Shown: positions 1 through 64,000 of the stretch, one piece after another
Layout: each line of letters begins with the position of its first letter
Position numbering within the stretch: position 1 is the stretch's first letter
Assembly (NCBI RefSeq): GCF_900109285.1
Contig: NZ_FNZQ01000002.1
Span: 124,001-188,000 of the forward strand
Reading direction: 5' to 3'
Source: Jannaschia helgolandensis
Lineage (GTDB): Bacteria; Pseudomonadota; Alphaproteobacteria; Rhodobacterales; Rhodobacteraceae
Length of the DNA stretch: 64,000 bases
Made by a program: the position numbers and the translations under genes
Notes under the pieces: generated by a model
Databases searched by the model: none
Told to the model about the DNA's origin: nothing
Seen by the model: the letters and a program-made list of their open reading frames with translations, nothing else

Positions 1-362
1 TCGACCACCGGATCGTCGACGGCGGCGCCCACTTCGTGGACCCGCACGGTGACGGTCGCATCGTCGGTCGCACCGGTCGCGTTCTGCGCCGTATAGGTGA
101 ACGTCGTGTCCCCTTGAAACGGTCCCGGCACATGGATCGGCGACAGCTTGGAGCCGGTGAACGCCCCCCAGATCAGGAACAGCACCACCACCGAGATGAC
201 CGAAGCCCAGCGGTTGGGCCGTACGGCGGTTTCGTCGCCGAAGGTCACCGTCTTGAGCGAGGTGAAATCCTTGCGCCTCGTGCGGGCGGTGATGGCATTT
301 ACCAACAGCATCGAGATGACGAAGAGAGCGGCATAGACCGCGATGATCAAAAATCCGGTCAT
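1..362 (-). CDS. tauC: Taurine ABC transporter permease TauC (partial, N-terminal part)
   Basis: Start of the inner-membrane permease of the taurine importer; about 120 codons are present and the rest lies beyond the left edge. The ATG at 362-360 comes 1 base after the tauB stop, which argues for co-translation. Residues about 3-23 form a membrane segment (ITARTRRK follows it), and a second hydrophobic stretch (VISVVVLFLIW) lies near residue 65. A periplasm-like region with VPGPFQGDTTFTYTAQNA follows before any recognisable permease core. This long N-terminal extension is, from memory, common in rhodobacterial TauC and absent from short E. coli-type TauC. The EAA loop that would prove the family is outside the window, so the name rests on position after tauAB and on the extension. 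Confidence 0.8.
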   Translation of the reverse strand, partial: MTGFLIIAVYAALFVISMLLVNAITARTRRKDFTSLKTVTFGDETAVRPNRWASVISVVVLFLIWGAFTGSKLSPIHVPGPFQGDTTFTYTAQNATGATDDATVTVRVHEVGAAVDDPVV

Positions 363-363
363 A

Positions 364-1167
364 TCAGGCGTCCTCCGTCCGGCCCATGATTTCCTCTTCC
401 ATTTCCCAGATCATGGAGAGGATCTCTTCGCGCCTTTGCCCGAATTCGGGATGTTTCTTCACTTCGCGAAGGTCCTGCGCAACGCCCATTTCCGCGAACG
501 GCAGGCGATATTCCTTGTGGATGCGACCCGGTCTCGGGGCCATGACCAGCAGGCGCTCGCCCAGAAGCAGCGCCTCCTCGACCGAGTGGGTGATCAGGAT
601 GATCGTCTTGCCGGTCTCTTTCCACAGCTTCAGGACAAGGCCCTGCATCTTCTCGCGGGTCAGCGCGTCCAGTGCGCCCAGCGGCTCGTCCATCAGGATG
701 ACATCGGGATCGTTCGCAAGACAGCGGGCCAGAGCCACGCGCTGCTGCATTCCGCCCGACAATTCATAGATCGCCTTGTCCTTGAAGTCCTTCAGGCCGG
801 TGATTTCCAGCAGCCGGTCGGCACTTTCCCGACGCTCGGCCACGGGCGTGCCGCGCATGCGCGGACCGAACTCCACGTTCTCGCGCACGTTCATCCACTC
901 GAACAGGGCACCTTGCTGAAACACCATTCCACGCTCGGCGTCGGGGCCTTTGACCTCGTGGCCGTTCAGGATGACCTTGCCATCGGTCGGGGCCAGAAAC
1001 CCCGCCACGATATTCAGAAGCGTGGTCTTGCCGCAGCCCGATGGCCCCAGCACGCTCATCAATTCGCCGCTTTGCAGGTTGAGCGATACATCCTCAAGCG
1101 CCTGAACATAGGACCCGTTGGGCAGGTCGAAGCGCATGGAAAGGTTCTCTATCGACAATCCGTTCAT
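364..1167 (-). CDS. tauB: Taurine ABC transporter ATP-binding protein TauB
   Basis: Cytoplasmic ATPase subunit that powers taurine uptake. The 267-residue protein carries Walker A GPSGCGKTT, the signature LSGGMQQRVALARC and Walker B VILMDEPLGALD, followed by the switch histidine in ITHSVEEA, so all catalytic parts are present. Length fits nitrate/sulfonate/taurine-type ATPases. A GGGGGA ribosome site lies upstream of the ATG. It sits 83 bases after tauA, with a strong hairpin in that gap, and is followed directly by tauC. The ATPase alone could serve any NitT/TauT-family importer; taurine is inferred from tpa, xsc and tauR nearby. Confidence 0.9.
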   Translation of the reverse strand: MNGLSIENLSMRFDLPNGSYVQALEDVSLNLQSGELMSVLGPSGCGKTTLLNIVAGFLAPTDGKVILNGHEVKGPDAERGMVFQQGALFEWMNVRENVEFGPRMRGTPVAERRESADRLLEITGLKDFKDKAIYELSGGMQQRVALARCLANDPDVILMDEPLGALDALTREKMQGLVLKLWKETGKTIILITHSVEEALLLGERLLVMAPRPGRIHKEYRLPFAEMGVAQDLREVKKHPEFGQRREEILSMIWEMEEEIMGRTEDA

Positions 1168-1214
1168 TCGTCGTCCCCCGTTCCGGGCCGCTCTGTGGGG
1201 CCCTTTGTCGTGTC

Positions 1215-1242
1215 CGGGGGCGGCAACGCAAGGCCGCCCCCG
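1215..1242 (-). terminator. Intercistronic hairpin between tauA and tauB
   Basis: Perfect 10-bp inverted repeat, arms CGGGGGCGGC (1215-1224) and GCCGCCCCCG (1233-1242), 8-base loop. It begins 9 bases after the tauA stop codon. No T-run follows, so it looks more like a partial terminator or an mRNA 3'-end stabiliser than a full stop, which would let tauA be made in excess over tauBC as is usual for binding proteins (inference). Confidence 0.7.
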
Positions 1243-1250
1243 AAGGCGTT

Positions 1251-2252
1251 TTACATGCTGCTTGCGTCGGTCAGCGGACCGGTGTTGACCGTATCCTCAT
1301 AGCTGTCCAGCGCGGCGGGGATGGAGCCAGCCTCGACGAAGACGTCGGCAACACCCTTCATGAAGGTCGCCGCGTTCCCGCCAAGCCAGGCTTCGGAAAG
1401 CTGCTGCTCGATGGTCGGGAAGGTGAAGCCGGTAAGATCGCTGCGCGCGGTCTCCAGTTCCTGACCGGATTCCTTGGCGATCACCTCCAGCATCTCCTCG
1501 GACTGGTTCGCTGCCCACTCGGCATTGGCATCCGCCGTCACCTTGACGAACTTGGCCGCCATTTCTGGGTTCTCTGCAATGAACTCGGCCGGGGCGGAGG
1601 TCACGTCGAACACCAGAATGCCCAGCTCTTCCTTTTCGGCACCGGTCAGCAGGACGTTGCCCGATTCCTTCATCCGCGAAAGGCCACCGCCGTAACCGCA
1701 GGCGAAGTCCACATCGCCCTGCGCCAAGGCAGCGGACCCGGTCGGGGGATCCATGTCAACAATATCGAGCGTCGAAATATCGACGCCGAAGTAATCCATC
1801 TGCCGAAGGAAACCATAGTGCGCGGCGGTGCCCAACGGGACGGCAACTTTCTTTCCTGCCAGGTCGCCGGCATTGTCCTTGGTGATCTGCAGGTCCGAGC
1901 GTACGACGCAGTTATCGTTCTCCGAGTAGGACACTGCGACGTCGATGATCTGCAGGTTCTGACCGGCCGAGACTGCGACGACGAAGGGAGGAACACCTTG
2001 GCTGACAGACATCTGCACATCGCCGGAAGCCATGGCGGCGCTCATCGCGGTGCCGGTCTCGAAGCTGACCCATTTGACCGGAACGCCCAGTGCCTCGTCA
2101 TAGGAACCGTCGGCCTTGGCCGCCAGCATCGGCATCGGCCATTCCAGGAAATAACCGACCGTGATCTCGTCGAGATGGGCGTCGGCCATGGCGGCCTGAC
2201 CGGACATCAGCGCGGCGGCTGCGGTCATGGTTGCGAGAGTGAACTTTTTCAT
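1251..2252 (-). CDS. tauA: Taurine-binding periplasmic protein TauA
   Basis: Solute-binding protein that captures taurine in the periplasm and delivers it to TauBC. 333 residues with a clear Sec signal peptide (MKKFTLATM, hydrophobic core, cleavage near AMADAH). The mature part has the NitT/TauT-type layout: VGYFLEWPMP at the N-terminus, SFETGTAMSAAMASGDVQ, and GKKVAVPLGTAAHYGF. The start was chosen because it begins the signal peptide and has CGGAGTACTACCA just upstream; longer in-frame readings lack any signal. It lies 59 bases after the flavoprotein gene and ahead of tauB. Substrate could also be another sulfonate, but the island context favours taurine. Confidence 0.9.
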   Translation of the reverse strand: MKKFTLATMTAAAALMSGQAAMADAHLDEITVGYFLEWPMPMLAAKADGSYDEALGVPVKWVSFETGTAMSAAMASGDVQMSVSQGVPPFVVAVSAGQNLQIIDVAVSYSENDNCVVRSDLQITKDNAGDLAGKKVAVPLGTAAHYGFLRQMDYFGVDISTLDIVDMDPPTGSAALAQGDVDFACGYGGGLSRMKESGNVLLTGAEKEELGILVFDVTSAPAEFIAENPEMAAKFVKVTADANAEWAANQSEEMLEVIAKESGQELETARSDLTGFTFPTIEQQLSEAWLGGNAATFMKGVADVFVEAGSIPAALDSYEDTVNTGPLTDASSM

Positions 2253-2311
2253 TGGTAGTACTCCGAGTTGTTGACGGCGCGGTTCGTCCGCCCCTTCGTT
2301 GACCCACCCTG

Positions 2312-3646
2312 TCAGGCGGGATCCGTATTGGGTATCGACCGGGACCCGGCGGCGGCACCGGTCCTGCGACCCATTTCCAGTTGGTCGCGGATTCGCAGAT
2401 AACACAAGGCCAAGGGCGACCCTGCGGACTGGATTTCGCGAAAAGCATAAGGTTTCATCGGCGTGATCGGGAAAACGAGGCTGTCAGCAGGCGCCCCCAG
2501 CGCCCGCCGCGCCATCTCGCGCCCCATCAGATGCGACATCGCAACGCCGCGTCCGTTGTAACCCAGACCGGCGATCACGCCCGGCTGGGGTTCGTGCATA
2601 TGAGGAACGCGGTCCTGCGTCAGCGCGATCTGCCCGCCCCAGCGATATTTCCATGTCACGCCGCGCAGCGCCGGGAACAGACGCGGCACGTCCTGTAACA
2701 TCCACGAATACCCGCGCCGTCCCATGCCCGGAAGCGTATAGCCGATGCCACCGAAGACGAACTGGCCACCGGGCTCGCGCCGCGAATACATGATCAGACG
2801 GCGGGTGTCGGAAATCGTATGCCCCTCGGGCAGCAGCTCGGCCAGCACGTCGTCAGGCAGAGGCTCCGTCGCGATCTGGATCGAGGTGAACGGCAGGATC
2901 GTGCGTCGCAACCCCGGCTGCGTCCCGTCGGTATACCCGTTGGTGGCCAGCACCACCTGACTGGCCCGCACACGGTGCGCGCCCACCGAAAGCGTCCAGA
3001 TGCCGTCGGCGCGGGTCATACCGGTCACGCGGCTCTGCGTCGCGATGCGCGCTCCTGCGCGGGCTGCGGCGCGGGCCAGACCGCGCACCAGCGACAGCGG
3101 CTGCACCGCGCCGCCCTTCGGCGCCATGACCGCGCCCAGATAGCCGCGTGCGCCGGTCTTGCGGCGCGTCTCCCCGGCATCCATGAATTCGAACCCGGCC
3201 CCGAAAGAATTCCACAGCCTCGCATTGTGCCGCGCGACCCTGGCGGCAGACGCACAATGTTCCGCCCGGATCCAGCCGTGCTGCCGCGCCTCGCAGTCGA
3301 TATTTTCAGTGCGGATCAGTTCGAACAGATCGTCCGCCGATGCCAGCGACGCCGCTGTCATCCGCTCGAAATAGGTATCGCCGACCGCGTCGCGCAGGTG
3401 TTCGGGCTTTGCCACGGGCAGCATCGGGTTTACCTGGCCGCCGCTGCGCCCGGACGCCCCCTGCCCGATCTGCCCGCCTTCGATAACCTGAACGTCCGTC
3501 CCGGCATGAGCCAGATCCAGCGCAGTCCGCAGTCCGGTAAAGCCTCCGCCGATCACGACCACGTCACAGGTCACGTCCCCTGCAATCGGATCGTAATGAT
3601 CCACCGGGGTGCCAGTAACTGTCCAAAAGGCGGTTTTGGTTACCAT
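2312..3646 (-). CDS. FAD-dependent amine/taurine oxidoreductase (TauY/PuuB/DadA-like)
   Basis: Flavoprotein of the DAO family, 444 residues, probably oxidising an amine or amino group to an imine. The N-terminal dinucleotide fold is visible as VVVIGGGFTGLRTAL ending in an acidic residue (VIEGG), and the C-terminal FAD-contact region includes AGLGYNGRGVAMSHLMG. It resembles PuuB/OrdL-type oxidases and, by position, TauY, the large subunit of taurine dehydrogenase. No gene for the small TauX subunit is visible in the window. It heads the minus-strand operon with tauABC and is divergent from tpa; GAGGGAGAGA precedes the ATG. The exact substrate cannot be told; taurine, hypotaurine or a related amine are candidates. 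Confidence 0.75.
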   Translation of the reverse strand: MVTKTAFWTVTGTPVDHYDPIAGDVTCDVVVIGGGFTGLRTALDLAHAGTDVQVIEGGQIGQGASGRSGGQVNPMLPVAKPEHLRDAVGDTYFERMTAASLASADDLFELIRTENIDCEARQHGWIRAEHCASAARVARHNARLWNSFGAGFEFMDAGETRRKTGARGYLGAVMAPKGGAVQPLSLVRGLARAAARAGARIATQSRVTGMTRADGIWTLSVGAHRVRASQVVLATNGYTDGTQPGLRRTILPFTSIQIATEPLPDDVLAELLPEGHTISDTRRLIMYSRREPGGQFVFGGIGYTLPGMGRRGYSWMLQDVPRLFPALRGVTWKYRWGGQIALTQDRVPHMHEPQPGVIAGLGYNGRGVAMSHLMGREMARRALGAPADSLVFPITPMKPYAFREIQSAGSPLALCYLRIRDQLEMGRRTGAAAGSRSIPNTDPA

Positions 3647-3742
3647 TCTCTCCCTCTCGGACGCAGAATCGAGACCTCCCGTCTCATCCCGCGTGCGGCG
3701 ACCCTAGGGATGGCATTCCGTATCTCCAACCCAGTCGTCAGT

Positions 3743-3778
3743 CTGGACATAGGACCACACCCTCACTGGCCCTATCGG
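3743..3778 (+). promoter_or_regulatory. Putative TauR operator before tpa (paired direct repeats)
   Basis: Two direct repeats, CTGGACATAG at 3743 and CTGGCCCTAT at 3766, start 23 bp apart; a third weaker copy CTGGTGCCCT starts at 3790. The second repeat starts exactly 103 bp before the tpa ATG, as in the matching pair before xsc. From memory, CTGGACYTAA-type direct repeats are needed for TauR activation of tpa in Rhodobacter capsulatus. The site lies between divergent promoters and could also act on the flavoprotein-tauABC operon. Confidence 0.75.
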
Positions 3779-3868
3779 TTGGCCTGATTCTGGTGCCCTT
3801 GTTATATCATGTTAAAGACAATCGCGGCGCCGGGCCTCCGTGCGCGCTTACCGGGAGGATCTGAAATC

Positions 3869-5257
3869 ATGGATAACATTACCCCCAACGACATGACCGC
3901 CATCGTCGAGGCGGACCGCGCCCACGTCTGGCACCATCTTCTGCCCCACAAGCCGCTTGAAACCAACGACCCGCGAATCATCGTCGAGGGCAAGGGGATG
4001 CGCGTCTGGGACCAGAAGGGCAAAGAGCATCTGGACGCCGTGTCCGGCGGCGTCTGGACCGTCAACGTCGGCTATGGCCGCGTGGAAATCGCCGATGCCG
4101 TCCGCGACCAGCTGGTCAAGATGAACTATTTCGCGCAATCCGCCGGATCGATCCCCGGGTCGCAGTTCGCCGAAAAGCTGATGACCAAGATGCCGGGCCT
4201 GACGCGGCTGTATTATGCCAACTCGGGGTCCGAGGCCAACGAGAAGGCCTTCAAGATGGTCCGCCAGATTTCGGCGCGCCATCACGGCGGCAAGAAATAC
4301 AAGATCCTGTACCGCGACCGCGACTATCACGGCACGACCATCGCCTGCCTGTCGGCGGGCGGCCAGCAGGAACGCAACGCGCAATACGGACCCTATACGC
4401 CCGGTTTTGTCGCCGTCCCCCACTGCCTTGAATATCGCAAGGCCGATCAGGGCTGGGGCGACGTCGAGGATTACGGCCGCCGCGCCGCCGATGCCATCGA
4501 GGAAGTCATCCTGCGCGAAGGCCCCGACACCGTCGGCGCGCTCTGCCTGGAGCCGATCACGGCAGGTGGCGGCGTCATCGTCCCGCCCAAGGGATACTGG
4601 GAGCGGGTGCAGGAGATTGTCGAGAAATACGACCTGCTACTGCATATCGACGAAGTGGTCTGCGGCGTCGGGCGCACCGGCACATGGTTCGGGTATCAGC
4701 ACTACGGCGTGAAGCCCGATTTCGTGACGATGGCCAAGGGCGTCGCCTCGGGCTACGCGGCGATTTCGTGCTGCGTAACGTCCGAGAAAGTCTTCGAGAT
4801 GTTCAAGGACGACCCGTCCGACCCGATGCACTACTTCCGCGACATCTCGACGTTCGGCGGCTGCACGGCGGGTCCGGCGGCGGCGCTGGCCAATATGAAG
4901 ATCATCGAGGACGAGGACCTGCTCGCCAACTGCACCAGGATGGGTGACTACATGCTGGACCAGTTGCATGCGATGGCCGACCGCCACGCGGTCATCGGTC
5001 AGGCCCGCGGCAAGGGGTTGTTCGTGGGTGCCGAACTGGTGGCGGACCGCGACACCCGCGCGCCCGCCGACGAAAAGCAGGTGCAGGCCGTCGTGGCCGA
5101 TTGCATGCAGCAGGGCGTCATCATCGGCGCGACCAACCGCAGCGTTCCGGGGCATAACAACACGCTATGCTTCTCGCCCGCGCTGATTGCCACCAAGGAC
5201 GACATCGACAACATTCTGGAGGCTGTCGACGGCGCCTTGGGCCGCGTTTTCGGCTGA
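3869..5257 (+). CDS. tpa: Taurine:pyruvate aminotransferase
   Basis: PLP enzyme transferring the amino group of taurine to pyruvate, giving sulfoacetaldehyde and alanine: the first catabolic step after uptake. 462 residues, class III aminotransferase. Visible landmarks are YYANSGSEANEKAFK (cofactor phosphate region), DYHGTTIA, HIDEVVCGVGRTG (the Asp that pairs with the PLP ring) and TMAKGVASG with the Schiff-base lysine near K290. The start at 3869 was preferred over an upstream ATG because GGGAGGATC precedes it. Divergent from the tauABC operon and preceded by the CTGG direct repeats. Other omega-aminotransferases look similar; xsc, pta, tauR and tauABC nearby make the taurine assignment strong. 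Confidence 0.92.
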   Translation: MDNITPNDMTAIVEADRAHVWHHLLPHKPLETNDPRIIVEGKGMRVWDQKGKEHLDAVSGGVWTVNVGYGRVEIADAVRDQLVKMNYFAQSAGSIPGSQFAEKLMTKMPGLTRLYYANSGSEANEKAFKMVRQISARHHGGKKYKILYRDRDYHGTTIACLSAGGQQERNAQYGPYTPGFVAVPHCLEYRKADQGWGDVEDYGRRAADAIEEVILREGPDTVGALCLEPITAGGGVIVPPKGYWERVQEIVEKYDLLLHIDEVVCGVGRTGTWFGYQHYGVKPDFVTMAKGVASGYAAISCCVTSEKVFEMFKDDPSDPMHYFRDISTFGGCTAGPAAALANMKIIEDEDLLANCTRMGDYMLDQLHAMADRHAVIGQARGKGLFVGAELVADRDTRAPADEKQVQAVVADCMQQGVIIGATNRSVPGHNNTLCFSPALIATKDDIDNILEAVDGALGRVFG

Positions 5258-5580
5258 TCTTGCACAGGCCCCGTCCGGGTCATCCGGGCGGGCACGCCTT
5301 TCGTGCGAAACGTCCGCGTGATCCATGCTGAACAAACTGAACAGGTCAGGGTGGTCGGTGACGAACGCGGTATGGCTGTCGACATGGATGAATGACAACG
5401 CTGGCTCAATCTTTCCCCGATCCTGCAGTCTGCCCCTCAAGAAACAAATTGCCCGTATCGATGTCAGATCCATCCTCCCTCGCACCCGAATGTCATCGAC
5501 CGTGACGGACCGTGCTTTGACTAAAGCTCCGCCGCCGGTGAAAAGGTTCTAGCCCTAGAATGTTTTCCCATGGAGATCAC
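5258..5580. other. Intergenic region after tpa with two tandem hairpins
   Basis: No gene is supported in these 323 bases. At 5270-5292 there is a hairpin with arms CCCGTCCGG and CCGGGCGGG (one G-U pair, 5-base loop), and at 5292-5306 a second one, GCACG and CGTGC around CCTTT. They begin 12 bases after the tpa stop and probably terminate or stabilise its transcript, although no T-run follows. The rest shows short open frames only, none with a ribosome site and sensible codon use. The promoter of the following exported-protein gene should lie near its 3' end. Confidence 0.5.
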
Positions 5581-6081
5581 ATGATGAACGTACTGAAAAC
5601 GGTTGGCCTGACCGCCATGGCGACGATGATACTTCTGTCTCCTGCCAATGCTGAACCCGTGTCAGTGCAGGCCGTGATGGTGCCGCAGGAAACCATCCGA
5701 ATGGATTTCGGGGATGGCAGCAATCGTTTCGTCCTGATGGTTCGCCGAGAAGGCGAATCGGAAGGCACAGGCGCGCTTGCCAATGCATCTGTGTCCGAAT
5801 TCGGCTGGCATGATATCGATCCGCCAAATGGCGGCGATCCCCGCGGCTACCTTCAGTTCACAACCGATAACGGCGACGTTGCGAATATCAAATTCACCGT
5901 AAGAGCGGTCTTCATAAACGACGGTGACAAGCCGCGTTTGGCCGACTACGGCTTCTGGGAGCTTGTTTCGGGCACCGGCCAATTCGCGTCGATGACGGGG
6001 GTCGGCACGCTGACCATCAAGTCGGCATCCGAGACGGATCGCCTGTTCTCACTGGAAGGCGAACTGGGTCCGCGCCCCTGA
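5581..6081 (+). CDS. Exported protein of unknown function
   Basis: 166 residues with a Sec signal peptide (MMNVLKTVGL, then a hydrophobic core, cleavage near ANAEPV). The mature chain has no cysteine and many short hydrophobic/polar alternations (RFVLMVRREGE, GYLQFTTDNGD), with the glycine-rich segment VSGTGQFASMTGVGTL near the C-terminus, suggesting a small beta-barrel or beta-sandwich periplasmic protein. GGAG lies 5 bases before the ATG, which decides the start. I do not recognise a family with confidence. It sits inside the taurine island between tpa and tauR, on the same strand as tpa but 323 bases later; a taurine-related role would be a guess. Confidence 0.75.
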   Translation: MMNVLKTVGLTAMATMILLSPANAEPVSVQAVMVPQETIRMDFGDGSNRFVLMVRREGESEGTGALANASVSEFGWHDIDPPNGGDPRGYLQFTTDNGDVANIKFTVRAVFINDGDKPRLADYGFWELVSGTGQFASMTGVGTLTIKSASETDRLFSLEGELGPRP

Positions 6082-6268
6082 AGTCGCATCGCAGGCGTAG
6101 CGGCTGACCGACGTCAGCCGCTGCATCCTGATCATGGCCGCATCGCGGAACATCGGTCGGTCTGGACCGAAGCGTTCGTTCGCCATCCCGCCGTCCATCA
6201 GGCACCGCCCGTATCATCTTGGCGCGGCAGCAGCGACGCGACCGTCACAGTCGCGCGCGCCCCTCGCC

Positions 6269-7300
6269 TCAGCCGACCTTCACCACCATCTTTCCGAAGT
6301 TCCGCCCCTCCAGCAGATCGTTCAGCGCGCCCGGCGCCGCCTCAAGCCCTTCGATCACCTGCTCCTGATATTTGACGCGGCCCTCCTTCAGCCAGCCGGT
6401 CATGTCGCTGACGAATTCCATCTGCGCCGATTTCGGGAAGCTGTCGAAGATGATGAACCCCTCCATCTTGACCTTCTGCCGCAGGATCGTGCCCATTATC
6501 TGCGGCCCGTGGTCCGGGCCGTCGGGCAGGCCGGTCTCGTTGTACCAGGCCACCATGCCGCAGACCGGCACCCGCGCGAACGGGTTCAGCAACGGCAGCA
6601 CCGCATACAGGACGCGCCCGCCCACGTTCTCGAAGTAGACGTCGATGCCGTCGGGACAGGCCGCCTTCAGCTGCGCCTCGAAATCGTCGGCCCGGTGGTC
6701 GATGCAGGCGTCGAAGCCCAGCGTATCGACCACATGCGCGCATTTTTCAGCCCCGCCCGCGATGCCGACGACACGGCACCCCTTGATGCGCGCGATCTGC
6801 CCGACCGTCGCGCCCACCGGGCCGGAGGCGGCGGCGACCACGACGGTTTCGCCCGCCTTCGGTTCGCCGATCCGCAAAAGTCCTGCATGCGCAGTATATC
6901 CGGGCATCCCCAGAATCCCCAGCGCCCAGGACGGATGTTCGGGCGATGGTCCCAGGTTCAGCACCTGCGTCCCGTCCGACAGCGCATAATCCTGCCAGCC
7001 GCTGCCCGCCAACACGTGATCCCCCGGCGCGAATTCCTCAAGGTTCGATGCCACCACCTGCGCCACGACCTGTCCGGTCATCACGCCTCCGATCGGCACC
7101 GGCTCGGCATAGGATTTCGCGTCGCTCATGCGCCCGCGCATATAGGGGTCCAGCGACAGATAGATCGTCCGCAACAGCATCTCGCCGGGTCCGGGGTCCG
7201 GCACGGGCGCGGTTTCGAGCCGCAGCGTCTCGTTGTCCGGCAGGCCCTCGGGCCGGTTGGCAAGGACGACGCGGCGGTTCGTGTCTGGTGTCTGGGGCAT
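6269..7300 (-). CDS. NADP-dependent medium-chain reductase, CurA/leukotriene B4 dehydrogenase type
   Basis: Zinc-free MDR-family enzyme, 343 residues, likely reducing an alkenal or alkenone double bond with NADPH. Family marks: LSLDPYMRGRM near residue 50, GMPGYTAHAGL, the nucleotide motif AAASGPVGATVGQIA, FENVGG, and a C-terminal KMVVKVG. The ATG is preceded by CCGGAAGACG. It lies between the exported-protein gene and tauR on the opposite strand. The CTGGAC repeats next to tauR face this gene, the nearer one starting 108 bp before its ATG, almost the same geometry as at tpa and xsc, so it may belong to the TauR regulon (inference). No step of the known taurine route needs this activity. Confidence 0.88.
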   Translation of the reverse strand: MPQTPDTNRRVVLANRPEGLPDNETLRLETAPVPDPGPGEMLLRTIYLSLDPYMRGRMSDAKSYAEPVPIGGVMTGQVVAQVVASNLEEFAPGDHVLAGSGWQDYALSDGTQVLNLGPSPEHPSWALGILGMPGYTAHAGLLRIGEPKAGETVVVAAASGPVGATVGQIARIKGCRVVGIAGGAEKCAHVVDTLGFDACIDHRADDFEAQLKAACPDGIDVYFENVGGRVLYAVLPLLNPFARVPVCGMVAWYNETGLPDGPDHGPQIMGTILRQKVKMEGFIIFDSFPKSAQMEFVSDMTGWLKEGRVKYQEQVIEGLEAAPGALNDLLEGRNFGKMVVKVG

Positions 7301-7400
7301 GATCGTCTTCCGGTCTGTTTACAGGTCTACTCCCCAGACCATCTGCCACGACGGGCGTCAAACCGGACACCGCGATCCAGCCGAAATCCGCCCCACTATT

Positions 7401-7430
7401 CAGTCCAGTCATCCGGCGCTATAGGTCCAG
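7401..7430 (-). promoter_or_regulatory. Putative TauR operator at the tauR start
   Basis: On the minus strand two direct repeats read CTGGACCTAT (starting at 7430) and CTGGACTGAA (starting at 7408), 22 bp apart. They end 3 bp before the tauR ATG at 7433, so a bound regulator would cover the tauR promoter or leader (autocontrol), and they point at the CurA-like gene whose ATG is 108 bp further on. Same motif and near-same spacing as before tpa and xsc. Confidence 0.6.
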
Positions 7431-7432
7431 AC

Positions 7433-8908
7433 ATGGCCATTGCCGTCGAACAGTTCTTCCTCGATCCCGCACACCGCGGCACCCTTCAGCGTCAACTGCA
7501 GGAGATCGTGACAGGTGCCATCCTCGCCGGTCGCTTCCGGCCCGGCGACCGGATGCCGTCGTCCCGCGGGCTGGCCCGGCATCTGGGCATCAGCCGTATC
7601 ACCGTCACGCTGGCCTATACCGAACTGGTGGCGAACGATTACCTGTCGTCGCGCGGTCGGTCGGGTTATTTCGTGTCCGAGAGCGCCCCGCGCCCGCCCA
7701 GCTTTCCGACGCAGACCCCCTCGGAATCGCGCGTCGACTGGTCGCGCGTGCTGGGTCAGCGGTTTCCGCCCGCCACGATCCTGACCCGGCCCGAAGACTG
7801 GCGGCGCTACCGCTATCCGTTCATCTACGGCCAGGCCGACGCCCGACTGTTCGATCACCAGAACTGGCGCAAATGTGCCTTGCAGGCCCTGGGCGCCCGC
7901 GATTTCGCCGCGATGACCGAAGACAGCTATGGCCGCGACGATCCGCACCTGATCGAGCAGATCATCCGCAACATCCTGCCGCGCCGGGGCATCGTCGCGA
8001 CCCCGGCCGAGGTGCTGGTGACGATGGGCGCGCAGAATGCGCTGTGGATGCTGGCGCAGGTCTTGCTGACGCAGCGCCGCACGGCGGCAATGGAATTCCC
8101 CTGCTACCCTGCCCTGCGCGAAATCCTGCGGCAGGCACGCTGCAATACGCTGGAGGTGGCGGTCGATGGCCACGGTCTGCCGCCCGACGATGTGCCGCCC
8201 ACAACCGACGTCGTCTTCGTCACGCCATCACACCATTGCCCGACCTCCGCGACGATGCCCGTGGCCCGGCGGCGCGAATTGCTGGCGCGCGCCGAACAGG
8301 ATGATTTCCTGATCGTCGAGGATGATTACGAATTCGAACTGGCGTTCACCGCCTCCCCGTCACCCGCGCTCAAGTCGCTGGATCGGGGCGGCCGCGTGGC
8401 CTATATCGGCAGCTTCGCCAAGTCGCTGTTTCCGGGCCTGCGCCTTGGCTACATCGTCGCACCCGAGCCTTTGATCCGCGAACTTCGCACCCTGCGATCG
8501 CTGCTGGTGCGCCACGTTCCGGGCCACATGCAACGTGCGACGGCCTATTTTCTGGCGCAGGGGCATTACGACGCGCAGGTCCACAAGATGGCGCGCGCCT
8601 ACCGCGAACGCCGCGCCGTGGCCGAAGTCTCGATCCAGTCCAACGGGCTGAGCATCGCCGGTGCCAGCAGCTTCGGCGGATCGTCGTTCTGGATGGAGGC
8701 CCCGCCCGGAATCCAGTCGGCGGCCCTGGCGGAACGGCTGCGCCAGCGGCAGGTGCTGATCGAACCGGCGGCGGCCTTCTTCGGCGACGGGCGCGACCCG
8801 GGCACGCATTACCGGCTGGCCTATTCGTCGATTTCGGTGGCCGACATACCCGAAGGAATCCGCCGCGTGGCCGAAGAATGTGCGGCGATGGCGCGGGGGG
8901 CGGCCTGA
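7433..8908 (+). CDS. tauR: TauR, MocR/GntR-family regulator of taurine genes
   Basis: Chimeric regulator, 491 residues: a GntR winged helix-turn-helix (residues about 10-80, with MPSSRGLARHLGISRITV) joined to a fold-type I aminotransferase-like domain. The latter keeps the PLP lysine, near K330 in GSFAKSLFPGLRLGY, and the IVEDDYEFEL region. Family knowledge: MocR proteins sense amino compounds through PLP, and TauR activates taurine genes. It lies between tpa and xsc, with CTGG repeats at all three loci. The ATG at 7433 has no ribosome site and sits right behind a TATAGG-like hexamer, so the mRNA may be leaderless. No other start upstream looks credible. Confidence 0.9.
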   Translation: MAIAVEQFFLDPAHRGTLQRQLQEIVTGAILAGRFRPGDRMPSSRGLARHLGISRITVTLAYTELVANDYLSSRGRSGYFVSESAPRPPSFPTQTPSESRVDWSRVLGQRFPPATILTRPEDWRRYRYPFIYGQADARLFDHQNWRKCALQALGARDFAAMTEDSYGRDDPHLIEQIIRNILPRRGIVATPAEVLVTMGAQNALWMLAQVLLTQRRTAAMEFPCYPALREILRQARCNTLEVAVDGHGLPPDDVPPTTDVVFVTPSHHCPTSATMPVARRRELLARAEQDDFLIVEDDYEFELAFTASPSPALKSLDRGGRVAYIGSFAKSLFPGLRLGYIVAPEPLIRELRTLRSLLVRHVPGHMQRATAYFLAQGHYDAQVHKMARAYRERRAVAEVSIQSNGLSIAGASSFGGSSFWMEAPPGIQSAALAERLRQRQVLIEPAAAFFGDGRDPGTHYRLAYSSISVADIPEGIRRVAEECAAMARGAA

Positions 8909-8940
8909 TGGCTATGGGACAAGCCGTTCCAAGCTTGCAA

Positions 8941-8976
8941 CTGGCCCTAGGCTGCAGGCCTTGCTGGCCCTATCGA
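8941..8976 (+). promoter_or_regulatory. Putative TauR operator before xsc (paired direct repeats)
   Basis: CTGGCCCTAG at 8941 and CTGGCCCTAT at 8964 start 23 bp apart, and the second copy starts exactly 103 bp before the xsc ATG. Copy number, spacing and distance to the gene match the tpa site base for base, and the second repeat shares CTGGCCCTATCG with it. Confidence 0.75.
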
Positions 8977-9066
8977 AGCCTTGACCGGAAGCCTAATGTT
9001 ACGGCAAGTATAAGACAAATCGAGACTTAGAGTCTCATTTTTGATATCCAGCGGGAGGAGAGACCC

Positions 9067-10845
9067 ATGAAGATGACCACCGAGGAAGCCTTCGTAAAGA
9101 CCCTGCAAATGCACGGCATCCGGCATGCGTTCGGCATCATCGGGTCGGCCATGATGCCGATTTCGGACATCTTCCCCAAGGCCGGGATCACCTTCTGGGA
9201 CTGTGCCCACGAAGGCTCCGCAGGCATGATGGCCGACGGATATACCCGCGCGACCGGCGAAATGTCGATGATGATCGCCCAGAACGGCCCCGGAATCACC
9301 AACTTCGTGACGGCCGTCAAGACCGCCTACTGGAACCATACACCGCTGCTGCTGGTAACGCCGCAGGCCGCTAACAAAACCATCGGTCAGGGCGGCTTCC
9401 AGGAAGTCGAACAGATGAAACTGTTCGAGGACATGGTCGCCTATCAGGAAGAGGTCCGCGACCCCTCGCGCATTGCCGAGACGCTGAACCGCGTCATCAT
9501 GGAGGCCAAGCGCGCCTCCGGTCCCGCCCAGATCAACATTCCTCGCGATTTCTGGACCCAGGTCATCGACATCGACCTGCCGATGATCGTCGATTTCGAA
9601 CTGCCCTCGGGCGGCGAACAGGCGATGAAACGAGCCGCCGATCTGCTGTCGCAGGCCAGGAACCCGGTCATCCTGAACGGTGCGGGCGTCGTCCTGTCCG
9701 AAGGCGGTATCGCCGCGTCGATGGCTCTGGCCGAACGCCTCGATGCGCCGGTCTGCGTCGGCTATCAGCACAACGACGCCTTCCCCGGATCGCACCCTCT
9801 CTTTGCCGGACCGCTGGGCTATAACGGCTCCAAGGCCGGGATGGAGCTGATTTCCGAGGCCGATGTCGTTCTCTGCCTCGGCACCCGTCTGAACCCGTTC
9901 TCGACCCTGCCGGGCTATGGCATGGATTACTGGCCGAGGGACGCCAAGATCATCCAGGTCGACATCAACCCGTCGCGCATCGGTCTGACCAAGAAGGTCA
10001 CCGTGGGCATCGTCGCCGATGCCGCCAAGGCCGCCAACGGCATCCTCGCCCAACTGTCCGATACGGCGGGCGACGCAGGCCGCGCCGAGCGCAAGTCGAA
10101 GATCGCCCAGACCAAATCGGCCTGGAAACAGCAGCTTTCCTCGATGGATCACGAGGAGGACGATCCCGGCACCACCTGGAACGAACGTGCCCGCGAGGCG
10201 CGTCCCGACTGGATGTCGCCGCGTCAGGCGTGGCGCGCCATCCAGTCCGCCTTGCCGCGCAACGCGATCATCTCGTCTGACATCGGCAACAACTGCGCCA
10301 TCGGCAACGCCTATCCCGACTTCGACGCTGGGCGGAAATACCTTGCCCCCGGACTGTTCGGTCCCTGCGGCTACGGCCTGCCGTCCATCGTCGGCGCCAA
10401 GATCGGCTGTCCCGACGTGCCGGTCGTGGGGTTTGCCGGCGACGGTGCCTTCGGCATCGCGGTCAACGAACTGACCGCCATCGGTCGCGAGGAATGGCCC
10501 GCCGTCACGCAGATCGTCTTCCGCAATTATCAGTGGGGCGCGGAGAAGCGGAACTCGACTCTCTGGTTCGACGACAACTTCGTCGGCACGGAACTGGATA
10601 TGAAGGTGTCCTACGCCGGTATCGCTCAGGCCTGCGGTCTCAAGGGTGTGCAGGTTCGCACCATGGACGAATTGACCACCGCGCTGGACACCGCGATCAA
10701 GGATCAGATGGACAACAACGAGACCACGCTGATCGAGGTCATCCTCAACCAGGAGCTGGGCGACCCTTTCCGGCGCGATGCCATGAAAAAGCCCGTGCGT
10801 GTGGCGGGCATCGACAAGAACGACATGAACGTCGCGGCGGAGTGA
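9067..10845 (+). CDS. xsc: Sulfoacetaldehyde acetyltransferase
   Basis: Thiamine-diphosphate enzyme that cleaves sulfoacetaldehyde with phosphate to acetyl phosphate and sulfite, the central C-S bond-breaking step. 592 residues with the acetolactate-synthase-like three-domain layout: an N-terminal PYR domain (AFGIIGSAMMPISD, with the conserved Glu in HEGSAGMMADGY), a middle domain from about residue 190, and a C-terminal ThDP/Mg motif starting GDGAFGIAVNELTAI and ending RNYQWGAEKRN. GGGAGGAGAG precedes the ATG. It opens an operon with pta and soeABC and is preceded by the CTGG direct-repeat pair. Related ThDP enzymes exist, but the sequence and neighbours make Xsc very likely. Confidence 0.95.
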   Translation: MKMTTEEAFVKTLQMHGIRHAFGIIGSAMMPISDIFPKAGITFWDCAHEGSAGMMADGYTRATGEMSMMIAQNGPGITNFVTAVKTAYWNHTPLLLVTPQAANKTIGQGGFQEVEQMKLFEDMVAYQEEVRDPSRIAETLNRVIMEAKRASGPAQINIPRDFWTQVIDIDLPMIVDFELPSGGEQAMKRAADLLSQARNPVILNGAGVVLSEGGIAASMALAERLDAPVCVGYQHNDAFPGSHPLFAGPLGYNGSKAGMELISEADVVLCLGTRLNPFSTLPGYGMDYWPRDAKIIQVDINPSRIGLTKKVTVGIVADAAKAANGILAQLSDTAGDAGRAERKSKIAQTKSAWKQQLSSMDHEEDDPGTTWNERAREARPDWMSPRQAWRAIQSALPRNAIISSDIGNNCAIGNAYPDFDAGRKYLAPGLFGPCGYGLPSIVGAKIGCPDVPVVGFAGDGAFGIAVNELTAIGREEWPAVTQIVFRNYQWGAEKRNSTLWFDDNFVGTELDMKVSYAGIAQACGLKGVQVRTMDELTTALDTAIKDQMDNNETTLIEVILNQELGDPFRRDAMKKPVRVAGIDKNDMNVAAE

Positions 10846-10876
10846 TCTGTTACAAAACGATAAGCGGAGCGGCGAC

Positions 10877-11857
10877 ATGACCTCGCCGCTCCTCGCCCTG
10901 CGCGACATGGCCCGGGCCGCATGCCATCATATCGTCCTGCCGGAAGGCACCGATCCTCGCGTCGTCGAGGCCGCAGGCCGCGCCGTGGCCGACGGTCTGG
11001 CGCGGGTCACGCTGCTGGCTCCGGCGGACACCGATACGCCCGATGGCGTCACCCTGCGCGACCCGGCCACGGCCGATACCGACGCCATGATCGCCGCCTA
11101 TATGGAGGCCCGCGCCAAGCGTCACCCGACGCCCGAGGATGCCGCGCAGGCGGTCACCGACCCCCTGATCCACGCCGCTCTCATGGTCCGGACGGGCCTG
11201 GCCGACGGCACCGTCGGCGGTGCGGTCGCCATCACGTCTGACACCGTGCGCGCCGCGCTCCAGATGATCGGCACGGCCCCCGGTGCCCCGCTCGTCTCCA
11301 GCTTCTTCCTCATGGTCCTGCCCGACACGCATGCCACGCGCCCCGGCACGGGCCTGATCTTCTCGGACTGCGGCCTCGTCATCGACCCGGACGCCATCCA
11401 ACTCGCCGCCATCGCGCATCAGGCCGCCGCCAGCGCCCGCGCCCTGCTCGGCACCGAACCGAAAGTCGCCATGCTGTCCTTTTCCACCAAGGGCAGCGCA
11501 CACCACATGGCCGTCAACAAGGTCACGGAAGCACTTGAAATCGCGCGCAAGACCGCGACATTCCCCATCGACGGCGAGCTTCAGTTCGACGCCGCCTTCG
11601 ACGTCGGGGTGGCCGCATCCAAAGCCCCCGGCAGCCCTGTCGCGGGTCAGGCCAACGTGCTGATCTTTCCGAATCTCGACGCGGGCAACATCGGATACAA
11701 GATCGCGCAGCGGATCGGCGGGGCGACTGCCATCGGCCCGGTCCTTCAAGGTCTCGCCAAACCCGCCAACGACCTGTCGCGGGGTTGCACCGCCGACGAT
11801 ATCATCGACATGATCGCGGTCACCTCCGCCCAGATCGATCAAGGGAAAAGCACATGA
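10877..11857 (+). CDS. pta: Phosphate acetyltransferase (short form)
   Basis: Converts the acetyl phosphate released by Xsc to acetyl-CoA, conserving its energy. 326 residues, the length of the single-domain PTA_PTB type without the N-terminal DRTGG/AAA regions of E. coli Pta. Typical segments are IVLPEGTDPRV at the N-terminus, MVRTGLADGTVGGAV, FSTKGSAHH and ANVLIFPNLDAGNIGYK near the C-terminus. It follows xsc after 31 bases and its stop overlaps the soeA start (ATGA), so the three steps are transcribed and probably translated together. Confidence 0.93.
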   Translation: MTSPLLALRDMARAACHHIVLPEGTDPRVVEAAGRAVADGLARVTLLAPADTDTPDGVTLRDPATADTDAMIAAYMEARAKRHPTPEDAAQAVTDPLIHAALMVRTGLADGTVGGAVAITSDTVRAALQMIGTAPGAPLVSSFFLMVLPDTHATRPGTGLIFSDCGLVIDPDAIQLAAIAHQAAASARALLGTEPKVAMLSFSTKGSAHHMAVNKVTEALEIARKTATFPIDGELQFDAAFDVGVAASKAPGSPVAGQANVLIFPNLDAGNIGYKIAQRIGGATAIGPVLQGLAKPANDLSRGCTADDIIDMIAVTSAQIDQGKST

Positions 11858-14691
11858 ACCAACCGGTCCTGAACCTCTCCCCCAAGGTCTCCGACGAGGT
11901 GCGCAAGACGACCTGCTACATGTGCGCCTGCCGCTGCGGCATCGACGTCCACATGAAGAATCAGCCCGACGGCACCCAGAAGGTCGCCTATATCGAGGGC
12001 AACCGCGACCATCCCGTGAACCGCGGCGTCCTCTGCGCCAAGGGCAGCGCCGGGATCATGCAGCACAACGCCCCCTCCCGCCTGCGCGCCCCGATGAAGC
12101 GCACGGGCGAACGCGGCAGCGGCAATTTCGAGGAAATCTCCTGGGACGAGGCCTACGCCATCGCCGAATCCTGGCTCCGCCCGATCCGCGAAACAAATCC
12201 CGAAAAGCTGGCTTTCTTCACCGGACGCGACCAGTCGCAGTCCTTCACAAGCTGGTGGGCGCAGGCCTTCGGCACCCCCAACTACGCGGCGCACGGTGGC
12301 TTCTGCTCGGTCAACATGGCCGCCGGCGGCATCTACACCATGGGCGGCGCGTTCTGGGAATTCGGCCAGCCCGACTGGGACCGCACCAAGCTTTTCATCC
12401 TGTTCGGCGTCGCCGAGGACCATGACAGCAACCCGATCAAGATGGGCATCGGCAAGGCCAAGGCGAACGGCGCGAAAATCGTCGGCGTGAACCCGGTCCG
12501 CTCGGGCTATAACGCGGTCGCCGACGACTGGTTCGGCATCACGCCGGGCACCGATGGCCTGCTGATCCTGTCGCTGGTGCATTGCCTGATGAAGGCAGGC
12601 AAGATCGACCTCGAATACCTGCGCGACTTCACCGACGCCCCCGTCCTGATCGACGCCGATCCCGACAGCCAAACCCACGGCCTCGCGCTCCTCGATGACG
12701 ACGGCCACAAGCTTGTCTGGGACCGCGCCGAGCAACGCGCCCGTTGTTATGACGCCGACGACGTGGCACCCGACCTGACCGGCATTTGGGAAATCGACGG
12801 GCACAAGCATCGCACCGTCTTTCAGCACATGGCCGACAAATACCTCGACGCGCAATATGCCCCCGAGGCCGTTGCCGAGCGCGTCGGCATTCCCGCCGGG
12901 CGCATCCGCGCGCTGGCCAGCGAAATCGCCCGCGTGGCTTTCGACGAGGCCATCGAGATCGACCGTCAATGGACCGACTTCCGCGGTCGCACCCACCAGA
13001 CAATGAAGGGCCGCCCGGTCAGTTTCCACGCCATGCGCGGCATCAGCGCGCATGCCAACGGGTTCCAGACCTGCCGCGCGCTCCACCTCCTGCAGATCAT
13101 CATCGGCAGCGTCGAGACTCCCGGCGGGTTCCGCATGAAGCCGCCCTACCCCAAGCCCGCGACCGCGCACCCGAAGCCGCACAGCAAGGTCACCCCCGGT
13201 GCCCCGCTCGACGGCCCGCACCTGGGCTTTGTCCATGGCCCTGCGGATCTTGCGCTAAAACCCGACGGCTCCCCCGCGCGCATCGACAAGGCCTTCACCT
13301 GGGAAAACCCGATGTCTGCGCATGGCATGATGCACATGGTCATCTCGAACGCACACGCGGGCGACCCGTACAAGATCGACACGTTGTTCATGTACATGGC
13401 GAACATGGCGTGGAATTCGTCGATGAATACCACCGGCACCATGAAGATGCTGGCCGACAAGGACGCGAATGGCGACTACGTCATCCCGCACATCATCTAT
13501 TCCGATGCCTATTCGTCCGAAATGGTGGCCTTTGCCGACCTGATCCTGCCCGACACGACATACCTTGAACGCCACGACTGCATCTCGCTGCTGGACCGCC
13601 CGATCTGCGAGGCCGAGGCCGCCGCCGATGCCATCCGCTGGCCCGTGGTCGAGCCGGACCGCGACGTCAAGGGCTTCCAGTCCGCGCTCGTCGATCTGGG
13701 TGCGCGGCTGGGTCTGCCGGGGTTCGTCCGGGACGACGGCAGTCCGAAGTTCGCCGATTATGCCGACTACATCGTCAGCCACGAACGCCGCCCCGGTGTC
13801 GGCCCCCTCATGGGTTGGCGAGGCAACGGTGACGAAACGGGACGCGGCGCACCGAACCCGGCACAACTCGACCGATATATCGAGAACGGCGGCTTCTGCG
13901 TCGCCCACATCCCGGACGAGGCGCAATTCTACAAACCGTGGAACAAGGCCTATCAGGACTGGGCGGTGGAAATCGGCCTGTTCGACAAACCCGCGCCTTA
14001 TATTTTCACGCTCTGGTGTGAACCGCTCCGCCGGTTCCAGCTTGCTGCCGAAGGCCACGGCGACCGCCAACCGCCGGATCACCTGCGCGAGCGTATCAAG
14101 GCGACCATGGACCCGCTGCCGATCTGGTATCCGGTCGACGGCGCGGATCGCTGCGGTGACACCGATGAATTTACCGTTCACGCCCTGACGCAGCGTCCCA
14201 TGGCGATGTATCATTCCTGGGGCAGCCAGAACGCCTGGCTGCGGCAGATTCACGGGCGCAACCCGATGTATCTGCCGACCGAAATCTGGGAAAAGCACGG
14301 CTTTGCCGATGACAGCTGGGCGCGCATCACCTCGCCGCATGGCGACATCACCGTGCCAGTCGCGCACATGCCCGCGCTGAACCACAACACGATCTGGACG
14401 TGGAATGCGATCGGCAAGCGCAAGGGAGCCTGGGCGTTGCACGACAACGCACCGGAGACCAACAAGGGGTTTCTGCTGAACCATCTGATCCACGAATTGC
14501 TGCCCCCGAAACAGGACGGCATGCGCTGGTCGAACTCCGACCCGATCACCGGACAGGCCGCGTGGTTCGACCTGAAGGTCAAGATCGAGAAAGTCGCCGC
14601 CCCCGCCGATCTGAAATCGGAACCTGACGCCGGGTCGCAGGTCAGCCCTGTAGGCAAAGGCCCCGACGAACTGGAGTGGGTCGTCAAATGA
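11854..14691 (+). CDS. soeA: Sulfite dehydrogenase molybdopterin subunit SoeA
   Basis: Catalytic subunit of the membrane-bound cytoplasmic sulfite-oxidising enzyme, using bis-MGD molybdenum to make sulfate from the sulfite released by Xsc. 945 residues, DMSO-reductase superfamily. An N-terminal [4Fe-4S] site is seen as C21-x2-C24-x3-C28 and C61 (in GVLCAKG). Segments such as FCSVNMAAGG, HAMRGISAHANGFQ and the C-terminal MoCo-binding domain (TEIWEKHGFADDSWARI) follow. There is no twin-arginine signal, consistent with Soe-type enzymes facing the cytoplasm. The start overlaps the pta stop. Other members of the superfamily (polysulfide or tetrathionate reductases) look alike; the xsc-pta context decides. 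Confidence 0.88.
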   Translation: MNQPVLNLSPKVSDEVRKTTCYMCACRCGIDVHMKNQPDGTQKVAYIEGNRDHPVNRGVLCAKGSAGIMQHNAPSRLRAPMKRTGERGSGNFEEISWDEAYAIAESWLRPIRETNPEKLAFFTGRDQSQSFTSWWAQAFGTPNYAAHGGFCSVNMAAGGIYTMGGAFWEFGQPDWDRTKLFILFGVAEDHDSNPIKMGIGKAKANGAKIVGVNPVRSGYNAVADDWFGITPGTDGLLILSLVHCLMKAGKIDLEYLRDFTDAPVLIDADPDSQTHGLALLDDDGHKLVWDRAEQRARCYDADDVAPDLTGIWEIDGHKHRTVFQHMADKYLDAQYAPEAVAERVGIPAGRIRALASEIARVAFDEAIEIDRQWTDFRGRTHQTMKGRPVSFHAMRGISAHANGFQTCRALHLLQIIIGSVETPGGFRMKPPYPKPATAHPKPHSKVTPGAPLDGPHLGFVHGPADLALKPDGSPARIDKAFTWENPMSAHGMMHMVISNAHAGDPYKIDTLFMYMANMAWNSSMNTTGTMKMLADKDANGDYVIPHIIYSDAYSSEMVAFADLILPDTTYLERHDCISLLDRPICEAEAAADAIRWPVVEPDRDVKGFQSALVDLGARLGLPGFVRDDGSPKFADYADYIVSHERRPGVGPLMGWRGNGDETGRGAPNPAQLDRYIENGGFCVAHIPDEAQFYKPWNKAYQDWAVEIGLFDKPAPYIFTLWCEPLRRFQLAAEGHGDRQPPDHLRERIKATMDPLPIWYPVDGADRCGDTDEFTVHALTQRPMAMYHSWGSQNAWLRQIHGRNPMYLPTEIWEKHGFADDSWARITSPHGDITVPVAHMPALNHNTIWTWNAIGKRKGAWALHDNAPETNKGFLLNHLIHELLPPKQDGMRWSNSDPITGQAAWFDLKVKIEKVAAPADLKSEPDAGSQVSPVGKGPDELEWVVK

Positions 14692-14740
14692 GCGCACAGA
14701 TCGGCAACTCCGCTGGGCAATCGGTGCGCCCAGTGACGTC

Positions 14741-14755
14741 ATACGCAGATAATAC
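14741..14755 (+). repeat. 15-base sequence in the soeA-soeB gap, repeated at 45344
   Basis: ATACGCAGATAATAC occurs here and identically at 45344-45358, the latter in the gap between the SMR gene and alaS. Both copies lie in short non-coding gaps. A chance 15-base match in 64 kb is quite possible, so this is recorded as an observation only. Confidence 0.3.
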
Positions 14756-14857
14756 TGCGGTATGCACCGCCGTAATACTTCCGATCCCACGCCTTCCTCT
14801 TTCCCGAAATATCCCCGCCGGAGGCATCCAACCTCTCAACCCGGAGGCCCCGACGAC

Positions 14858-15631
14858 ATGACCGCACTCCCCGCCACGACCGCCAGGAAACTCGGCCTCG
14901 TCATCGACCTCGACACCTGCGTCGGCTGTCATGCCTGCGTCACCGCCTGCAAAGGCTGGAACACTCAGAATTACGGCGCGCCGCTCTCGGACCAGGACGC
15001 CTACGGCGATGCCTCAGGCACATTTCTGAACCGCATCCACAGCTTTCAGGTTCAGCCGGAACCTGTGAACGACGTCCCGCAACTTGCTCAAACGACACAC
15101 TTTCCGAAATCTTGCCTGCATTGCGAAGACGCGCCCTGTGTCACGGTCTGCCCCACCGGGGCAAGCTATAAGCGCGCCGAAGACGGCATCGTTCTGGTCA
15201 ACGAAGATGCCTGCATGGGGTGCGGATTATGCGCCTGGGCCTGCCCGTATGGCGCGCGGGAAATGGATCAGGCCGCGGGTGTCATGAAGAAATGCACCCT
15301 CTGCGTCGACCGTATCTACAATGAAAACCTTGAAGAAATCGACCGGCAACCCGCCTGTGTCCGAACCTGTCCCGCAGGCGCGCGGCACTTCGGCGACCTG
15401 GCCGATCCGGATAGTCACGTGTCGAAACTGGTGGCCGAGCGCGGCGGTCTCGACCTGATGCCGGAACAGGGAACAAAGCCCGTAAATCAGTATCTTCCGC
15501 CCCGTCCCCGCGACACGATCCAGCCCGTGATGTCGGGCGACGAGGATATCCTCGCCCCCTTTCTCGCCCCCGTCGCCGAAGAGCCGAAGGGCTTTCTCGC
15601 CTGGGTCGACCGCGCGCTGGAGAAGCTCTGA
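14858..15631 (+). CDS. soeB: Sulfite dehydrogenase iron-sulfur subunit SoeB
   Basis: Electron-transfer subunit passing electrons from SoeA to the membrane anchor. 257 residues with the cysteine pattern for four [4Fe-4S] clusters: CVGCHACVTAC near the N-terminus, CLHCEDAPCVTVC, CMGCGLCAWAC, and CTLC with a later CVRTC. This is the DmsB/PhsB/NrfC layout. CCGGAGG lies upstream of the ATG and decides the start. Unlike the rest of the operon it is separated from soeA by 166 bases of non-coding DNA, and its stop overlaps soeC by one base (TGATG). Confidence 0.9.
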   Translation: MTALPATTARKLGLVIDLDTCVGCHACVTACKGWNTQNYGAPLSDQDAYGDASGTFLNRIHSFQVQPEPVNDVPQLAQTTHFPKSCLHCEDAPCVTVCPTGASYKRAEDGIVLVNEDACMGCGLCAWACPYGAREMDQAAGVMKKCTLCVDRIYNENLEEIDRQPACVRTCPAGARHFGDLADPDSHVSKLVAERGGLDLMPEQGTKPVNQYLPPRPRDTIQPVMSGDEDILAPFLAPVAEEPKGFLAWVDRALEKL

Positions 15632-16509
15632 TGCAACCCGCCCCCTCCGTCATAATCTTCTCGACACTTTCGGGCGCGGGCTTCGGCCTGCTGTTCTTCC
15701 TCGGCATCGGCTTTCCCGTCGTCTCGGGCGGCGTCGCGTTCGTTTTCTACCTGATCGCCTTCGGTCTGGCCGTCGGCGGCTTGCTGGCGTCGGTTTTTCA
15801 CCTTGGAAACAAGAAGAACGCGTGGAAAAGCTTCAGCCAGTGGCGCACGTCCTGGCTGTCGCGCGAAGGCTGGTTCGCGGTTGTCGGGCTGCTGGTGATG
15901 GGGCTTTATGCTTTCCTTCAGGTGTTCTTCGACACGACGGTTTTCACGCTCGGTTTCACCGGCGCGGCCCTGTCCCTGGCCACCGTTTTCGCCACTTCGA
16001 TGATTTATGCCCAGCTCAGGACCATTCCCCGCTGGAACCAGCCCGCCACACCCGGCTTCTTTCTGTCGGCGTCCCTCGCAGGTGGCGCGCTGTTGTCGGG
16101 CAACGTCACAACGGCCGTTATCTTCCTGATAATCCTCGGGGCCATCACCGTGTTTCACTGGTGGAAAGGCGACCAGCGCTTTGCCGAAGCCGGATCGACC
16201 ATCGAGACCGCGACACAGCTCAAGGGCCGCGTCAGCCTCTGGGAAAAGCCGCATACCGGGCAGAACTACCTGACGCATGAAATGATTTTCCATGTCGCCC
16301 GCAAACACGCCGTCAAGCTGCGCGTGATTGCCATCCTGGCCATGTCGGTCGTGCCTGTCGTGCTTCTGGTCCTGTTCCCCGTCCATCATGTGCTGGCTGC
16401 AATTGCAGTGCTGTCGTATCTGGCCGGGGTTTTCGTCCAGCGCTGGCTGTTCTTCGCCGAGGCAGAGCACGTCGTGGGCCTGTATTACGGCGCCCACGCC
16501 CGCGCATGA
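15631..16509 (+). CDS. soeC: Sulfite dehydrogenase membrane anchor SoeC
   Basis: Integral membrane subunit of the DmsC/NrfD-like group, 292 residues with about eight hydrophobic segments, for example FGLLFFLGIGFPVV, VVGLLVMGLYAFLQV and VIAILAMSVVPVVLLVLF. It anchors SoeAB and hands electrons to the quinone pool. The start ATG overlaps the soeB stop by one base. The gene ends the taurine island; the next gene runs convergently only 10 bases away, so no long terminator fits between them. Confidence 0.88.
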   Translation: MQPAPSVIIFSTLSGAGFGLLFFLGIGFPVVSGGVAFVFYLIAFGLAVGGLLASVFHLGNKKNAWKSFSQWRTSWLSREGWFAVVGLLVMGLYAFLQVFFDTTVFTLGFTGAALSLATVFATSMIYAQLRTIPRWNQPATPGFFLSASLAGGALLSGNVTTAVIFLIILGAITVFHWWKGDQRFAEAGSTIETATQLKGRVSLWEKPHTGQNYLTHEMIFHVARKHAVKLRVIAILAMSVVPVVLLVLFPVHHVLAAIAVLSYLAGVFVQRWLFFAEAEHVVGLYYGAHARA

Positions 16510-16519
16510 TCATGACCGA

Positions 16520-17992
16520 TCAGGGATAGAGGTCGCCGAATTTCGCTTCCAGATAGGTCAGCAGCGGCTCTGCCGACAGGGCCTCGCCGGTGGCGTGTTC
16601 GATGGCCTCTCGTGGCGGGCGCAGGGCGCCGAACTGCTGCAGGTTCTTCCGCATCCAGCCGGTCGCCGCCGACGGGTCGCCGCGCGCCAGATCGGTATCC
16701 AGATCAGGGATGTCGCGCCGTGCGGCCGCCATCAGGCAGCCTGCGAACAGGTTGCCCAGAGAATAGGTCGGGAAGTATCCCATCAGCCCGACCGACCAGT
16801 GCACATCCTGCATGAACCCGTTCGACGGAACGTCGACGGCCACGCCGAAGTCCGACAGGAACCGGTCGTTCCAGGCCGTCTCCAGATCGCCGACCTCCAT
16901 CTCACCCAGGATCAGCGAGCGCTCCAGATCGAAGCGCAGCATGATGTGCAGGTTATAGTTCACTTCGTCCGCTTCGGTGCGGATAAATCCTGACCCGACA
17001 GCATTGACGGCGCGGTAGAAATCCCGCTCCGACCCGACACCTATATCGCCGAACACATCGCGCATCCGGCCATAGAGCCAGCCGCAATAGGCCTCGGACC
17101 GGCCCATCTGGTTTTCGTAGCTGCGCGACTGGCTTTCATGCACGCCCATCGACACGCCGCGTCCGATCGGGGTCAGCAGATGTGTGGCATCCACGCCCTG
17201 TTCATAGGTGGCGTGCCCGACTTCGTGGATCGCGGAATAGATGCAGTTGAACGGATCATCCTCGTCGACGCGCGTGGTGATCCGCACGTCCAGACCACTG
17301 CCCGAGCTGAAGGGATGGACCGCCAGATCCAGCCGTCCGCGCGTGAAATCATACCCGAACGCCGTCGCGATTTCACGCGACAAGGCCATCTGATTGGCCT
17401 GTGGAAAATGACCGGACAGGGTCGGTGCCTCTTCGGCCGCCAGTGCCCGCTCGCGGATCGCGAGCAGCCGAGGGCGCATCGCGTCGAACATGGTGGCCAT
17501 ATCGGCGGCGTTCCCGCCCGGCTCGTAATCCTGCATCAGCGCGTCGTAGGCATCCATGTTCGTGCCGACGGCCAGCGCTGCCCCCTCCTCGCGGCGCAGG
17601 CGGACCACTTCGGCCAGCACCGGCAGGAAGGCGGCAGTATCCTCGGCGGCACGAGCAGAGGCCCAATGCCCCTGCGCCAGCGAGGTGACGCGCGCCAGTT
17701 CCGAAGCCAGATTCGCAGGCACCTTGAGATTTCGGTGATAGCTGCGCCGCAGCTCCCTCAGGTTGGCGTCCCCGGCAGCGTCCGGGGCATGCGCCTCGTC
17801 CAGCCAGTCCCCCAGACGCGGGTCGGTGCGGCGCGCATGCAGCACCTCTTCCAGCGCGGCCATTTCCTCGGCGCGCTGCGGAGCGGAGCCGCGCGGCATC
17901 ACCGTTTCCTGATCCCAACCGGTCCGGCCAGCGACCTGTCCCAGAGCTTCGGTCGTGCGCTGGAACGCCATCAGATCGTCGTATGCGGGCAT
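16520..17992 (-). CDS. M32-family carboxypeptidase (thermostable carboxypeptidase 1 type)
   Basis: Zinc metallocarboxypeptidase removing C-terminal residues from peptides in the cytoplasm. 490 residues, the usual M32 length. The zinc motif HEVGH is visible in SAIHEVGHATYEQG, followed by the family segments GVSMGVHESQSRSYENQMGRS (second half) and the tail SVGLMGYFPTYSLGN. The ATG lies 4 bases after the ctaA stop, so both are probably in one operon with the TrmJ-type gene upstream. Biological substrate unknown. Confidence 0.93.
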   Translation of the reverse strand: MPAYDDLMAFQRTTEALGQVAGRTGWDQETVMPRGSAPQRAEEMAALEEVLHARRTDPRLGDWLDEAHAPDAAGDANLRELRRSYHRNLKVPANLASELARVTSLAQGHWASARAAEDTAAFLPVLAEVVRLRREEGAALAVGTNMDAYDALMQDYEPGGNAADMATMFDAMRPRLLAIRERALAAEEAPTLSGHFPQANQMALSREIATAFGYDFTRGRLDLAVHPFSSGSGLDVRITTRVDEDDPFNCIYSAIHEVGHATYEQGVDATHLLTPIGRGVSMGVHESQSRSYENQMGRSEAYCGWLYGRMRDVFGDIGVGSERDFYRAVNAVGSGFIRTEADEVNYNLHIMLRFDLERSLILGEMEVGDLETAWNDRFLSDFGVAVDVPSNGFMQDVHWSVGLMGYFPTYSLGNLFAGCLMAAARRDIPDLDTDLARGDPSAATGWMRKNLQQFGALRPPREAIEHATGEALSAEPLLTYLEAKFGDLYP

Positions 17993-17996
17993 CGGG

Positions 17997-19127
17997 TCAG
18001 GTCCTGACGGATTGGGGCAAGGGATATTTCGCGCGGTGCCGCGCGCGCACTGTCAGGCAGATCAGCAGGACGGCCCCGAACTGGTGCAGGATCGCCAGAT
18101 ACCAGGGGCTGGAATACATCACCGTTACGATGCCCAGCAGCATCTGAACGGAGGCCATCGCCAATACCCCGCCAAAGGCCACCGACGTCTTGAAATTCGC
18201 CGACTGCCGCGCCCGCCACCAGACGGCGAGGATGACGACGAACAGGACATAGCCTGTCAATCGGTGGAAGAACTGCACGGTGCCGTCGTTTTCGAACAGG
18301 TTGCGCCAGACCGGCTGCAACTCCCACATGCCAGGTGGGGTGAAGCCCCCGGCCATCAGTGGCCAGTCGGTGTAATTGCGACCTGCGTCGATGCCCGCGA
18401 CCAGCGCGCCCAGCAGAATCTGCAGCCCCGTCAGTCCGATCAGCCAGCTGGCTGCGCGTTTCAGCCGCGGTTCCGACAGGCGACGGGCCTGGATCAGCGC
18501 GCCCGCTGGTCGCGACAGCGACAGCAGGAACCACGCGATCAGCGACAGCAGCGCGAAGGCCCCGCCCAGATGTGCCGCCAGACGATAGGATGCGACGTCC
18601 AGCATCGACCCCTGCAGCCCGCTCGACACCATCCACCAACCGATCGCACCTTGCACCCCGACACCGGCCCCCACGATCACCAGCCGCCCTGTCCAGCCCG
18701 GCGGAATGCGTTTCGTCAGCAACAGGCCGAAAAAGCCCAGTGCCCAGATGACGCCGATCACCCGACCCAGTTGCCGGTGACCCCATTCCCACCAATAGAT
18801 GGACTGAAACTCCGACAGGCTCATCCCCTTGTTCTGAAGCTGATATTCGGGAATGGCGCGGTATTTTTCGAACTCCACATCCCAGGCTTCGGCGGTCAGG
18901 GGCGGCACGGTTCCGGCCACCAAGTCCCATTCCGTGATCGACAGGCCGGAGTCGGTCAGCCGCGTCATGCCGCCGACCGGAATGATGGCCAGAACCAGGA
19001 CGAACAGCAAGATCAGCCATGCGCGCACGGCCCTGCGCGACCCGCGCCTGCCTGCGTCGATTCCACCGGTTGCCGCAGCCGGGCGCGTCGTCGTCGCGAC
19101 CTCTTCGAATATCGGGCGTTTTGCCAT
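17997..19127 (-). CDS. ctaA: Heme A synthase (COX15/CtaA)
   Basis: Inner-membrane monooxygenase turning heme O into heme A for aa3-type cytochrome oxidase. 376 residues with eight membrane segments. The expected histidine ligands are seen in WWEWGHRQLGR, HLGGAFALL, FFHRLTGYVLF and ILHQFGAVLL. The conserved GMTRLTDSGLSITEWD motif after the first helix is typical of the alphaproteobacterial/mitochondrial type 2 family. It lies between the trmJ-like gene and the M32 peptidase on the minus strand with short gaps. Confidence 0.95.
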   Translation of the reverse strand: MAKRPIFEEVATTTRPAAATGGIDAGRRGSRRAVRAWLILLFVLVLAIIPVGGMTRLTDSGLSITEWDLVAGTVPPLTAEAWDVEFEKYRAIPEYQLQNKGMSLSEFQSIYWWEWGHRQLGRVIGVIWALGFFGLLLTKRIPPGWTGRLVIVGAGVGVQGAIGWWMVSSGLQGSMLDVASYRLAAHLGGAFALLSLIAWFLLSLSRPAGALIQARRLSEPRLKRAASWLIGLTGLQILLGALVAGIDAGRNYTDWPLMAGGFTPPGMWELQPVWRNLFENDGTVQFFHRLTGYVLFVVILAVWWRARQSANFKTSVAFGGVLAMASVQMLLGIVTVMYSSPWYLAILHQFGAVLLICLTVRARHRAKYPLPQSVRT

Positions 19128-19161
19128 GCTGTTCCCCTCGTCTGGGTGCTGACCTAGACCG

Positions 19162-19911
19162 TCAGCCCCGGTCTTTCCAGCGCACCATCTGTCGCATCAT
19201 GCCGTGAAATATCTGCACGTCCGCACGGGTAAGCGGCAACCGCGACCACAGGTTCCGCAGGTGCAGCTTCATCGCCGGGGCCCTGGCATCGGGCCAGAAG
19301 AACCCGGCCTGGTCCAACCGCTCCTCGAAATGCACTGACAGCGCGTCCATTTCGGCGTGGGTGGCCCAGTCAGTTCCGGCCAGTTCGACCTCCATCGCGG
19401 GCGGCATATCGTCCGAGCGACGCCATTCGTAGCCCATCAACAGCACGCATTGGGCCAGGTTGAGCGAGGCGAAGTCGGGGTTCGTCGGGACCGAGACGAT
19501 GGCGTTGGCCAGTACGATGTCGTCGTTCTCCAGCCCGGTGCGTTCCGGTCCGAACAGCACGGCAACCTTTTCACCCCTCGCACCGCGCTTGCGCGCCTCG
19601 GCCATTGCGGCCTCGGGCGTGAACACCGGCTTGGTCAGATCGCGGTTGCGCGCCGTGGTCGCGAAGACGAACGTGCAGTCTGCCACCGCCGCTTCGGTCG
19701 TGTCGCAGATCATCGCGTCATCCAGAAGCCGTCCTGCCCCGCTGGCCAAGGCCACAGCCCGTTCGTTCGGCCATCCGTCGCGGGGGGCGGTCACGCGCAT
19801 ATGCTCCAACCCGAAGTTCAGCATGGACCGCGCGGCGGCGCCGATATTCTCGCCCATTTGCGGGCGGATCAGGACGAAGGCAGGGCGCGGGTCGGGGGCG
19901 GGTTCGGACAT
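19162..19911 (-). CDS. trmJ: SpoU-family RNA 2'-O-methyltransferase, TrmJ type
   Basis: Probable tRNA methylase acting on position 32. 249 residues with a trefoil-knot SPOUT fold. The three SpoU motifs are visible: RPQMGENIGAAARSMLNFG near the N-terminus, FGPERTGL in the middle, and VSVPTNPDFASLNLAQCV. The C-terminal extension of about 75 residues matches TrmJ rather than TrmL or TrmH. It stands first in a minus-strand group with ctaA. Assignment to position 32 is from family knowledge. Confidence 0.85.
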   Translation of the reverse strand: MSEPAPDPRPAFVLIRPQMGENIGAAARSMLNFGLEHMRVTAPRDGWPNERAVALASGAGRLLDDAMICDTTEAAVADCTFVFATTARNRDLTKPVFTPEAAMAEARKRGARGEKVAVLFGPERTGLENDDIVLANAIVSVPTNPDFASLNLAQCVLLMGYEWRRSDDMPPAMEVELAGTDWATHAEMDALSVHFEERLDQAGFFWPDARAPAMKLHLRNLWSRLPLTRADVQIFHGMMRQMVRWKDRG

Positions 19912-20033
19912 GCCCGGCGCCTACCCCGCCTGCCCGGCACGCGCAACGGCGGATGCGGCCGAACGCACGCTGCGACCCGCTTGTCCTTGCATCCACGCAT
20001 GGGGTAGGTCCGGCGCAGCCAAGGGAATGCACG

Positions 20034-20645
20034 ATGACTGACATGCCGCAACTTTATCTCGTGACTCCGCCCGAAATCGATGCCGGGTTCGAGGCACGCC
20101 TGTCCGCCGTTCTCGATGCCCATGCAATTGTCTGCCTGCGTCTCGACCTTGCCACGCGGGACGAGGACCGCATCACACGCGCCGCCGATCTGTGTCGCGA
20201 CGTCGCGCATCGCTACGACGTGCCGCTGATCGTCACCGACCATGCCGCACTGGTCGACCGTCTGGGTCTGGACGGTGTGCATCTGTCCGACCCGAGATCC
20301 CTGCGTAAACTACGGACCGACTGGGGCCCGGACCCCATCATCGGGGCGTATTGCGGCACTTCGCGTCACGACGGGATGCTCGCCGGCGAAGCCGGAGCGG
20401 ATTACGTTGCCTTCGGACCCGCCGGAATTGCGTCGTTGGGCACGGGCGAACGTGCCGAGGTCGAATTGTTCGAATGGTGGTCGCAGATGATCGAACTTCC
20501 CGTCGTGGCCGAGGGCGCGCTAGACCCCGCCACGATCGAGGCGCTGGCACAGGCAACCGATTTCATCGCCCTGGGCGAGGAGATCTGGTCCACCGATGAC
20601 CCCGCCGCCGCCTTGACGCGGCTTACCGCACCGTTTCGGAATTGA
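20034..20645 (+). CDS. Thiamine-phosphate synthase family protein (ThiE-like)
   Basis: TIM-barrel protein of the ThiE/TenI family, 203 residues. Seen: LYLVTPPE at the first strand, VPLIVTDHAALVDRLGLDGVHLS, GAYCGTSRHDG where ThiE has IGxSxHs, and ADYVAFGPAG where it has DYVxxGPxF. The start at 20034 follows AAGGGAATGC. ThiE joins HMP-pyrophosphate and thiazole phosphate; the changed glycine-rich segment leaves open a TenI-like or degenerate role. Its 3' end overlaps the convergent olsA gene by 23 bases. No other thiamine gene is nearby. Confidence 0.75.
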   Translation: MTDMPQLYLVTPPEIDAGFEARLSAVLDAHAIVCLRLDLATRDEDRITRAADLCRDVAHRYDVPLIVTDHAALVDRLGLDGVHLSDPRSLRKLRTDWGPDPIIGAYCGTSRHDGMLAGEAGADYVAFGPAGIASLGTGERAEVELFEWWSQMIELPVVAEGALDPATIEALAQATDFIALGEEIWSTDDPAAALTRLTAPFRN

Positions 20646-21480
20646 CCGGCGAAATCGTTTCGGAAAAAGCCGCTTCGAACCCTGCGCGCACCGCCGCCTC
20701 GGCCGCCCGTGCCAGTGCCTTGCGGTCGGGGTAATCGGTGACGGTCAACGGCGCATGGTAAATCACTTCGACCATGCCATGCCGCGGGGCCGACAGCATC
20801 GCCAGCAGATGCGCGCCGAAGCTCTGATCGCCCCACCAGCCGTAGAATGTGACCGGCGCGCCAGCGGGCGCATGATAAGCCAGGGTGACTGGCTGCACCT
20901 TCATGTCGTCGGGCAAGTCGGTCGAATGGAAGGCCGCGAATAATGTCGTCTTGAACGGCAACACGCGTCGCCCGTCGGTGCTGGTTCCTTCGGGGAAGAA
21001 CAAGAGACGATGCCGAAGGCGCAAACGTTCCTCGAATACGATCTGCTGCGCGCGCGCATCGCGCCGGTCACGGCGGATGAAAACCGTGCCCGTGGCTCGC
21101 GCCAGCCAGCCGATACCCGGCCAGCCCGCGACTTCGGATTTCGATACAAAGTAAACCCGTTTCGATGCGTTGAGTGCAAATATATCAAGCCAGGATGCAT
21201 GGTTCGATACCACCGCTCCGGTGCCGTGCATCACCGACCCCCGCACATCGCGCCGCATCCCAAGGATAACGAAGGCAGCCTTGCAGACGCCCTGTGTAAT
21301 CCATGGCGTCACAGGGCGGCGCATTCCGAATGCCGGTCGCTCGATCAGGCGCACCGTGAGAAGTAAAAACAACCCGCCGAACACAATGCCGCCCAATGCG
21401 CCCCCACGCAGGACGGTGCGCAACCAGCCAAGCGGACCGGGCGTCACCACGGGCGGTTGCGGCGCGTCGTCCCAGATCAT
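20623..21480 (-). CDS. olsA: Lyso-ornithine lipid O-acyltransferase OlsA (PlsC family)
   Basis: Membrane-associated acyltransferase adding the second acyl chain to lyso-ornithine lipid, a phosphate-free membrane lipid. 285 residues. Catalytic HX4D is seen in SNHASWLDIFAL, and the acceptor motif in FFPEGTSTDGRR. An N-terminal hydrophobic helix (GGIVFGGLFLLLTVRLI) is present. The start overlaps the olsB stop (ATGA), giving the classic olsBA pair; without olsB it could equally be a 1-acyl-glycerol-3-phosphate acyltransferase. Confidence 0.85.
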   Translation of the reverse strand: MIWDDAPQPPVVTPGPLGWLRTVLRGGALGGIVFGGLFLLLTVRLIERPAFGMRRPVTPWITQGVCKAAFVILGMRRDVRGSVMHGTGAVVSNHASWLDIFALNASKRVYFVSKSEVAGWPGIGWLARATGTVFIRRDRRDARAQQIVFEERLRLRHRLLFFPEGTSTDGRRVLPFKTTLFAAFHSTDLPDDMKVQPVTLAYHAPAGAPVTFYGWWGDQSFGAHLLAMLSAPRHGMVEVIYHAPLTVTDYPDRKALARAAEAAVRAGFEAAFSETISPVNSETVR

Positions 21481-22199
21481 CGCGGCAGTCCGGGCAACGC
21501 GACACGCGACAGATCGAGGACCATGCAGACGTCGACGGTATTGAACGCCCGGTCGATATAGGCCCCGTCCCCGACCTGCGCGCCCGCCCGAAGATAGGTC
21601 TTGATCAGCGCGGGCACGCCCGCCATGGCCGACCGGGGCGCTTCACCCTCGATGACGACCGCGCCATCCCCATGTGCGACCGGCCGCAGGCTTTCCGGGG
21701 CCAGCGCCGCGTGTCGCAGACGGCGCAAGCCGGGCAGATGGCGGGTCAGGTCGGCCCCTGGAAAGGAAGCTGTGCCGACTGCAAATGCAATGTCATGACT
21801 GTGAAGAACGTTTAGCAAGCCTTTGAAAAGAATAAATCCTGCCATTCCATTACGATAGGCAGGATGCAGGCAGGCCCGCCCGGCCTCGGCAAGCGGGCGC
21901 CCGGCGGATTTGAGCGCCGACAGATCGAATTCCTGTTCGGTATAAGCGGTGCCCAGTCCAACGCGGAGTGTCGCGACGACGCCTGCGGCGGGGTCCGCCG
22001 GATCACGCAGAATGACGTGATCGCAATCGGCATCGAAGTCATCGCCCTCCAGCCCCTCGCCCGCCAGACCACCGGCAACCGGACCACCGGCGGTCGGAAC
22101 CGCACCCAGTTCCTCGACGAAGACAGCATGTCGCAGGCGTCTGGCCTCCCGGATCGCATCGGGATCGCGGGTGACGGTCAGGGTCAGTCCGGGCTGCAT
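21477..22199 (-). CDS. olsB: L-ornithine N(alpha)-acyltransferase OlsB
   Basis: First enzyme of ornithine-lipid synthesis: transfers a 3-hydroxyacyl group from acyl carrier protein to ornithine. 240 residues of the GNAT-like OlsB family. Recognised by REARRLRHAVFVEELG near the N-terminus, the DDFDADCDHVILRD segment, and EAGRACLHPAYRNG, with a C-terminal VPALIKTYLRAGA typical of hemolysin-like acyltransferases. The ATG at 22199 starts the conserved part; its ribosome site is weak. A long GC-rich inverted repeat lies in its leader. Confidence 0.85.
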   Translation of the reverse strand: MQPGLTLTVTRDPDAIREARRLRHAVFVEELGAVPTAGGPVAGGLAGEGLEGDDFDADCDHVILRDPADPAAGVVATLRVGLGTAYTEQEFDLSALKSAGRPLAEAGRACLHPAYRNGMAGFILFKGLLNVLHSHDIAFAVGTASFPGADLTRHLPGLRRLRHAALAPESLRPVAHGDGAVVIEGEAPRSAMAGVPALIKTYLRAGAQVGDGAYIDRAFNTVDVCMVLDLSRVALPGLPR

Positions 22200-22213
22200 G
22201 ACCGGCTGATTAG

Positions 22214-22264
22214 GCCCCGGCCCGCCCACGCGCAAGCGGCGAAATCCCGAGTCCGGGCCGGGGC
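22214..22264. repeat. GC-rich inverted repeat in the olsB leader
   Basis: Arms GCCCCGGCCCG (22214-22224) and CGGGCCGGGGC (22254-22264) are perfect 11-bp complements separated by 29 bases. They lie 15-65 bases upstream of the olsB ATG, so a transcript starting further upstream would fold here. It could be a leader structure or a terminator for transcripts from upstream. Confidence 0.5.
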
Positions 22265-22321
22265 AGACGACAGGGCGTAAAGACTCTGGTAACCATTTGC
22301 TGCAAGACAAGAGACTGATGA

Positions 22322-22350
22322 GCGTCCGGTCGGGTCTATCGACCGGACGC
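22322..22350 (-). terminator. Hairpin at the end of the DUF3553 gene
   Basis: Perfect 11-bp stem, arms GCGTCCGGTCG (22322-22332) and CGACCGGACGC (22340-22350), 7-base loop. The stop codon of the DUF3553 gene lies in the loop. No T-run follows on the minus strand, so termination would be of the weak-U type, or the structure protects the 3' end. Confidence 0.6.
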
Positions 22351-22536
22351 CCCCCCCTGATCGAAGACGGGCTGCAAGATGACGCGTTTACCATCCAGAA
22401 CCTGTTTGCCGACATGTTCGAAGTTCACGGTGATACGGCTGTCGATACAGGATTGCACCTGTCCCAGCCCCCAGTCGGGCTGGGCCGGGTTCCGCACCAG
22501 CATGCCGGGTTCGAGAAAGGAGTTGGGGTCAGTCAT
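22336..22536 (-). CDS. DUF3553 domain protein
   Basis: Small protein of 66 residues consisting of a single KOW/CarD-like DUF3553 domain: FLEPGMLVRNPAQPDWGLGQ followed by ITVNFEHVGKQVL. The domain is small and beta-rich; in other proteins it is found fused to helicases. Function of the free form is unknown. The start at 22536 (MTDPNSF) was chosen over a longer frame because the domain begins here and the longer frame would run into chpT. It is divergent from chpT with 15 bases between starts, so the promoters must overlap the genes. Confidence 0.8.
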   Translation of the reverse strand: MTDPNSFLEPGMLVRNPAQPDWGLGQVQSCIDSRITVNFEHVGKQVLDGKRVILQPVFDQGGASGR

Positions 22537-22551
22537 GAACGGGGCCTGCGC

Positions 22552-23181
22552 ATGAGGGATTCTGTGGATCAGGACATGTTCGATACTGCGGAGGGACCTG
22601 ATCTTCTGGCCCTGCTTGGATCGCGGCTTTGCCACGACCTCGTCAACCCCATCGGAGCGATCGGCAATGGGCTGGAACTGCTCGAGATGACCGACGGCGA
22701 TGGCATCGAGGAGATGGCGCTGATCCGCGCGTCACTGACCGCCGCGATGGCGCGGATCCGGTTTTTCCGGTTCGCCTTCGGGGCCGGGGCTGATAATGCG
22801 CAGGTGCCCGCCCGCGAAATTCGCGAGGCGCTGGAAGAGATGTATGGCACCACCCGCACCAGAATTCTGTGGCGTGACGAGGAAACCCGCCCCCGGTCCG
22901 AAATCCGTCTGGCCTGCCTGGCGCTCAATTGCATCGAGGTGGCGACACCCTGGGGAGCGCAGATCGAAGTAACGCGCAATAACGCGGCCTGGGTGCTGCA
23001 TGTCGACGCCAAGCGCCTGAAGATCGACGAGACGCTGTGGCAGTGTCTGGGTCGCGGCGATCTGCCCGCCGATCTGAAAGGGTCCGAAGTGCAGTTCGGC
23101 ATCCTTGCCCGCGCTTCACGCCGGTTGCGCCGTCCGGTTTCGGTCAGCGCCGACGATTCCCACCTTAGCCTGATCGTCTAG
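22552..23181 (+). CDS. chpT: Histidine phosphotransferase ChpT
   Basis: Phosphotransfer protein carrying phosphate from the kinase CckA to CtrA (and CpdR) in alphaproteobacteria. 209 residues. The DHp-like helix holds the phospho-histidine in [21 protein letters not shown], and the rest is a degenerate ATPase-like domain without ATP motifs, ending [15 protein letters not shown], as expected for ChpT. Two ATGs are possible, 22552 and 22576. Its partner cckA is in the same window at 50042. In Rhodobacterales this pathway controls motility and gene-transfer-agent release more than the cell cycle (family knowledge). The stop overlaps the convergent carbonic-anhydrase gene by 4 bases. Confidence 0.88.
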
Positions 23182-23696
23182 CGCGCCTTCAGGCCCTTGC
23201 GGAACCGTGCCGCATTCGCACTGTAACCCTGCGCCGAAAGCAGCAGCTTATCACGGGCTGCGGCATCCAGTTCCCGCACCACCTTGCCCGGTGCGCCCAT
23301 GACGAGGCTGCCATCGGGAATGACCTTGCCTTCGGTGATGAGCGCCCCGGCACCGATCAGACAGCCCGCGCCGATCACCGCGCCATTCAGCACCGTCGCA
23401 CCCATACCGATCAGCGACCCGTCCCCGATGGTGCAGCCGTGCAGCATCGCCTTGTGCCCCACCGTCACATCAGCCCCGACGGTCAGCGGAAACCCCATAT
23501 CTGTATGCAACACGCAGTTTTCCTGCACATTTGACCGCTCACCCACGACAATAGGTTCGTTGTCACCGCGCAACGTGCTGCCGAACCAGACGCTTGAGCC
23601 TTCGGCCAGCGTTACATTGCCGATGACATTCGCATTTGGAGCGACCCAGGCATCGTCGGCCAGGATTGGTGTCACGCCGTCCAATTCATAGATCAT
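23178..23696 (-). CDS. Gamma-carbonic anhydrase-like protein (YrdA/CaiE family)
   Basis: Left-handed beta-helix protein, 172 residues, made of hexapeptide repeats such as [12 protein letters not shown] and ALITEG. Histidines that could bind zinc are in [12 protein letters not shown] and the preceding NCVLHTD, so a metal site is plausible. Family members hydrate CO2 or have unknown substrates. The ATG overlaps the gmk stop (ATGA), so it is co-translated with gmk. Confidence 0.88.
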
Positions 23697-24346
23697 GTCG
23701 AGGCCCTTTCCCGAAATTCATTGTTCAGCGCGCGGGTAAAACCCGTCAGCCAGGGTTGCCGGTCCCGCCGCAAACGCTCCGCCGCCAGAATGGTCCGCAG
23801 CCGCGTTTCGCAGGCATCCGGATCATCGTTGACCAACACATAGTCGTATTCCGCCCAATGACTGATCTCCGCTTCGGACTTCGCCATCCGGTCTTCGATA
23901 ACATCGTCGCTGTCCTGCCCGCGTTGGCGCAACCGGCGTTCCAGTTCAGCGATGGAGGGCGGCAGGATGAAAATGGACACCACGTCCCGACCCATCGACG
24001 AATTCCGGATCTGTTGTCCGCCCTGCCAGTCAATATCGAAGATCACGTCGCGCCCCGCCGCCAGCGCCGTCTCGACCGGCGCGCGGGGGCTGCCGTAATG
24101 GTTGCCAAAGACCTCGGCATGTTCCAGCATTTCGCCGTCCAAAACCATCTGGCCAAAGGTCTCGCGGCTGCGGAAATAATAATGCTGACCCTCGACTTCG
24201 CCGTCGCGCGGCAGTCGCGTGGTGGCTGAAACCGAAAACGTCAGGCTTGTGTCCCAGGCCATGAGTCGCTGCGCCATCGTCGATTTTCCTGCGCCGGACG
24301 GGCTGGACAGGATAATCGCCAGGCCGCGTCGCGTGCCCTGGTCCAT
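23693..24346 (-). CDS. gmk: Guanylate kinase
   Basis: Phosphorylates GMP to GDP. 217 residues from the start at 24346. P-loop [10 protein letters not shown] near the N-terminus; GMP-binding segments [20 protein letters not shown] and FGNHYGSPR; lid region [17 protein letters not shown]. An alternative ATG at 24361 has GGGGGGAGA only one base before it, which is too close, so the internal start that matches family length is preferred. It precedes the carbonic-anhydrase gene. Confidence 0.93.
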
Positions 24347-24587
24347 GCTGCGTCGTTCCATTCTCCCCCCGCGTTCCGGGTGCTTCGGGACGGTCCCGTT
24401 ACCCAAATCCTGCCGAGGGCCTAGCCTCTCGGATTTCGTGCGGCAAGAGATCGCCGTCATTAACTAATGGTAAAGGAATTGCGGGCAATTTGGCGAGACA
24501 TGCCTTATTTCTTCTCTTGAGCGGTGTAGCAGGTGGCACCACGATCCGGTTCAGGATCGGGTGCGCCCGGTTTCAGGGGAAGGTGGA

Positions 24588-25295
24588 ATGGCAGGCAAGG
24601 ACGAAATTCGCGGACCAAATCCGGTTCGGACCAATGACGTTCGGGACTTCACGGGGCTTCGAATGATACGCAGATCCCCCTTGCTGGAAGAGACCTGGCG
24701 CTATTGGACCTCGCTGCGCACCGGGACTGACCTGCCGCGCCGGTCCGCGCTGGACCCAAAGGCAATGTCGCGCATTCTGGGCCACGCGATGATCCTGGAT
24801 CAGGTACGCCATGGCACCGTTCGCGTCCGCCTGGGCGGCAATGTCATGCATCAGGTGATGGGCATGGATGTGCGTGGCCTGCCGATCCGGGCATTCTTCG
24901 ATCTGGCCGACCGCACCCGCGCCGTCGATCTGATAGAACAGGTCTTCGACACGCCATCGACGCTTGAACTGGACCTGATATCCGAAGGCTGCGACGGACT
25001 GATGACGGGACGGATGCTGGTGCTGCCGCTGCTGGATGCGACGGGCGCGGTGACCAAGGCGCTGACCGTGATGGTGACCGACCGCGTGATCACCGATGCG
25101 CCGCGGCGCTTCGCGGTCACGAATGCGACACTTGTGCCGGTCGACGGGGCGGCAGCTGCGCCCCGGCAAGGCCTGCTTCGCCGCCGCGTCACAGATCATC
25201 ATCTGCCGGTCGAGATCATGGCCGGCATGGCCGAGGACGCCGCGCCATATGCGACGCGGCCGTCGCCTGTCCCGTGGCTGCGGGTCGTCAAATAA
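24588..25295 (+). CDS. PAS-domain protein (PAS_5 family), possible stand-alone sensor
   Basis: 235 residues. The middle resembles the rhodobacterial/rhizobial PAS_5 family: LPRRSALDPKAMSRILGHAMIL, VRVRLGGNVMHQVMGMDVRGLP, then LVLPLLDATGAVTKALTVMV. No kinase, cyclase or DNA-binding domain follows; the last 60 residues are low-complexity and basic. AAGGTGGA before the ATG at 24588 decides the start. The gene overlaps the convergent membrane-protein gene by 8 bases. Ligand and output are unknown. Confidence 0.8.
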   Translation: MAGKDEIRGPNPVRTNDVRDFTGLRMIRRSPLLEETWRYWTSLRTGTDLPRRSALDPKAMSRILGHAMILDQVRHGTVRVRLGGNVMHQVMGMDVRGLPIRAFFDLADRTRAVDLIEQVFDTPSTLELDLISEGCDGLMTGRMLVLPLLDATGAVTKALTVMVTDRVITDAPRRFAVTNATLVPVDGAAAAPRQGLLRRRVTDHHLPVEIMAGMAEDAAPYATRPSPVPWLRVVK

Positions 25296-25797
25296 CGGCT
25301 CGGCGGCGCGTCATGACCTGCATCGCAGCGACCATCACGATGCCATAGAGAACGTGGCCCACCAGGGCGACCCAGGTGATGCCCGTGAATCCGAGGAAGA
25401 ACGGCAAACCGGCGATTGCGGTGATCCCGCCGATGGCGAAAATCCACAAGCCGAAGCCGTAGACCGCCGAAGCCAGCGGCCAGCCACCCGGCGCGCCGGT
25501 CACGCGCACCCAGATCGGCGCGAAGATAAAAAGCCAACCGACCGGATAACCGATCAATCCGACAAGATAGAAATGCATGAAGTAGCCCGCGAAATCGTTG
25601 TTGGGCAGACCGAGCGCGCCGAGCAGGCTCTTGGCGAGGCCGTGGGGCGAGAGATTGGCGAAGCCGAGGCCGGGGCTGAGGATCTGCCCCCAGAAATCAA
25701 AGGCGACCGTACCGAAGAAACCACCGATGAACATCAGGCCGAGCGTGGCAGCGGTCAACGGCGGAAAGACGGCGGGCATGGCGTTGGTACGTGTCAT
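25288..25797 (-). CDS. Multi-spanning membrane protein of unknown function
   Basis: 169 residues with about four or five hydrophobic segments (LGLMFIGGFFGTVAF, YFMHFYLVGLIGYPVGWLFI, GFGLWIFAIGGITAIAGLPFF, WVALVGHVLYGIVMVAAMQ) and a basic C-terminus TRRRAVI. The start at 25797 begins a compact reading with MTRTNAMPAVFPPL; the longer frame adds an unlikely tail. I recognise it as a type seen in Rhodobacteraceae but know no function. It stands alone between aroG and the PAS gene. Confidence 0.75.
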   Translation of the reverse strand: MTRTNAMPAVFPPLTAATLGLMFIGGFFGTVAFDFWGQILSPGLGFANLSPHGLAKSLLGALGLPNNDFAGYFMHFYLVGLIGYPVGWLFIFAPIWVRVTGAPGGWPLASAVYGFGLWIFAIGGITAIAGLPFFLGFTGITWVALVGHVLYGIVMVAAMQVMTRRRAVI

Positions 25798-26033
25798 GGG
25801 GGTCTCGCTTTTAAGGCTGTGCAATTGTGCTTGTGACCTCGCTTGCCCCCAAGTCAACGATCCAAGCCACTGGATCACATGGCATTGACCGGCCGTCATC
25901 TATGGCTCACGGGTCCGCGACTGCCGATGACACTCCTGTTACAGAGCACCCTTCGGCAGCGGCGTCCGTGCTGACCCGGCCTGATACATCCGCGCGACCG
26001 ACCGTTTCAGGCCAGTCACGCGCTATGGGCCGG

Positions 26034-27437
26034 TCACGATGCCGCGCGCATCCGATCCTGCCGCAAAGCGGACAGTTCGTCGGCCACCAGAAACGCCAGT
26101 TCCAGCGATTGCGAGGCGTTCAGGCGCGGGTCGCAGGCCGTGTGATAGCGGTCCGACAGATCCTCGTCGGTGACGGCACGCACACCGCCTGTGCATTCGG
26201 TCACGTCCTGCCCCGTCATCTCGAAATGAACGCCGCCGGGGATGGTGCCATGGTCGCGGTGGACGGCGAAGAATTCCCGCACTTCGGCCAGCACGCTGTC
26301 GAAGGGTCGCGTTTTATAGCCCGAGGGAGACTTGATCGTGTTGCCGTGCATCGCATCGCAGGTCCAGACGACATTTGCGCCCATCTCCTGCACCTGCTTG
26401 ATCAGGCGCGGCAGATGTTCGGCCACCTTGCCCGCGCCGAACCGCGCGATCAGGGTCAGGCGACCCATCTCGTTCTGGGGGTTCAGCGTTTCGATCAATT
26501 GCTTCAGATCTTCGGCGGTCGTCGTCGGACCGCACTTCAGCCCGATCGGATTCATGACGCCGCGACAGAATTCCACATGTGCGCCATCGGGTTGCCGCGT
26601 GCGATCACCGATCCAGATCATGTGACCCGATCCGGCAAGCCAATCGCCGGGGTGAGTGCTGTCCTCGCGGCACAGTGCCTCTTCGTATTCCAGCAACAGC
26701 GCCTCGTGCGAGGTATAGAAATCGACCGTCGACAGTTCCGCATTGGTGTCCGACGTCAGGCCCGCGGCGGTCAGGAAATCCAGCGTGTCCTGAATGCGGT
26801 CGGCCATGTCGCGATACTGCGCCGCCCGCTCTCCGCTTGCGAAATCCAGTGTCCATTGATGCACCTGATGCACATCCGCGAAGCCGCCCTTGGAGAAGGC
26901 ACGCAGCAGGTTGAGCGTCGCGGCGGCCTGCGTGTAGGCGTCCAGCATCTTTGACGGGTCAGGAATGCGGGCCTCGGGCGTGAAGGCCAGCTCGTTGATG
27001 ATATCGCCACGATAGCTCGGCAACTCCGTACCGTCGCGTATTTCGGTGGGCGCCGATCGTGGCTTGGCGAACTGGCCTGCCATTCGACCCAGCTTGACGA
27101 CCGGCACCTTGGCTCCGAACGTCAGGACCATCGCCATCTGCAACATGACCTTGAAGGTGTCGCGAATGTTGTTGCTGCTGAATTCCGCAAAACTTTCGGC
27201 GCAATCGCCGCCCTGCAACAGGAAGGCTTCACCGCGTCCGGCAGCCGCCAGTTCTGACTTCAGCGTCCGCGCTTCGCCTGCGAAAACCAGCAGGGGGTGG
27301 CGGCCCAGCTTGGCCTCGACCGCGCTCAGTGCATCGGCGTCTGGATAGTCCGGCATCTGGACGCGCGGCTTCGCGCGCCAGCTCGACTTCGACCAATCGC
27401 CCATCTGTGCGTTCTGGTGTGTCTTGTCGTGTGCCAT
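26034..27437 (-). CDS. aroG: 3-deoxy-7-phosphoheptulonate (DAHP) synthase, class II
   Basis: First enzyme of aromatic amino-acid synthesis, joining PEP and erythrose 4-phosphate. 467 residues of the plant/mycobacterial class II type, not the E. coli AroF/G/H type. Recognised by [20 protein letters not shown], the metal-binding cysteine in [30 protein letters not shown], and [14 protein letters not shown] lies before the ATG at 27437, which was preferred over longer in-frame starts. It is divergent from the GlxA-type regulator; feedback control cannot be read from the sequence. Confidence 0.93.
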
Positions 27438-27600
27438 GTGTCTATTCCCTCTGGCCGGATTCGAGGCTCGTGCGATAGCCCATTCATTGCGCCGCCGCAA
27501 ATGCCGGATTGGCTTGATCCTTGGCGAATGTTGCGCGTAGGCGTCGTCTGGGGGATTGATGCGACTCGATGGGTCGATCACGCAAAGGGAGGCCGTGCCG

Positions 27601-28611
27601 ATGGCGGGTCACGCAACGGCCAAGCTCGGCACTGCGCCGGAGACATCGGCTGTGGTCGCGCCAGAGCGTCCGCACCATTTTGTCTTTGTTCTGCTGGATC
27701 AGTTCACGTTGCTATGCCTTGCCAGCGCACTGGATGCCCTGCGACTGGCCAACCGGATGTCGGGCACGAACCTTTATACATGGTCGCTGGTTGGCGAAGG
27801 CGGCAAGACGGCAACCTGTTCGGCGGGCACAAAATTCGTCCTGGACGGCGATCTTGTTCCTCTCGAACGGAACGACACGGTTCTGGTCGTCGGCGGAGTC
27901 AATGTCGGACGGGCCACCACGACGCGACTTCAAAGCTGGCTGCGGCGCGAGGCACGGCGCGGCGGCATGATCGCGGGGCTGTGCACTGCCGCGTGGTCGC
28001 TGGCGGCCAGCGGTCTTCTGGATGGCAAGCGCGCGACGATCCACTGGGAGAATCAGGACGGATTTGCCGAAGATTTCCCCGATATCGAACTGACCAAGGC
28101 GGTCTTCACCATCGACGGCAAGCGGATCACCACGGCGGGCGGCACCGCATCGGTCGACCTGATGCTGCACCTGATCGCCCGCGATTTCGGCGAGGATCTG
28201 GCCGCGCAGGTTGCCGATCAGATGATCTATTCCTCGATCCGCACCGACCAGGATACTCAACGCCTGTCGATCCCGACGCGCATCGGTGTCCGCCATCCCC
28301 GCCTGTCCCATGTCATCCGCGAGATGGAGCAGTCGATCGAAGACCCGGTCAGCCCGGCCAGGCTGGCCGCAGACGTCGGCATGTCCACGCGTCAACTGGA
28401 GCGTCTGTTTCGCCGGTATCTTGATCGCAGCCCCAAGCGATATTACATGGAACTGCGCCTTGGCCGCGCCCGCAACCTGCTGATGCAGACCGATATGTCC
28501 ATCATCAACGTGGCACTTGCCTGCGGCTTCACCTCGCCCTCACACTTCTCAAAATGCTATCGCGCGCATTACGGCACCACCCCCTACCGCGAACGGGGCA
28601 CCCATAGCTGA
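27601..28611 (+). CDS. GlxA-type AraC-family regulator with DJ-1/PfpI domain
   Basis: 336 residues: N-terminal DJ-1/PfpI-like domain (about 25-195, with the nucleophile-elbow-like [15 protein letters not shown]) and C-terminal AraC helix-turn-helix (about 230-330, with [21 protein letters not shown] and [18 protein letters not shown]). Such proteins regulate, for example, carnitine or glycine-betaine catabolism or arginine genes. AAAGGGAGG precedes the ATG at 27601. No target operon is adjacent, so the inducer is unknown. Confidence 0.88.
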
Positions 28612-28622
28612 CGCCCCTTGTG

Positions 28623-28883
28623 TCAGCGTTCGATGCGCGCCGCCCGACCGCCGCGCCGCCCGGTGCGCACAGGCTCGCCCAATCCTTCGCGCAACACTTC
28701 GGTCATCGGGTGATCGCCCCGCCCGACCAGCAGCCGCTCGATGGCCGGGCCGGTATCGCCCGAGAGGCTCAGCGCCCAGTCGAGAAAGATCGAACGGCAT
28801 TCGGCCTTGTCGATTCCGTCGATGCGATAGGCGTCTGCGATCAACCCCTTGGGATCGTCCGGTCCCTGTCCATCCTTGGCCAT
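28623..28883 (-). CDS. Conserved small protein of unknown function
   Basis: 86 residues, no signal or membrane segment. Acidic first half with IDGIDKAECRSIFLDWALSL, then a basic tail RTGRRGGRAARIER. A good ribosome site, GAGGAGACAGGG, precedes the ATG, and the gene lies 61 bases after glnE on the same strand, so it is likely translated. No domain recognised. Confidence 0.7.
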   Translation of the reverse strand: MAKDGQGPDDPKGLIADAYRIDGIDKAECRSIFLDWALSLSGDTGPAIERLLVGRGDHPMTEVLREGLGEPVRTGRRGGRAARIER

Positions 28884-28944
28884 CCCTGTCTCCTCATGCG
28901 CCAGACCCGCAGCTAGCGCAGCCCCGCACGTCCGTCCAGCGCAG

Positions 28945-31668
28945 CTATTTCAGCGCCTCGTCAATGACCGCCGCCGCCTGGGCCGCCGCCGCATCGCAGG
29001 CTGCCGTGACTGCCGCCAGATCGGGCAGATCCATGCCGTGCGCCACGAAGGCTTCGCCGCCTGCGCCCAGATCGCCGGGCGGGTCGGCATCGGTCAGCAG
29101 CCGCAGCATCTGGTTGACCCGTGACAAATGTTCATGCGCCCGGGCCAGCACCGCGCGTGTCTCGGGTGTCAGCCAGCCCTCGACGCCCAGCTGCCCGACC
29201 ACGTCCCGTGCCGTGTTCCCCGCAATCAGCGCATGGGCCTGCGCGGCCAGTTCGATGTCCTGCATCCGTCCCGGTCCGGACTTGATCGACAAGCCACCCC
29301 CATGCCGTCCCGCATCAACCAATCGTGCGCGCATGTCGGTCAGGGCCTCGATCACCTCGGCGTCCGTGAAGCGACTGCCCCGAATCACGTCGCAGCGTGC
29401 GCCCTCGACCATCGGCCGCAACGCAGGATCGCCCACGACGACCCGTGCTCGGGTCAACGCCATGTGTTCCCAGACCCATGCTTCGTTGGCCTGATAATTC
29501 AGGAACCCCGACAGCGGCGTCGCCACTGGCCCCTGACGTCCGGAAGGCCGCAACCGCATATCGACCTCGTAGAGTCGCCCCTCGCCCATCGGCGCGGACA
29601 ATGCGGTAATCAGGATCTGCGTGAACTTCGCTGCCCATTGCCGCGGTCCGAGCGCCCGTCTGCCATCGGATTCAGCCAAGTCGTCCGCCCCGTCGTGCAG
29701 CAAAACCAGATCCAGATCCGACCGGGCCGCCAGCCGTCTGGCACCCAGCGATCCCATTCCCATCGCCACCAGCTGCAAACCCGGCACCCGGCCGTATCGA
29801 CGCGCCGTCTCGAAGTCCGTGGCAACCCAGGCCGAGGCCATTACCGCCTCGGCCAGCCGCGCATAGGACGCTCCGGCGTCAATCGGATCGATCAATCCGC
29901 GCAGCATGTGCACGCCGATGCGGAAATGCGCCTCGCGGTGCCATTGGCGAAGACGCGTCAGACGTTCTTCGAAGTCGCCCTCGACGGGCGGCAAGGTCCA
30001 CACATCCGGCAGCGGCTCCAGAAACGTCCCGCCGATCACCGCATCCAGAACGCCTGCGTTCTGGGACAGATATTGCGCCAGGTCGGGGGCGGTGGCGCAG
30101 ATATCCGCCAGCAAATCGACCAGTTTGGGATTGGCCTCGAACAGAGAGAGCACCTGCACACCTGCCGGCAGTCCACGCAGGAACCCGTCAAAGGCGGCCA
30201 GTGCCTCGGACGGTCGGGCCGCGCGCGCCAATGCGGCCAGCAAGCCGGGCCGCAGCCGATGGAAAATCGCCTGCGCCCGGTCAGAGCGCAGCGCCGGATA
30301 GGTCGCCCAGCGGTCGGTCACGGCAGACGCGCCTTCGATGATTTCGCCCACCGGCCCCGCCTTTGCCTGCCCCTGCGATGGCGGCAGGAAGGACGGCACG
30401 GTGATCGCTTCGACCGCGCGCATCCGGTCGCGCAGATCGGTGACGAAACGGTCCACGTCGCCCTCGCCCATGAAACACGCCAACCGCCGCAACCGCTCCG
30501 GGTCGCGTGGAATGCGGTGCGTCTGGGCGTCCTGCACCATCTGCACCCGATGCTCCACCGATCGAAGATAGCGGTATTGCTCGGACAGGACATCCCGATC
30601 CTGCGGCGTCATCCAGCCGGCCTCGGTCAGACGGTCCATCCCCTCCAACGTGCCGCGCACACGCAGGCGTGGGTCGCGTCCTCCGGCGATGATCTGCTGC
30701 GTCTGGGTCAGGAATTCGATCTCCCGGATACCGCCCTGCCCCAGTTTCACGTCGTGGCCCGGCACGTCCCATTCGCCCGCCAGCCCCTTGTGGTCGCGGA
30801 TGCGGCGGCGCATGTCGTGCGCCTCCTCGACGACGGCGAAATCGAGGTGCCGTCGCCAGACGAAGGGGGTCAGCCGTTCCAGAAATCCCTCGCCTGCCGC
30901 CTTGGCCCCGGCACAGGCGCGCGCCTTTATCCAGGCCGCCCGCTCCCATGTGCGGCCCATGGCTTCGTAATACCGCTCTGCGGCTTCCATCGACAGAACG
31001 ATGGGCGTCGATCCGGGATCGGGCCGCAGCCGAAGATCAGTCCGAAAAACGTAACCCTCGGCGGTTATGTCTGACATCGCGCCCATCGCCGTCCGCGCCG
31101 CTTTCAGAAGAATCGCGCGGGCCGTGCCGTAATCCGATGGGTCATATCCCGACTCGTCGAACAGGAGGACCAGGTCTATGTCGCTGGAATAGTTCAACTC
31201 TCCCGCGCCCATCTTGCCCATCGCGATGGCAACCAGCCCGCCATCGCCCGTCACCGGGCCTTTGGCGTGCCGCGCCAATCCATAGGCCAGCGCGCGATTG
31301 AGCGCCGCATCCGCAAAGCGCGTCCAGCCCGCCGTCGCCTGCATTACCGGCCAGACCCCGCCCAGTTCGGCCAACCCAACCAACAGGGCCGCCCGCCGCT
31401 TGGCCTGTCGCAGTGCGGCTTTCGGGTCGCCGTCGATGGCGTCGATATCAGCAAGTAATGCGGCCAATGCCGCATCCGGTTCGCGGTCCCAAAGGTCTGT
31501 CAGCCAGTCCCTTTCCCGCTCCATCGTGGCGGCCAGAAACGGACTGCACCCCGCCGTGCCCGCGATCAGCGGAGCAACTTCTGGCGGTGGCGACAAAATC
31601 GCGACGGCAACCTGTCCGGCCTCTGCGTCGAAGGGGATCGGTGTGCGGGTGATACGGCTGCGAAACAT
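28945..31668 (-). CDS. glnE: Bifunctional glutamine synthetase adenylyltransferase/deadenylase
   Basis: Switches glutamine synthetase off and on by adding and removing AMP in response to PII. 907 residues (E. coli form 946). Two nucleotidyltransferase domains are visible: the first with AMGKMGAGELNYSSDIDLVLLFD near residue 145, the second with MGMGSLGARRLAARSDLDLVLLHD near 640. The metal-binding aspartates of both (SDIDLV and SDLDLV) are intact, so both activities should be present. GGAG lies before the ATG at 31668. It precedes the small conserved gene on the same strand. Confidence 0.93.
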   Translation of the reverse strand: MFRSRITRTPIPFDAEAGQVAVAILSPPPEVAPLIAGTAGCSPFLAATMERERDWLTDLWDREPDAALAALLADIDAIDGDPKAALRQAKRRAALLVGLAELGGVWPVMQATAGWTRFADAALNRALAYGLARHAKGPVTGDGGLVAIAMGKMGAGELNYSSDIDLVLLFDESGYDPSDYGTARAILLKAARTAMGAMSDITAEGYVFRTDLRLRPDPGSTPIVLSMEAAERYYEAMGRTWERAAWIKARACAGAKAAGEGFLERLTPFVWRRHLDFAVVEEAHDMRRRIRDHKGLAGEWDVPGHDVKLGQGGIREIEFLTQTQQIIAGGRDPRLRVRGTLEGMDRLTEAGWMTPQDRDVLSEQYRYLRSVEHRVQMVQDAQTHRIPRDPERLRRLACFMGEGDVDRFVTDLRDRMRAVEAITVPSFLPPSQGQAKAGPVGEIIEGASAVTDRWATYPALRSDRAQAIFHRLRPGLLAALARAARPSEALAAFDGFLRGLPAGVQVLSLFEANPKLVDLLADICATAPDLAQYLSQNAGVLDAVIGGTFLEPLPDVWTLPPVEGDFEERLTRLRQWHREAHFRIGVHMLRGLIDPIDAGASYARLAEAVMASAWVATDFETARRYGRVPGLQLVAMGMGSLGARRLAARSDLDLVLLHDGADDLAESDGRRALGPRQWAAKFTQILITALSAPMGEGRLYEVDMRLRPSGRQGPVATPLSGFLNYQANEAWVWEHMALTRARVVVGDPALRPMVEGARCDVIRGSRFTDAEVIEALTDMRARLVDAGRHGGGLSIKSGPGRMQDIELAAQAHALIAGNTARDVVGQLGVEGWLTPETRAVLARAHEHLSRVNQMLRLLTDADPPGDLGAGGEAFVAHGMDLPDLAAVTAACDAAAAQAAAVIDEALK

Positions 31669-31720
31669 CGCTCCGGTCTGACCCCTTGGCAGCGTCGGCG
31701 TCAACGGGCAGATATCCGAT

Positions 31721-31909
31721 ATGAGCAAGAGTTTTCGCCGCGTTCTCACCGCACTGAGTGCAGCAGGTATCCCGTCCGAGCCTGTCGAACTGGGCGAGTG
31801 CCGTACTGCGCGGCAGGCCGCCGCGGCATGTCTTCCCGATCGCACCCGGATCACTGGTGAAGTTGACGGGAGCAACCGTTGCGGATTTTATCTGAACGTC
31901 ACGTCATAA
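31721..31909 (+). pseudogene. Possible 5' remnant of a YbaK/ProX-type aminoacyl-tRNA deacylase gene
   Basis: 62-codon frame whose first 37 residues, MSKSFRRVLTALSAAG and then PVELGECRTARQAAAA, look like the N-terminus of YbaK/EbsC-family proteins, which normally begin MSKSxxRV and continue with TRTAxxAAxA. After that the match stops and the frame ends 7 bases before the convergent sufS stop, where a full protein would need about 100 more residues. It may be a truncated relic or a coincidence; no ribosome site is obvious. Confidence 0.35.
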
Positions 31910-31916
31910 CCAACTG

Positions 31917-33137
31917 TCACGAAAACAGATCGTGGCAAAGCTCCAGCGCATCGACCAGCGTATCGACCTCCGACCGCGTGTTATATACTCCGAAGCTGGC
32001 CCGACAGGTGGCCGTGACCCCCAGGTGTTCCATAAGCGGCTGGGCACAATGATGCCCGGCCCGAACCGCCACGCCCTTCTTGTCGAGTACCGTCGATATG
32101 TCGTGCGCATGCGCCTGACCGGTCAGGGTGAAGCTGAAAATCGCGGCCTTGGTCGGTGAATTTCCCTGCACATTCAGCCAGTTAAGTCCGCCCAGACGGC
32201 TTCGGGCGTAATCCCGCAGATCGGCCTCATGTGTGGCGATAGCATTCATGCCAAGGTCCATCATCCACTCCAGTGCAGCCCCCAGACCGATGGTCTGGAC
32301 GATGCCGGGGGTGCCTGCCTCGAACTTCATCGGCGGATCGTTCCACGTCACTGTATCGCGATGAACCTCGCGGATCATATCGCCGCCCCCCATGAAGGGA
32401 ATCATCTCGGCCAGGCGCTCGGGTTTAATGAAAACTGCACCGGAACCGCTTGGCCCGTATAACTTATGCCCTGTAATCGCATAGAAATCGCACCCGATGT
32501 CAGCCACATCCACGGGCATATGGACGGCCCCCTGCGATCCGTCCACGACGACCGGAACGCCCCGCGCCCGCGCCCCGGCACAGATGGTTTTTACATCAAC
32601 TACGGTTCCCAAAACGTTGGAAAGATGTGTAATCGCGATCAGTCTGGTGCGGTCCGTCATGGCATCCAGCACCGCCTGCGGGTCCAGATCGCCGCGCGCA
32701 TCCGTATCGACCCAGACCAGCTTGACGCCCAGCCTTTCACGCAGAAAGTGCCAGGGCACGATATTTGCGTGATGCTCCATGATCGACAGGATGATCTCGT
32801 CGCCCGCCTGCAAACGTGGAGCGGCCCAGGCATAGCTGATCAGGTTCATTGCCTCGGTCGTGCCGGTGGTGAAGACGATGTGGTCTTCCGACGGCGCGTT
32901 CAGGAACCGCGCGACCGTGCCGCGCACGGCTTCGTAATTCTCGGTCGAAATCGTCGAGAGCGTATGCAGGCCTCTGTGAACGTTTGAGTATTCCTCACCA
33001 TAGGCGCGCTGGATCGTATCCAGCACAACCTGTGGCTTCTGCGCGGATGCCCCATTGTCCAGATAGGTCAGCGGCTTGCCGTTGATCTGTCGCGACAGAA
33101 TTGGAAACTGCGCGCGGATAGCGTCGATATCGATCAT
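31917..33137 (-). CDS. sufS: Cysteine desulfurase SufS
   Basis: PLP enzyme supplying sulfur for Fe-S cluster assembly, 406 residues, group II desulfurase. PLP lysine K225 is in AITGHKLYGPSG, and the catalytic cysteine C378 is in TATCRASFGVYN, following GHHCAQPLM. The start overlaps the preceding Yip1 stop (ATGA). It is the last gene of the suf operon. SufS normally needs SufE or SufU as sulfur acceptor; neither is seen in the window. Confidence 0.94.
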   Translation of the reverse strand: MIDIDAIRAQFPILSRQINGKPLTYLDNGASAQKPQVVLDTIQRAYGEEYSNVHRGLHTLSTISTENYEAVRGTVARFLNAPSEDHIVFTTGTTEAMNLISYAWAAPRLQAGDEIILSIMEHHANIVPWHFLRERLGVKLVWVDTDARGDLDPQAVLDAMTDRTRLIAITHLSNVLGTVVDVKTICAGARARGVPVVVDGSQGAVHMPVDVADIGCDFYAITGHKLYGPSGSGAVFIKPERLAEMIPFMGGGDMIREVHRDTVTWNDPPMKFEAGTPGIVQTIGLGAALEWMMDLGMNAIATHEADLRDYARSRLGGLNWLNVQGNSPTKAAIFSFTLTGQAHAHDISTVLDKKGVAVRAGHHCAQPLMEHLGVTATCRASFGVYNTRSEVDTLVDALELCHDLFS

Positions 33138-33739
33138 GGCAGCGGTCCTCCGAGCGACAGATAGATCAGGCCCGATACGATCGGTCCCACGAAATAGGCG
33201 ACGAGGAAGGCGCCGCCTGCAATCAGCAGTGCCGTCAGCCAATCATCCAGCCGATGCAACACGCGGACAACGACGACAAGGACCAGCAATGTCGCAGAGA
33301 AGCCGATGAAGAAAAACGGCCCATAGGTATCGATCCCCGTCGCAAGCGCGAAGACCCAGGTGCCCATCTGGACCAGTTCGAACAGCAGGAGGGCAAGCGC
33401 ATATGCGACCATTAACCAGATCGCTTCGGCGGCTGTGGCCCGGCTCCTGGCGAACCAGCGCCCCAGCAGAAGCCCCGCACCCGCCATCGCGAACACGGTG
33501 ATCACATCGCGCATCGCACCGAACAGCGCACCGAACTGCCGCTTGCCCTGCGGCGTATGCGGAAAGGCCAAGGGCCCGTAGGTATAGTCCACGATGGTCA
33601 TCAGCAACGTTGTCCCCACCAGCGCCATGGCCGCAATGCGAACCGGAGGTGTGGTGGCCCGCATCCCGTCGAGCGCGCCGACGGGGTCAGACAGGAAACC
33701 GCCGATTGCCCCGGTCAGCCCCGATATCTCATGTCTCAC
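33134..33739 (-). CDS. Yip1-family membrane protein (second copy in the suf operon)
   Basis: 201 residues, about five hydrophobic segments (for example RIAAMALVGTTLLMTIVDY, VITVFAMAGAGLLLGRWFA, LMVAYALALLLFELVQMG, FFFIGFSATLLVLVVVVR). It begins with GTG, and the GTGA overlap with the preceding gene implies translational coupling. It ends in overlap with the sufS start. Yip1-type domains are of unknown function in bacteria; membrane tethering of the Suf machinery is only a guess. Confidence 0.8.
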   Translation of the reverse strand: MRHEISGLTGAIGGFLSDPVGALDGMRATTPPVRIAAMALVGTTLLMTIVDYTYGPLAFPHTPQGKRQFGALFGAMRDVITVFAMAGAGLLLGRWFARSRATAAEAIWLMVAYALALLLFELVQMGTWVFALATGIDTYGPFFFIGFSATLLVLVVVVRVLHRLDDWLTALLIAGGAFLVAYFVGPIVSGLIYLSLGGPLP

Positions 33740-34218
33740 ACCGAATATTCCGCCACATAGAGGGAACTGAGCCAGATCCAGAAGAACCCCGCGAAGGTCA
33801 CCAGACCGACCGCTGAAAGGGCGGGACCTGGCCCGATGAAGCCCGCCGTCAACCCGTTGAGCAACATTGCCGGAGACACCGCGAGAAGCGCCCAGAAAAG
33901 TGAAATCCGCGCACCCAGGCCCGTGCCGCGACCGCCAAACAGCCGGGCGGCCACGTGGCTGATCAATGCCAGAATATAGAACAGCAAGGGTGCCAGAAAG
34001 ACCCAGGCCATCAACGTCCCCCCCATCAGAATCATGAAATCCTCGTCCCGAAGGAAGGCTTCGCGCGACAGGCGGGGCAATTGCGAGACAAAGACCAGTG
34101 AACAGCCGACCATGAGGAATACGAAGGCCGTGTCATCGCGCAGGCCGCGAGCCAGATGTTCGGCCATCACGACGCGCGGACGCAGCCATGCGCGGGGAAT
34201 ATCGCGGGTGACCGACAC
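33736..34218 (-). CDS. Yip1-family membrane protein (first copy in the suf operon)
   Basis: 160 residues counting from the GTG at 34218, which lies 1 base after the sufD stop; this start restores the conserved N-terminus VSVTRDIPRAWLRPR, while the first ATG (34167) would cut it off. Hydrophobic segments follow at FVFLMVGCSLVFVSQ, LMAWVFLAPLLFYILALI, ISLFWALLAVSPAMLL and LVTFAGFFWIWLSSL. Paired with the next gene, a second Yip1-type protein. Function unknown. Confidence 0.78.
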   Translation of the reverse strand: MSVTRDIPRAWLRPRVVMAEHLARGLRDDTAFVFLMVGCSLVFVSQLPRLSREAFLRDEDFMILMGGTLMAWVFLAPLLFYILALISHVAARLFGGRGTGLGARISLFWALLAVSPAMLLNGLTAGFIGPGPALSAVGLVTFAGFFWIWLSSLYVAEYSV

Positions 34219-34219
34219 G

Positions 34220-35473
34220 TCAGTGCCGCGATAGCCAGTCGGCGAGAACCGCGCCGATATGGGCACGCAGATCCTCGTCGGCGATTTCCTCAACCGCCTC
34301 GGCCATGAACGACAGCACCAGCAGGTCTGTCGCCACCCGTTTGGGCACCCCACGCGAACGCAGGTAGAACAGCGCCGTCTCGTCGATCGCGCCTGTCGTG
34401 GACCCATGCGAACAGGCCACGTCGTCGGCATAGATTTCCAGCTCCGGCTTGGCGAGGAACTGTGCGTCGTCGTCCAGCAGAAGGGCCTGGCTGATCTGAT
34501 AGCCATCGGTTTTCTGAGCGCCTTCACGCACCAGGATCTTGCCCTGGAACACGCCAGTTGCCCCGTCGCGCAGGACCTTCTTGAACACCTGACGGCTTTC
34601 GCCGTTCAGCGCGCCGTGAGTCACGAAAACCGTATCATCGTGGTGGAAATCGCCCCGCCCGAAGGCCGCGCCGCCGACATGCGCGCTGGCATCGTCGCCG
34701 ACGATTTCCAGAATGGCCTCGTTGCGCGTCAATTGAACGTTGGCCGACAGGGTGAAAGACTTGAATGTCGCGCGCCGACCCAGCCGGGCGAACAGATGGG
34801 TGTCGATCTGCTGCGTCGCGTCGGGTCCCTGCATACGAATATGATGGAACGCGGCGGTGTCGGCCACGTCGACTTCGGTAACGATATTGGACCGTGCGCC
34901 CGCCGAACCCGATTCCAGTACGGTGACGGATGCGTCGGCATCCACCTTGATCAGATGATGCAGGATCGGATCAGTGCCGCCGATGGTGCGGATGTGGATC
35001 GGGCGCGCGACCGGGCCGGTCACGCGGATCGCCAGACCGCCGGTGGCGAAGGCGCTGTTGAGCATGGCAAAAGGCCGCGAAACGGGGCGTGATCCGGCGG
35101 CTTCCAGCGTCGCATACAGGTCGCGTGCCCAGTGGATGTCGGCCTCGGCGGCTTGCGACAGAGTGTTGATCTCGACCCCGTCGGGAGCGCCGTCGGGCAG
35201 GTCGAGCGCATCGCCGTCGATCGTGATCACGTAGGCATCCATTCCGGCGAACGGGTCTTCACCCGGTCCACCCGCGCCCTGCGCAGGCGTCGCCCGATTG
35301 AACGGTGCGGGGTTGGTGTAACGCCAGTATTCGTCGCGTCGTGTCGGCAGGCCAACGGCCTGCAACCGGCCCAACGCATTCTTCCGGGCCGCACCCAGCC
35401 AGCCGCCCCCGGACGGCAGGGTCAGGGCCGCAAGACGCTCATCCGTAGTTATTTTTCGTGCGTCGACCACCAT
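34220..35473 (-). CDS. sufD: Fe-S assembly scaffold protein SufD
   Basis: Subunit of the SufBCD scaffold on which clusters are built. 417 residues, SufBD core (right-handed beta-helix) in the C-terminal half: IRMQGPDATQQIDTH, FTLSANVQLTRNEAILE, FQGKILVREGAQKTDGYQ, and KPELEIYADDVACSHGSTTG near the end with the conserved Cys-His. N-terminal helical part includes YWRYTNPAPFN. The ATG overlaps the sufC stop by one base. Confidence 0.93.
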   Translation of the reverse strand: MVVDARKITTDERLAALTLPSGGGWLGAARKNALGRLQAVGLPTRRDEYWRYTNPAPFNRATPAQGAGGPGEDPFAGMDAYVITIDGDALDLPDGAPDGVEINTLSQAAEADIHWARDLYATLEAAGSRPVSRPFAMLNSAFATGGLAIRVTGPVARPIHIRTIGGTDPILHHLIKVDADASVTVLESGSAGARSNIVTEVDVADTAAFHHIRMQGPDATQQIDTHLFARLGRRATFKSFTLSANVQLTRNEAILEIVGDDASAHVGGAAFGRGDFHHDDTVFVTHGALNGESRQVFKKVLRDGATGVFQGKILVREGAQKTDGYQISQALLLDDDAQFLAKPELEIYADDVACSHGSTTGAIDETALFYLRSRGVPKRVATDLLVLSFMAEAVEEIADEDLRAHIGAVLADWLSRH

Positions 35474-36228
35474 CAGGACGTCCCTTCCAGGATGTCGGCA
35501 TAACCATTGACCTCGACTTCTATCGCCAGTTCGGGTCCACCGGATTTGATGATGCGACCACCCGCCATGATGTGCACGACATCCGGTTTGATGTGATCCA
35601 GAAGCCGCTGATAATGCGTGATCACAAGGAATCCGCGGTTCGGATCGCGCAGGGCATTCACGCCCTCGGACACCAGCTTCATCGCATCGACATCCAGGCC
35701 CGAGTCCGTCTCGTCAAGGATGCACATCTTCGGTTCCAGCATCGCCATCTGCAGGATTTCGTTACGCTTTTTCTCACCACCCGAGAAGCCGACATTGACA
35801 GGACGCTTGAGCATCTCGGCGTCGATCTTCAGATCCTTGGCCTTGGCGCGGATTACCTTGAGGAATTCACCTGCCGACAGTTCCTCCTCGCCCCGCGCTT
35901 TGCGCTGCGCGTTCACTGCGGTCCGCAGGAAAGTCATGTTGCCCACACCGGGAATCTCAACCGGGTACTGGAACGCCAGGAAAAGCCCGGCGGCAGCGCG
36001 TTCCTCGGGTTCGATATCCAGCAGATCGACGTCGCCCAGATGCGCCTCACCCTCGGTAACCTCATAGCCGCCGCGCCCGGCCAGAACATAGGACAGCGTC
36101 GACTTCCCCGATCCGTTCGGTCCCATGACGGCATGCACTTCGCCCGCCGGAACGGTCAGGTCGATTCCCCTGAGGATCTGCTTGTCCTCGTCTTCCAGTT
36201 TCACGTGCAGGTTCTTGATCGTCAGCAT
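35473..36228 (-). CDS. sufC: Fe-S assembly ATPase SufC
   Basis: ABC-type ATPase driving the SufBCD scaffold. 251 residues with Walker A GPNGSGKSTL, signature FSGGEKKRNEILQ and Walker B MCILDETDSGLD. The signature SGGEKKR is typical of SufC. The start at 36228 has GAGAGG upstream and begins the conserved MLTIKNL. Lies between the methyltransferase-like gene and sufD. Confidence 0.95.
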   Translation of the reverse strand: MLTIKNLHVKLEDEDKQILRGIDLTVPAGEVHAVMGPNGSGKSTLSYVLAGRGGYEVTEGEAHLGDVDLLDIEPEERAAAGLFLAFQYPVEIPGVGNMTFLRTAVNAQRKARGEEELSAGEFLKVIRAKAKDLKIDAEMLKRPVNVGFSGGEKKRNEILQMAMLEPKMCILDETDSGLDVDAMKLVSEGVNALRDPNRGFLVITHYQRLLDHIKPDVVHIMAGGRIIKSGGPELAIEVEVNGYADILEGTS

Positions 36229-36278
36229 GTCATACCTCTCGCCGGTCGGCGTCATTGTCTCGTGTCAGCGAATTTTAG

Positions 36279-36890
36279 TCAGCGTATCTTGAAAAATGTA
36301 TCCACGAAGATCGTCAGGTCCTTACCGTCGAGCTTCCATGTTCCGTCTAACTCCCAGACGCCGATACGTCCGACAGTTTGCGAGGGAGGCATAAACTGGC
36401 CCGCCCGGCTGTAGGTTGATCGCCCTGTATAGTCGTCGAATAGCACCGTAACCGGCTTGGTTGCACGGGCCAGTACGGTCAGGAAACAACCCACCCGGAA
36501 ACGTCCGTCGATCAGGACCACGTCCGGATGCTCGAAAAACGGCTGCTCCCAGACCTGTAACGGATAGCGTGGATATTTCATCCAATAGTCGTTTCCGTCA
36601 GGCGTGCCCCACTTTTTCGTCGGCCCGATATCGGCGTGATACAGATCAACCTTCGACTTGGGCTTCCGGTCGTCCACGATACGCTGGATGTTGTCGAGCC
36701 AGTCCTTGTCGCTCTCCACCGCGATCAGATGCGGCACACCGACGTCCAGCGCCAGAACCGTCGAGCCGCCGGTGCCGTATTCCAGTACTGTTTGCGCCCC
36801 CGAATACATCTCGCGTACCAGTGCCTGTTCTTCGGGCGGGAACGTCAGTTCAGGGACATAGAAGCCCTTGTTCTCGGCAGTCTCGGTCAT
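36279..36890 (-). CDS. Methyltransferase-like protein inside the suf operon
   Basis: 203 residues. A class I SAM-binding motif is visible as TVLEYGTGGSTVLA near residue 35, followed by an acidic motif LIAVESDKDW and by DVVLIDGRFRVGCFL, which looks like motif IV. The rest ends in a beta-rich TWKLDGKDLTIFVDTFF. Located between sufB and sufC with short gaps, so co-transcribed. Substrate is unknown; involvement in Fe-S assembly is suggested only by the position. From memory, similar genes sit here in other Rhodobacterales. Confidence 0.75.
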   Translation of the reverse strand: MTETAENKGFYVPELTFPPEEQALVREMYSGAQTVLEYGTGGSTVLALDVGVPHLIAVESDKDWLDNIQRIVDDRKPKSKVDLYHADIGPTKKWGTPDGNDYWMKYPRYPLQVWEQPFFEHPDVVLIDGRFRVGCFLTVLARATKPVTVLFDDYTGRSTYSRAGQFMPPSQTVGRIGVWELDGTWKLDGKDLTIFVDTFFKIR

Positions 36891-36914
36891 ATCGCGGTTC
36901 CCGTGCAGCAGGCC

Positions 36915-38426
36915 TCAGCCCACCGACCCCTCCAGCGAGATCGCCACAAGCGCCTGCGCTTCCATCGCGAATTCCATCGGCAGCGCCTGCAGCACCTCCT
37001 TGCAGAACCCGTTGACGACCAACGCCACGGCCTCTTCCTCGTCCATCCCGCGCGACCGGCAGTAGAACAGCTGATCGTCGTCCACCTTGGATGTCGTCGC
37101 CTCATGCTCGACGCGCGAGGAATTGTTCTTCACCTCGATATACGGCACCGTATGCGCACCGCATTTCGACCCGATCAACAGGCTGTCGCACTGGGTATAG
37201 TTGCGCGAATTCTTGGCTTTCGGGTGCATGGACACCAGCCCGCGATACGTATTCTGCGCGCGGCCAGCCGAAATGCCCTTGGACACGATCCGGGATTTCG
37301 TGTTCTTGCCAAGATGCACCATCTTGGTGCCGGTATCGGCCTGCTGCATGTTGTTGGCGATGGCGATGGAGTAGAACTCGCCCTGGCTGTCGTCGCCGCG
37401 CAGGATGCAGGACGGATATTTCCACGTCACGGCCGAACCGGTTTCGACCTGCGTCCACATCACCTTGGACCGATCGCCCCGGCAATCGGCGCGCTTGGTC
37501 ACGAAGTTATAGATGCCGCCCTTGCCGTTCTCGTCGCCCGGATACCAGTTCTGGACGGTCGAATACTTGATCTCCGCATCGTCCAGCAGCACGAGTTCGA
37601 CACAGGCCGCGTGCAGCTGCGCGATGTCGCGCTGCGGCGCGGTGCAACCCTCAAGATAGGACACATAGGAGCCTTCATCGGCGATAATCAGCGTCCGCTC
37701 GAACTGGCCGGTGTTTTCGGCATTGATGCGGAAATACGTCGACAATTCCATCGGGCAGCGCACACCCTTGGGGATATAGACGAAACTGCCGTCCGAGAAC
37801 ACGGCGGCATTCAATGTCGCGTAGTAGTTGTCGGACGCCGGAATGACCGAACCGAGGTATTTCCTCACCAGATCCGGATAATCCTTGATCGCTTCGGAAA
37901 TCGAACAGAAGATCACACCTGCCTTGGCCAGTTCCGATTTGAACGTCGTGCCCAGGGACACGCTATCGAATACCGCATCCACGGCGACCTTGCGATCCTC
38001 CGGTGCCGGTTCGACGCCCGCCAGCAACGCCTGCTCCTTCAATGGAATGCCCAGTTTCTTGTAGGTTTCCAGAAGCTTGGGGTCGACTTCGTCCAACGAC
38101 TTCGGCTTTACAGCCATGGAAGCAGGGCGGGCATAGTAATACTGGTCCTGAAAATCGATCTCCGGGTAGTCGACCATTGCCCACTTCGGCTCGTCCAGTT
38201 TGACCCAGCGACGATAGGCATCCAGACGCCAGTCCAGCATCCACTCCGGTTCGTCGTTCTTCGCGGAAATCAGGCGCACGATATCTTCGGACAGACCCTT
38301 CGGCGCATATTCCATCTCGATATCGGTGTTCCAGCCGTGCTTGTAGACACCGGACAGGCCTTTCACCGCCTCGACGGTTTCCGCGTCGACACCGTCCTTG
38401 ACCACCACATCATCCAAAGCCGTCAT
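36915..38426 (-). CDS. sufB: Fe-S assembly scaffold protein SufB
   Basis: Core scaffold subunit, 503 residues. SufBD-family landmarks: [28 protein letters not shown] (two parts), [22 protein letters not shown], and the C-terminal [19 protein letters not shown] with RGMDEEEA. The cysteine in the first part and the C-terminal cysteine are the ones proposed to receive sulfur. AGGAGAC precedes the ATG at 38426, which overlaps the stop of the IscS-like gene. Confidence 0.95.
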
Positions 38427-39460
38427 GCCCGTCTCCTGTCCTTTAGGCGGCGGAACGCGTTCACGAACCGCGCCACCTGTTCTTCCGTCGTGTCCGGGCC
38501 GATGCTCACGCGGATCGCGCAATCGGCCTCGCCCGGCCCGTATCCCATTGCGCGCAATACGGCGCTTTCGCGGACCTTGCCGCTTGAGCAGGCCGATCCC
38601 GCGCTAACCGCGAACCCCGCAAGGTCCAGCGCCATCACCTGCGTCTCGCCCTTCCAGCCCGGCGTAATCAGGCAAGAAGTGTTCGGCAGGCGTTTCGATT
38701 CCTTCCCGACTAAAATAGTCGGATTGATATCATCCTCAAGACTTGTTTCTAGAAAAGTTCTAAGTTGCGCAACCCGGTCCCATGCCCCGGAATCCAAATC
38801 GCGCACTGCCGCCCGCGCTGCAGCCCCGAATCCGGCGATGCCGATTATGTTCTCGGTCCCGGACCGGCGTCCCATCTCCTGCCCGCCGCCCCTGATCCTG
38901 CTTGCGACGTCGAGACCCCGCCGGATCACCAGCGCCCCCACGCCCTTCGGCCCGCCCAGCTTGTGCGCCGAGATCAACGCCATCTCGACCCCCGTCCAGT
39001 CGAAGGCCACCGGCACCTTGCCGAAACCCTGCGTCATGTCGCTGACGGCCAGCCCGCCGGGCAGGGCTTGCATCACGCCGGTCTCGGAGTTGGCCAGCTG
39101 CACCGCGCTCCGTGACGGATCATCGAGGCCGACACGCCCCGCCGCATCCACCGGCAACGACCCGTCGCCCCAGGCTGCCACGGCCTCGTGCTCGACCGGC
39201 GCCGTGGCCAGCCCCCGCCCCGCCATCGCCAGCGCCGCCGCCTCGGTCGCCCCCGACACGAACACCACGTCCGACCCGACGGCACCGAACGCCGCCGCCA
39301 CCTGCCCCCGTGCCCGCTCGACAAGTGCCTTGGCCGCGCGCCCCTCGCCATGCACGGACGATGGATTGCCTACGGCATCCATCGCCGCCAGCATTGCCGC
39401 CCGTGCCTCGGGTCGCAGCGGTGCCGTCGCATTCCAATCCAGATAGAGCCGCTCGGCCAT
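38423..39460 (-). CDS. Cysteine desulfurase, IscS/NifS type
   Basis: Second PLP desulfurase of the operon, 345 residues, group I. PLP lysine K167 in [11 protein letters not shown] and catalytic cysteine C291 in [11 protein letters not shown] with the extended loop of IscS types. Shorter than E. coli IscS (404). It follows iscR and overlaps sufB by 4 bases (ATGA). Having one desulfurase at each end of the suf genes raises the question of division of labour. Confidence 0.9.
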
Positions 39461-39468
39461 CGTGCCCT

Positions 39469-39486
39469 CGTCTTTGCTTTCAAATA
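39469..39486 (-). repeat. Short motif TATTTG-N4-CAAAGACG before the iscS-like gene
   Basis: Minus-strand TATTTGAAAGCAAAGACG, ending 8 bases before the start codon of the IscS-like gene. A near copy, TATTTG-N5-CAAAGACG, is at 43675-43693 behind icd. May be a dispersed rhodobacterial intergenic motif. Confidence 0.35.
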
Positions 39487-39512
39487 TTCCGGGGTTCGGG
39501 GCTGGCCCCGAC

Positions 39513-39983
39513 CTACTCGTCCACGATCTCGAACAGGATCGGCACGGCAGGGCACGGCGTCAGCTCGTTTCCGACTACGTCCGACAGGCGCGTCTGATGC
39601 AGGAACACATAGACATGTGCCGACATCGACTCCCACAGACGGTTTGTCATCGACTGCGCCCGCGACCCGGACGACCCGCCCGACGCGCCCGCGCCGGTGT
39701 GCATGGCGCTGACCGTCTCGTCGACCGCCTCCAGCACGTCCGACACCCGGATCTCGGATGCGCTCCGCGACAGGCGATAGCCGCCACCGGGTCCGCGCAC
39801 CGATGCGACCAGCCCGGCGCGGCGCAGTTTGACGAACAATTGCTCCAGATAGGGCAGCGAAATATCCTGCCGCCTGGAAATCTCGGCCAGCGAGGTGGTC
39901 GCCTCCCCGTCCGACGCGGTGACCTGTTGCGCAAGATCGACCAGTGCGACCATTGCATAGCGGCCCTTGGTGCTTAACTTCAT
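39513..39983 (-). CDS. iscR: Rrf2-family regulator IscR (single-cysteine type)
   Basis: Transcription repressor of the suf operon, sensing Fe-S status. 156 residues: winged helix with MKLSTKGRYAMVALVDLA, LPYLEQLFVKLRRAGLV and GPGGGYRLSR. The three clustered cysteines of E. coli IscR (92, 98, 104) are absent; the region reads SAMHTGAGASGGSSG, and the only cysteine is C144 in LTPCPAVP near the C-terminus. From memory, Rhodobacter sphaeroides IscR is also of this kind and still binds a cluster. GGAGAA precedes the ATG at 39983. First gene of the minus-strand suf operon, divergent from the hydrolase gene. Confidence 0.9.
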   Translation of the reverse strand: MKLSTKGRYAMVALVDLAQQVTASDGEATTSLAEISRRQDISLPYLEQLFVKLRRAGLVASVRGPGGGYRLSRSASEIRVSDVLEAVDETVSAMHTGAGASGGSSGSRAQSMTNRLWESMSAHVYVFLHQTRLSDVVGNELTPCPAVPILFEIVDE

Positions 39984-40159
39984 GACTTCTCCGACCTCAG
40001 GGGACCGATGCAGTCGCCAAAAGTTGACGACCCCGCCCCGGTCGCATACCTGCGTGAGAACCCGGCGGGGATGGCAGTTCATGGGGCTTACCCCTCGCCC
40101 CAACCCTGCGTCAACAACGACCGGCCAACCGGCCCCAGAACAGACCGAATGGAACGCCA

Positions 40160-40813
40160 ATGCCCGAAGTGATCTTCCCCGGCCCCGAAGGCCGCCTCGA
40201 AGGCCGCTATCACCCGCAGAAACTCAAGGATGCGCCGATCGCGATCATTCTGCATCCGCACCCGCAGTTCGGCGGGACAATGAACAACCGCGTCGTGTAT
40301 AACCTGCATTATTCTTTTCTCGACCTGGGTTTCACGGTGCTGCGGTTCAACTTCCGCGGCGTCGGCCGCAGCCAGGGTGAATACGATCAGGGCATCGGCG
40401 AATTGTCCGATGCGGCGTCCGCCCTCGACTACCTGCAAGCGATGAACCCCAACGCCAAGCACTGCTGGGTCGCGGGCTTTTCGTTTGGCGCGTGGATCGG
40501 GATGCAGCTTCTGATGCGTCGCCCGGAAATCACCGGCTTCATCTCGGTCTCGCCCCCCGCAGACCGCTATGACTTCAGCTTCCTCGCCCCCTGCCCGGCA
40601 TCGGGTCTGGTCATCAACGGTGCGAACGACCGGGTTGCCCCGCCCGCCGACACCCGCACGCTGGTCGGCAAGCTGCACGAACAGAAGGGCATCACCATCA
40701 CCCATCAGGAGATGGAGGGCGCGGGCCACTTTTTCGAAGACCCGCACATGGACCCGATGATCGACAGCGTGAAGGGCTACGTCGCGCGTCGCCTGACTGA
40801 AACGACGCGCTGA
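40160..40813 (+). CDS. Alpha/beta hydrolase (COG2945-like)
   Basis: 217 residues with a compact alpha/beta hydrolase fold. The nucleophile serine is in VAGFSFGAWIG (GxSxG), an aspartate in INGANDRVAP, and the last histidine in EGAGHFFEDP, giving a complete Ser-Asp-His triad. HPHPQFGGTMNN near the N-terminus forms the oxyanion region typical of this family. Substrate unknown. It opens a small plus-strand group with the next two genes. Confidence 0.85.
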   Translation: MPEVIFPGPEGRLEGRYHPQKLKDAPIAIILHPHPQFGGTMNNRVVYNLHYSFLDLGFTVLRFNFRGVGRSQGEYDQGIGELSDAASALDYLQAMNPNAKHCWVAGFSFGAWIGMQLLMRRPEITGFISVSPPADRYDFSFLAPCPASGLVINGANDRVAPPADTRTLVGKLHEQKGITITHQEMEGAGHFFEDPHMDPMIDSVKGYVARRLTETTR

Positions 40814-40832
40814 GCGCCCGGAGACCTCGCAG

Positions 40833-41078
40833 ATGTCCCTCGCCGACGATCTTGCCAACAAACTGGCCGCCAAGGTCATCGCGCATGTCGAAAAGACCGG
40901 CGACGAAGACATTATCAAGATCATGTCCCAGTCGCTAGGCGACAGCTCGCAGACGCTGCAGGAGGCGTTCATCACCTCGGTCCGGGTCCAGCGCGCCGCG
41001 ATCCGGGCCGACCGCCAGCTTAAGGCTCGAATTGCCGAGATGGAGAATAAGTCGGCGGCACCGGAAGGCGATGGCTGA
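40833..41078 (+). CDS. Small helical protein of unknown function
   Basis: 81 residues, highly charged and probably all helix: MSLADDLANKLAAKVIAH, SQSLGDSSQTLQEAFITS and a coiled-coil-like end RADRQLKARIAEMENK. CCGGAGACC precedes the ATG. Its last 8 bases overlap the HD-domain gene, so the two are coupled. No family recognised. Confidence 0.72.
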   Translation: MSLADDLANKLAAKVIAHVEKTGDEDIIKIMSQSLGDSSQTLQEAFITSVRVQRAAIRADRQLKARIAEMENKSAAPEGDG

Positions 41079-41661
41079 TCCGGTGTCGCCTCCGTCCGAT
41101 CTGGACCGGCAGATGGCGTTCCTCATGGAAGCCGACCGCCTGAAATCCATCACCCGCGCCACCCAATTGGCCGATGGCTCGCGCGATGAGAATAGTGCCG
41201 AACACTCTTGGCACCTGACCCTCTTTGCTCTGACCCTCGCGCCGCAAGCACCGCCCGGCGTGTCGATCGACCGGGTCATCCGCATGCTGATCCTGCACGA
41301 TATCGTCGAAATCGACGCCGGTGACGCGCCGATCTATGGCGACACCTCCACGCAGGTGGCGGACGAACTGGCCGCCGCCGACCGCATCTTTGCCCTGTTG
41401 CCGGATACGCAGGCCCGCGAATTTCGCGCCCTCTGGGACGAGTTCGAAGCCGCCGCCACCCCGGATGCGACGTTCGCCAAGGCCCTCGACCGGTTCCAGC
41501 CGCCGAACCTTAATCTGGCCAATGGCGGCGGTAGCTGGACTGCCTACAACGTTACCGAAGATCAGGTCCGCAACCGGATTGGCAGCAAGATCGAGCGCGG
41601 CGCACCGACGCTCTGGGCCTGGCTTGGCCCGAAGATCGCGAAATTTTTCACGGACCCGTGA
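41071..41661 (+). CDS. HD-domain phosphohydrolase (YfbR/HDDC2-like)
   Basis: 196 residues. The metal-binding HD pattern is visible: H in NSAEHSWHLTLFAL, HD in LILHDIVEIDAGDAPIYG, and a later D in KALDRFQP. Family members are 5'-deoxynucleotidases acting on dNMPs. GGAAGG lies just before the ATG, which overlaps the upstream gene's stop. No fused domain. Confidence 0.85.
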   Translation: MADPVSPPSDLDRQMAFLMEADRLKSITRATQLADGSRDENSAEHSWHLTLFALTLAPQAPPGVSIDRVIRMLILHDIVEIDAGDAPIYGDTSTQVADELAAADRIFALLPDTQAREFRALWDEFEAAATPDATFAKALDRFQPPNLNLANGGGSWTAYNVTEDQVRNRIGSKIERGAPTLWAWLGPKIAKFFTDP

Positions 41662-41714
41662 AACTCCTGTCGAACCGTCGCGTGTCTGGGGGGCATAACA
41701 ACGGGAGATCGACT

Positions 41715-42134
41715 ATGACTTCGACTATCAATATTGCCGCCCTCGCCTTTCTGGCCTCCGCCTCGGTCGCACTTGCCGATGCGCATGCGATGGCCCCTTC
41801 GATCACCGCATCGGACCAATCCGTCGCCAACGGCGTTGTGTCCGCCGAAAGCATTACCGCGTCGGAAAACGGCTGGCTGGTCGTTCACAGCACTGATGCC
41901 GACATGAAACCCGGCCTCGTGGTCGGCTATGCCCCGATCCGTGCAGGCAAGACCACCGATGTCGCCGCCATCCTTCAGGAAGACGTTGCCTCCGGCCAGA
42001 TGCTGATGCTGATGGTCCATGGCGAAACCGGGGGCACTCAGACCGGCGTGTTCGAATATACGCTGGGCGCCACCGAAGACGGCCCTGTCAAGCCCGAAGG
42101 CGCACTCGTGATGGCGGTCGTAACCGCAGAATAA
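41715..42134 (+). CDS. Exported DUF7282-type protein
   Basis: 139 residues with a Sec signal peptide (MTSTINIAALAFLASASVALA, cleavage near ADAHA). The mature part has SITASDQSVANGVVSAESIT and ENGWLVVHSTDADMKPG, repeating the pattern seen in halophile and marine DUF7282 proteins; no cysteine. GGGAGA precedes the ATG at 41715. Function unknown; probably periplasmic. Confidence 0.8.
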   Translation: MTSTINIAALAFLASASVALADAHAMAPSITASDQSVANGVVSAESITASENGWLVVHSTDADMKPGLVVGYAPIRAGKTTDVAAILQEDVASGQMLMLMVHGETGGTQTGVFEYTLGATEDGPVKPEGALVMAVVTAE

Positions 42135-42427
42135 CCATGTCTTCCCCCGTAGCGGCCCAAGACCGCCGCGGGGACCGGATCGACCGCGACAGTTCCGACA
42201 CATAGGACTGCGGTCCCCTGGTCCATGCTGTTTTTCCTCCGGCATGGACCCGTCGCCGCCTGGTTTTTGGTTCCACGACCGAACTGGCGGCAGGCCCGGC
42301 GCAACTGACGCCGGGCCGCTTTGTCTTCTCTGGATAATCTCGACCTGTATGCCACGGCATACAATCTGGCCGTCGGTGGCGGACCCTGCTATGGGACGCG
42401 CGAAACATGTTCCAGCCGGAGGCCCCC
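42135..42427 (+). ncRNA. Structured intergenic region before icd, possible small RNA or long leader
   Basis: 293 bases without a gene but with three hairpins. (1) 42145-42173: outer CCCCG/CGGGG with inner GCGG/CCGC, about 10 bases after the preceding stop. (2) 42220-42250: perfect 9-bp stem GGTCCATGC/GCATGGACC whose loop TGTTTTTCCTCCG exposes CCTCC, an anti-ribosome-site sequence. (3) 42293-42317: perfect 9-bp stem GGCCCGGCG/CGCCGGGCC followed by GCTTTGTCTTCTCT, a likely terminator. Hairpins 2 and 3 together look like a short RNA of roughly 100-130 bases; a plain terminator pair is the simpler reading. Confidence 0.4.
42293..42328 (+). terminator. Intrinsic terminator before icd
   Basis: Stem arms GGCCCGGCG (42293-42301) and CGCCGGGCC (42309-42317), 7-base loop CAACTGA, then a T-rich tail GCTTTGTCTTC. 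This is the best terminator between the DUF7282 gene and icd; the icd promoter must lie in the 110 bases after it. Confidence 0.7.
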
Positions 42428-43639
42428 ATGTCCAGGATCAAGGTAGATAATCCCGTCGTCGAGCTCGACGGGGACGAAATGACGCGCATCATCTGGCAGT
42501 TCATCAAGGACAAGCTGATCCTGCCGTATCTCGACATCGACCTGCTGTATTACGATCTGGGCATCGAGGCGCGGGACGAGACGGACGACCAGATCACCAT
42601 CGATGCCGCCGAGAAGATCAAGGAAATCGGCGTCGGCGTGAAATGCGCCACGATCACACCGGACGAAGGCCGGGTCGAGGAATTCGGCCTCAAGCGCATG
42701 TATCGCAGCCCCAACGGCACGATCCGCAACATCCTCGGCGGCGTCATATTCCGCGAGCCGATCATCTGCTCGAACGTGCCGCGTCTGGTGCCGGGCTGGA
42801 CCCAGCCGATCGTTGTCGGTCGCCATGCCTTCGGCGACCAGTATCGCGCCACAGACTTCCTGTTCCCCGGCAAGGGGAAGCTGACCATGAAATTCGAAGG
42901 CGAGGACGGCGAGGTCATCGAACGCGAGGTGTTCGACGCACCATCCTCCGGCGTCGCCATGGCGATGTACAACCTCGACGAGTCGATCCGCGATTTCGCC
43001 CGCGCCTCGCTGAACTATGGTCTGGGCCGCAAGTTTCCGGTCTATCTTTCGACCAAGAACACGATCCTCAAGGCCTATGACGGGCGCTTCAAGGATATCT
43101 TTCAGCAGATTTTTGAGGAAGAGTTCGAAGCCGGTTTCAAGAAGGCCGGCATCACCTATGAACACCGCCTGATCGACGACATGGTCGCCGCTGCAATGAA
43201 ATGGTCGGGCGGCTATGTCTGGGCCTGCAAGAACTACGACGGCGACGTGCAGTCCGACACTGTGGCCCAGGGCTTCGGCTCATTGGGTCTCATGACGTCG
43301 CAGCTGATGACCCCCGATGGCAAGATCGTCGAGGCCGAGGCCGCGCATGGCACCGTCACCCGGCACTACCGTCAGCACCAGGCCGGCAAGGAAACCTCGA
43401 CCAACTCCATCGCGTCGATCTTCGCCTGGACCGGCGGCCTCAGGCATCGCGCCAAGCTGGACGACAATGCGCAGTTGACGGCCTTCGCCGAAACTCTTGA
43501 GAAAGTCGTCGTCGGGACCGTTGAATCCGGTTATATGACCAAGGACCTGGCCCTGCTGGTTGGCCCCGATCAAAAATGGCTGACTACGATTGGTTTCCTT
43601 GAAAAAATCGCTGAAAATCTCGACGCGGCTTTGACCTGA
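42428..43639 (+). CDS. icd: Isocitrate dehydrogenase, NADP-dependent (dimeric, eukaryote-like type)
   Basis: TCA-cycle enzyme making 2-oxoglutarate and NADPH. 403 residues. Recognised by [20 protein letters not shown] at the start, [19 protein letters not shown] (substrate loop), [13 protein letters not shown], and [16 protein letters not shown] [10 protein letters not shown] plus [15 protein letters not shown] (cofactor region with the NADP-selecting residues). CCGGAGGCC precedes the ATG at 42428, which was preferred over an ATG 21 bases upstream. Confidence 0.95.
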
Positions 43640-43647
43640 GTGGCGAA

Positions 43648-43666
43648 GCGAGGAGTTTCTCCTCGC
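43648..43666 (+). terminator. Hairpin after icd
   Basis: Perfect 8-bp stem, arms GCGAGGAG (43648-43655) and CTCCTCGC (43659-43666) with a TTT loop, starting 8 bases behind the icd stop. Similar in core to the terminator at 60347 (GGGGCGAGGA). Confidence 0.65.
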
Positions 43667-43674
43667 GCTCAGAG

Positions 43675-43693
43675 TATTTGCAGAACAAAGACG
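43675..43693 (+). repeat. Short motif TATTTG-N5-CAAAGACG after icd
   Basis: TATTTGCAGAACAAAGACG, near copy of the minus-strand motif at 39469-39486. It follows directly on the icd terminator hairpin. Confidence 0.35.
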
Positions 43694-43776
43694 GGACGCG
43701 CCCAACGTCCAAGCCCCTTACCGGATGTGTTGTTGGTCGCGCCGCGATACGTCGCGACCATTTGGTTCGTGGTTTG

Positions 43777-43971
43777 CTATGCGCTCAGATGCGCCTTCAA
43801 CCGATCCAGGTCCGCTTGCACCAAAGCGGCGTCACCTGCGAGGCGGTCGTCGTCCCATCCGTCCTGTCGGAAGAGGATGAAGCTCAAGATGCTCGCGTCC
43901 CCGTCGGGAACAACCCGCATCGGGTTGAAGAACTTCGCTCCATCGGGAGTCGCGGGTGTCTGCTGCCACAT
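43777..43971 (-). CDS. Small protein of unknown function
   Basis: 64 residues, MWQQTPATPDGAKFFNPMRV at the start, then SILSFILFRQDGWDDDRLAG and a charged helical end QADLDRLKAHLSA. AAAGGGC lies upstream of the ATG. Acidic and soluble; no domain recognised. Convergent with icd, standing alone. Sensible amino-acid pattern supports a real gene. Confidence 0.55.
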   Translation of the reverse strand: MWQQTPATPDGAKFFNPMRVVPDGDASILSFILFRQDGWDDDRLAGDAALVQADLDRLKAHLSA

Positions 43972-44007
43972 GGTGGTGCCCTTTCTATCGTCCCATGCAC
44001 TGCACAT

Positions 44008-44356
44008 GGGACTGAATAGTCGCGGGCCGCTACGGTCATAACGGAAGGACCCGCGGATGCGGGGGCCGGGCTAACCTTCCCGACCTAACCTGTTCTAGAC
44101 GCGGTCAGCTTGCTTCCGCGCCGACAAGCCGTCAAGGGGAAGCGGCACTCCGCCCCGCACAGCTGACCTCGGCGCAAGCTACGCTGCCGCAGATTTATGC
44201 GGGTGAGGGAGCTGATACTGCCCCTGCTCTACGTGCATTCCGTGCACGCGGCGCAACACTTCTGGTAAGGGGCTTGCCCAACGCCGTGCGCCCTTTTTCG
44301 TCAGACCGTTGAGACCGCTGCTGGACAGCCCGATCCGTGACAAATAGGTCCGTGGA
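44008..44356. other. Intergenic region without a confirmed gene
   Basis: 349 bases before the YitT-type gene. A weak hairpin CCCGC-GGAT-GCGGG is at 44050-44063. On the minus strand a frame ending at 44179 encodes LSRIGLSSSGLNGLTKKG and then ARRWASPLPEVLRRVHGMH, which looks protein-like but has no credible start codon or ribosome site; it may be a gene relic. The upstream part of that frame is only the shadow of the YitT gene. Confidence 0.4.
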
Positions 44357-45001
44357 ATGGCCCGCTCTTCTCCACCTCCCGACAGCCGCGAACCCCATCG
44401 CCCGTCCCCCCTCCGGCACACGATGCTGGAGGACGCGCAGGCCTTCGTTCTGGGCACGACGCTCTGCGCGCTGGGTGTGCAGTTCCTGACTGCCGCCGGT
44501 CTGGTCACTGGACAGACGGCGGGCGCGGCGGTGCTGTTGTCCTATATGGGCGGCTGGAGCTTCGGCGTCTGGTTCTTCCTGCTCAACTTGCCATTCTACG
44601 GTCTGGGTTGGGTCCGCATGGGCCCGCGCTTCGTCGTCAAGACGGTGATTGCCGTGACTATGGTTTCTGTCCTGACGCGCCTGATGCCCCTTGTCGTCAC
44701 CTTCGAGGCATTGAACCCCTGGGCCGCATCGGCCCTGTCGGGCGCGGTTATCGGCATGGGATTGATTGTGATCTTCCGACATGGTGCATCGCTGGGTGGC
44801 ATCGGCATCCTTGCCCTTTGGGTGCAGGAGCGGTTCGGCATACAGGCCGGCTGGGTCCAACTCGGGTTCGACGCCTTGCTGTTCGCGCTGGCCTTCGCCC
44901 TGCTTGACCCGTGGTTGGTTGCCGCATCCCTTTCAGGAGCCGTCGTCGTGAACCTGATCATCGCCACCAATCATCGCCGCGACCGCTACGTGGGGCGCTG
45001 A
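44357..45001 (+). CDS. YitT-family membrane protein
   Basis: 214 residues, five to six membrane segments (AFVLGTTLCALGVQFLTAAG, AAVLLSYMGGWSFGVWFFLL, ALSGAVIGMGLIVIFRHGAS, DALLFALAFALLDP). The motif FRHGASLGGIGILALW is the characteristic part of YitT/DUF161 proteins. Function is unknown in Gram-negatives. The longer start at 44357 is used; a start at 44423 would drop only a polar tail. Its stop overlaps the next ATG by one base. Confidence 0.82.
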   Translation: MARSSPPPDSREPHRPSPLRHTMLEDAQAFVLGTTLCALGVQFLTAAGLVTGQTAGAAVLLSYMGGWSFGVWFFLLNLPFYGLGWVRMGPRFVVKTVIAVTMVSVLTRLMPLVVTFEALNPWAASALSGAVIGMGLIVIFRHGASLGGIGILALWVQERFGIQAGWVQLGFDALLFALAFALLDPWLVAASLSGAVVVNLIIATNHRRDRYVGR

Positions 45002-45330
45002 TGCACTGGCTCTGGCTCATCCTGGCTATCGCATTCGAGACGGTGGGCACGACCGCGCTCAAAGCGTCCGACGGGTTCACCCGCCTCTGGCCGTCGGTCG
45101 TGACGTTGACCTGTTTCGTGACGGCGCTGTTTCTCCTGTCGCTCGTTCTCAGGACGCTTCCGGTCGGGGTGACCTATGCGATCTGGTCCGGCGTCGGGAT
45201 CGTTATGATCGCCATGATCGGCTGGATCGTTTTCGGCCAGCGGTTGGATGCCCCTGCGATCATCGGCATGGGTCTGATCGTTGCCGGCATCGTCATCATG
45301 CAATTGTTCTCATCGACCACCGGGCACTGA
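45001..45330 (+). CDS. Small multidrug resistance (SMR) family protein
   Basis: 109 residues with four membrane helices, the SMR size. The essential membrane glutamate is in ILAIAFETVGTTALK, and the signature VTYAIWSGVGIVMIA with W and G is present. Such proteins export cationic compounds, guanidinium or lipids as antiparallel dimers. It is coupled to the YitT gene. Substrate cannot be told. Confidence 0.9.
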   Translation: MHWLWLILAIAFETVGTTALKASDGFTRLWPSVVTLTCFVTALFLLSLVLRTLPVGVTYAIWSGVGIVMIAMIGWIVFGQRLDAPAIIGMGLIVAGIVIMQLFSSTTGH

Positions 45331-45343
45331 GGCATAGCGGGTG

Positions 45344-45358
45344 ATACGCAGATAATAC
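45344..45358 (+). repeat. Second copy of a 15-base sequence (see 14741)
   Basis: ATACGCAGATAATAC, identical to 14741-14755, in the 44-base gap between the SMR gene and the alaS 3' end. Significance is low. Confidence 0.3.
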
Positions 45359-45374
45359 CAACGTCATCCCCGCA

Positions 45375-48023
45375 TCATACCTTCGATAACGCCTCCCGAA
45401 CCGCCGACAATGCAGCATCGGCCTGAGCGATATTCGCGCCCCCGCCCTGTGCCATCTCAGGACGTCCGCCACCACCGCGACCGCCAAGCGCCTCGACCGC
45501 GGTTTTTACCAGATCGACCGCGGACACCCGCTCCGTCAGGTCCCTGGTGACGCCCACCGCCACCGCAGGCTTGGCCCCCGTATCCGCAATATAAACGATC
45601 ACACCGGACCCGAGCGCCGCTTTCTGCGCATCGATCATCGGTCCGAGATCCTTGCCCGAGACGCCGGAAACAACCTGAAGAACGGTCTTCATGCCATTGA
45701 TTTCAATTGCCTCAGCACCCTCGCCCATCGACAGTTCTCGTCGTAGCTGTGCGACTTCATTTTGCAATGCCTTGCGTTCGTCCATCAAAGCCTTGACCCT
45801 TGTGCCAACCTCATCGGGCTGCGCCTTCAACAGATTGGCCAGTTCCGACATACGACGGTCCTGCGCCTGCAGATGATCCATCGCCGCCTGCCCGGTCAGC
45901 GCCTCGATACGGCGCACGCCCGCGCTGACAGCCTGATCGCCCAACGTAACAAACGCCCCTATTTCGCCGGTATTGCGAACATGTGTGCCACCGCACAGTT
46001 CGATCGAGTAGGTCCGCATATCGCTGCCTTTGCCGGTGTCATCCCTCGACCCCATCGAAACAACGCGGACTTCGTCGCCGTATTTCTCACCGAACAAGGC
46101 CTGCGCCCCCAGATCGCGGGCGGCATCCGGTTCCATGATCCGGGTCGAAACTTCGGAGTTCTGGCGGATGAACGAATTCACTTCGGCTTCGACCTGAGCA
46201 AGTTGCTCCGCTGTGACGGCGTGCCCGTGACTGAAATCAAAGCGCAGACGATCTGAATCATTCAGCGATCCACGCTGAGCGACATGATCGCCAAGGGCTC
46301 TGCGCAATGCCTCATGCAGCAGGTGTGTCGCCGAATGGTTCGCCCGGATCGAACTTCGACGGGCATTGTCGACCGTCAGTTCCGCAGATTGACCCGGCCT
46401 GATCTCGCCTTCGTCGATCTGCGCGATATGCATGAAAACGCCTGCGGATTTCCGCGTGTCAGTAATGGTTGCGCGCCCTGTTTCCGTTTTCAGGACGCCT
46501 GCATCGCCGATCTGACCACCTGATTCAGCGTAAAACGGCGTCTGATTGACCACGATGCTGACCGCATCACCGGCGCGCACCATATCAACCGCCGCCCCAT
46601 CCGAGACGAGGGCAAGCACCTGACCTTCGGCGACTTCTGTGTCGTAGCCCAGGAACTCCGTCGTTCCGTACCTGTCCGCCAGGTCGAACCAGATCGCCGC
46701 ATCCGCCTGTTCGCCCGAGCCGGACCAAGCAGCCCGCGCCCGCGTCTTTTGCTCGGCCATAGCCAAGTCGAATCCATCGCTGTCGACAGACAGACCCTTT
46801 TCGCGCAGGGCATCCTGCGTCAGGTCCAGCGGAAACCCGTAGGTATCGTAGAGTTTGAACGCCGACGCACCGTCCAGGACGCCTCCTTCGGGCAGCGCCT
46901 GGACCTGATCCTCAAGAAGCCGCAACCCCCGATCCAGCGTTGTGCGAAACCGCTCCTCCTCGCCGCGCAATGTCTCCTCGATCATTGACTGCGCGCGCGT
47001 CAATTCAGAATAATGCTGTCCCATCTGCGTGACCAGCGCGGGCACCAGACGATGCATCAACGGATCCTTCGCGCCTGCCTGATGCGCATGCCGCATGGCG
47101 CGCCGCATGATCCTGCGAAGAACATAGCCGCGCCCCTCGTTCGACGGCATCACGCCATCGGCGATCAGGAACGACGTTGACCGCAGGTGGTCGGCAATAA
47201 CCCTGTGATGCACATTTTCAGGGCCATCGGGATCGGTCGACGTGGCCTGGGCCGACGCTTCGATCAGGGCGCGCATAAGGTCGGTGTCGTAGTTGTCATG
47301 CTTGCCCTGCAGCAGCGCGCCTATCCGCTCCAGCCCCATTCCGGTGTCGATCGACTGCATGTCTAGGGGGCGCATCGTGCCATCCTCAAACTGCTCGTTC
47401 TGCATGAAGACAAGGTTCCATATCTCGATGAAACGATCGCCGTCTTCGTCTGGAGTGCCTGGCGGACCACCCGGAATATGCTCGCCGTGATCGTAGAAAA
47501 TCTCGGTGCAGGGTCCGCAAGGCCCCGTCGGCCCCATACGCCAGAAGTTGTCGTCGGTGGCAATGCGGATGATCCGCTCATCCGGCAGGCCCGCGACCTT
47601 CTTCCAGATCGCCGCGGCTTCGTCATCCGTATGATAGACCGTGACCAGCAGGCGGTTCGGATCTATGCCGAACTCCCTGGTCAGCAACTCCCACGCGAAA
47701 TGGATCGCATCGGATTTGAAGTAATCTCCAAAACTGAAATTGCCCAGCATTTCGAAGAACGTATGATGGCGCGCGGTATAGCCGACGTTATCCAGATCAT
47801 TATGTTTGCCACCAGCGCGAACGCATTTCTGGCTGCTCGTCGCGCGATCGTAACTGCGGCTTTCGACGCCGGTGAAGACGTTCTTAAACTGGACCATCCC
47901 TGAATTGACGAACATCAGCGTAGGATCGTTGCGCGGCACAAGCGGCGAACTGGCAACCTTTTCATGACCGTTCTTGGCGAAATAATCCAGGAATGTCGTG
48001 CGGATGTCATTCAAGCTGGCCAT
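45375..48023 (-). CDS. alaS: Alanyl-tRNA synthetase
   Basis: Charges tRNA-Ala. 882 residues, full length. N-terminal catalytic core with [37 protein letters not shown] and GMGLERI; the editing domain with the zinc site [12 protein letters not shown] and CGGTHV; and the C-terminal C-Ala domain with [25 protein letters not shown] precedes the ATG. Lies downstream of recA on the same strand, a common neighbourhood in Rhodobacterales. Confidence 0.96.
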
Positions 48024-48102
48024 GATCTTCCCTCTGGTACCTTGCGTGTCCGTCCTAGCCCTGGCTCATCCTGTCGACAAGCCAATCCCAATCCCGCGTG
48101 TG

Positions 48103-48119
48103 GAAAGGGCCGCCCTTTC
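48103..48119 (-). terminator. Hairpin between recA and alaS
   Basis: 7-bp stem, GAAAGGG (48103-48109) and CCCTTTC (48113-48119) around CCG, 49 bases behind the recA stop. No T-run; weak terminator at best. Confidence 0.45.
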
Positions 48120-48167
48120 GGACGACCCTTCCCTGATCACGCCACCCGGCGGGACATTCCAGAACCA

Positions 48168-49250
48168 TCAATCGTCGAGGATCTCGTCCCGGATCTCGGT
48201 CTTGTCCGCTTCGCCCATTTGAAAATCCAGTCCGTGCGCCGCGCGGATCTTGTCTTCGATTTCGGTAGCAATCGACGGATTGTCTTTGAGAAACTGCTTG
48301 GAATTCTCACGTCCCTGCCCGATCCGGTCATCGCCGTAACTGTACCAGGCACCGGATTTCTCAACCACACCGGCCTTGACGCCCAGATCGATCAACTCGC
48401 CGGTCTTGGATATTCCCTCGCCATACATGATGTCGAATTCGACGACCTTGAATGGTGGCGCGACCTTGTTCTTGACCACCTTTACCTTGGTGGTGTTGCC
48501 AACAATTTCGTCCCGGTCCTTTACAGCACCGATCCGGCGGATATCCAGGCGGACAGATGCATAGAATTTCAATGCGTTGCCACCCGTTGTCGTCTCCGGT
48601 GAGCCGAACATGACACCGATCTTCATCCGGATCTGGTTGATGAAGATGACCATGCATTTGGATCGGTTAATCGATCCGGTCAGTTTCCGCATCGCCTGAC
48701 TCATCAAGCGCGCATGTACGCCGACCGAGCTGTCGCCCATGTCGCCCTCGAGTTCGGATTTCGGTATTAAAGCGGCCACCGAGTCGACCACCACCATACT
48801 CACCGCGCCCGAACGGACCAAGGTATCGACAATCTCTAGTGCTTGCTCGCCCGTGTCAGGCTGCGAAATCAACAATTCGTTCAGATCGACGCCAAGCTTC
48901 TTGGCATATTGCGGGTCAAGCGCATGTTCCGCATCGACGAATGCACAGACACCGCCGTTCTTTTGCTCTTCCGCGACTGCGTGCAGGGTCAGCGTCGTCT
49001 TGCCGGAGCTTTCCGGGCCATAGATTTCGATGATCCGGCCCTTCGGCAGACCGCCGATACCAAGCGCGATATCGAGGCCGAGCGACCCCGTCGACGTCGC
49101 TTCGATGTCGGGCATCTGGTTCTGCCCGCCCAATTTCATAATGGACCCCTTACCGAACTGACGTTCGATTTGGGCCAAGGCGCTGTCGAGCGCCTTCTGC
49201 TTGTCCGCGCTACGTTTGTCAGCCATGTCGAGTAGGTTCGCCGTTGCCAT
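48168..49250 (-). CDS. recA: Recombinase RecA
   Basis: Strand-exchange ATPase and SOS co-protease. 360 residues. Walker A GPESSGKT at 78-85, followed by [12 protein letters not shown] and [10 protein letters not shown] (Walker B), L2-loop region [21 protein letters not shown]-terminus is acidic ([16 protein letters not shown]), as usual. The start at 49250 begins the conserved MATANLLD. Two SOS boxes lie upstream. Confidence 0.97.
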
Positions 49251-49299
49251 GATTTCGGCCCTTGTTGCATGCTGCCGCAGGCGCGGCAATCTGGTTATC

Positions 49300-49314
49300 G
49301 TTCACGTCTTGTTC
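49300..49314. promoter_or_regulatory. LexA (SOS) box 1 upstream of recA
   Basis: GTTC-ACGTCTT-GTTC, the alphaproteobacterial GTTC-N7-GTTC box, on the plus strand (GAAC-N7-GAAC as read by recA), 50 bases upstream of the recA ATG. Confidence 0.6.
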
Positions 49315-49327
49315 CCTGAATGATATG

Positions 49328-49342
49328 GAACATATACGGAAC
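49328..49342. promoter_or_regulatory. LexA (SOS) box 2 upstream of recA
   Basis: GAAC-ATATACG-GAAC on the plus strand, which reads GTTC-N7-GTTC in the recA direction, 78 bases upstream of the recA ATG. Opposite orientation to box 1, start-to-start distance 28 bp. This is the more likely recA operator; it also lies 87 bases before the sulfotransferase-like ATG. Confidence 0.75.
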
Positions 49343-49428
49343 AGTTACAAGCCCTTTGGACTTGCCCCATCGTGGCGACACAGGGTTAAAGAAGCGTTAC
49401 CGGCAATTTTGCCAACCCGGAGGACGAG

Positions 49429-50007
49429 ATGCTCATATTCTGGAAGGCCAGGCTGGCAATTCTTGCGGTGCCCAAAACCGGGACGACGGCGCTGGAGTTA
49501 GCACTTGCTCCGCATGCTGACGCAGCAATACTCAATCCACCGGGTCTGAAGCATTGCACTGTAAAAAAGTATCGCCGGGAATTGGCCGGTTTCTTCGAAC
49601 AAAAGGGGAAGCGTCCGCTCGAGTTGCTGGCAGTGATGCGCGAACCCGTCTCTTGGCTTGGTAGCTGGTATCGCTATCGGTCGCGGCCGGGCCTGTCCGG
49701 ACAACCCAACTCGACGGCAGGAATAAGTTTCGACAGTTTCGTCGCCTCCTATCTAGCCGATCCGCAGCCACCTTTCGCTCGCGTCGGATCGCAAGCACAG
49801 TTTCTGGACGGTGGCGTGGACCATCTGTTTCGTCACGGCGACACCGATGGGCTGCTACGCTTTCTAGAAGGCCGCATCGGGATGAAAATCGACCTCGAAA
49901 AAACGAATGTCTCGCCCGGAGGAGATCTCGATCTGTCTGACGAAATGCATTCAAGATTGAAGAGCGAACGCGTCAAAGACTTCGATATCTGGGATGGAAT
50001 CGGCTAG
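49429..50007 (+). CDS. Sulfotransferase-like protein
   Basis: 192 residues. The N-terminal LAILAVPKTGTTALELAL resembles the PAPS phosphosulfate-binding loop (PKTGTT), and LLAVMREPVSWLGSWYRYR the 3'-phosphate motif with the conserved R and S. The chain is short for the family, and the C-terminal acceptor part is small. CGGAGGACGAG precedes the ATG. Divergent from recA, convergent with cckA. Acceptor molecule unknown. Confidence 0.75.
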   Translation: MLIFWKARLAILAVPKTGTTALELALAPHADAAILNPPGLKHCTVKKYRRELAGFFEQKGKRPLELLAVMREPVSWLGSWYRYRSRPGLSGQPNSTAGISFDSFVASYLADPQPPFARVGSQAQFLDGGVDHLFRHGDTDGLLRFLEGRIGMKIDLEKTNVSPGGDLDLSDEMHSRLKSERVKDFDIWDGIG

Positions 50008-50041
50008 GATACGCGATGGAAAAAACCCGACCCAAAAGCTA

Positions 50042-52723
50042 TTACAAAAGCGCGCGTTCGACCGTCCGCGTCAGATCCGAGAGCGAGAAGGGTTTGGGCA
50101 AAAATACGGAATTGGGGACAGGGACGCTGGTTTCGGACAGTGCATCCTGAGTATATCCGGACATGAAAACAGTTCGCACATCCGGTCTCATCTTCATCGC
50201 CTCGCGTACCCAGCTGGGTCCATCCAGTCCGGGCATCATTACGTCCGTGACGAAGAGATCGACCAGAAGGTTGCGATCTGACAATTGTGCTAGTGCGGAT
50301 TCGGCGTCTTCCGCCTCCATCACCTCATATCCGCGCAATCGTAACGCGCGGGACGCAAAGGCGCGAACGGGGGCCTCATCCTCGACAAGGAGAACAACCG
50401 GCTTGGTGGGCTGAAGATCGCACTTGTCGACATCGGATGAGACCTTGGACTCTGCCTGTTTGCCAGCAAATGGCAACGTCTTCGGCTCGTCGACAGCATC
50501 AGGTGGTGTCGGGTGCGACAACGGATCAGATCGTGAAGTTTCCAGAACGCCGCGCAGCATGGCCGACATTTCGCCTTCCCCCTCCGCCGGTTTCGGGGCA
50601 TCGACGACTTCCCCATCGAATGCGCTATCGCTTATGGTGGATATGGAACCATCAGGGTCGTTTCCAACTTCGCCATCGTCCCTCGCCCCATCCGAGCTAT
50701 GGTGGGTGGATGTCTTAATGGTTTGAGTAAGATCGGAAACAGGCTCGGGGACAGGCAGTTGGTCGAGTGCGCGGTCAACCGGTGCGGCGGTCGCGTCAGG
50801 GAGGTCTGGCGCTTCGACAAGTTCCGCTTCGGCGGCATCGGTCAGCGCCGGAAAATACAGGCTGAAACGGGTGCCCTGCCCCGGCGTGCTGTCGGCAAAA
50901 ATGTAACCGCCCGATTGCTTGACGATCCCGTAGGCCATGCTCAGCCCCAGGCCTGTTCCTTCGCCGGGACGTTTGGTCGTGAAAAACGGCTCGAAAATGC
51001 GGGAAAGGTTATCGATTGTTATACCGGTTCCCTCATCCGTCACGCTGACGATTACATATTGACCCGATGGAACGGAGACTCGATCCCTTAACAGAGGAGC
51101 AGGAAGATATCTGCACTCCGTCTCGATCAGGATCTCGCCGCCGTCTGGCATCGCATCACGCGCATTGACCACGAGGTTCATCAGAACCTGTTCAAGTTGC
51201 CGCCTGTCTCCCCGGATCGGAATCAGCGCAGGATCGTGCTCAAGCCGCAGAATTACGCGATCGCCGACCAAGCGGTTCAGCAAATGCGCAAGATCTCCCA
51301 GCGTATCCCGAAGGTCGATAGGACGCATCTCCAGCGTCTGCTTGCGGGAAAATGCCAGCAGCTGACCGACCAGAGCGGCTGCGCGATTGGCGTTTTGCGT
51401 GATCTGAGTCAGATCTGCGTGATCCTCATCGCCTTCGCCATGCCGCAACATGAGAAGGTCGCAATGACCCGATATGGCGGTCAGCAGATTGTTGAAATCA
51501 TGAGCGACGCCGCCGGCCAGCTGACCGATCGCCTGCATTTTCTGGCTTTGGACGAATTGCGCTTCCAGAGTCTTGAGTTCGGTCGCATCGTTGAGAACCG
51601 CCAGAAGCCCACCTTCGCCATCGCCAAGCGGACGACCGAGCGTGATCTGAAGATAGGTCTCGACCTCGGCACCGGTCACGCGGACGACCTCGGCGCGGTA
51701 AAGACCGCGACCGGCCGCCGCTTCGCTGACCCATTCGCGGACACTGCGGCCCAATCCCTCGACCAACGCTGCAAGCCTGCTTTCGGTCCCCGTGTTCGTC
51801 GCAGGCAGGAGTTCACGGGCCTGCCGGTTCGCAAAGGCCACCCTCCCGCTGCTGTCCAACCGCAACAGCGCGACCGGCAGAGCATCGAGCGCGACCTGAC
51901 CATCCGTACTATCGCCGGAGGGCAGAACGAAAACCTCTTGCCGACCGTTCACAGGCGCGGACAAAACGACCCGCACGCTTTCAGCGCCATTCTTGGCAAC
52001 AAGGCGGTTCAGTCCGCCGTTGACCAACGGAACTTCTTCGAACAGGTCGCGCAAACGTTTGACCCGCCGGCCAGCGGCAGTGCGGAGAACTTCGTTCATA
52101 TAAAGAATCGTGCCGGAGGGTCCGAATGTCAGCATCGGAAGACCGATACCGTCCGCAGACCGGGGTGGCCGATCGACCAGATCCTCCAGTCGCCAGAGAT
52201 GCCCGCCCGGAATCCGGTGGACTGCAACGCGAACATGACCTCTTCGGGTCACGACATCTTCGCGCGCAGCTTTCTCGTCTATGGCGGCACTGCGCAGCCG
52301 GTGCACCACAGCATCGGGATTGGCGAAGAGCGGTTCGAGCGCGCGAGTCATTGTGCCGCCGTCCTGAACGCCGAACCGCTCCGTCGCAGCGCGGTTCTGC
52401 GCGAAAATTGCCCCGATCTCGTCCGTGCAGAAGCCGGGCGCGCTGTCATATTCGAGAAATTCCATCACGATCCGAAGTCGGCGATGCGATATCCATGCCA
52501 TGATCCATGTCGCGACATGCAGTGCGGCGACGATTGTAGTCAATGCCATCGCTGCCGTGAGAAACAGCGCATTCGGCATCGCGCCAGCTGAAACGAATGC
52601 CATCGCAACTGCGCCCACTGCAACAACGAGAAGGACAATCGATCCGGTGCGAAGCCTTCGTAGGAGTATTGTCGTCTCGCCCAAGCCCTCGCCTCCGGAC
52701 CGATCCCCGCAAGGAGCGGTCAC
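50042..52723 (-). CDS. cckA: Hybrid sensor kinase CckA
   Basis: Kinase and phosphatase at the top of the CckA-ChpT-CtrA relay. 893 residues: two membrane helices (about 26-75), two PAS-like regions (about 190-270 and 275-385), DHp with the phospho-histidine H408 in [19 protein letters not shown] domain with N520 region [29 protein letters not shown], and a C-terminal receiver with D827 in [14 protein letters not shown]. Between CA (end about 627) and receiver (start about 775) is an acidic, low-complexity linker of about 145 residues that is unusually long. Its partner chpT is at 22552; ctrA is not in the window. Confidence 0.92.
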
Positions 52724-52816
52724 CCTAGAATCGTTCTCACGCTTTTTATGGCCGCAAAAGTATTAAGACGCTCTTAACGACACCGCCCGATCCATAGCAT
52801 GATCGTGATCCGACCC

Positions 52817-53989
52817 CTAGCTTTCACGCTTGAGAAGACAAACGTGAAAGCCGTCGTGACCACCGTCGACTGGCAGGCTGGACCATTGGTCACCAATGGC
52901 GACATCACGATGGCGGTTCAGCGCTGACACCGCACGATCGGCATTTTCGCGCGCCAGAATGGAACAGGTCATGTAGGCGATCCATCCTCCCGGGCGCGTC
53001 AGGGCGATCGCCCGGTCCAGGATGGCGTCCTGCGTTTGCGTCAGCTCGGTCAGGCGGGCCTCGGTCAGTCGCCATTTGGCGTCGGGTGCACGGCGCCAGC
53101 TGCCGCTACCGGAACAGGGAACATCCGCGACCACACCATCGAAGGGCGCTGCACCTTCCGGGGCCGTGATCTGACTGATCCGCGCACCGGCACGTGCGGT
53201 GCGGGCGGGCAGATCGCGCATCCGGGCCGGATCCGCGTCATGGGCGAAAACCTGTTCCGGACCCCTTGCTGCAAGGGCAAGTGCCTTACCTCCGCCGCCG
53301 GCACAGAGATCCAGTATCCGCGCATCAGGCGATACCGGGATGCGGTCAACAAGGGCCTGAGACCCGGCGTCCTGTAACTCCCATAAACCGTCCCTGAACG
53401 ACGGCAGAGCGGTCAGACCACGCGGTGTGCCGGTCAGGCGGATAGCCGTGGGCGACGCCGCGTCCGGTTCGGCTGCCACGCCTTCCTCGGATAATTTCGC
53501 GAGCAGGTCCTGCCGCGTGATACGGGCAATGTTGGCGCGCAGAAAGACTGGCGCGCGGGTACGCAGGGCAAGGGCCACATGCTCGGCGGCACTGCCCAGA
53601 TCGGCGCGCAGGATCGGCAAAAGCCAATCGGGCATATCGAGGCGGACGGCATCGGGTGCGGGGCCAAGATCGACAGGCGGAGATATCGGCTCCGGCGCAT
53701 GGCCTTGTCCATTGAAAATGGACTTAACGTCAACGTCTTCACCGATCAAACGCCCTGCCATGATCGCGCGCGCGATACCTGGCGCAATCTCCGCCTCTCC
53801 GCCAATCCACGCCGATGACCGCAATGTGCGAAGCGCGTCGAATACGTGGTCCCGAACCGCCGTGCGGTCCTTCGACCCGGCGTAGCGACTGCCGCGCGCC
53901 CAGACCGTCAGCTCCCGCTCGGCCGCGCCACCGTCGAGGATACGGTCCAATATCTCGATTGCGGCCTGAACGCGCGCGCCGGGGGTCAC
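52817..53989 (-). CDS. rsmB: 16S rRNA cytosine-5 methyltransferase (RsmB/RsmF type)
   Basis: SAM-dependent m5C methylase of 16S rRNA. 390 residues with a short N-terminal NusB-like region and a Fmu-type catalytic domain: ILDLCAGGGGKALALA (SAM site), DVPCSGSGSWRRAPDAKW (motif IV with the catalytic loop Cys), and AYMTCSILARENADRAV (motif VI with the nucleophile Cys). Starts with GTG, preceded by AAGGT. Sits 36 bases behind guaB on the same strand. RsmB or RsmF cannot be separated with certainty. Confidence 0.88.
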   Translation of the reverse strand: MTPGARVQAAIEILDRILDGGAAERELTVWARGSRYAGSKDRTAVRDHVFDALRTLRSSAWIGGEAEIAPGIARAIMAGRLIGEDVDVKSIFNGQGHAPEPISPPVDLGPAPDAVRLDMPDWLLPILRADLGSAAEHVALALRTRAPVFLRANIARITRQDLLAKLSEEGVAAEPDAASPTAIRLTGTPRGLTALPSFRDGLWELQDAGSQALVDRIPVSPDARILDLCAGGGGKALALAARGPEQVFAHDADPARMRDLPARTARAGARISQITAPEGAAPFDGVVADVPCSGSGSWRRAPDAKWRLTEARLTELTQTQDAILDRAIALTRPGGWIAYMTCSILARENADRAVSALNRHRDVAIGDQWSSLPVDGGHDGFHVCLLKRES

Positions 53990-54025
53990 GCGCCATACCT
54001 TGGGTCAGTCATGTCAGGCCGCCTC

Positions 54026-55890
<1,865 letters not shown>

Positions 55891-56727
55891 TCAAAGCGGC
55901 GGCGCGATCAGCACGTCGCAGGGCGCATTCAGCGCCACGTCCTCGGCCGTCGACCCAAGAAGGATACGGGCCAGCCCGGTGCGCGCGTGTCGCCCCATTG
56001 CCAGAAGGTCGGCGCCATGCTCCGCCGCGTATCGGCGCAGAACATGCCCCGCCGGACCTATGATCACATCCGTCGCGGGCGGCGTGCCGTCCTGCACCAT
56101 CTCCATTGCCGCGCGCTGCAGTTTCGACCGCAGACGATCGAGGGCTTCCGCCGGAATCGTACCGCCCGTCTCGAACCCATAGGGCGTGCCAGCAACCGGG
56201 TCCTGCCACGCATGGATCAGCGTCATCGCGGCCGATGGCGCGAAATCCTGCACTGCTTTCGCTGCAGCCTCGCCGGCCGGGGAAAAATCCCAGCCGATCG
56301 TAACGGTTTCATATGTACCCTCCGGTCGACCAACGGCGACGAGAACCGGCACATCGACACTGCGCAACAGCCGCGACAGCGTTGGTGCGCCGAAGACATC
56401 CGCCAGGCCCCGACGCCGATGGCTGCCGACAACCAAAAGGTCGATATCCCGTTCGCGCATCAATTTGGGCAAAAGGCTATCGAGATGGCCGGCCTCTACG
56501 TCCAGGGACGGTGACAGGTCGGCGAGCGCGGGGTTTTCGGCCACCATGGCCGACAGCGTCGCCTCCACCTCGGTGGTCTGGGCAAGCAACATCGCACCGG
56601 GCAAGTCTTCATCTATGACGTGAATAATGTGCAGCGCGGCCCCCGTGTCGCGGGCCAGATGTGCGGCGCGCAGCACGGCGCGGTCAGACCGCGCGCTTAG
56701 ATCGGTAGCGGCAAGAATTGTTTTCAT
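55891..56727 (-). CDS. Universal stress protein, two UspA domains in tandem
   Basis: 278 residues. First domain starts [15 protein letters not shown] and carries [23 protein letters not shown]; second ends with the ATP-binding pattern [25 protein letters not shown] (G-x2-G-x9-GST). So the second half probably binds ATP; the first motif is imperfect. AGGAGGTTCCG precedes the ATG. Divergent from thrS. Role in stress survival is from the family. Confidence 0.9.
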
Positions 56728-56877
56728 CGGAACCTCCTGTTCGATGGGATGGCTACACCCTGCGGCCTTCGACTAGCCGGACGCCTTGACGTGGAACAAA
56801 CCCGCCGCCAAAAGCGCCCCATCATACCCGCAATCGGGCGTTCCGTGGGCGCCAAAACGACGGAGGACTCAGATAAG

Positions 56878-58830
56878 ATGTCCCAGATCACCCTTACCTT
56901 CCCCGATGGTAACACACGTGACGTCCCCATCGGGACGACACCCGCACAGGTAGCCGAAAGCATCAGCAAGTCCCTGTCGAAAAAGGCCATCAGCGCCCAG
57001 GTCGACGGCGCGCACTGGGATCTGGCATGGCCGATCGAAGCGGATGCGAAAATCTCTATCAACACAATGCAGGACGACGACGCCGCGCTGGAGCTGATCC
57101 GCCACGATCTTGCGCATATCATGGCGCGCGCCGTGCAAACGATCTGGCCTGACGCAAAGGTCACCATAGGCCCGGTCCGCGATTTCGGCTGGTTCTACGA
57201 TTTCGACCGAGCGGAACCTTTCACACCCGAAGATCTGGGTGCGATAGAAGCCGAAATGAAACGTATCATCGCCGCGCGCGAGACGGTTCGCACTGAAGTC
57301 TGGGACCGTGAGCGGGCGCGCAAGCACTATGCCGATTCCGGCGAGTCCTTCAAGGTGGAGCTTCTGGACCGAATTCCGGGCGATGAGCCGATCCGGATGT
57401 ACTGGCATGGCGAATGGCAGGACCTTTGCCGCGGCCCGCACCTGCAGCATACCGGCCAGATCCCTGCGGATGCTTTCAAATTGACGCGCGTGTCCTCGGC
57501 CTACTGGCTGGGCGACAACACCCGCCCGCAGTTGCAGCGCATCTATGGCATCGCGTTCCGCAACCGCGACGATCTGAAAATGCACCTCAAGTTCCTGGAG
57601 GAGGCCGAGGCCCGCGACCACCGCCGCCTGGGCCGCGAAATGGACCTGTATCACATGCAGGAAGAAGCGCCGGGCCAGGTATTCTGGCACCCCAACGGCT
57701 GGACAATTTACACCACGTTGCAGGACTACATGCGGCGGCGGCAGCGCCGCGGTGGCTATGTCGAAGTGAACACACCGCAGGTCGTCGACCGCAAATTGTG
57801 GGAAGCCTCGGGCCACTGGGACAAGTATCAGGACCACATGTTCATCGTCGAGGTAGACGAAGAACACGCCCGCGAAAAGGCGATCAACGCGCTCAAGCCG
57901 ATGAACTGTCCCTGCCATGTGCAGGTCTTCAACCAAGGCCTGAAATCGTATCGTGACCTGCCGCTCAGGATGGCGGAATTCGGGTCTTGTGCGCGGTACG
58001 AGCCGTCGGGCGCGCTGCACGGCATCATGCGGGTACGCGGCTTCACGCAGGACGATGGTCACATCTTCTGCACCGAGGATCAGATTCAGGCGGAGTGCAC
58101 CGCCTTCATCAATTTCCTGTCCGAAACCTATCGCGATCTGGGCTTCGAGACATTCGACATCGCTTTCGCCACCCGTCCTGAAAAACGCGTCGGCAGCGAC
58201 GAGAGCTGGGATCACGTCGAAGGCGCACTGGAGGCGGCGATCAAGTCGACTGGCAACCCCTACCGCGTGGAGGAAGGCGACGGGGCGTTCTATGGCCCGA
58301 AACTGGATTTCTATCTGACCGATGCCATCGGACGCGTCTGGCAATGCGGCACCTTTCAGGTCGATCCGAACCTGCCTGAGCGTCTGGGGGCCAGCTATAT
58401 CGGCGAAGACGGCAACAAGCACCGTCCCTATATGCTGCATCGCGCGGCGCTGGGGTCGTTTGAACGGTTCATCGGCATCCTGATCGAAAACTCCGCAGGC
58501 AAGCTGCCGTTCTGGCTGGCACCGCGGCAGGTCGTCGTCGCTTCCATCGTCTCGGAGGCGGACGATTACGTGGCGGAAGTCGTGGAGGCCCTGACCAAGG
58601 CTGGCGTTCGGGCCGAAGCCGACATCCGCAACGAGAAAATCAACTACAAGGTCCGCGAACATTCGTTGGGCAAGGTTCCCGCGATTCTCGCCATAGGACG
58701 GCAAGAGGTCGAGGATCGCACTGTCACCCTGCGCCGCCTGGGCGAAAAGGCCACGCAGGTGATTTCGTTGGACGAAGTGACGTCTGCCTTGTCGGCGGAG
58801 GCGACGCCTCCGGACCTGCGACAAAAGTGA
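56878..58830 (+). CDS. thrS: Threonyl-tRNA synthetase
   Basis: Charges tRNA-Thr. 650 residues: N-terminal TGS domain ([19 protein letters not shown]), editing domain with [12 protein letters not shown] and the zinc-like site, catalytic class II core with [24 protein letters not shown]-like [11 protein letters not shown], and the C-terminal anticodon-binding domain ([14 protein letters not shown]). GGAGG lies upstream of the ATG at 56878. No T-box or structured leader was noticed. Confidence 0.96.
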
Positions 58831-58845
58831 TCGTTTCCGAAATCG

Positions 58846-58875
58846 GGACAATTCCATGACCACACGGAATTGTCC
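58846..58875 (+). terminator. Perfect inverted repeat after thrS
   Basis: GGACAATTCC (58846-58855) and GGAATTGTCC (58866-58875) are perfect complements separated by 10 bases, 15 bases behind the thrS stop. AT-richer than usual for a terminator here and without a T-run, so an operator-like role cannot be excluded. The rest of the gap to 59125 shows no gene. Confidence 0.55.
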
Positions 58876-59125
58876 TGACTTCACCCCACCATTGCCCCAA
58901 TCACGCCACATTTCACCTGCATAAATAAGATCAAGGCGACGATCCGGTTGGGGTTGATCAAAATCCTCCCCCCTTGCGGTCCCCCGGTCGGGTCGATTGT
59001 CTTATCTCTCTCCCTGAAGATTGGTCGGCCCGCGTATTGCGCGGGTCGCTCCATGCAGAAAATCCGCATTTCGCAGGCCTATTTCGCTGAATGACTGCCA
59101 TGCATCTGCATCCCGGCTCGGGCTG

Positions 59126-60211
59126 TCAGTCGACTGTGACCGGAAACTCGATTTCGGTGCGATATCCATCCGGTGACGGGAAAGTCCGCAGCAAGCCTTC
59201 GAGCTGCGCGGCCGAGGCTTCCATGATGCGTTGGCCGAGGCCGGGCTCCGATGCGTCGACGGATCCGACCCCGTCATCGGCACATGCGATGGCATATCGC
59301 CCCGCATTGGTTTTCTGGCCGCTCAGGACAATCCGCCCGGTCCGCCCATCGGGAAAGGCGTGCTTGCAGGCATTTGAAATCATCTCATTGATCAGAACGC
59401 CCAGTGCGGACGCGCGTCGCGCGATCAGGGCCACGGAATCGAAATGTACTTCGATTTCCACACCCGGAGGGGACATATCGCGCAGGTGGCTGGCCACCCG
59501 CTCCAGATAGTTCGTAACCTCGATCGGCTCGTCCGGATTGTCGGATCGATAAAGATCGTTATGAAGTTCCACCATCACGCTGATCCGCTTTTCAACGGAC
59601 AGCATCGCCTCGCGCACTTCGGGCGTGGCGCTGCGGGCGGCCATGCGCGTCATTGCCGCGACATTGGCCAGACTGTTCTTGACGCGGTGGTCAACTTCCC
59701 GGCGCATGGCATCCTGCTGTCGCAGCGCCTCATGCAATTCCAGACGCTGCATGACCTGATTGGCCAGGATCCTCAGCGCGCGGCGTTCGGCATCGCCCAG
59801 ACGACGGGGACGCCGATCCAGCACGCACAACGAACCCAGCGGGATGCCCGCCTTTGTGGTGATCTGAGCACCTGCGTAAAACAAGATCGGATCGGGACCG
59901 GTGACTAGCGGATTATCCCGCGTCCGGATATCTACCCTCGTATCCGGAATCTCAAGAATTTCCTCCTGAAGGATGGCATGACTGCACATTGAAGATTCCA
60001 AATTGGTTCCATGGAAATCCAACCCACAAACAGCTTCAAATTTCTGATCGTCGGCATGCACGATAGAGACAAGGGCAATCGGGCAATTCGACATCTGCGC
60101 CGCCAGCTCGACGATGCCATCGAAGGCCCCCCCATGGGCTTGGGTGCCCAGATCATAACGGCGAATCGCAGCAAGCCGCTCTTTCTGATGGGGATGAATT
60201 GGGGCAAGCAT
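59126..60211 (-). CDS. GAF-domain sensor histidine kinase, HisKA_2/HWE-like
   Basis: 361 residues. N-terminal GAF domain (about 10-155) with SIVHADDQKFEAVCGLD and GSLCVLDRRPRRLGD, like phytochrome-type GAFs without the bilin cysteine pattern; then a dimerisation helix with the phospho-histidine in REVDHRVKNSLANV; ATPase with INEMISNACKHAFPDG and ADDGVGSV. AAGGAAG precedes the ATG at 60211. No response regulator is adjacent, so it is an orphan. No membrane segment, hence cytoplasmic. Confidence 0.85.
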   Translation of the reverse strand: MLAPIHPHQKERLAAIRRYDLGTQAHGGAFDGIVELAAQMSNCPIALVSIVHADDQKFEAVCGLDFHGTNLESSMCSHAILQEEILEIPDTRVDIRTRDNPLVTGPDPILFYAGAQITTKAGIPLGSLCVLDRRPRRLGDAERRALRILANQVMQRLELHEALRQQDAMRREVDHRVKNSLANVAAMTRMAARSATPEVREAMLSVEKRISVMVELHNDLYRSDNPDEPIEVTNYLERVASHLRDMSPPGVEIEVHFDSVALIARRASALGVLINEMISNACKHAFPDGRTGRIVLSGQKTNAGRYAIACADDGVGSVDASEPGLGQRIMEASAAQLEGLLRTFPSPDGYRTEIEFPVTVD

Positions 60212-60346
60212 CGGCAACTTCCTTAAAATCGCGATCGGCCTGATCGTGATCATTATTGAACAAGTATCAAAAAATACGCTTCTAATATGTAATGTTATTC
60301 TTCCGATGTCTGCAATCGAAGTATCCTGCCTGCATCATAATCGAAA

Positions 60347-60370
60347 GGGGCGAGGAGTTTTCCTCGCCCC
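60347..60370. terminator. Terminator hairpin between the nucleotidase and the kinase genes
   Basis: Perfect 10-bp stem GGGGCGAGGA (60347-60356) and TCCTCGCCCC (60361-60370), 4-base loop GTTT. On the minus strand it lies 48 bases behind the nucleotidase stop and is followed by TTTCGATTATG; it should insulate the kinase gene. Confidence 0.75.
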
Positions 60371-60417
60371 GATAATAATTTCCACGCATCGATCAGAGGT
60401 GCCTGAAAATCGCTATG

Positions 60418-61971
60418 TCATTTCGCTACGATGCGATCATCGGTGAACGGCGTATACGGGCCATTCTGGATCAGGTATTCCGCCGTGACTTCAGCAAGAT
60501 CAGGGCCGAAATCGTAAGCGTCTGCTGCAGATTTGAACATCTCATATCCATCACCGCCATTTCTGACGTAGTTATTTGACACGACGCCATAGGTCTTGGC
60601 GGGGTCGAGCGGTACTCCGCCGATCAAGACATCGCTGACACGGCTGCCGGGGTCGGCACTCGCGTCGAAGGCGAACGACATTCCCGACACCTGCGGGAAT
60701 CGGCCTCCGCCCTCCTCGACCTGGCTGACGCCGTTTTCCAGCGCAGCCAGAAGCGTCGCGCCGTCCACGCGGAATGTCGACAGCGTGTTCTGGAACGGCA
60801 GCACCGTCAGGACTTCGCCCATAGTTACGTCGCCCGCATCAATCGAGGCGCGGATACCGCCCCCGTTCTGGATCGCGACGTCGATGCCCTGGTCCTTGAC
60901 ACGGTCCAGCATCGCGTCGGCGATCAGAACGCCCATTTCGCAAACCTCCGCGCGACAGAATGTGCGGTCGCCTTCAATCGCCTGATCGATCTGGGCAACC
61001 ACCTTGGACCGGATCTCCTCCAGCGGGGCTGCCATTTCGGCGATGCGCGCCACGGTTGCCGCATCTTCTTCAACAGACGCGTCGATCAGGACCGGCACGC
61101 CCTCGGCTGCGGTGACATTGCCGTCGTCGTCGAACGTTACGTTCAACTCGCCCAGGTACTTGCCGTAGGCATAGGCAGAAACGATGGCCGTCTGGCCCAC
61201 CATAGTGGGATAAGGCCCTTCGGAACGCTCCATGCTTCCCAGCAGGGTGTTCGAATGGCCGCCGACGATGACGTCGACGCCGGTCGTGCCTTCTGCAACA
61301 GCCTGATCGACGCCATAGCCCGAATGGCTCAGCACGATGATCTTGTTCACGCCCTCGGCGGTCAGCTTGTCGACCTCTTCCTGAATTGCCGCAATCGGGT
61401 CGCTGAATGTGACATTATCACCGGGCGATGCCAATTCGTCGGTGTCCTGCGGTGTCAGGCCGATCAGGCCGATCTTCTCGCCGCTCCGTTCGATCACTGT
61501 CGATTTGGCCAGTTTGTCGGCCAACAGCGGTTCGCCCGAGACATCGGCATTCGACATCAGGATCGGAAAATCGATGGCCGTCATGAAGGACGCCAGCACT
61601 TCGGGGCCGTCGTCGAACTCGTGGTTGCCGACCGTCATGCCGTCATAGCCCAGCATGTTCATCATCTCGGCCGCTAGCTTACCTTTGTAATAGGTATAGA
61701 ACAGCGTGCCCTGAAACTGATCACCGGCATCCACCAGAATCGTATTGTCTGACCTGGCGCGTGCTGCCTCGACGGCGTTTACCATACGGGCCGTGCCGCC
61801 GAAGCATTCGCCCGCGGTGTTGTCTTCCGCAGCACAGGGACCGTCGTATTTGCTGATCGGCTCAAAGCGAGCGTGAACGTCGTTGGTGTGAAGAATTGTC
61901 AGCGAATACTCGGCGCTGGCCATGCCAGTGGTCAACGCGAGCGCCGCCGTTGCTGTCAGAATACGTCTCAT
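60418..61971 (-). CDS. Periplasmic 5'-nucleotidase/2',3'-cyclic phosphodiesterase-like protein
   Basis: 517 residues with a Sec signal peptide (MRRILTATAALALTTG, cleavage near ASAEYS). Metallophosphatase domain with the dinuclear metal ligands in ILHTNDVHARF, VDAGDQFQGTLFY, TVGNHEFDDG, VLSHSGYG and VGGHSNTL; C-terminal 5_nucleotid_C domain with NGGGIRASIDAGDVT and SNNYVRNGGDGYEMF. Releases phosphate and nucleosides from extracellular nucleotides. GGGGG is upstream of the ATG. UshA-like by layout. Confidence 0.92.
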   Translation of the reverse strand: MRRILTATAALALTTGMASAEYSLTILHTNDVHARFEPISKYDGPCAAEDNTAGECFGGTARMVNAVEAARARSDNTILVDAGDQFQGTLFYTYYKGKLAAEMMNMLGYDGMTVGNHEFDDGPEVLASFMTAIDFPILMSNADVSGEPLLADKLAKSTVIERSGEKIGLIGLTPQDTDELASPGDNVTFSDPIAAIQEEVDKLTAEGVNKIIVLSHSGYGVDQAVAEGTTGVDVIVGGHSNTLLGSMERSEGPYPTMVGQTAIVSAYAYGKYLGELNVTFDDDGNVTAAEGVPVLIDASVEEDAATVARIAEMAAPLEEIRSKVVAQIDQAIEGDRTFCRAEVCEMGVLIADAMLDRVKDQGIDVAIQNGGGIRASIDAGDVTMGEVLTVLPFQNTLSTFRVDGATLLAALENGVSQVEEGGGRFPQVSGMSFAFDASADPGSRVSDVLIGGVPLDPAKTYGVVSNNYVRNGGDGYEMFKSAADAYDFGPDLAEVTAEYLIQNGPYTPFTDDRIVAK

Positions 61972-62087
61972 CGGTCTAACCCCCTAGGTTGGATATCGTC
62001 GATGTTGGGCAGCTAGCGGGCCATTGTCAAAGCGATATGAACGCGGCGCGGCTTGACGTGACAGAACCGCACGGGCATCCCGGCGCA

Positions 62088-62423
62088 ATGATCTACAAAT
62101 TGTTCCGAACGCCCGAATGGCAGGCCCTCCGCGCGGAGGGGTCATCCACGGGCGCGCCGATTGATCTCTCCGATGGCTTCATCCATTTCTCGACAGCGGA
62201 GCAAGTCGCCGAAACCGCCGTCAAACACTTTGCCGGGGTCGAAGGTCTGTGGCTGATCGGCGTCGAGGATGCCGTCGTCGCCGATAACCTGCACTGGGAG
62301 ATCTCGCGCGGCGGCGCGAAATTTCCGCACCTCTATGCGCCGTTGCGCCTGGATCAAGTTGCCTGGGCGCAGCCGCTGCCGATGGTCGGCGGCGTTCACG
62401 TCTTCCCTGCAGGCCTGATGTGA
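62088..62423 (+). CDS. DUF952-family protein
   Basis: 111 residues. Contains the DUF952 pattern [26 protein letters not shown] and [17 protein letters not shown], with a catalytic-like H and E arrangement reminiscent of ADP-ribosyltransferase-like small folds; function unknown. An ATG 51 bases upstream is possible, but the domain begins at 62088. The stop overlaps the pyrD start. Confidence 0.85.
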
Positions 62424-63472
62424 TCGAAGCGGCGGGCCTTGCCCTGATGCACCGTTTCGACCCGGAACGTGCGCACCGGTTGGCCCTGTCGGCACTGAAC
62501 TCCGGGCTGGGGCCGCGCGGCGGGCCGGTCACGTCCCCCCGCCTGGCGACAACACTGGCGGGGATGGATCTGCCGAACCCTATCGGGCTGGCTGCCGGGT
62601 TCGACAAGAATGCCACCGCCCTGCATGCCCTGTCGCGCTGCGCATTCGGCTGGCTGGAGGTCGGGGCCGCCACGCCTCACCCGCAACCCGGCAACCCCCG
62701 GCCGCGCCTGTTCCGCCTGACCGAGGACGGGGCGGCAATCAACCGCTTTGGCTTTAACAATGACGGTGCAGCGATCATCGCCGACCGGCTGGCGAAACGA
62801 CCTGAGGGCGCGGTCGTCGGCCTGAACCTTGGTGCGAACAAGGACAGTGACGACCGTGCAGATGATTTCGTAAAGGTCCTAGCGCATTGCGACAGGCACA
62901 TCGATTTCGCGACCGTCAATGTCAGCAGCCCGAACACTGAACGGCTGCGCGACCTTCAGGGCAAGGCCGCACTGGCGGGCATTCTGGACCGGGTTTGCGC
63001 ACAACGCGACGACCGGGGGCTGGATACGGCGATCTTCCTCAAGATCGCGCCCGATCTGGACGCCGCCGCGTTGGAGGATATCGCAGAGGTCGCGCTGAGC
63101 TCCGGCGTGAACGGCATCATCGCGACCAACACAACGCTGGCCCGCGACGGTCTGCACAGCGTCCACGCTTCGCAAACCGGTGGCCTGTCCGGTGCGCCGC
63201 TGTTCGATGCCTCGACCCGAATCCTGGCCCGCCTGTCGGTGTTGACGAACGGTAAACTGCCGCTGGTGGGCGTTGGCGGCATTGCCAGCGCCGACCAAGC
63301 CTATGCCAAGATCCGCGCAGGCGCGTCTGCCGTGCAGCTTTACACCGCGTTGGTTTATCACGGCATCAGTCTGCCCGCGCGTATCGCAAAAGGTCTCGAC
63401 GATCTGTTGGCCCGCGACGGGTTCGCCAATGTCGCCGACGCCGTGGGTACCGACCGCGACCGCTGGCTCTAA
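62420..63472 (+). CDS. pyrD: Dihydroorotate dehydrogenase (quinone), class 2
   Basis: Membrane-associated flavoenzyme of pyrimidine synthesis. 350 residues, with the N-terminal helix [19 protein letters not shown] used for quinone access, [30 protein letters not shown], the catalytic region [14 protein letters not shown], and FMN-phosphate site [16 protein letters not shown]. Starts with GTG, overlapping the DUF952 stop by 4 bases. Convergent with the MATE gene, with overlapping ends. Confidence 0.95.
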
Positions 63473-64000
63473 GCCGCCCCGCCCGTCGCCGCCCGCTCCA
63501 GCCCCGGATATTTCCACCCCAGCGTCACGCCGCGCACTGCAAACGAGACCATCAGCGCCGCCCAGAGTCCGTGATTGTCCAGCCACGGCACCAGCACTGC
63601 CAAAGCCACCAGATAGACCCCAAAGCTCAATACCATCATGTTGCGCATGTCGCGCGTGCGGGTCGCGCCGATAAACACACCATCCAGCATCCATGATGCG
63701 AACCCGATCAAGGGTGCCGCGACCATCCACGGCAGATAGTCGCGCGCGACCTCCCGGACCTCGGTTGCCTTGGCCATCACGTCGACCAGCAGTCCGCCGA
63801 ACACCGCGAACGCCAGCGCCAGAACTGCCACCGTCCCCAGCCCCCATGCACCGCACAGGACCACCGACCGCCGCAAGCGTCCCCTGTCGCCCGCACCGAA
63901 GAAACGCCCGACCAGCGCCTCGACCGCAAAGGCGAACCCGTCCAGCGCATAGGCCGTGATATACAGGAATTGCAGCAGCACCTGATTGGCCGCCAGCGTG
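63469..64000 (-). CDS. MATE-family efflux transporter (C-terminal part)
   Basis: About 177 codons of the C-terminal half, continuing past the right edge. Six or so hydrophobic stretches are present; [26 protein letters not shown] (around the edge) is the MATE core segment in the second bundle, followed by [16 protein letters not shown]. Resembles the DinF branch. It pumps out cationic drugs or metabolites in exchange for Na+ or H+. The 3' end overlaps pyrD by 4 bases. Confidence 0.85.

Follow-up and report, generated by a model that had tools for sequence, protein, structure and literature searches.

Direct-repeat operators upstream of tpa and xsc in Jannaschia helgolandensis are predicted targets of the taurine regulator TauR

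Results

Repeat pairs in the taurine locus

The repeat pairs upstream of tpa and xsc are very probably the landing sites of the already known taurine sensor TauR. The DNA analysed here, called the window, is a stretch of 64,000 nucleotides from Jannaschia helgolandensis. We hold with high confidence that the best explanation as a whole is that the pairs are operators of the TauR encoded between tpa and xsc, acting by the mechanism proposed below. The earlier note on this DNA had linked tpa and xsc to a single regulator, TauR, by a shared direct-repeat operator; conservation, co-occurrence with TauR and the published motif now support this strongly. The relevant features are the following (window positions):

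1251..2252, minus strand: tauA, binding protein of a taurine ABC transporter; its top NCBIfam hit, TIGR01729, stays under the cut-off
2312..3646, minus strand: FAD-dependent oxidoreductase (Pfam DAO), on the other side of the operator from tpa and transcribed divergently
3743..3775, plus strand: predicted TauR operator of tpa; box 1 CTGGACATAG (3743-3752), box 2 CTGGCCCTAT (3766-3775), spacing 23
3869..5257, plus strand: tpa, taurine:pyruvate aminotransferase; aminotransferase families, best PRK07678, below cut-off
6269..7300, minus strand: CurA-type NADPH-dependent reductase, NF058644 above cut-off; divergent from tauR, putative regulon member
7399..7430, minus strand: predicted TauR operator at tauR, reversed relative to tauR; box 1 CTGGACCTAT (7430-7421), box 2 CTGGACTGAA (7408-7399), spacing 22
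7433..8908, plus strand: tauR, MocR-subfamily regulator; GntR DNA-binding domain PF00392 and aminotransferase class I/II domain PF00155
8941..8973, plus strand: predicted TauR operator of xsc; box 1 CTGGCCCTAG (8941-8950), box 2 CTGGCCCTAT (8964-8973), spacing 23
8994..8999, plus strand: TAATGT, predicted -10 of xsc, at box 2 +30 (start to start)
9067..10845, plus strand: xsc, sulfoacetaldehyde acetyltransferase; NCBIfam TIGR03457 above cut-off
10877..11857, plus strand: pta, phosphate acetyltransferase; TIGR00651 above cut-off, 31 bp after xsc

The name tpa was given because of the synteny with tauABC, tauR and xsc. A putative operon probably places pta on the same transcript as xsc, and the DAO oxidoreductase, which lies beside tpa in one of 19 other genomes of the genus, possibly heads an operon that also holds tauA and tauB. 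The product of 7433-8908 is 50% identical to that of S. meliloti tauR. It also scores 357 bits with the NCBIfam PdxR equivalog NF052282 (cut-off 320), a name that we judged misleading because the genomic context consists of taurine genes.

Direct reading bore out the paired repeats at 3743/3766 and 8941/8964, 23 bp apart from start to start. The two operator regions have CTGGCCCTATCG in common, and their boxes agree with the published TauR operator CTGGACYTAA. The gapped pattern had three matches in the window and none in any of 100 dinucleotide shuffles, so the pairs are not a product of chance. When both boxes were required at a distance of 23 bp, the genome (3.56 Mb) contained no exact match besides the tpa and xsc sites. 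When up to two mismatches were permitted, seven places matched, as against 16 for the reversed-pattern control; thus no site in the genome stands out beyond the exact tpa/xsc pair. A looser gapped pattern gave four matches genome-wide and three in its control. The match G000:C7:257334 was rejected as a regulon site because it lies inside an ORF. A weaker third copy at 3790 had also been described. This copy, CTGGTGCCCTTG, is present in the sequence but is not conserved, and it was rejected since no offset carried a third box in a fraction above 0.02 of 61 tpa regions.

Conservation in related genomes

The comparison covered 81 sequences, namely the window and the best 80 of at least 586 confirmed candidate loci. 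They fall into 15 clusters at 70% TauR identity and are not independent. Upstream regions could be examined for tpa in 61 and for xsc in 69; the rest had no qualifying gene or one too near the end of the locus. Five loci (L051, L060, L071, L073 and L074) carry a tauR-like gene and no qualifying tpa or xsc on the fetched stretch. Start codons were picked mechanically.

Absence of the repeats from related genomes had been named beforehand as a refutation, and the idea withstood this check. A matrix, trained on the same regions that it then scored, found the operator pair before tpa in all 61 regions and before xsc in 68 of the 69; sites at tauR, at TauE-family genes and on plasmids lay outside the training. 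Reversed-sequence controls reached a score of 12 in 0/61 and 0/69 regions. The spacing was 23 bp in 120 of these 129 sites, and C was more frequent than A at position 5 of both boxes. Over the 1.67 Mb of the 81 sequences there were 199 distinct sites with a score of at least 15 (reversed control, 6), of which 193 belong to tpa (62), xsc (68) or tauR (63).

Chance-like matches do occur, with scores of 18.0 within a transporter gene (locus L216) and 13.4 within a TauE-family gene (L102). Plasmid loci were taken from 17 of the 172 records that matched xsc, and their reversed controls reached 14.9. In the loci from Rhodococcus, Cupriavidus and Azospirillum no site clearly outscored the controls. 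Elsewhere in the J. helgolandensis genome another reversed operator lies upstream of a TauE-family gene.

A look upstream of tauA had been suggested as well. A tauA-facing site was seen in one of 43 loci with tauA on the minus strand (from the best 80 of at least 586) and in none of the 250-bp regions before tpa in 20 genomes of the genus; a separate tauA-facing operator was rejected on the count of 1/43.

A reversed site at tauR

The third match of the window pattern, at 7403-7430 on the minus strand, was overlooked in the earlier note. Between its end and the ATG of tauR (7433) lie 2 bp. With a score of 16.6 it is weak and, by score alone, inside the chance range, below the match in L216. 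The same place and orientation recurred at tauR in 69 of the 81 sequences (window and best 80 of at least 586), at a spacing of 22 bp in 59 of the 69, while 3/81 reversed tauR controls reached 12 with a maximum of 15.7. The site scored below 12 in seven of the 17 TauR-carrying genomes of the genus. It is similar to the operator found in tauR-tauA divergons of other bacteria and probably represses tauR.

Alternatively the site may serve the divergent CurA-type reductase, instead of or besides tauR, as part of a newly formed tauR-curA divergon. The boxes point toward curA, and the distance from the start of box 2 to the curA ATG is 108 bp, within the 87-120 bp of tauR-tauA/tauK divergons (seven annotated loci, best pair 22 bp); furthermore, curA adjoins tauR in 4/20 genomes of the genus. 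Yet the site is present in 69/81 sequences, whereas curA is found on only one of the best 80 loci (of at least 586) plus the window, and the window has no TAnnnT near box 2 +30. We therefore consider a role in curA expression rather improbable and favor repression of tauR.

Within the short-gap class of tauR regions NAnnnT peaked at +8 (24/46) and at +19 (20/46), and TTG stood 15 bp before the site in 17/46; the -10 assigned to this class is tentative. The S. meliloti and Ensifer sequences had suggested an ancestral divergon with three boxes; this was rejected because the Aminobacter sequence has no third box and the tauR-tauA/tauK intergenic regions of Shinella and Paracoccus jeotgali have no second pair scoring at least 8.

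Co-occurrence of operators and TauR

Among 20 genomes of the genus, TauR was present in 17 and was not found in three at E 1e-100; these three retain tpa and xsc. The xsc operator occurred in 17/17 genomes with TauR and the tpa operator likewise (one weak, 9.7), while both were missing from the TauR-less genomes (0/3 each), which are only three in number. Five of the 17, that of the window included, are also among the 81 sequences. The anchors used were not start codons for tpa in G012, G016 and G017 and for tauR in G001. In the TauR-less G018, xsc is only 77% identical and resembles the operator-less second xsc copy of G009; thus it may be a different type of xsc.

Another regulator, be it a different MocR protein or a sulfur or nitrogen regulator, could bind the repeats and leave TauR a bystander. 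Other relatives of TauR are present in every genome of the genus (12 to 28 first-look candidates), and the binding of TauR to the repeats is itself deduced from sequence. On the other hand, the operators are absent from the three genomes in which TauR was not found and tpa and xsc persist, and the same motif sits on tauR itself in relatives, which makes a different regulator very unlikely. With TauR as the regulator, the missing operators amount to a natural experiment that confirms the published regulator-operator pair in another genus.

Distance to the genes and the promoter

Box 2 starts 103 bp before the ATG of both tpa (3869) and xsc (9067), and the earlier note had given weight to this identity. 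It is a coincidence: the two distances were equal only in the window among 54 sequences with both operators, and only in the window's genome among the 17 with TauR. A functional identity, e.g. a fixed leader RNA common to tpa and xsc, can practically be dismissed in spite of the equal distances in the window and an xsc distance of 103 to 105 bp in 8/17 genus genomes with TauR, because the distances range from 76 to 158 bp at tpa and from 65 to 130 bp at xsc (window and best 80 of at least 586 loci) and the constant quantity at xsc is the offset to the -10 element.

That offset, from box 2 to the -10 of xsc, is the truly constrained distance. TAnnnT stood at exactly box 2 +30 in 48 of 68 xsc sequences (from the window and the best 80 of at least 586), compared with a background mean of 0.14 per offset. 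At tpa no sharp -10 was seen: NAnnnT occurred at +31 in 22/61 regions, TAnnnT at +30 or +31 in 0/61. The predicted operator-to-promoter offset is clear at xsc and loose at tpa, and may reflect a class II geometry; the xsc transcript is predicted to start near 9006.

Discussion

Proposed mechanism

We propose that a head-to-tail TauR dimer would occupy two CTGG(A/C)CyTA boxes that lie two helical turns apart. At xsc, box 2 would overlap the -35 region, with the -10 starting 30 bp after box 2; because of this overlap, taurine-activated TauR would recruit RNA polymerase by class II activation. The same mode probably applies to tpa with its looser -10. The reversed 22-bp operator abutting the tauR start most likely represses tauR.

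Beyond this, two operator grammars are conceivable, though we regard the idea as speculative: activation (tpa, xsc) through boxes that face the promoter at 23 bp, and autorepression through a reversed pair at 22 bp set against the start codon of tauR itself. On this reading the tauR transcript of one group of relatives, with a long gap, may be leaderless, its -35 bracketed by the operator, and the tauR site would be a left-over divergon operator, retained for autorepression once the partner gene had moved. The 22-bp pairs that face tauA/tauK in divergons speak against spacing alone as the code. The regulon is otherwise an ordinary one, and the two-spacing rule is possibly unreported. The rule can be tested: box spacing together with orientation may set activation versus repression by a MocR regulator.

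Comparison with known systems

TauR sites of R. capsulatus were reportedly located at tpa by Wiethaus et al. in 2008. The boxes described here resemble the CTGGACYTAA direct repeats that R. capsulatus TauR, a MocR-type activator of taurine genes, binds according to the TauR passages of PMC5320631; they differ from that cited consensus in that C outnumbers A at position 5. Suvorova and Rodionov (2016; PMC5320631) described TauR regulons with tauABC, tpa, xsc, pta, tauE, bisC/dmsC/hybA and a COG665 oxidoreductase as members, which resemble the window locus and the TauE-family gene. Slight variation of the box distance is allowed there, and in that account 22 or 23 bp is not tied to gene or orientation.

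Induction of PtauA by taurine depends on TauR in S. meliloti (PMC4254191). The tauR-tauA divergon of S. meliloti (L087), whose TauR has the 50% identity given above, is similar in that its two genes enclose a pair with 22 bp spacing that points at tauA. It differs in an overlapping 23-bp pair with a higher score (17.2 versus 15.1), and in that one intergenic region serves tauR and tauA, whereas in the window tpa, xsc and tauR each have an operator of their own.

MocR regulators are often auto-repressors, according to the overview in PMC5320631. GabR of Bacillus subtilis has another ligand and another motif and yet, as described in the same overview (PMC5320631), resembles the TauR proposed here as a MocR activator of catabolic genes that represses its own gene.

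Genes of the locus

The locus of the window comprises a minus-strand FAD oxidoreductase gene with tauA and tauB, tpa, a minus-strand CurA-type reductase gene, a MocR regulator gene (tauR), xsc and pta; genes which we take to be bisC-, hybA- and dmsC-like were recognised from ORF translations alone. The tauR product (7433-8908) combines a GntR with an aminotransferase domain and shares 50% identity with its S. meliloti counterpart. It also exceeded the threshold of NCBIfam's PdxR model, so automatic annotation may label it PdxR, a likely origin of misnaming. Among the matches listed, the closest named relatives by TauR were Jannaschia donghaensis and J. rubra (84%).

2312-3646, minus strand: FAD oxidoreductase gene adjoining tpa

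Of the other 19 genomes of the genus, one (G007) likewise has this oxidoreductase beside tpa. In 17 of 20, tauA lay no more than 1.5 kb from tpa. The short putative protein encoded at 5581-6081, which begins with a signal-like stretch, was without a family match and absent from all other genus tpa loci examined.

Conserved predicted operators before tpa and xsc

The paired repeats reported in the earlier note, with a spacing of 23 bp before tpa (3743 and 3766) and xsc (8941 and 8964), were confirmed by direct reading, as was the distance of 103 bp from the start of box 2 to the ATG of both genes (3869 and 9067). The gapped repeat pattern gave three matches in the window vs. none in 100 shuffles. 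The third match had been overlooked:

7403-7430, minus strand: predicted tauR operator, from the pattern search of the window

A two-box matrix was built on the tpa and xsc regions of 80 tauR loci (the best 80 of at least 586 candidates) and of the window, and scanned on both strands with spacings of 19 to 27. The conservation in related genomes proposed as a check was borne out, with a gene-facing pair in 61/61 tpa and 68/69 xsc regions. At a score of at least 12 the reversed-sequence control yielded 0/61 tpa, 0/69 xsc and 3/81 tauR regions. Scanning all 81 sequences (1.67 Mb) gave 203 matches at a score of at least 15. These correspond to 199 separate sites, of which 62 lie at tpa, 68 at xsc, 63 at tauR and six elsewhere, vs. 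six in the reversed control; with the threshold lowered to 12 there were 211 sites, 12 of them elsewhere (control 14). The strict pattern occurred in 68 of 198 genomes of the family, the reversed pattern in two (4 matches). Predicted TauR operators in another organism are an ordinary finding, and a well supported one.

The weight given to the identical distance did not hold up: among 54 sequences with both operators the window alone had equal distances, and in the genus 1/17 did (two tpa anchors being approximate). Distances ranged from 76 to 158 bp at tpa (median 106) and from 65 to 130 bp at xsc (median 97.5). The identity is chance. Likewise, the weaker third box copy at tpa did not recur in the tpa regions of relatives. 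What stays constant at xsc is the offset between box 2 and a TAnnnT hexamer, which is precisely 30 bp in 48/68 regions (background 0.14 per offset):

8994-8999, plus strand: TAATGT, the TAnnnT hexamer of xsc, 30 bp offset from box 2

With a 17-bp spacer the -35 element would overlap the final part of box 2. For tpa, NAnnnT at +31 (22/61) was the sole signal to stand out.

Operator and tauR occur together in the genus

With TauR called at E 1e-100, 17 of 20 genus genomes had TauR; xsc and tpa were present in all 20. Five of the 17, including that of the window, are also among the 81 sequences. All 17 carried the xsc operator at a score of at least 19.7 and the tpa operator, the latter at 20 or more in 16 and weakly (9.7) in one. 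In the three TauR-less genomes neither the xsc operator (-7.1, -6.4, -13.0) nor the tpa operator (-11.0, -0.1, -10.8) was found. The second xsc copy of G009 was without an operator; the xsc of TauR-less G018 shows 77% identity, as does that copy, which makes G018 the least convincing control among the three.

A pattern search of the window's genome pointed to a further site, a 23-bp pair upstream of a TauE/SafE-family gene and reversed relative to it:

G000:C5:950441-951373: TauE/SafE-family gene (PF01925)

Because this search gave four matches vs. three in the control, the evidence for the site is its conservation. Comparison of the loci (L001, L097-L116) showed the operator at 7.9 or more in 13/17 TauR-bearing genomes (11 at 12 or more), at the same place and reversed in all 13, and in 0/3 without TauR. 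Judged by eye, a TTTGACA-like element recurred between operator and gene.

A reversed predicted operator at tauR

-, boxes CTGGACCTAT (7430-7421) and CTGGACTGAA (7408-7399), minus strand: predicted tauR operator with a spacing of 22 bp, its end 2 bp ahead of the tauR gene

A reversed pair against tauR scored at least 12 in 69/81 sequences. Its spacing was 22 bp in 59, 23 in eight, 21 in one and 24 in one, vs. 23 bp in 120 and 22 in nine of 129 tpa and xsc operators. Compared within single genomes, the tauR pair had a narrower spacing than the activator sites in 55/63 cases, an equal one in six and a wider one in two. In clusters at 70% TauR identity tauR had mainly 22 in 11/13, and tpa and xsc mainly 23 in 14/14. 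The window copy is weak (16.6 vs. a control maximum of 15.7, and a chance-like 18.0 in plasmid locus L216); what speaks for it is where it lies, which way it points and how its boxes are spaced. Ten of the 17 TauR-bearing genus genomes had a tauR site at 12 or more.

The operator ended at most 7 bp from the tauR start codon in 46 sequences (one overlapping). In 25 of these an AGG, GGA or GAG triplet began 10 bp before the ATG; inside the near box in the common layout, it may be the ribosome site. The gap was 10-17 bp in 22 sequences, 12 of which had TAnnnT 12 bp and 12 TTG 35 bp before the ATG, a pattern that would suit a leaderless promoter with its -35 bracketed by the boxes. Both arrangements would suit repression of tauR. 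The reversed 22-bp operator is the addition worth testing.

Divergons and known systems

In plasmid tauR-tauA and tauR-TRAP divergences a 22-bp pair faced away from tauR in 9/9 loci examined (L087, L088, L091, L095, L096, L211, L212, L214, L215), with L091 and L096 scoring 12.1, within the control range. Because of these pairs, 22-bp operators are probably capable of activation. The tauR site of the tpa-tauR-xsc layout looks like a retained divergon operator. The CurA-type gene (6269-7300) adjoins tauR in 4/20 genus genomes, and the two may be a divergon formed anew. Two Rhodobacterales plasmids (L210, L216) had a LysR-family gene where others have tauR divergent from a TRAP transporter and xsc; their intergenic regions held no TauR-type pair at 8 or more.

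Titles and abstract openings of the papers listed gave no TauR spacing or autorepression rule, and the main text of PMC11423573, as searched, had no whole-word TauR match. This silence is weak evidence of novelty, since most subscription papers and RegPrecise were beyond the search coverage. PMC5320631 gives the R. capsulatus TauR consensus, allows slight variation of box spacing, counts tauE among the members of TauR regulons and lists most genes seen at the window locus. In S. meliloti taurine induction of PtauA depends on TauR, according to PMC4254191. At the S. meliloti divergon (L087), one of the nine loci above, an overlapping 23-bp pair outscored the 22-bp pair (17.2 vs. 15.1).
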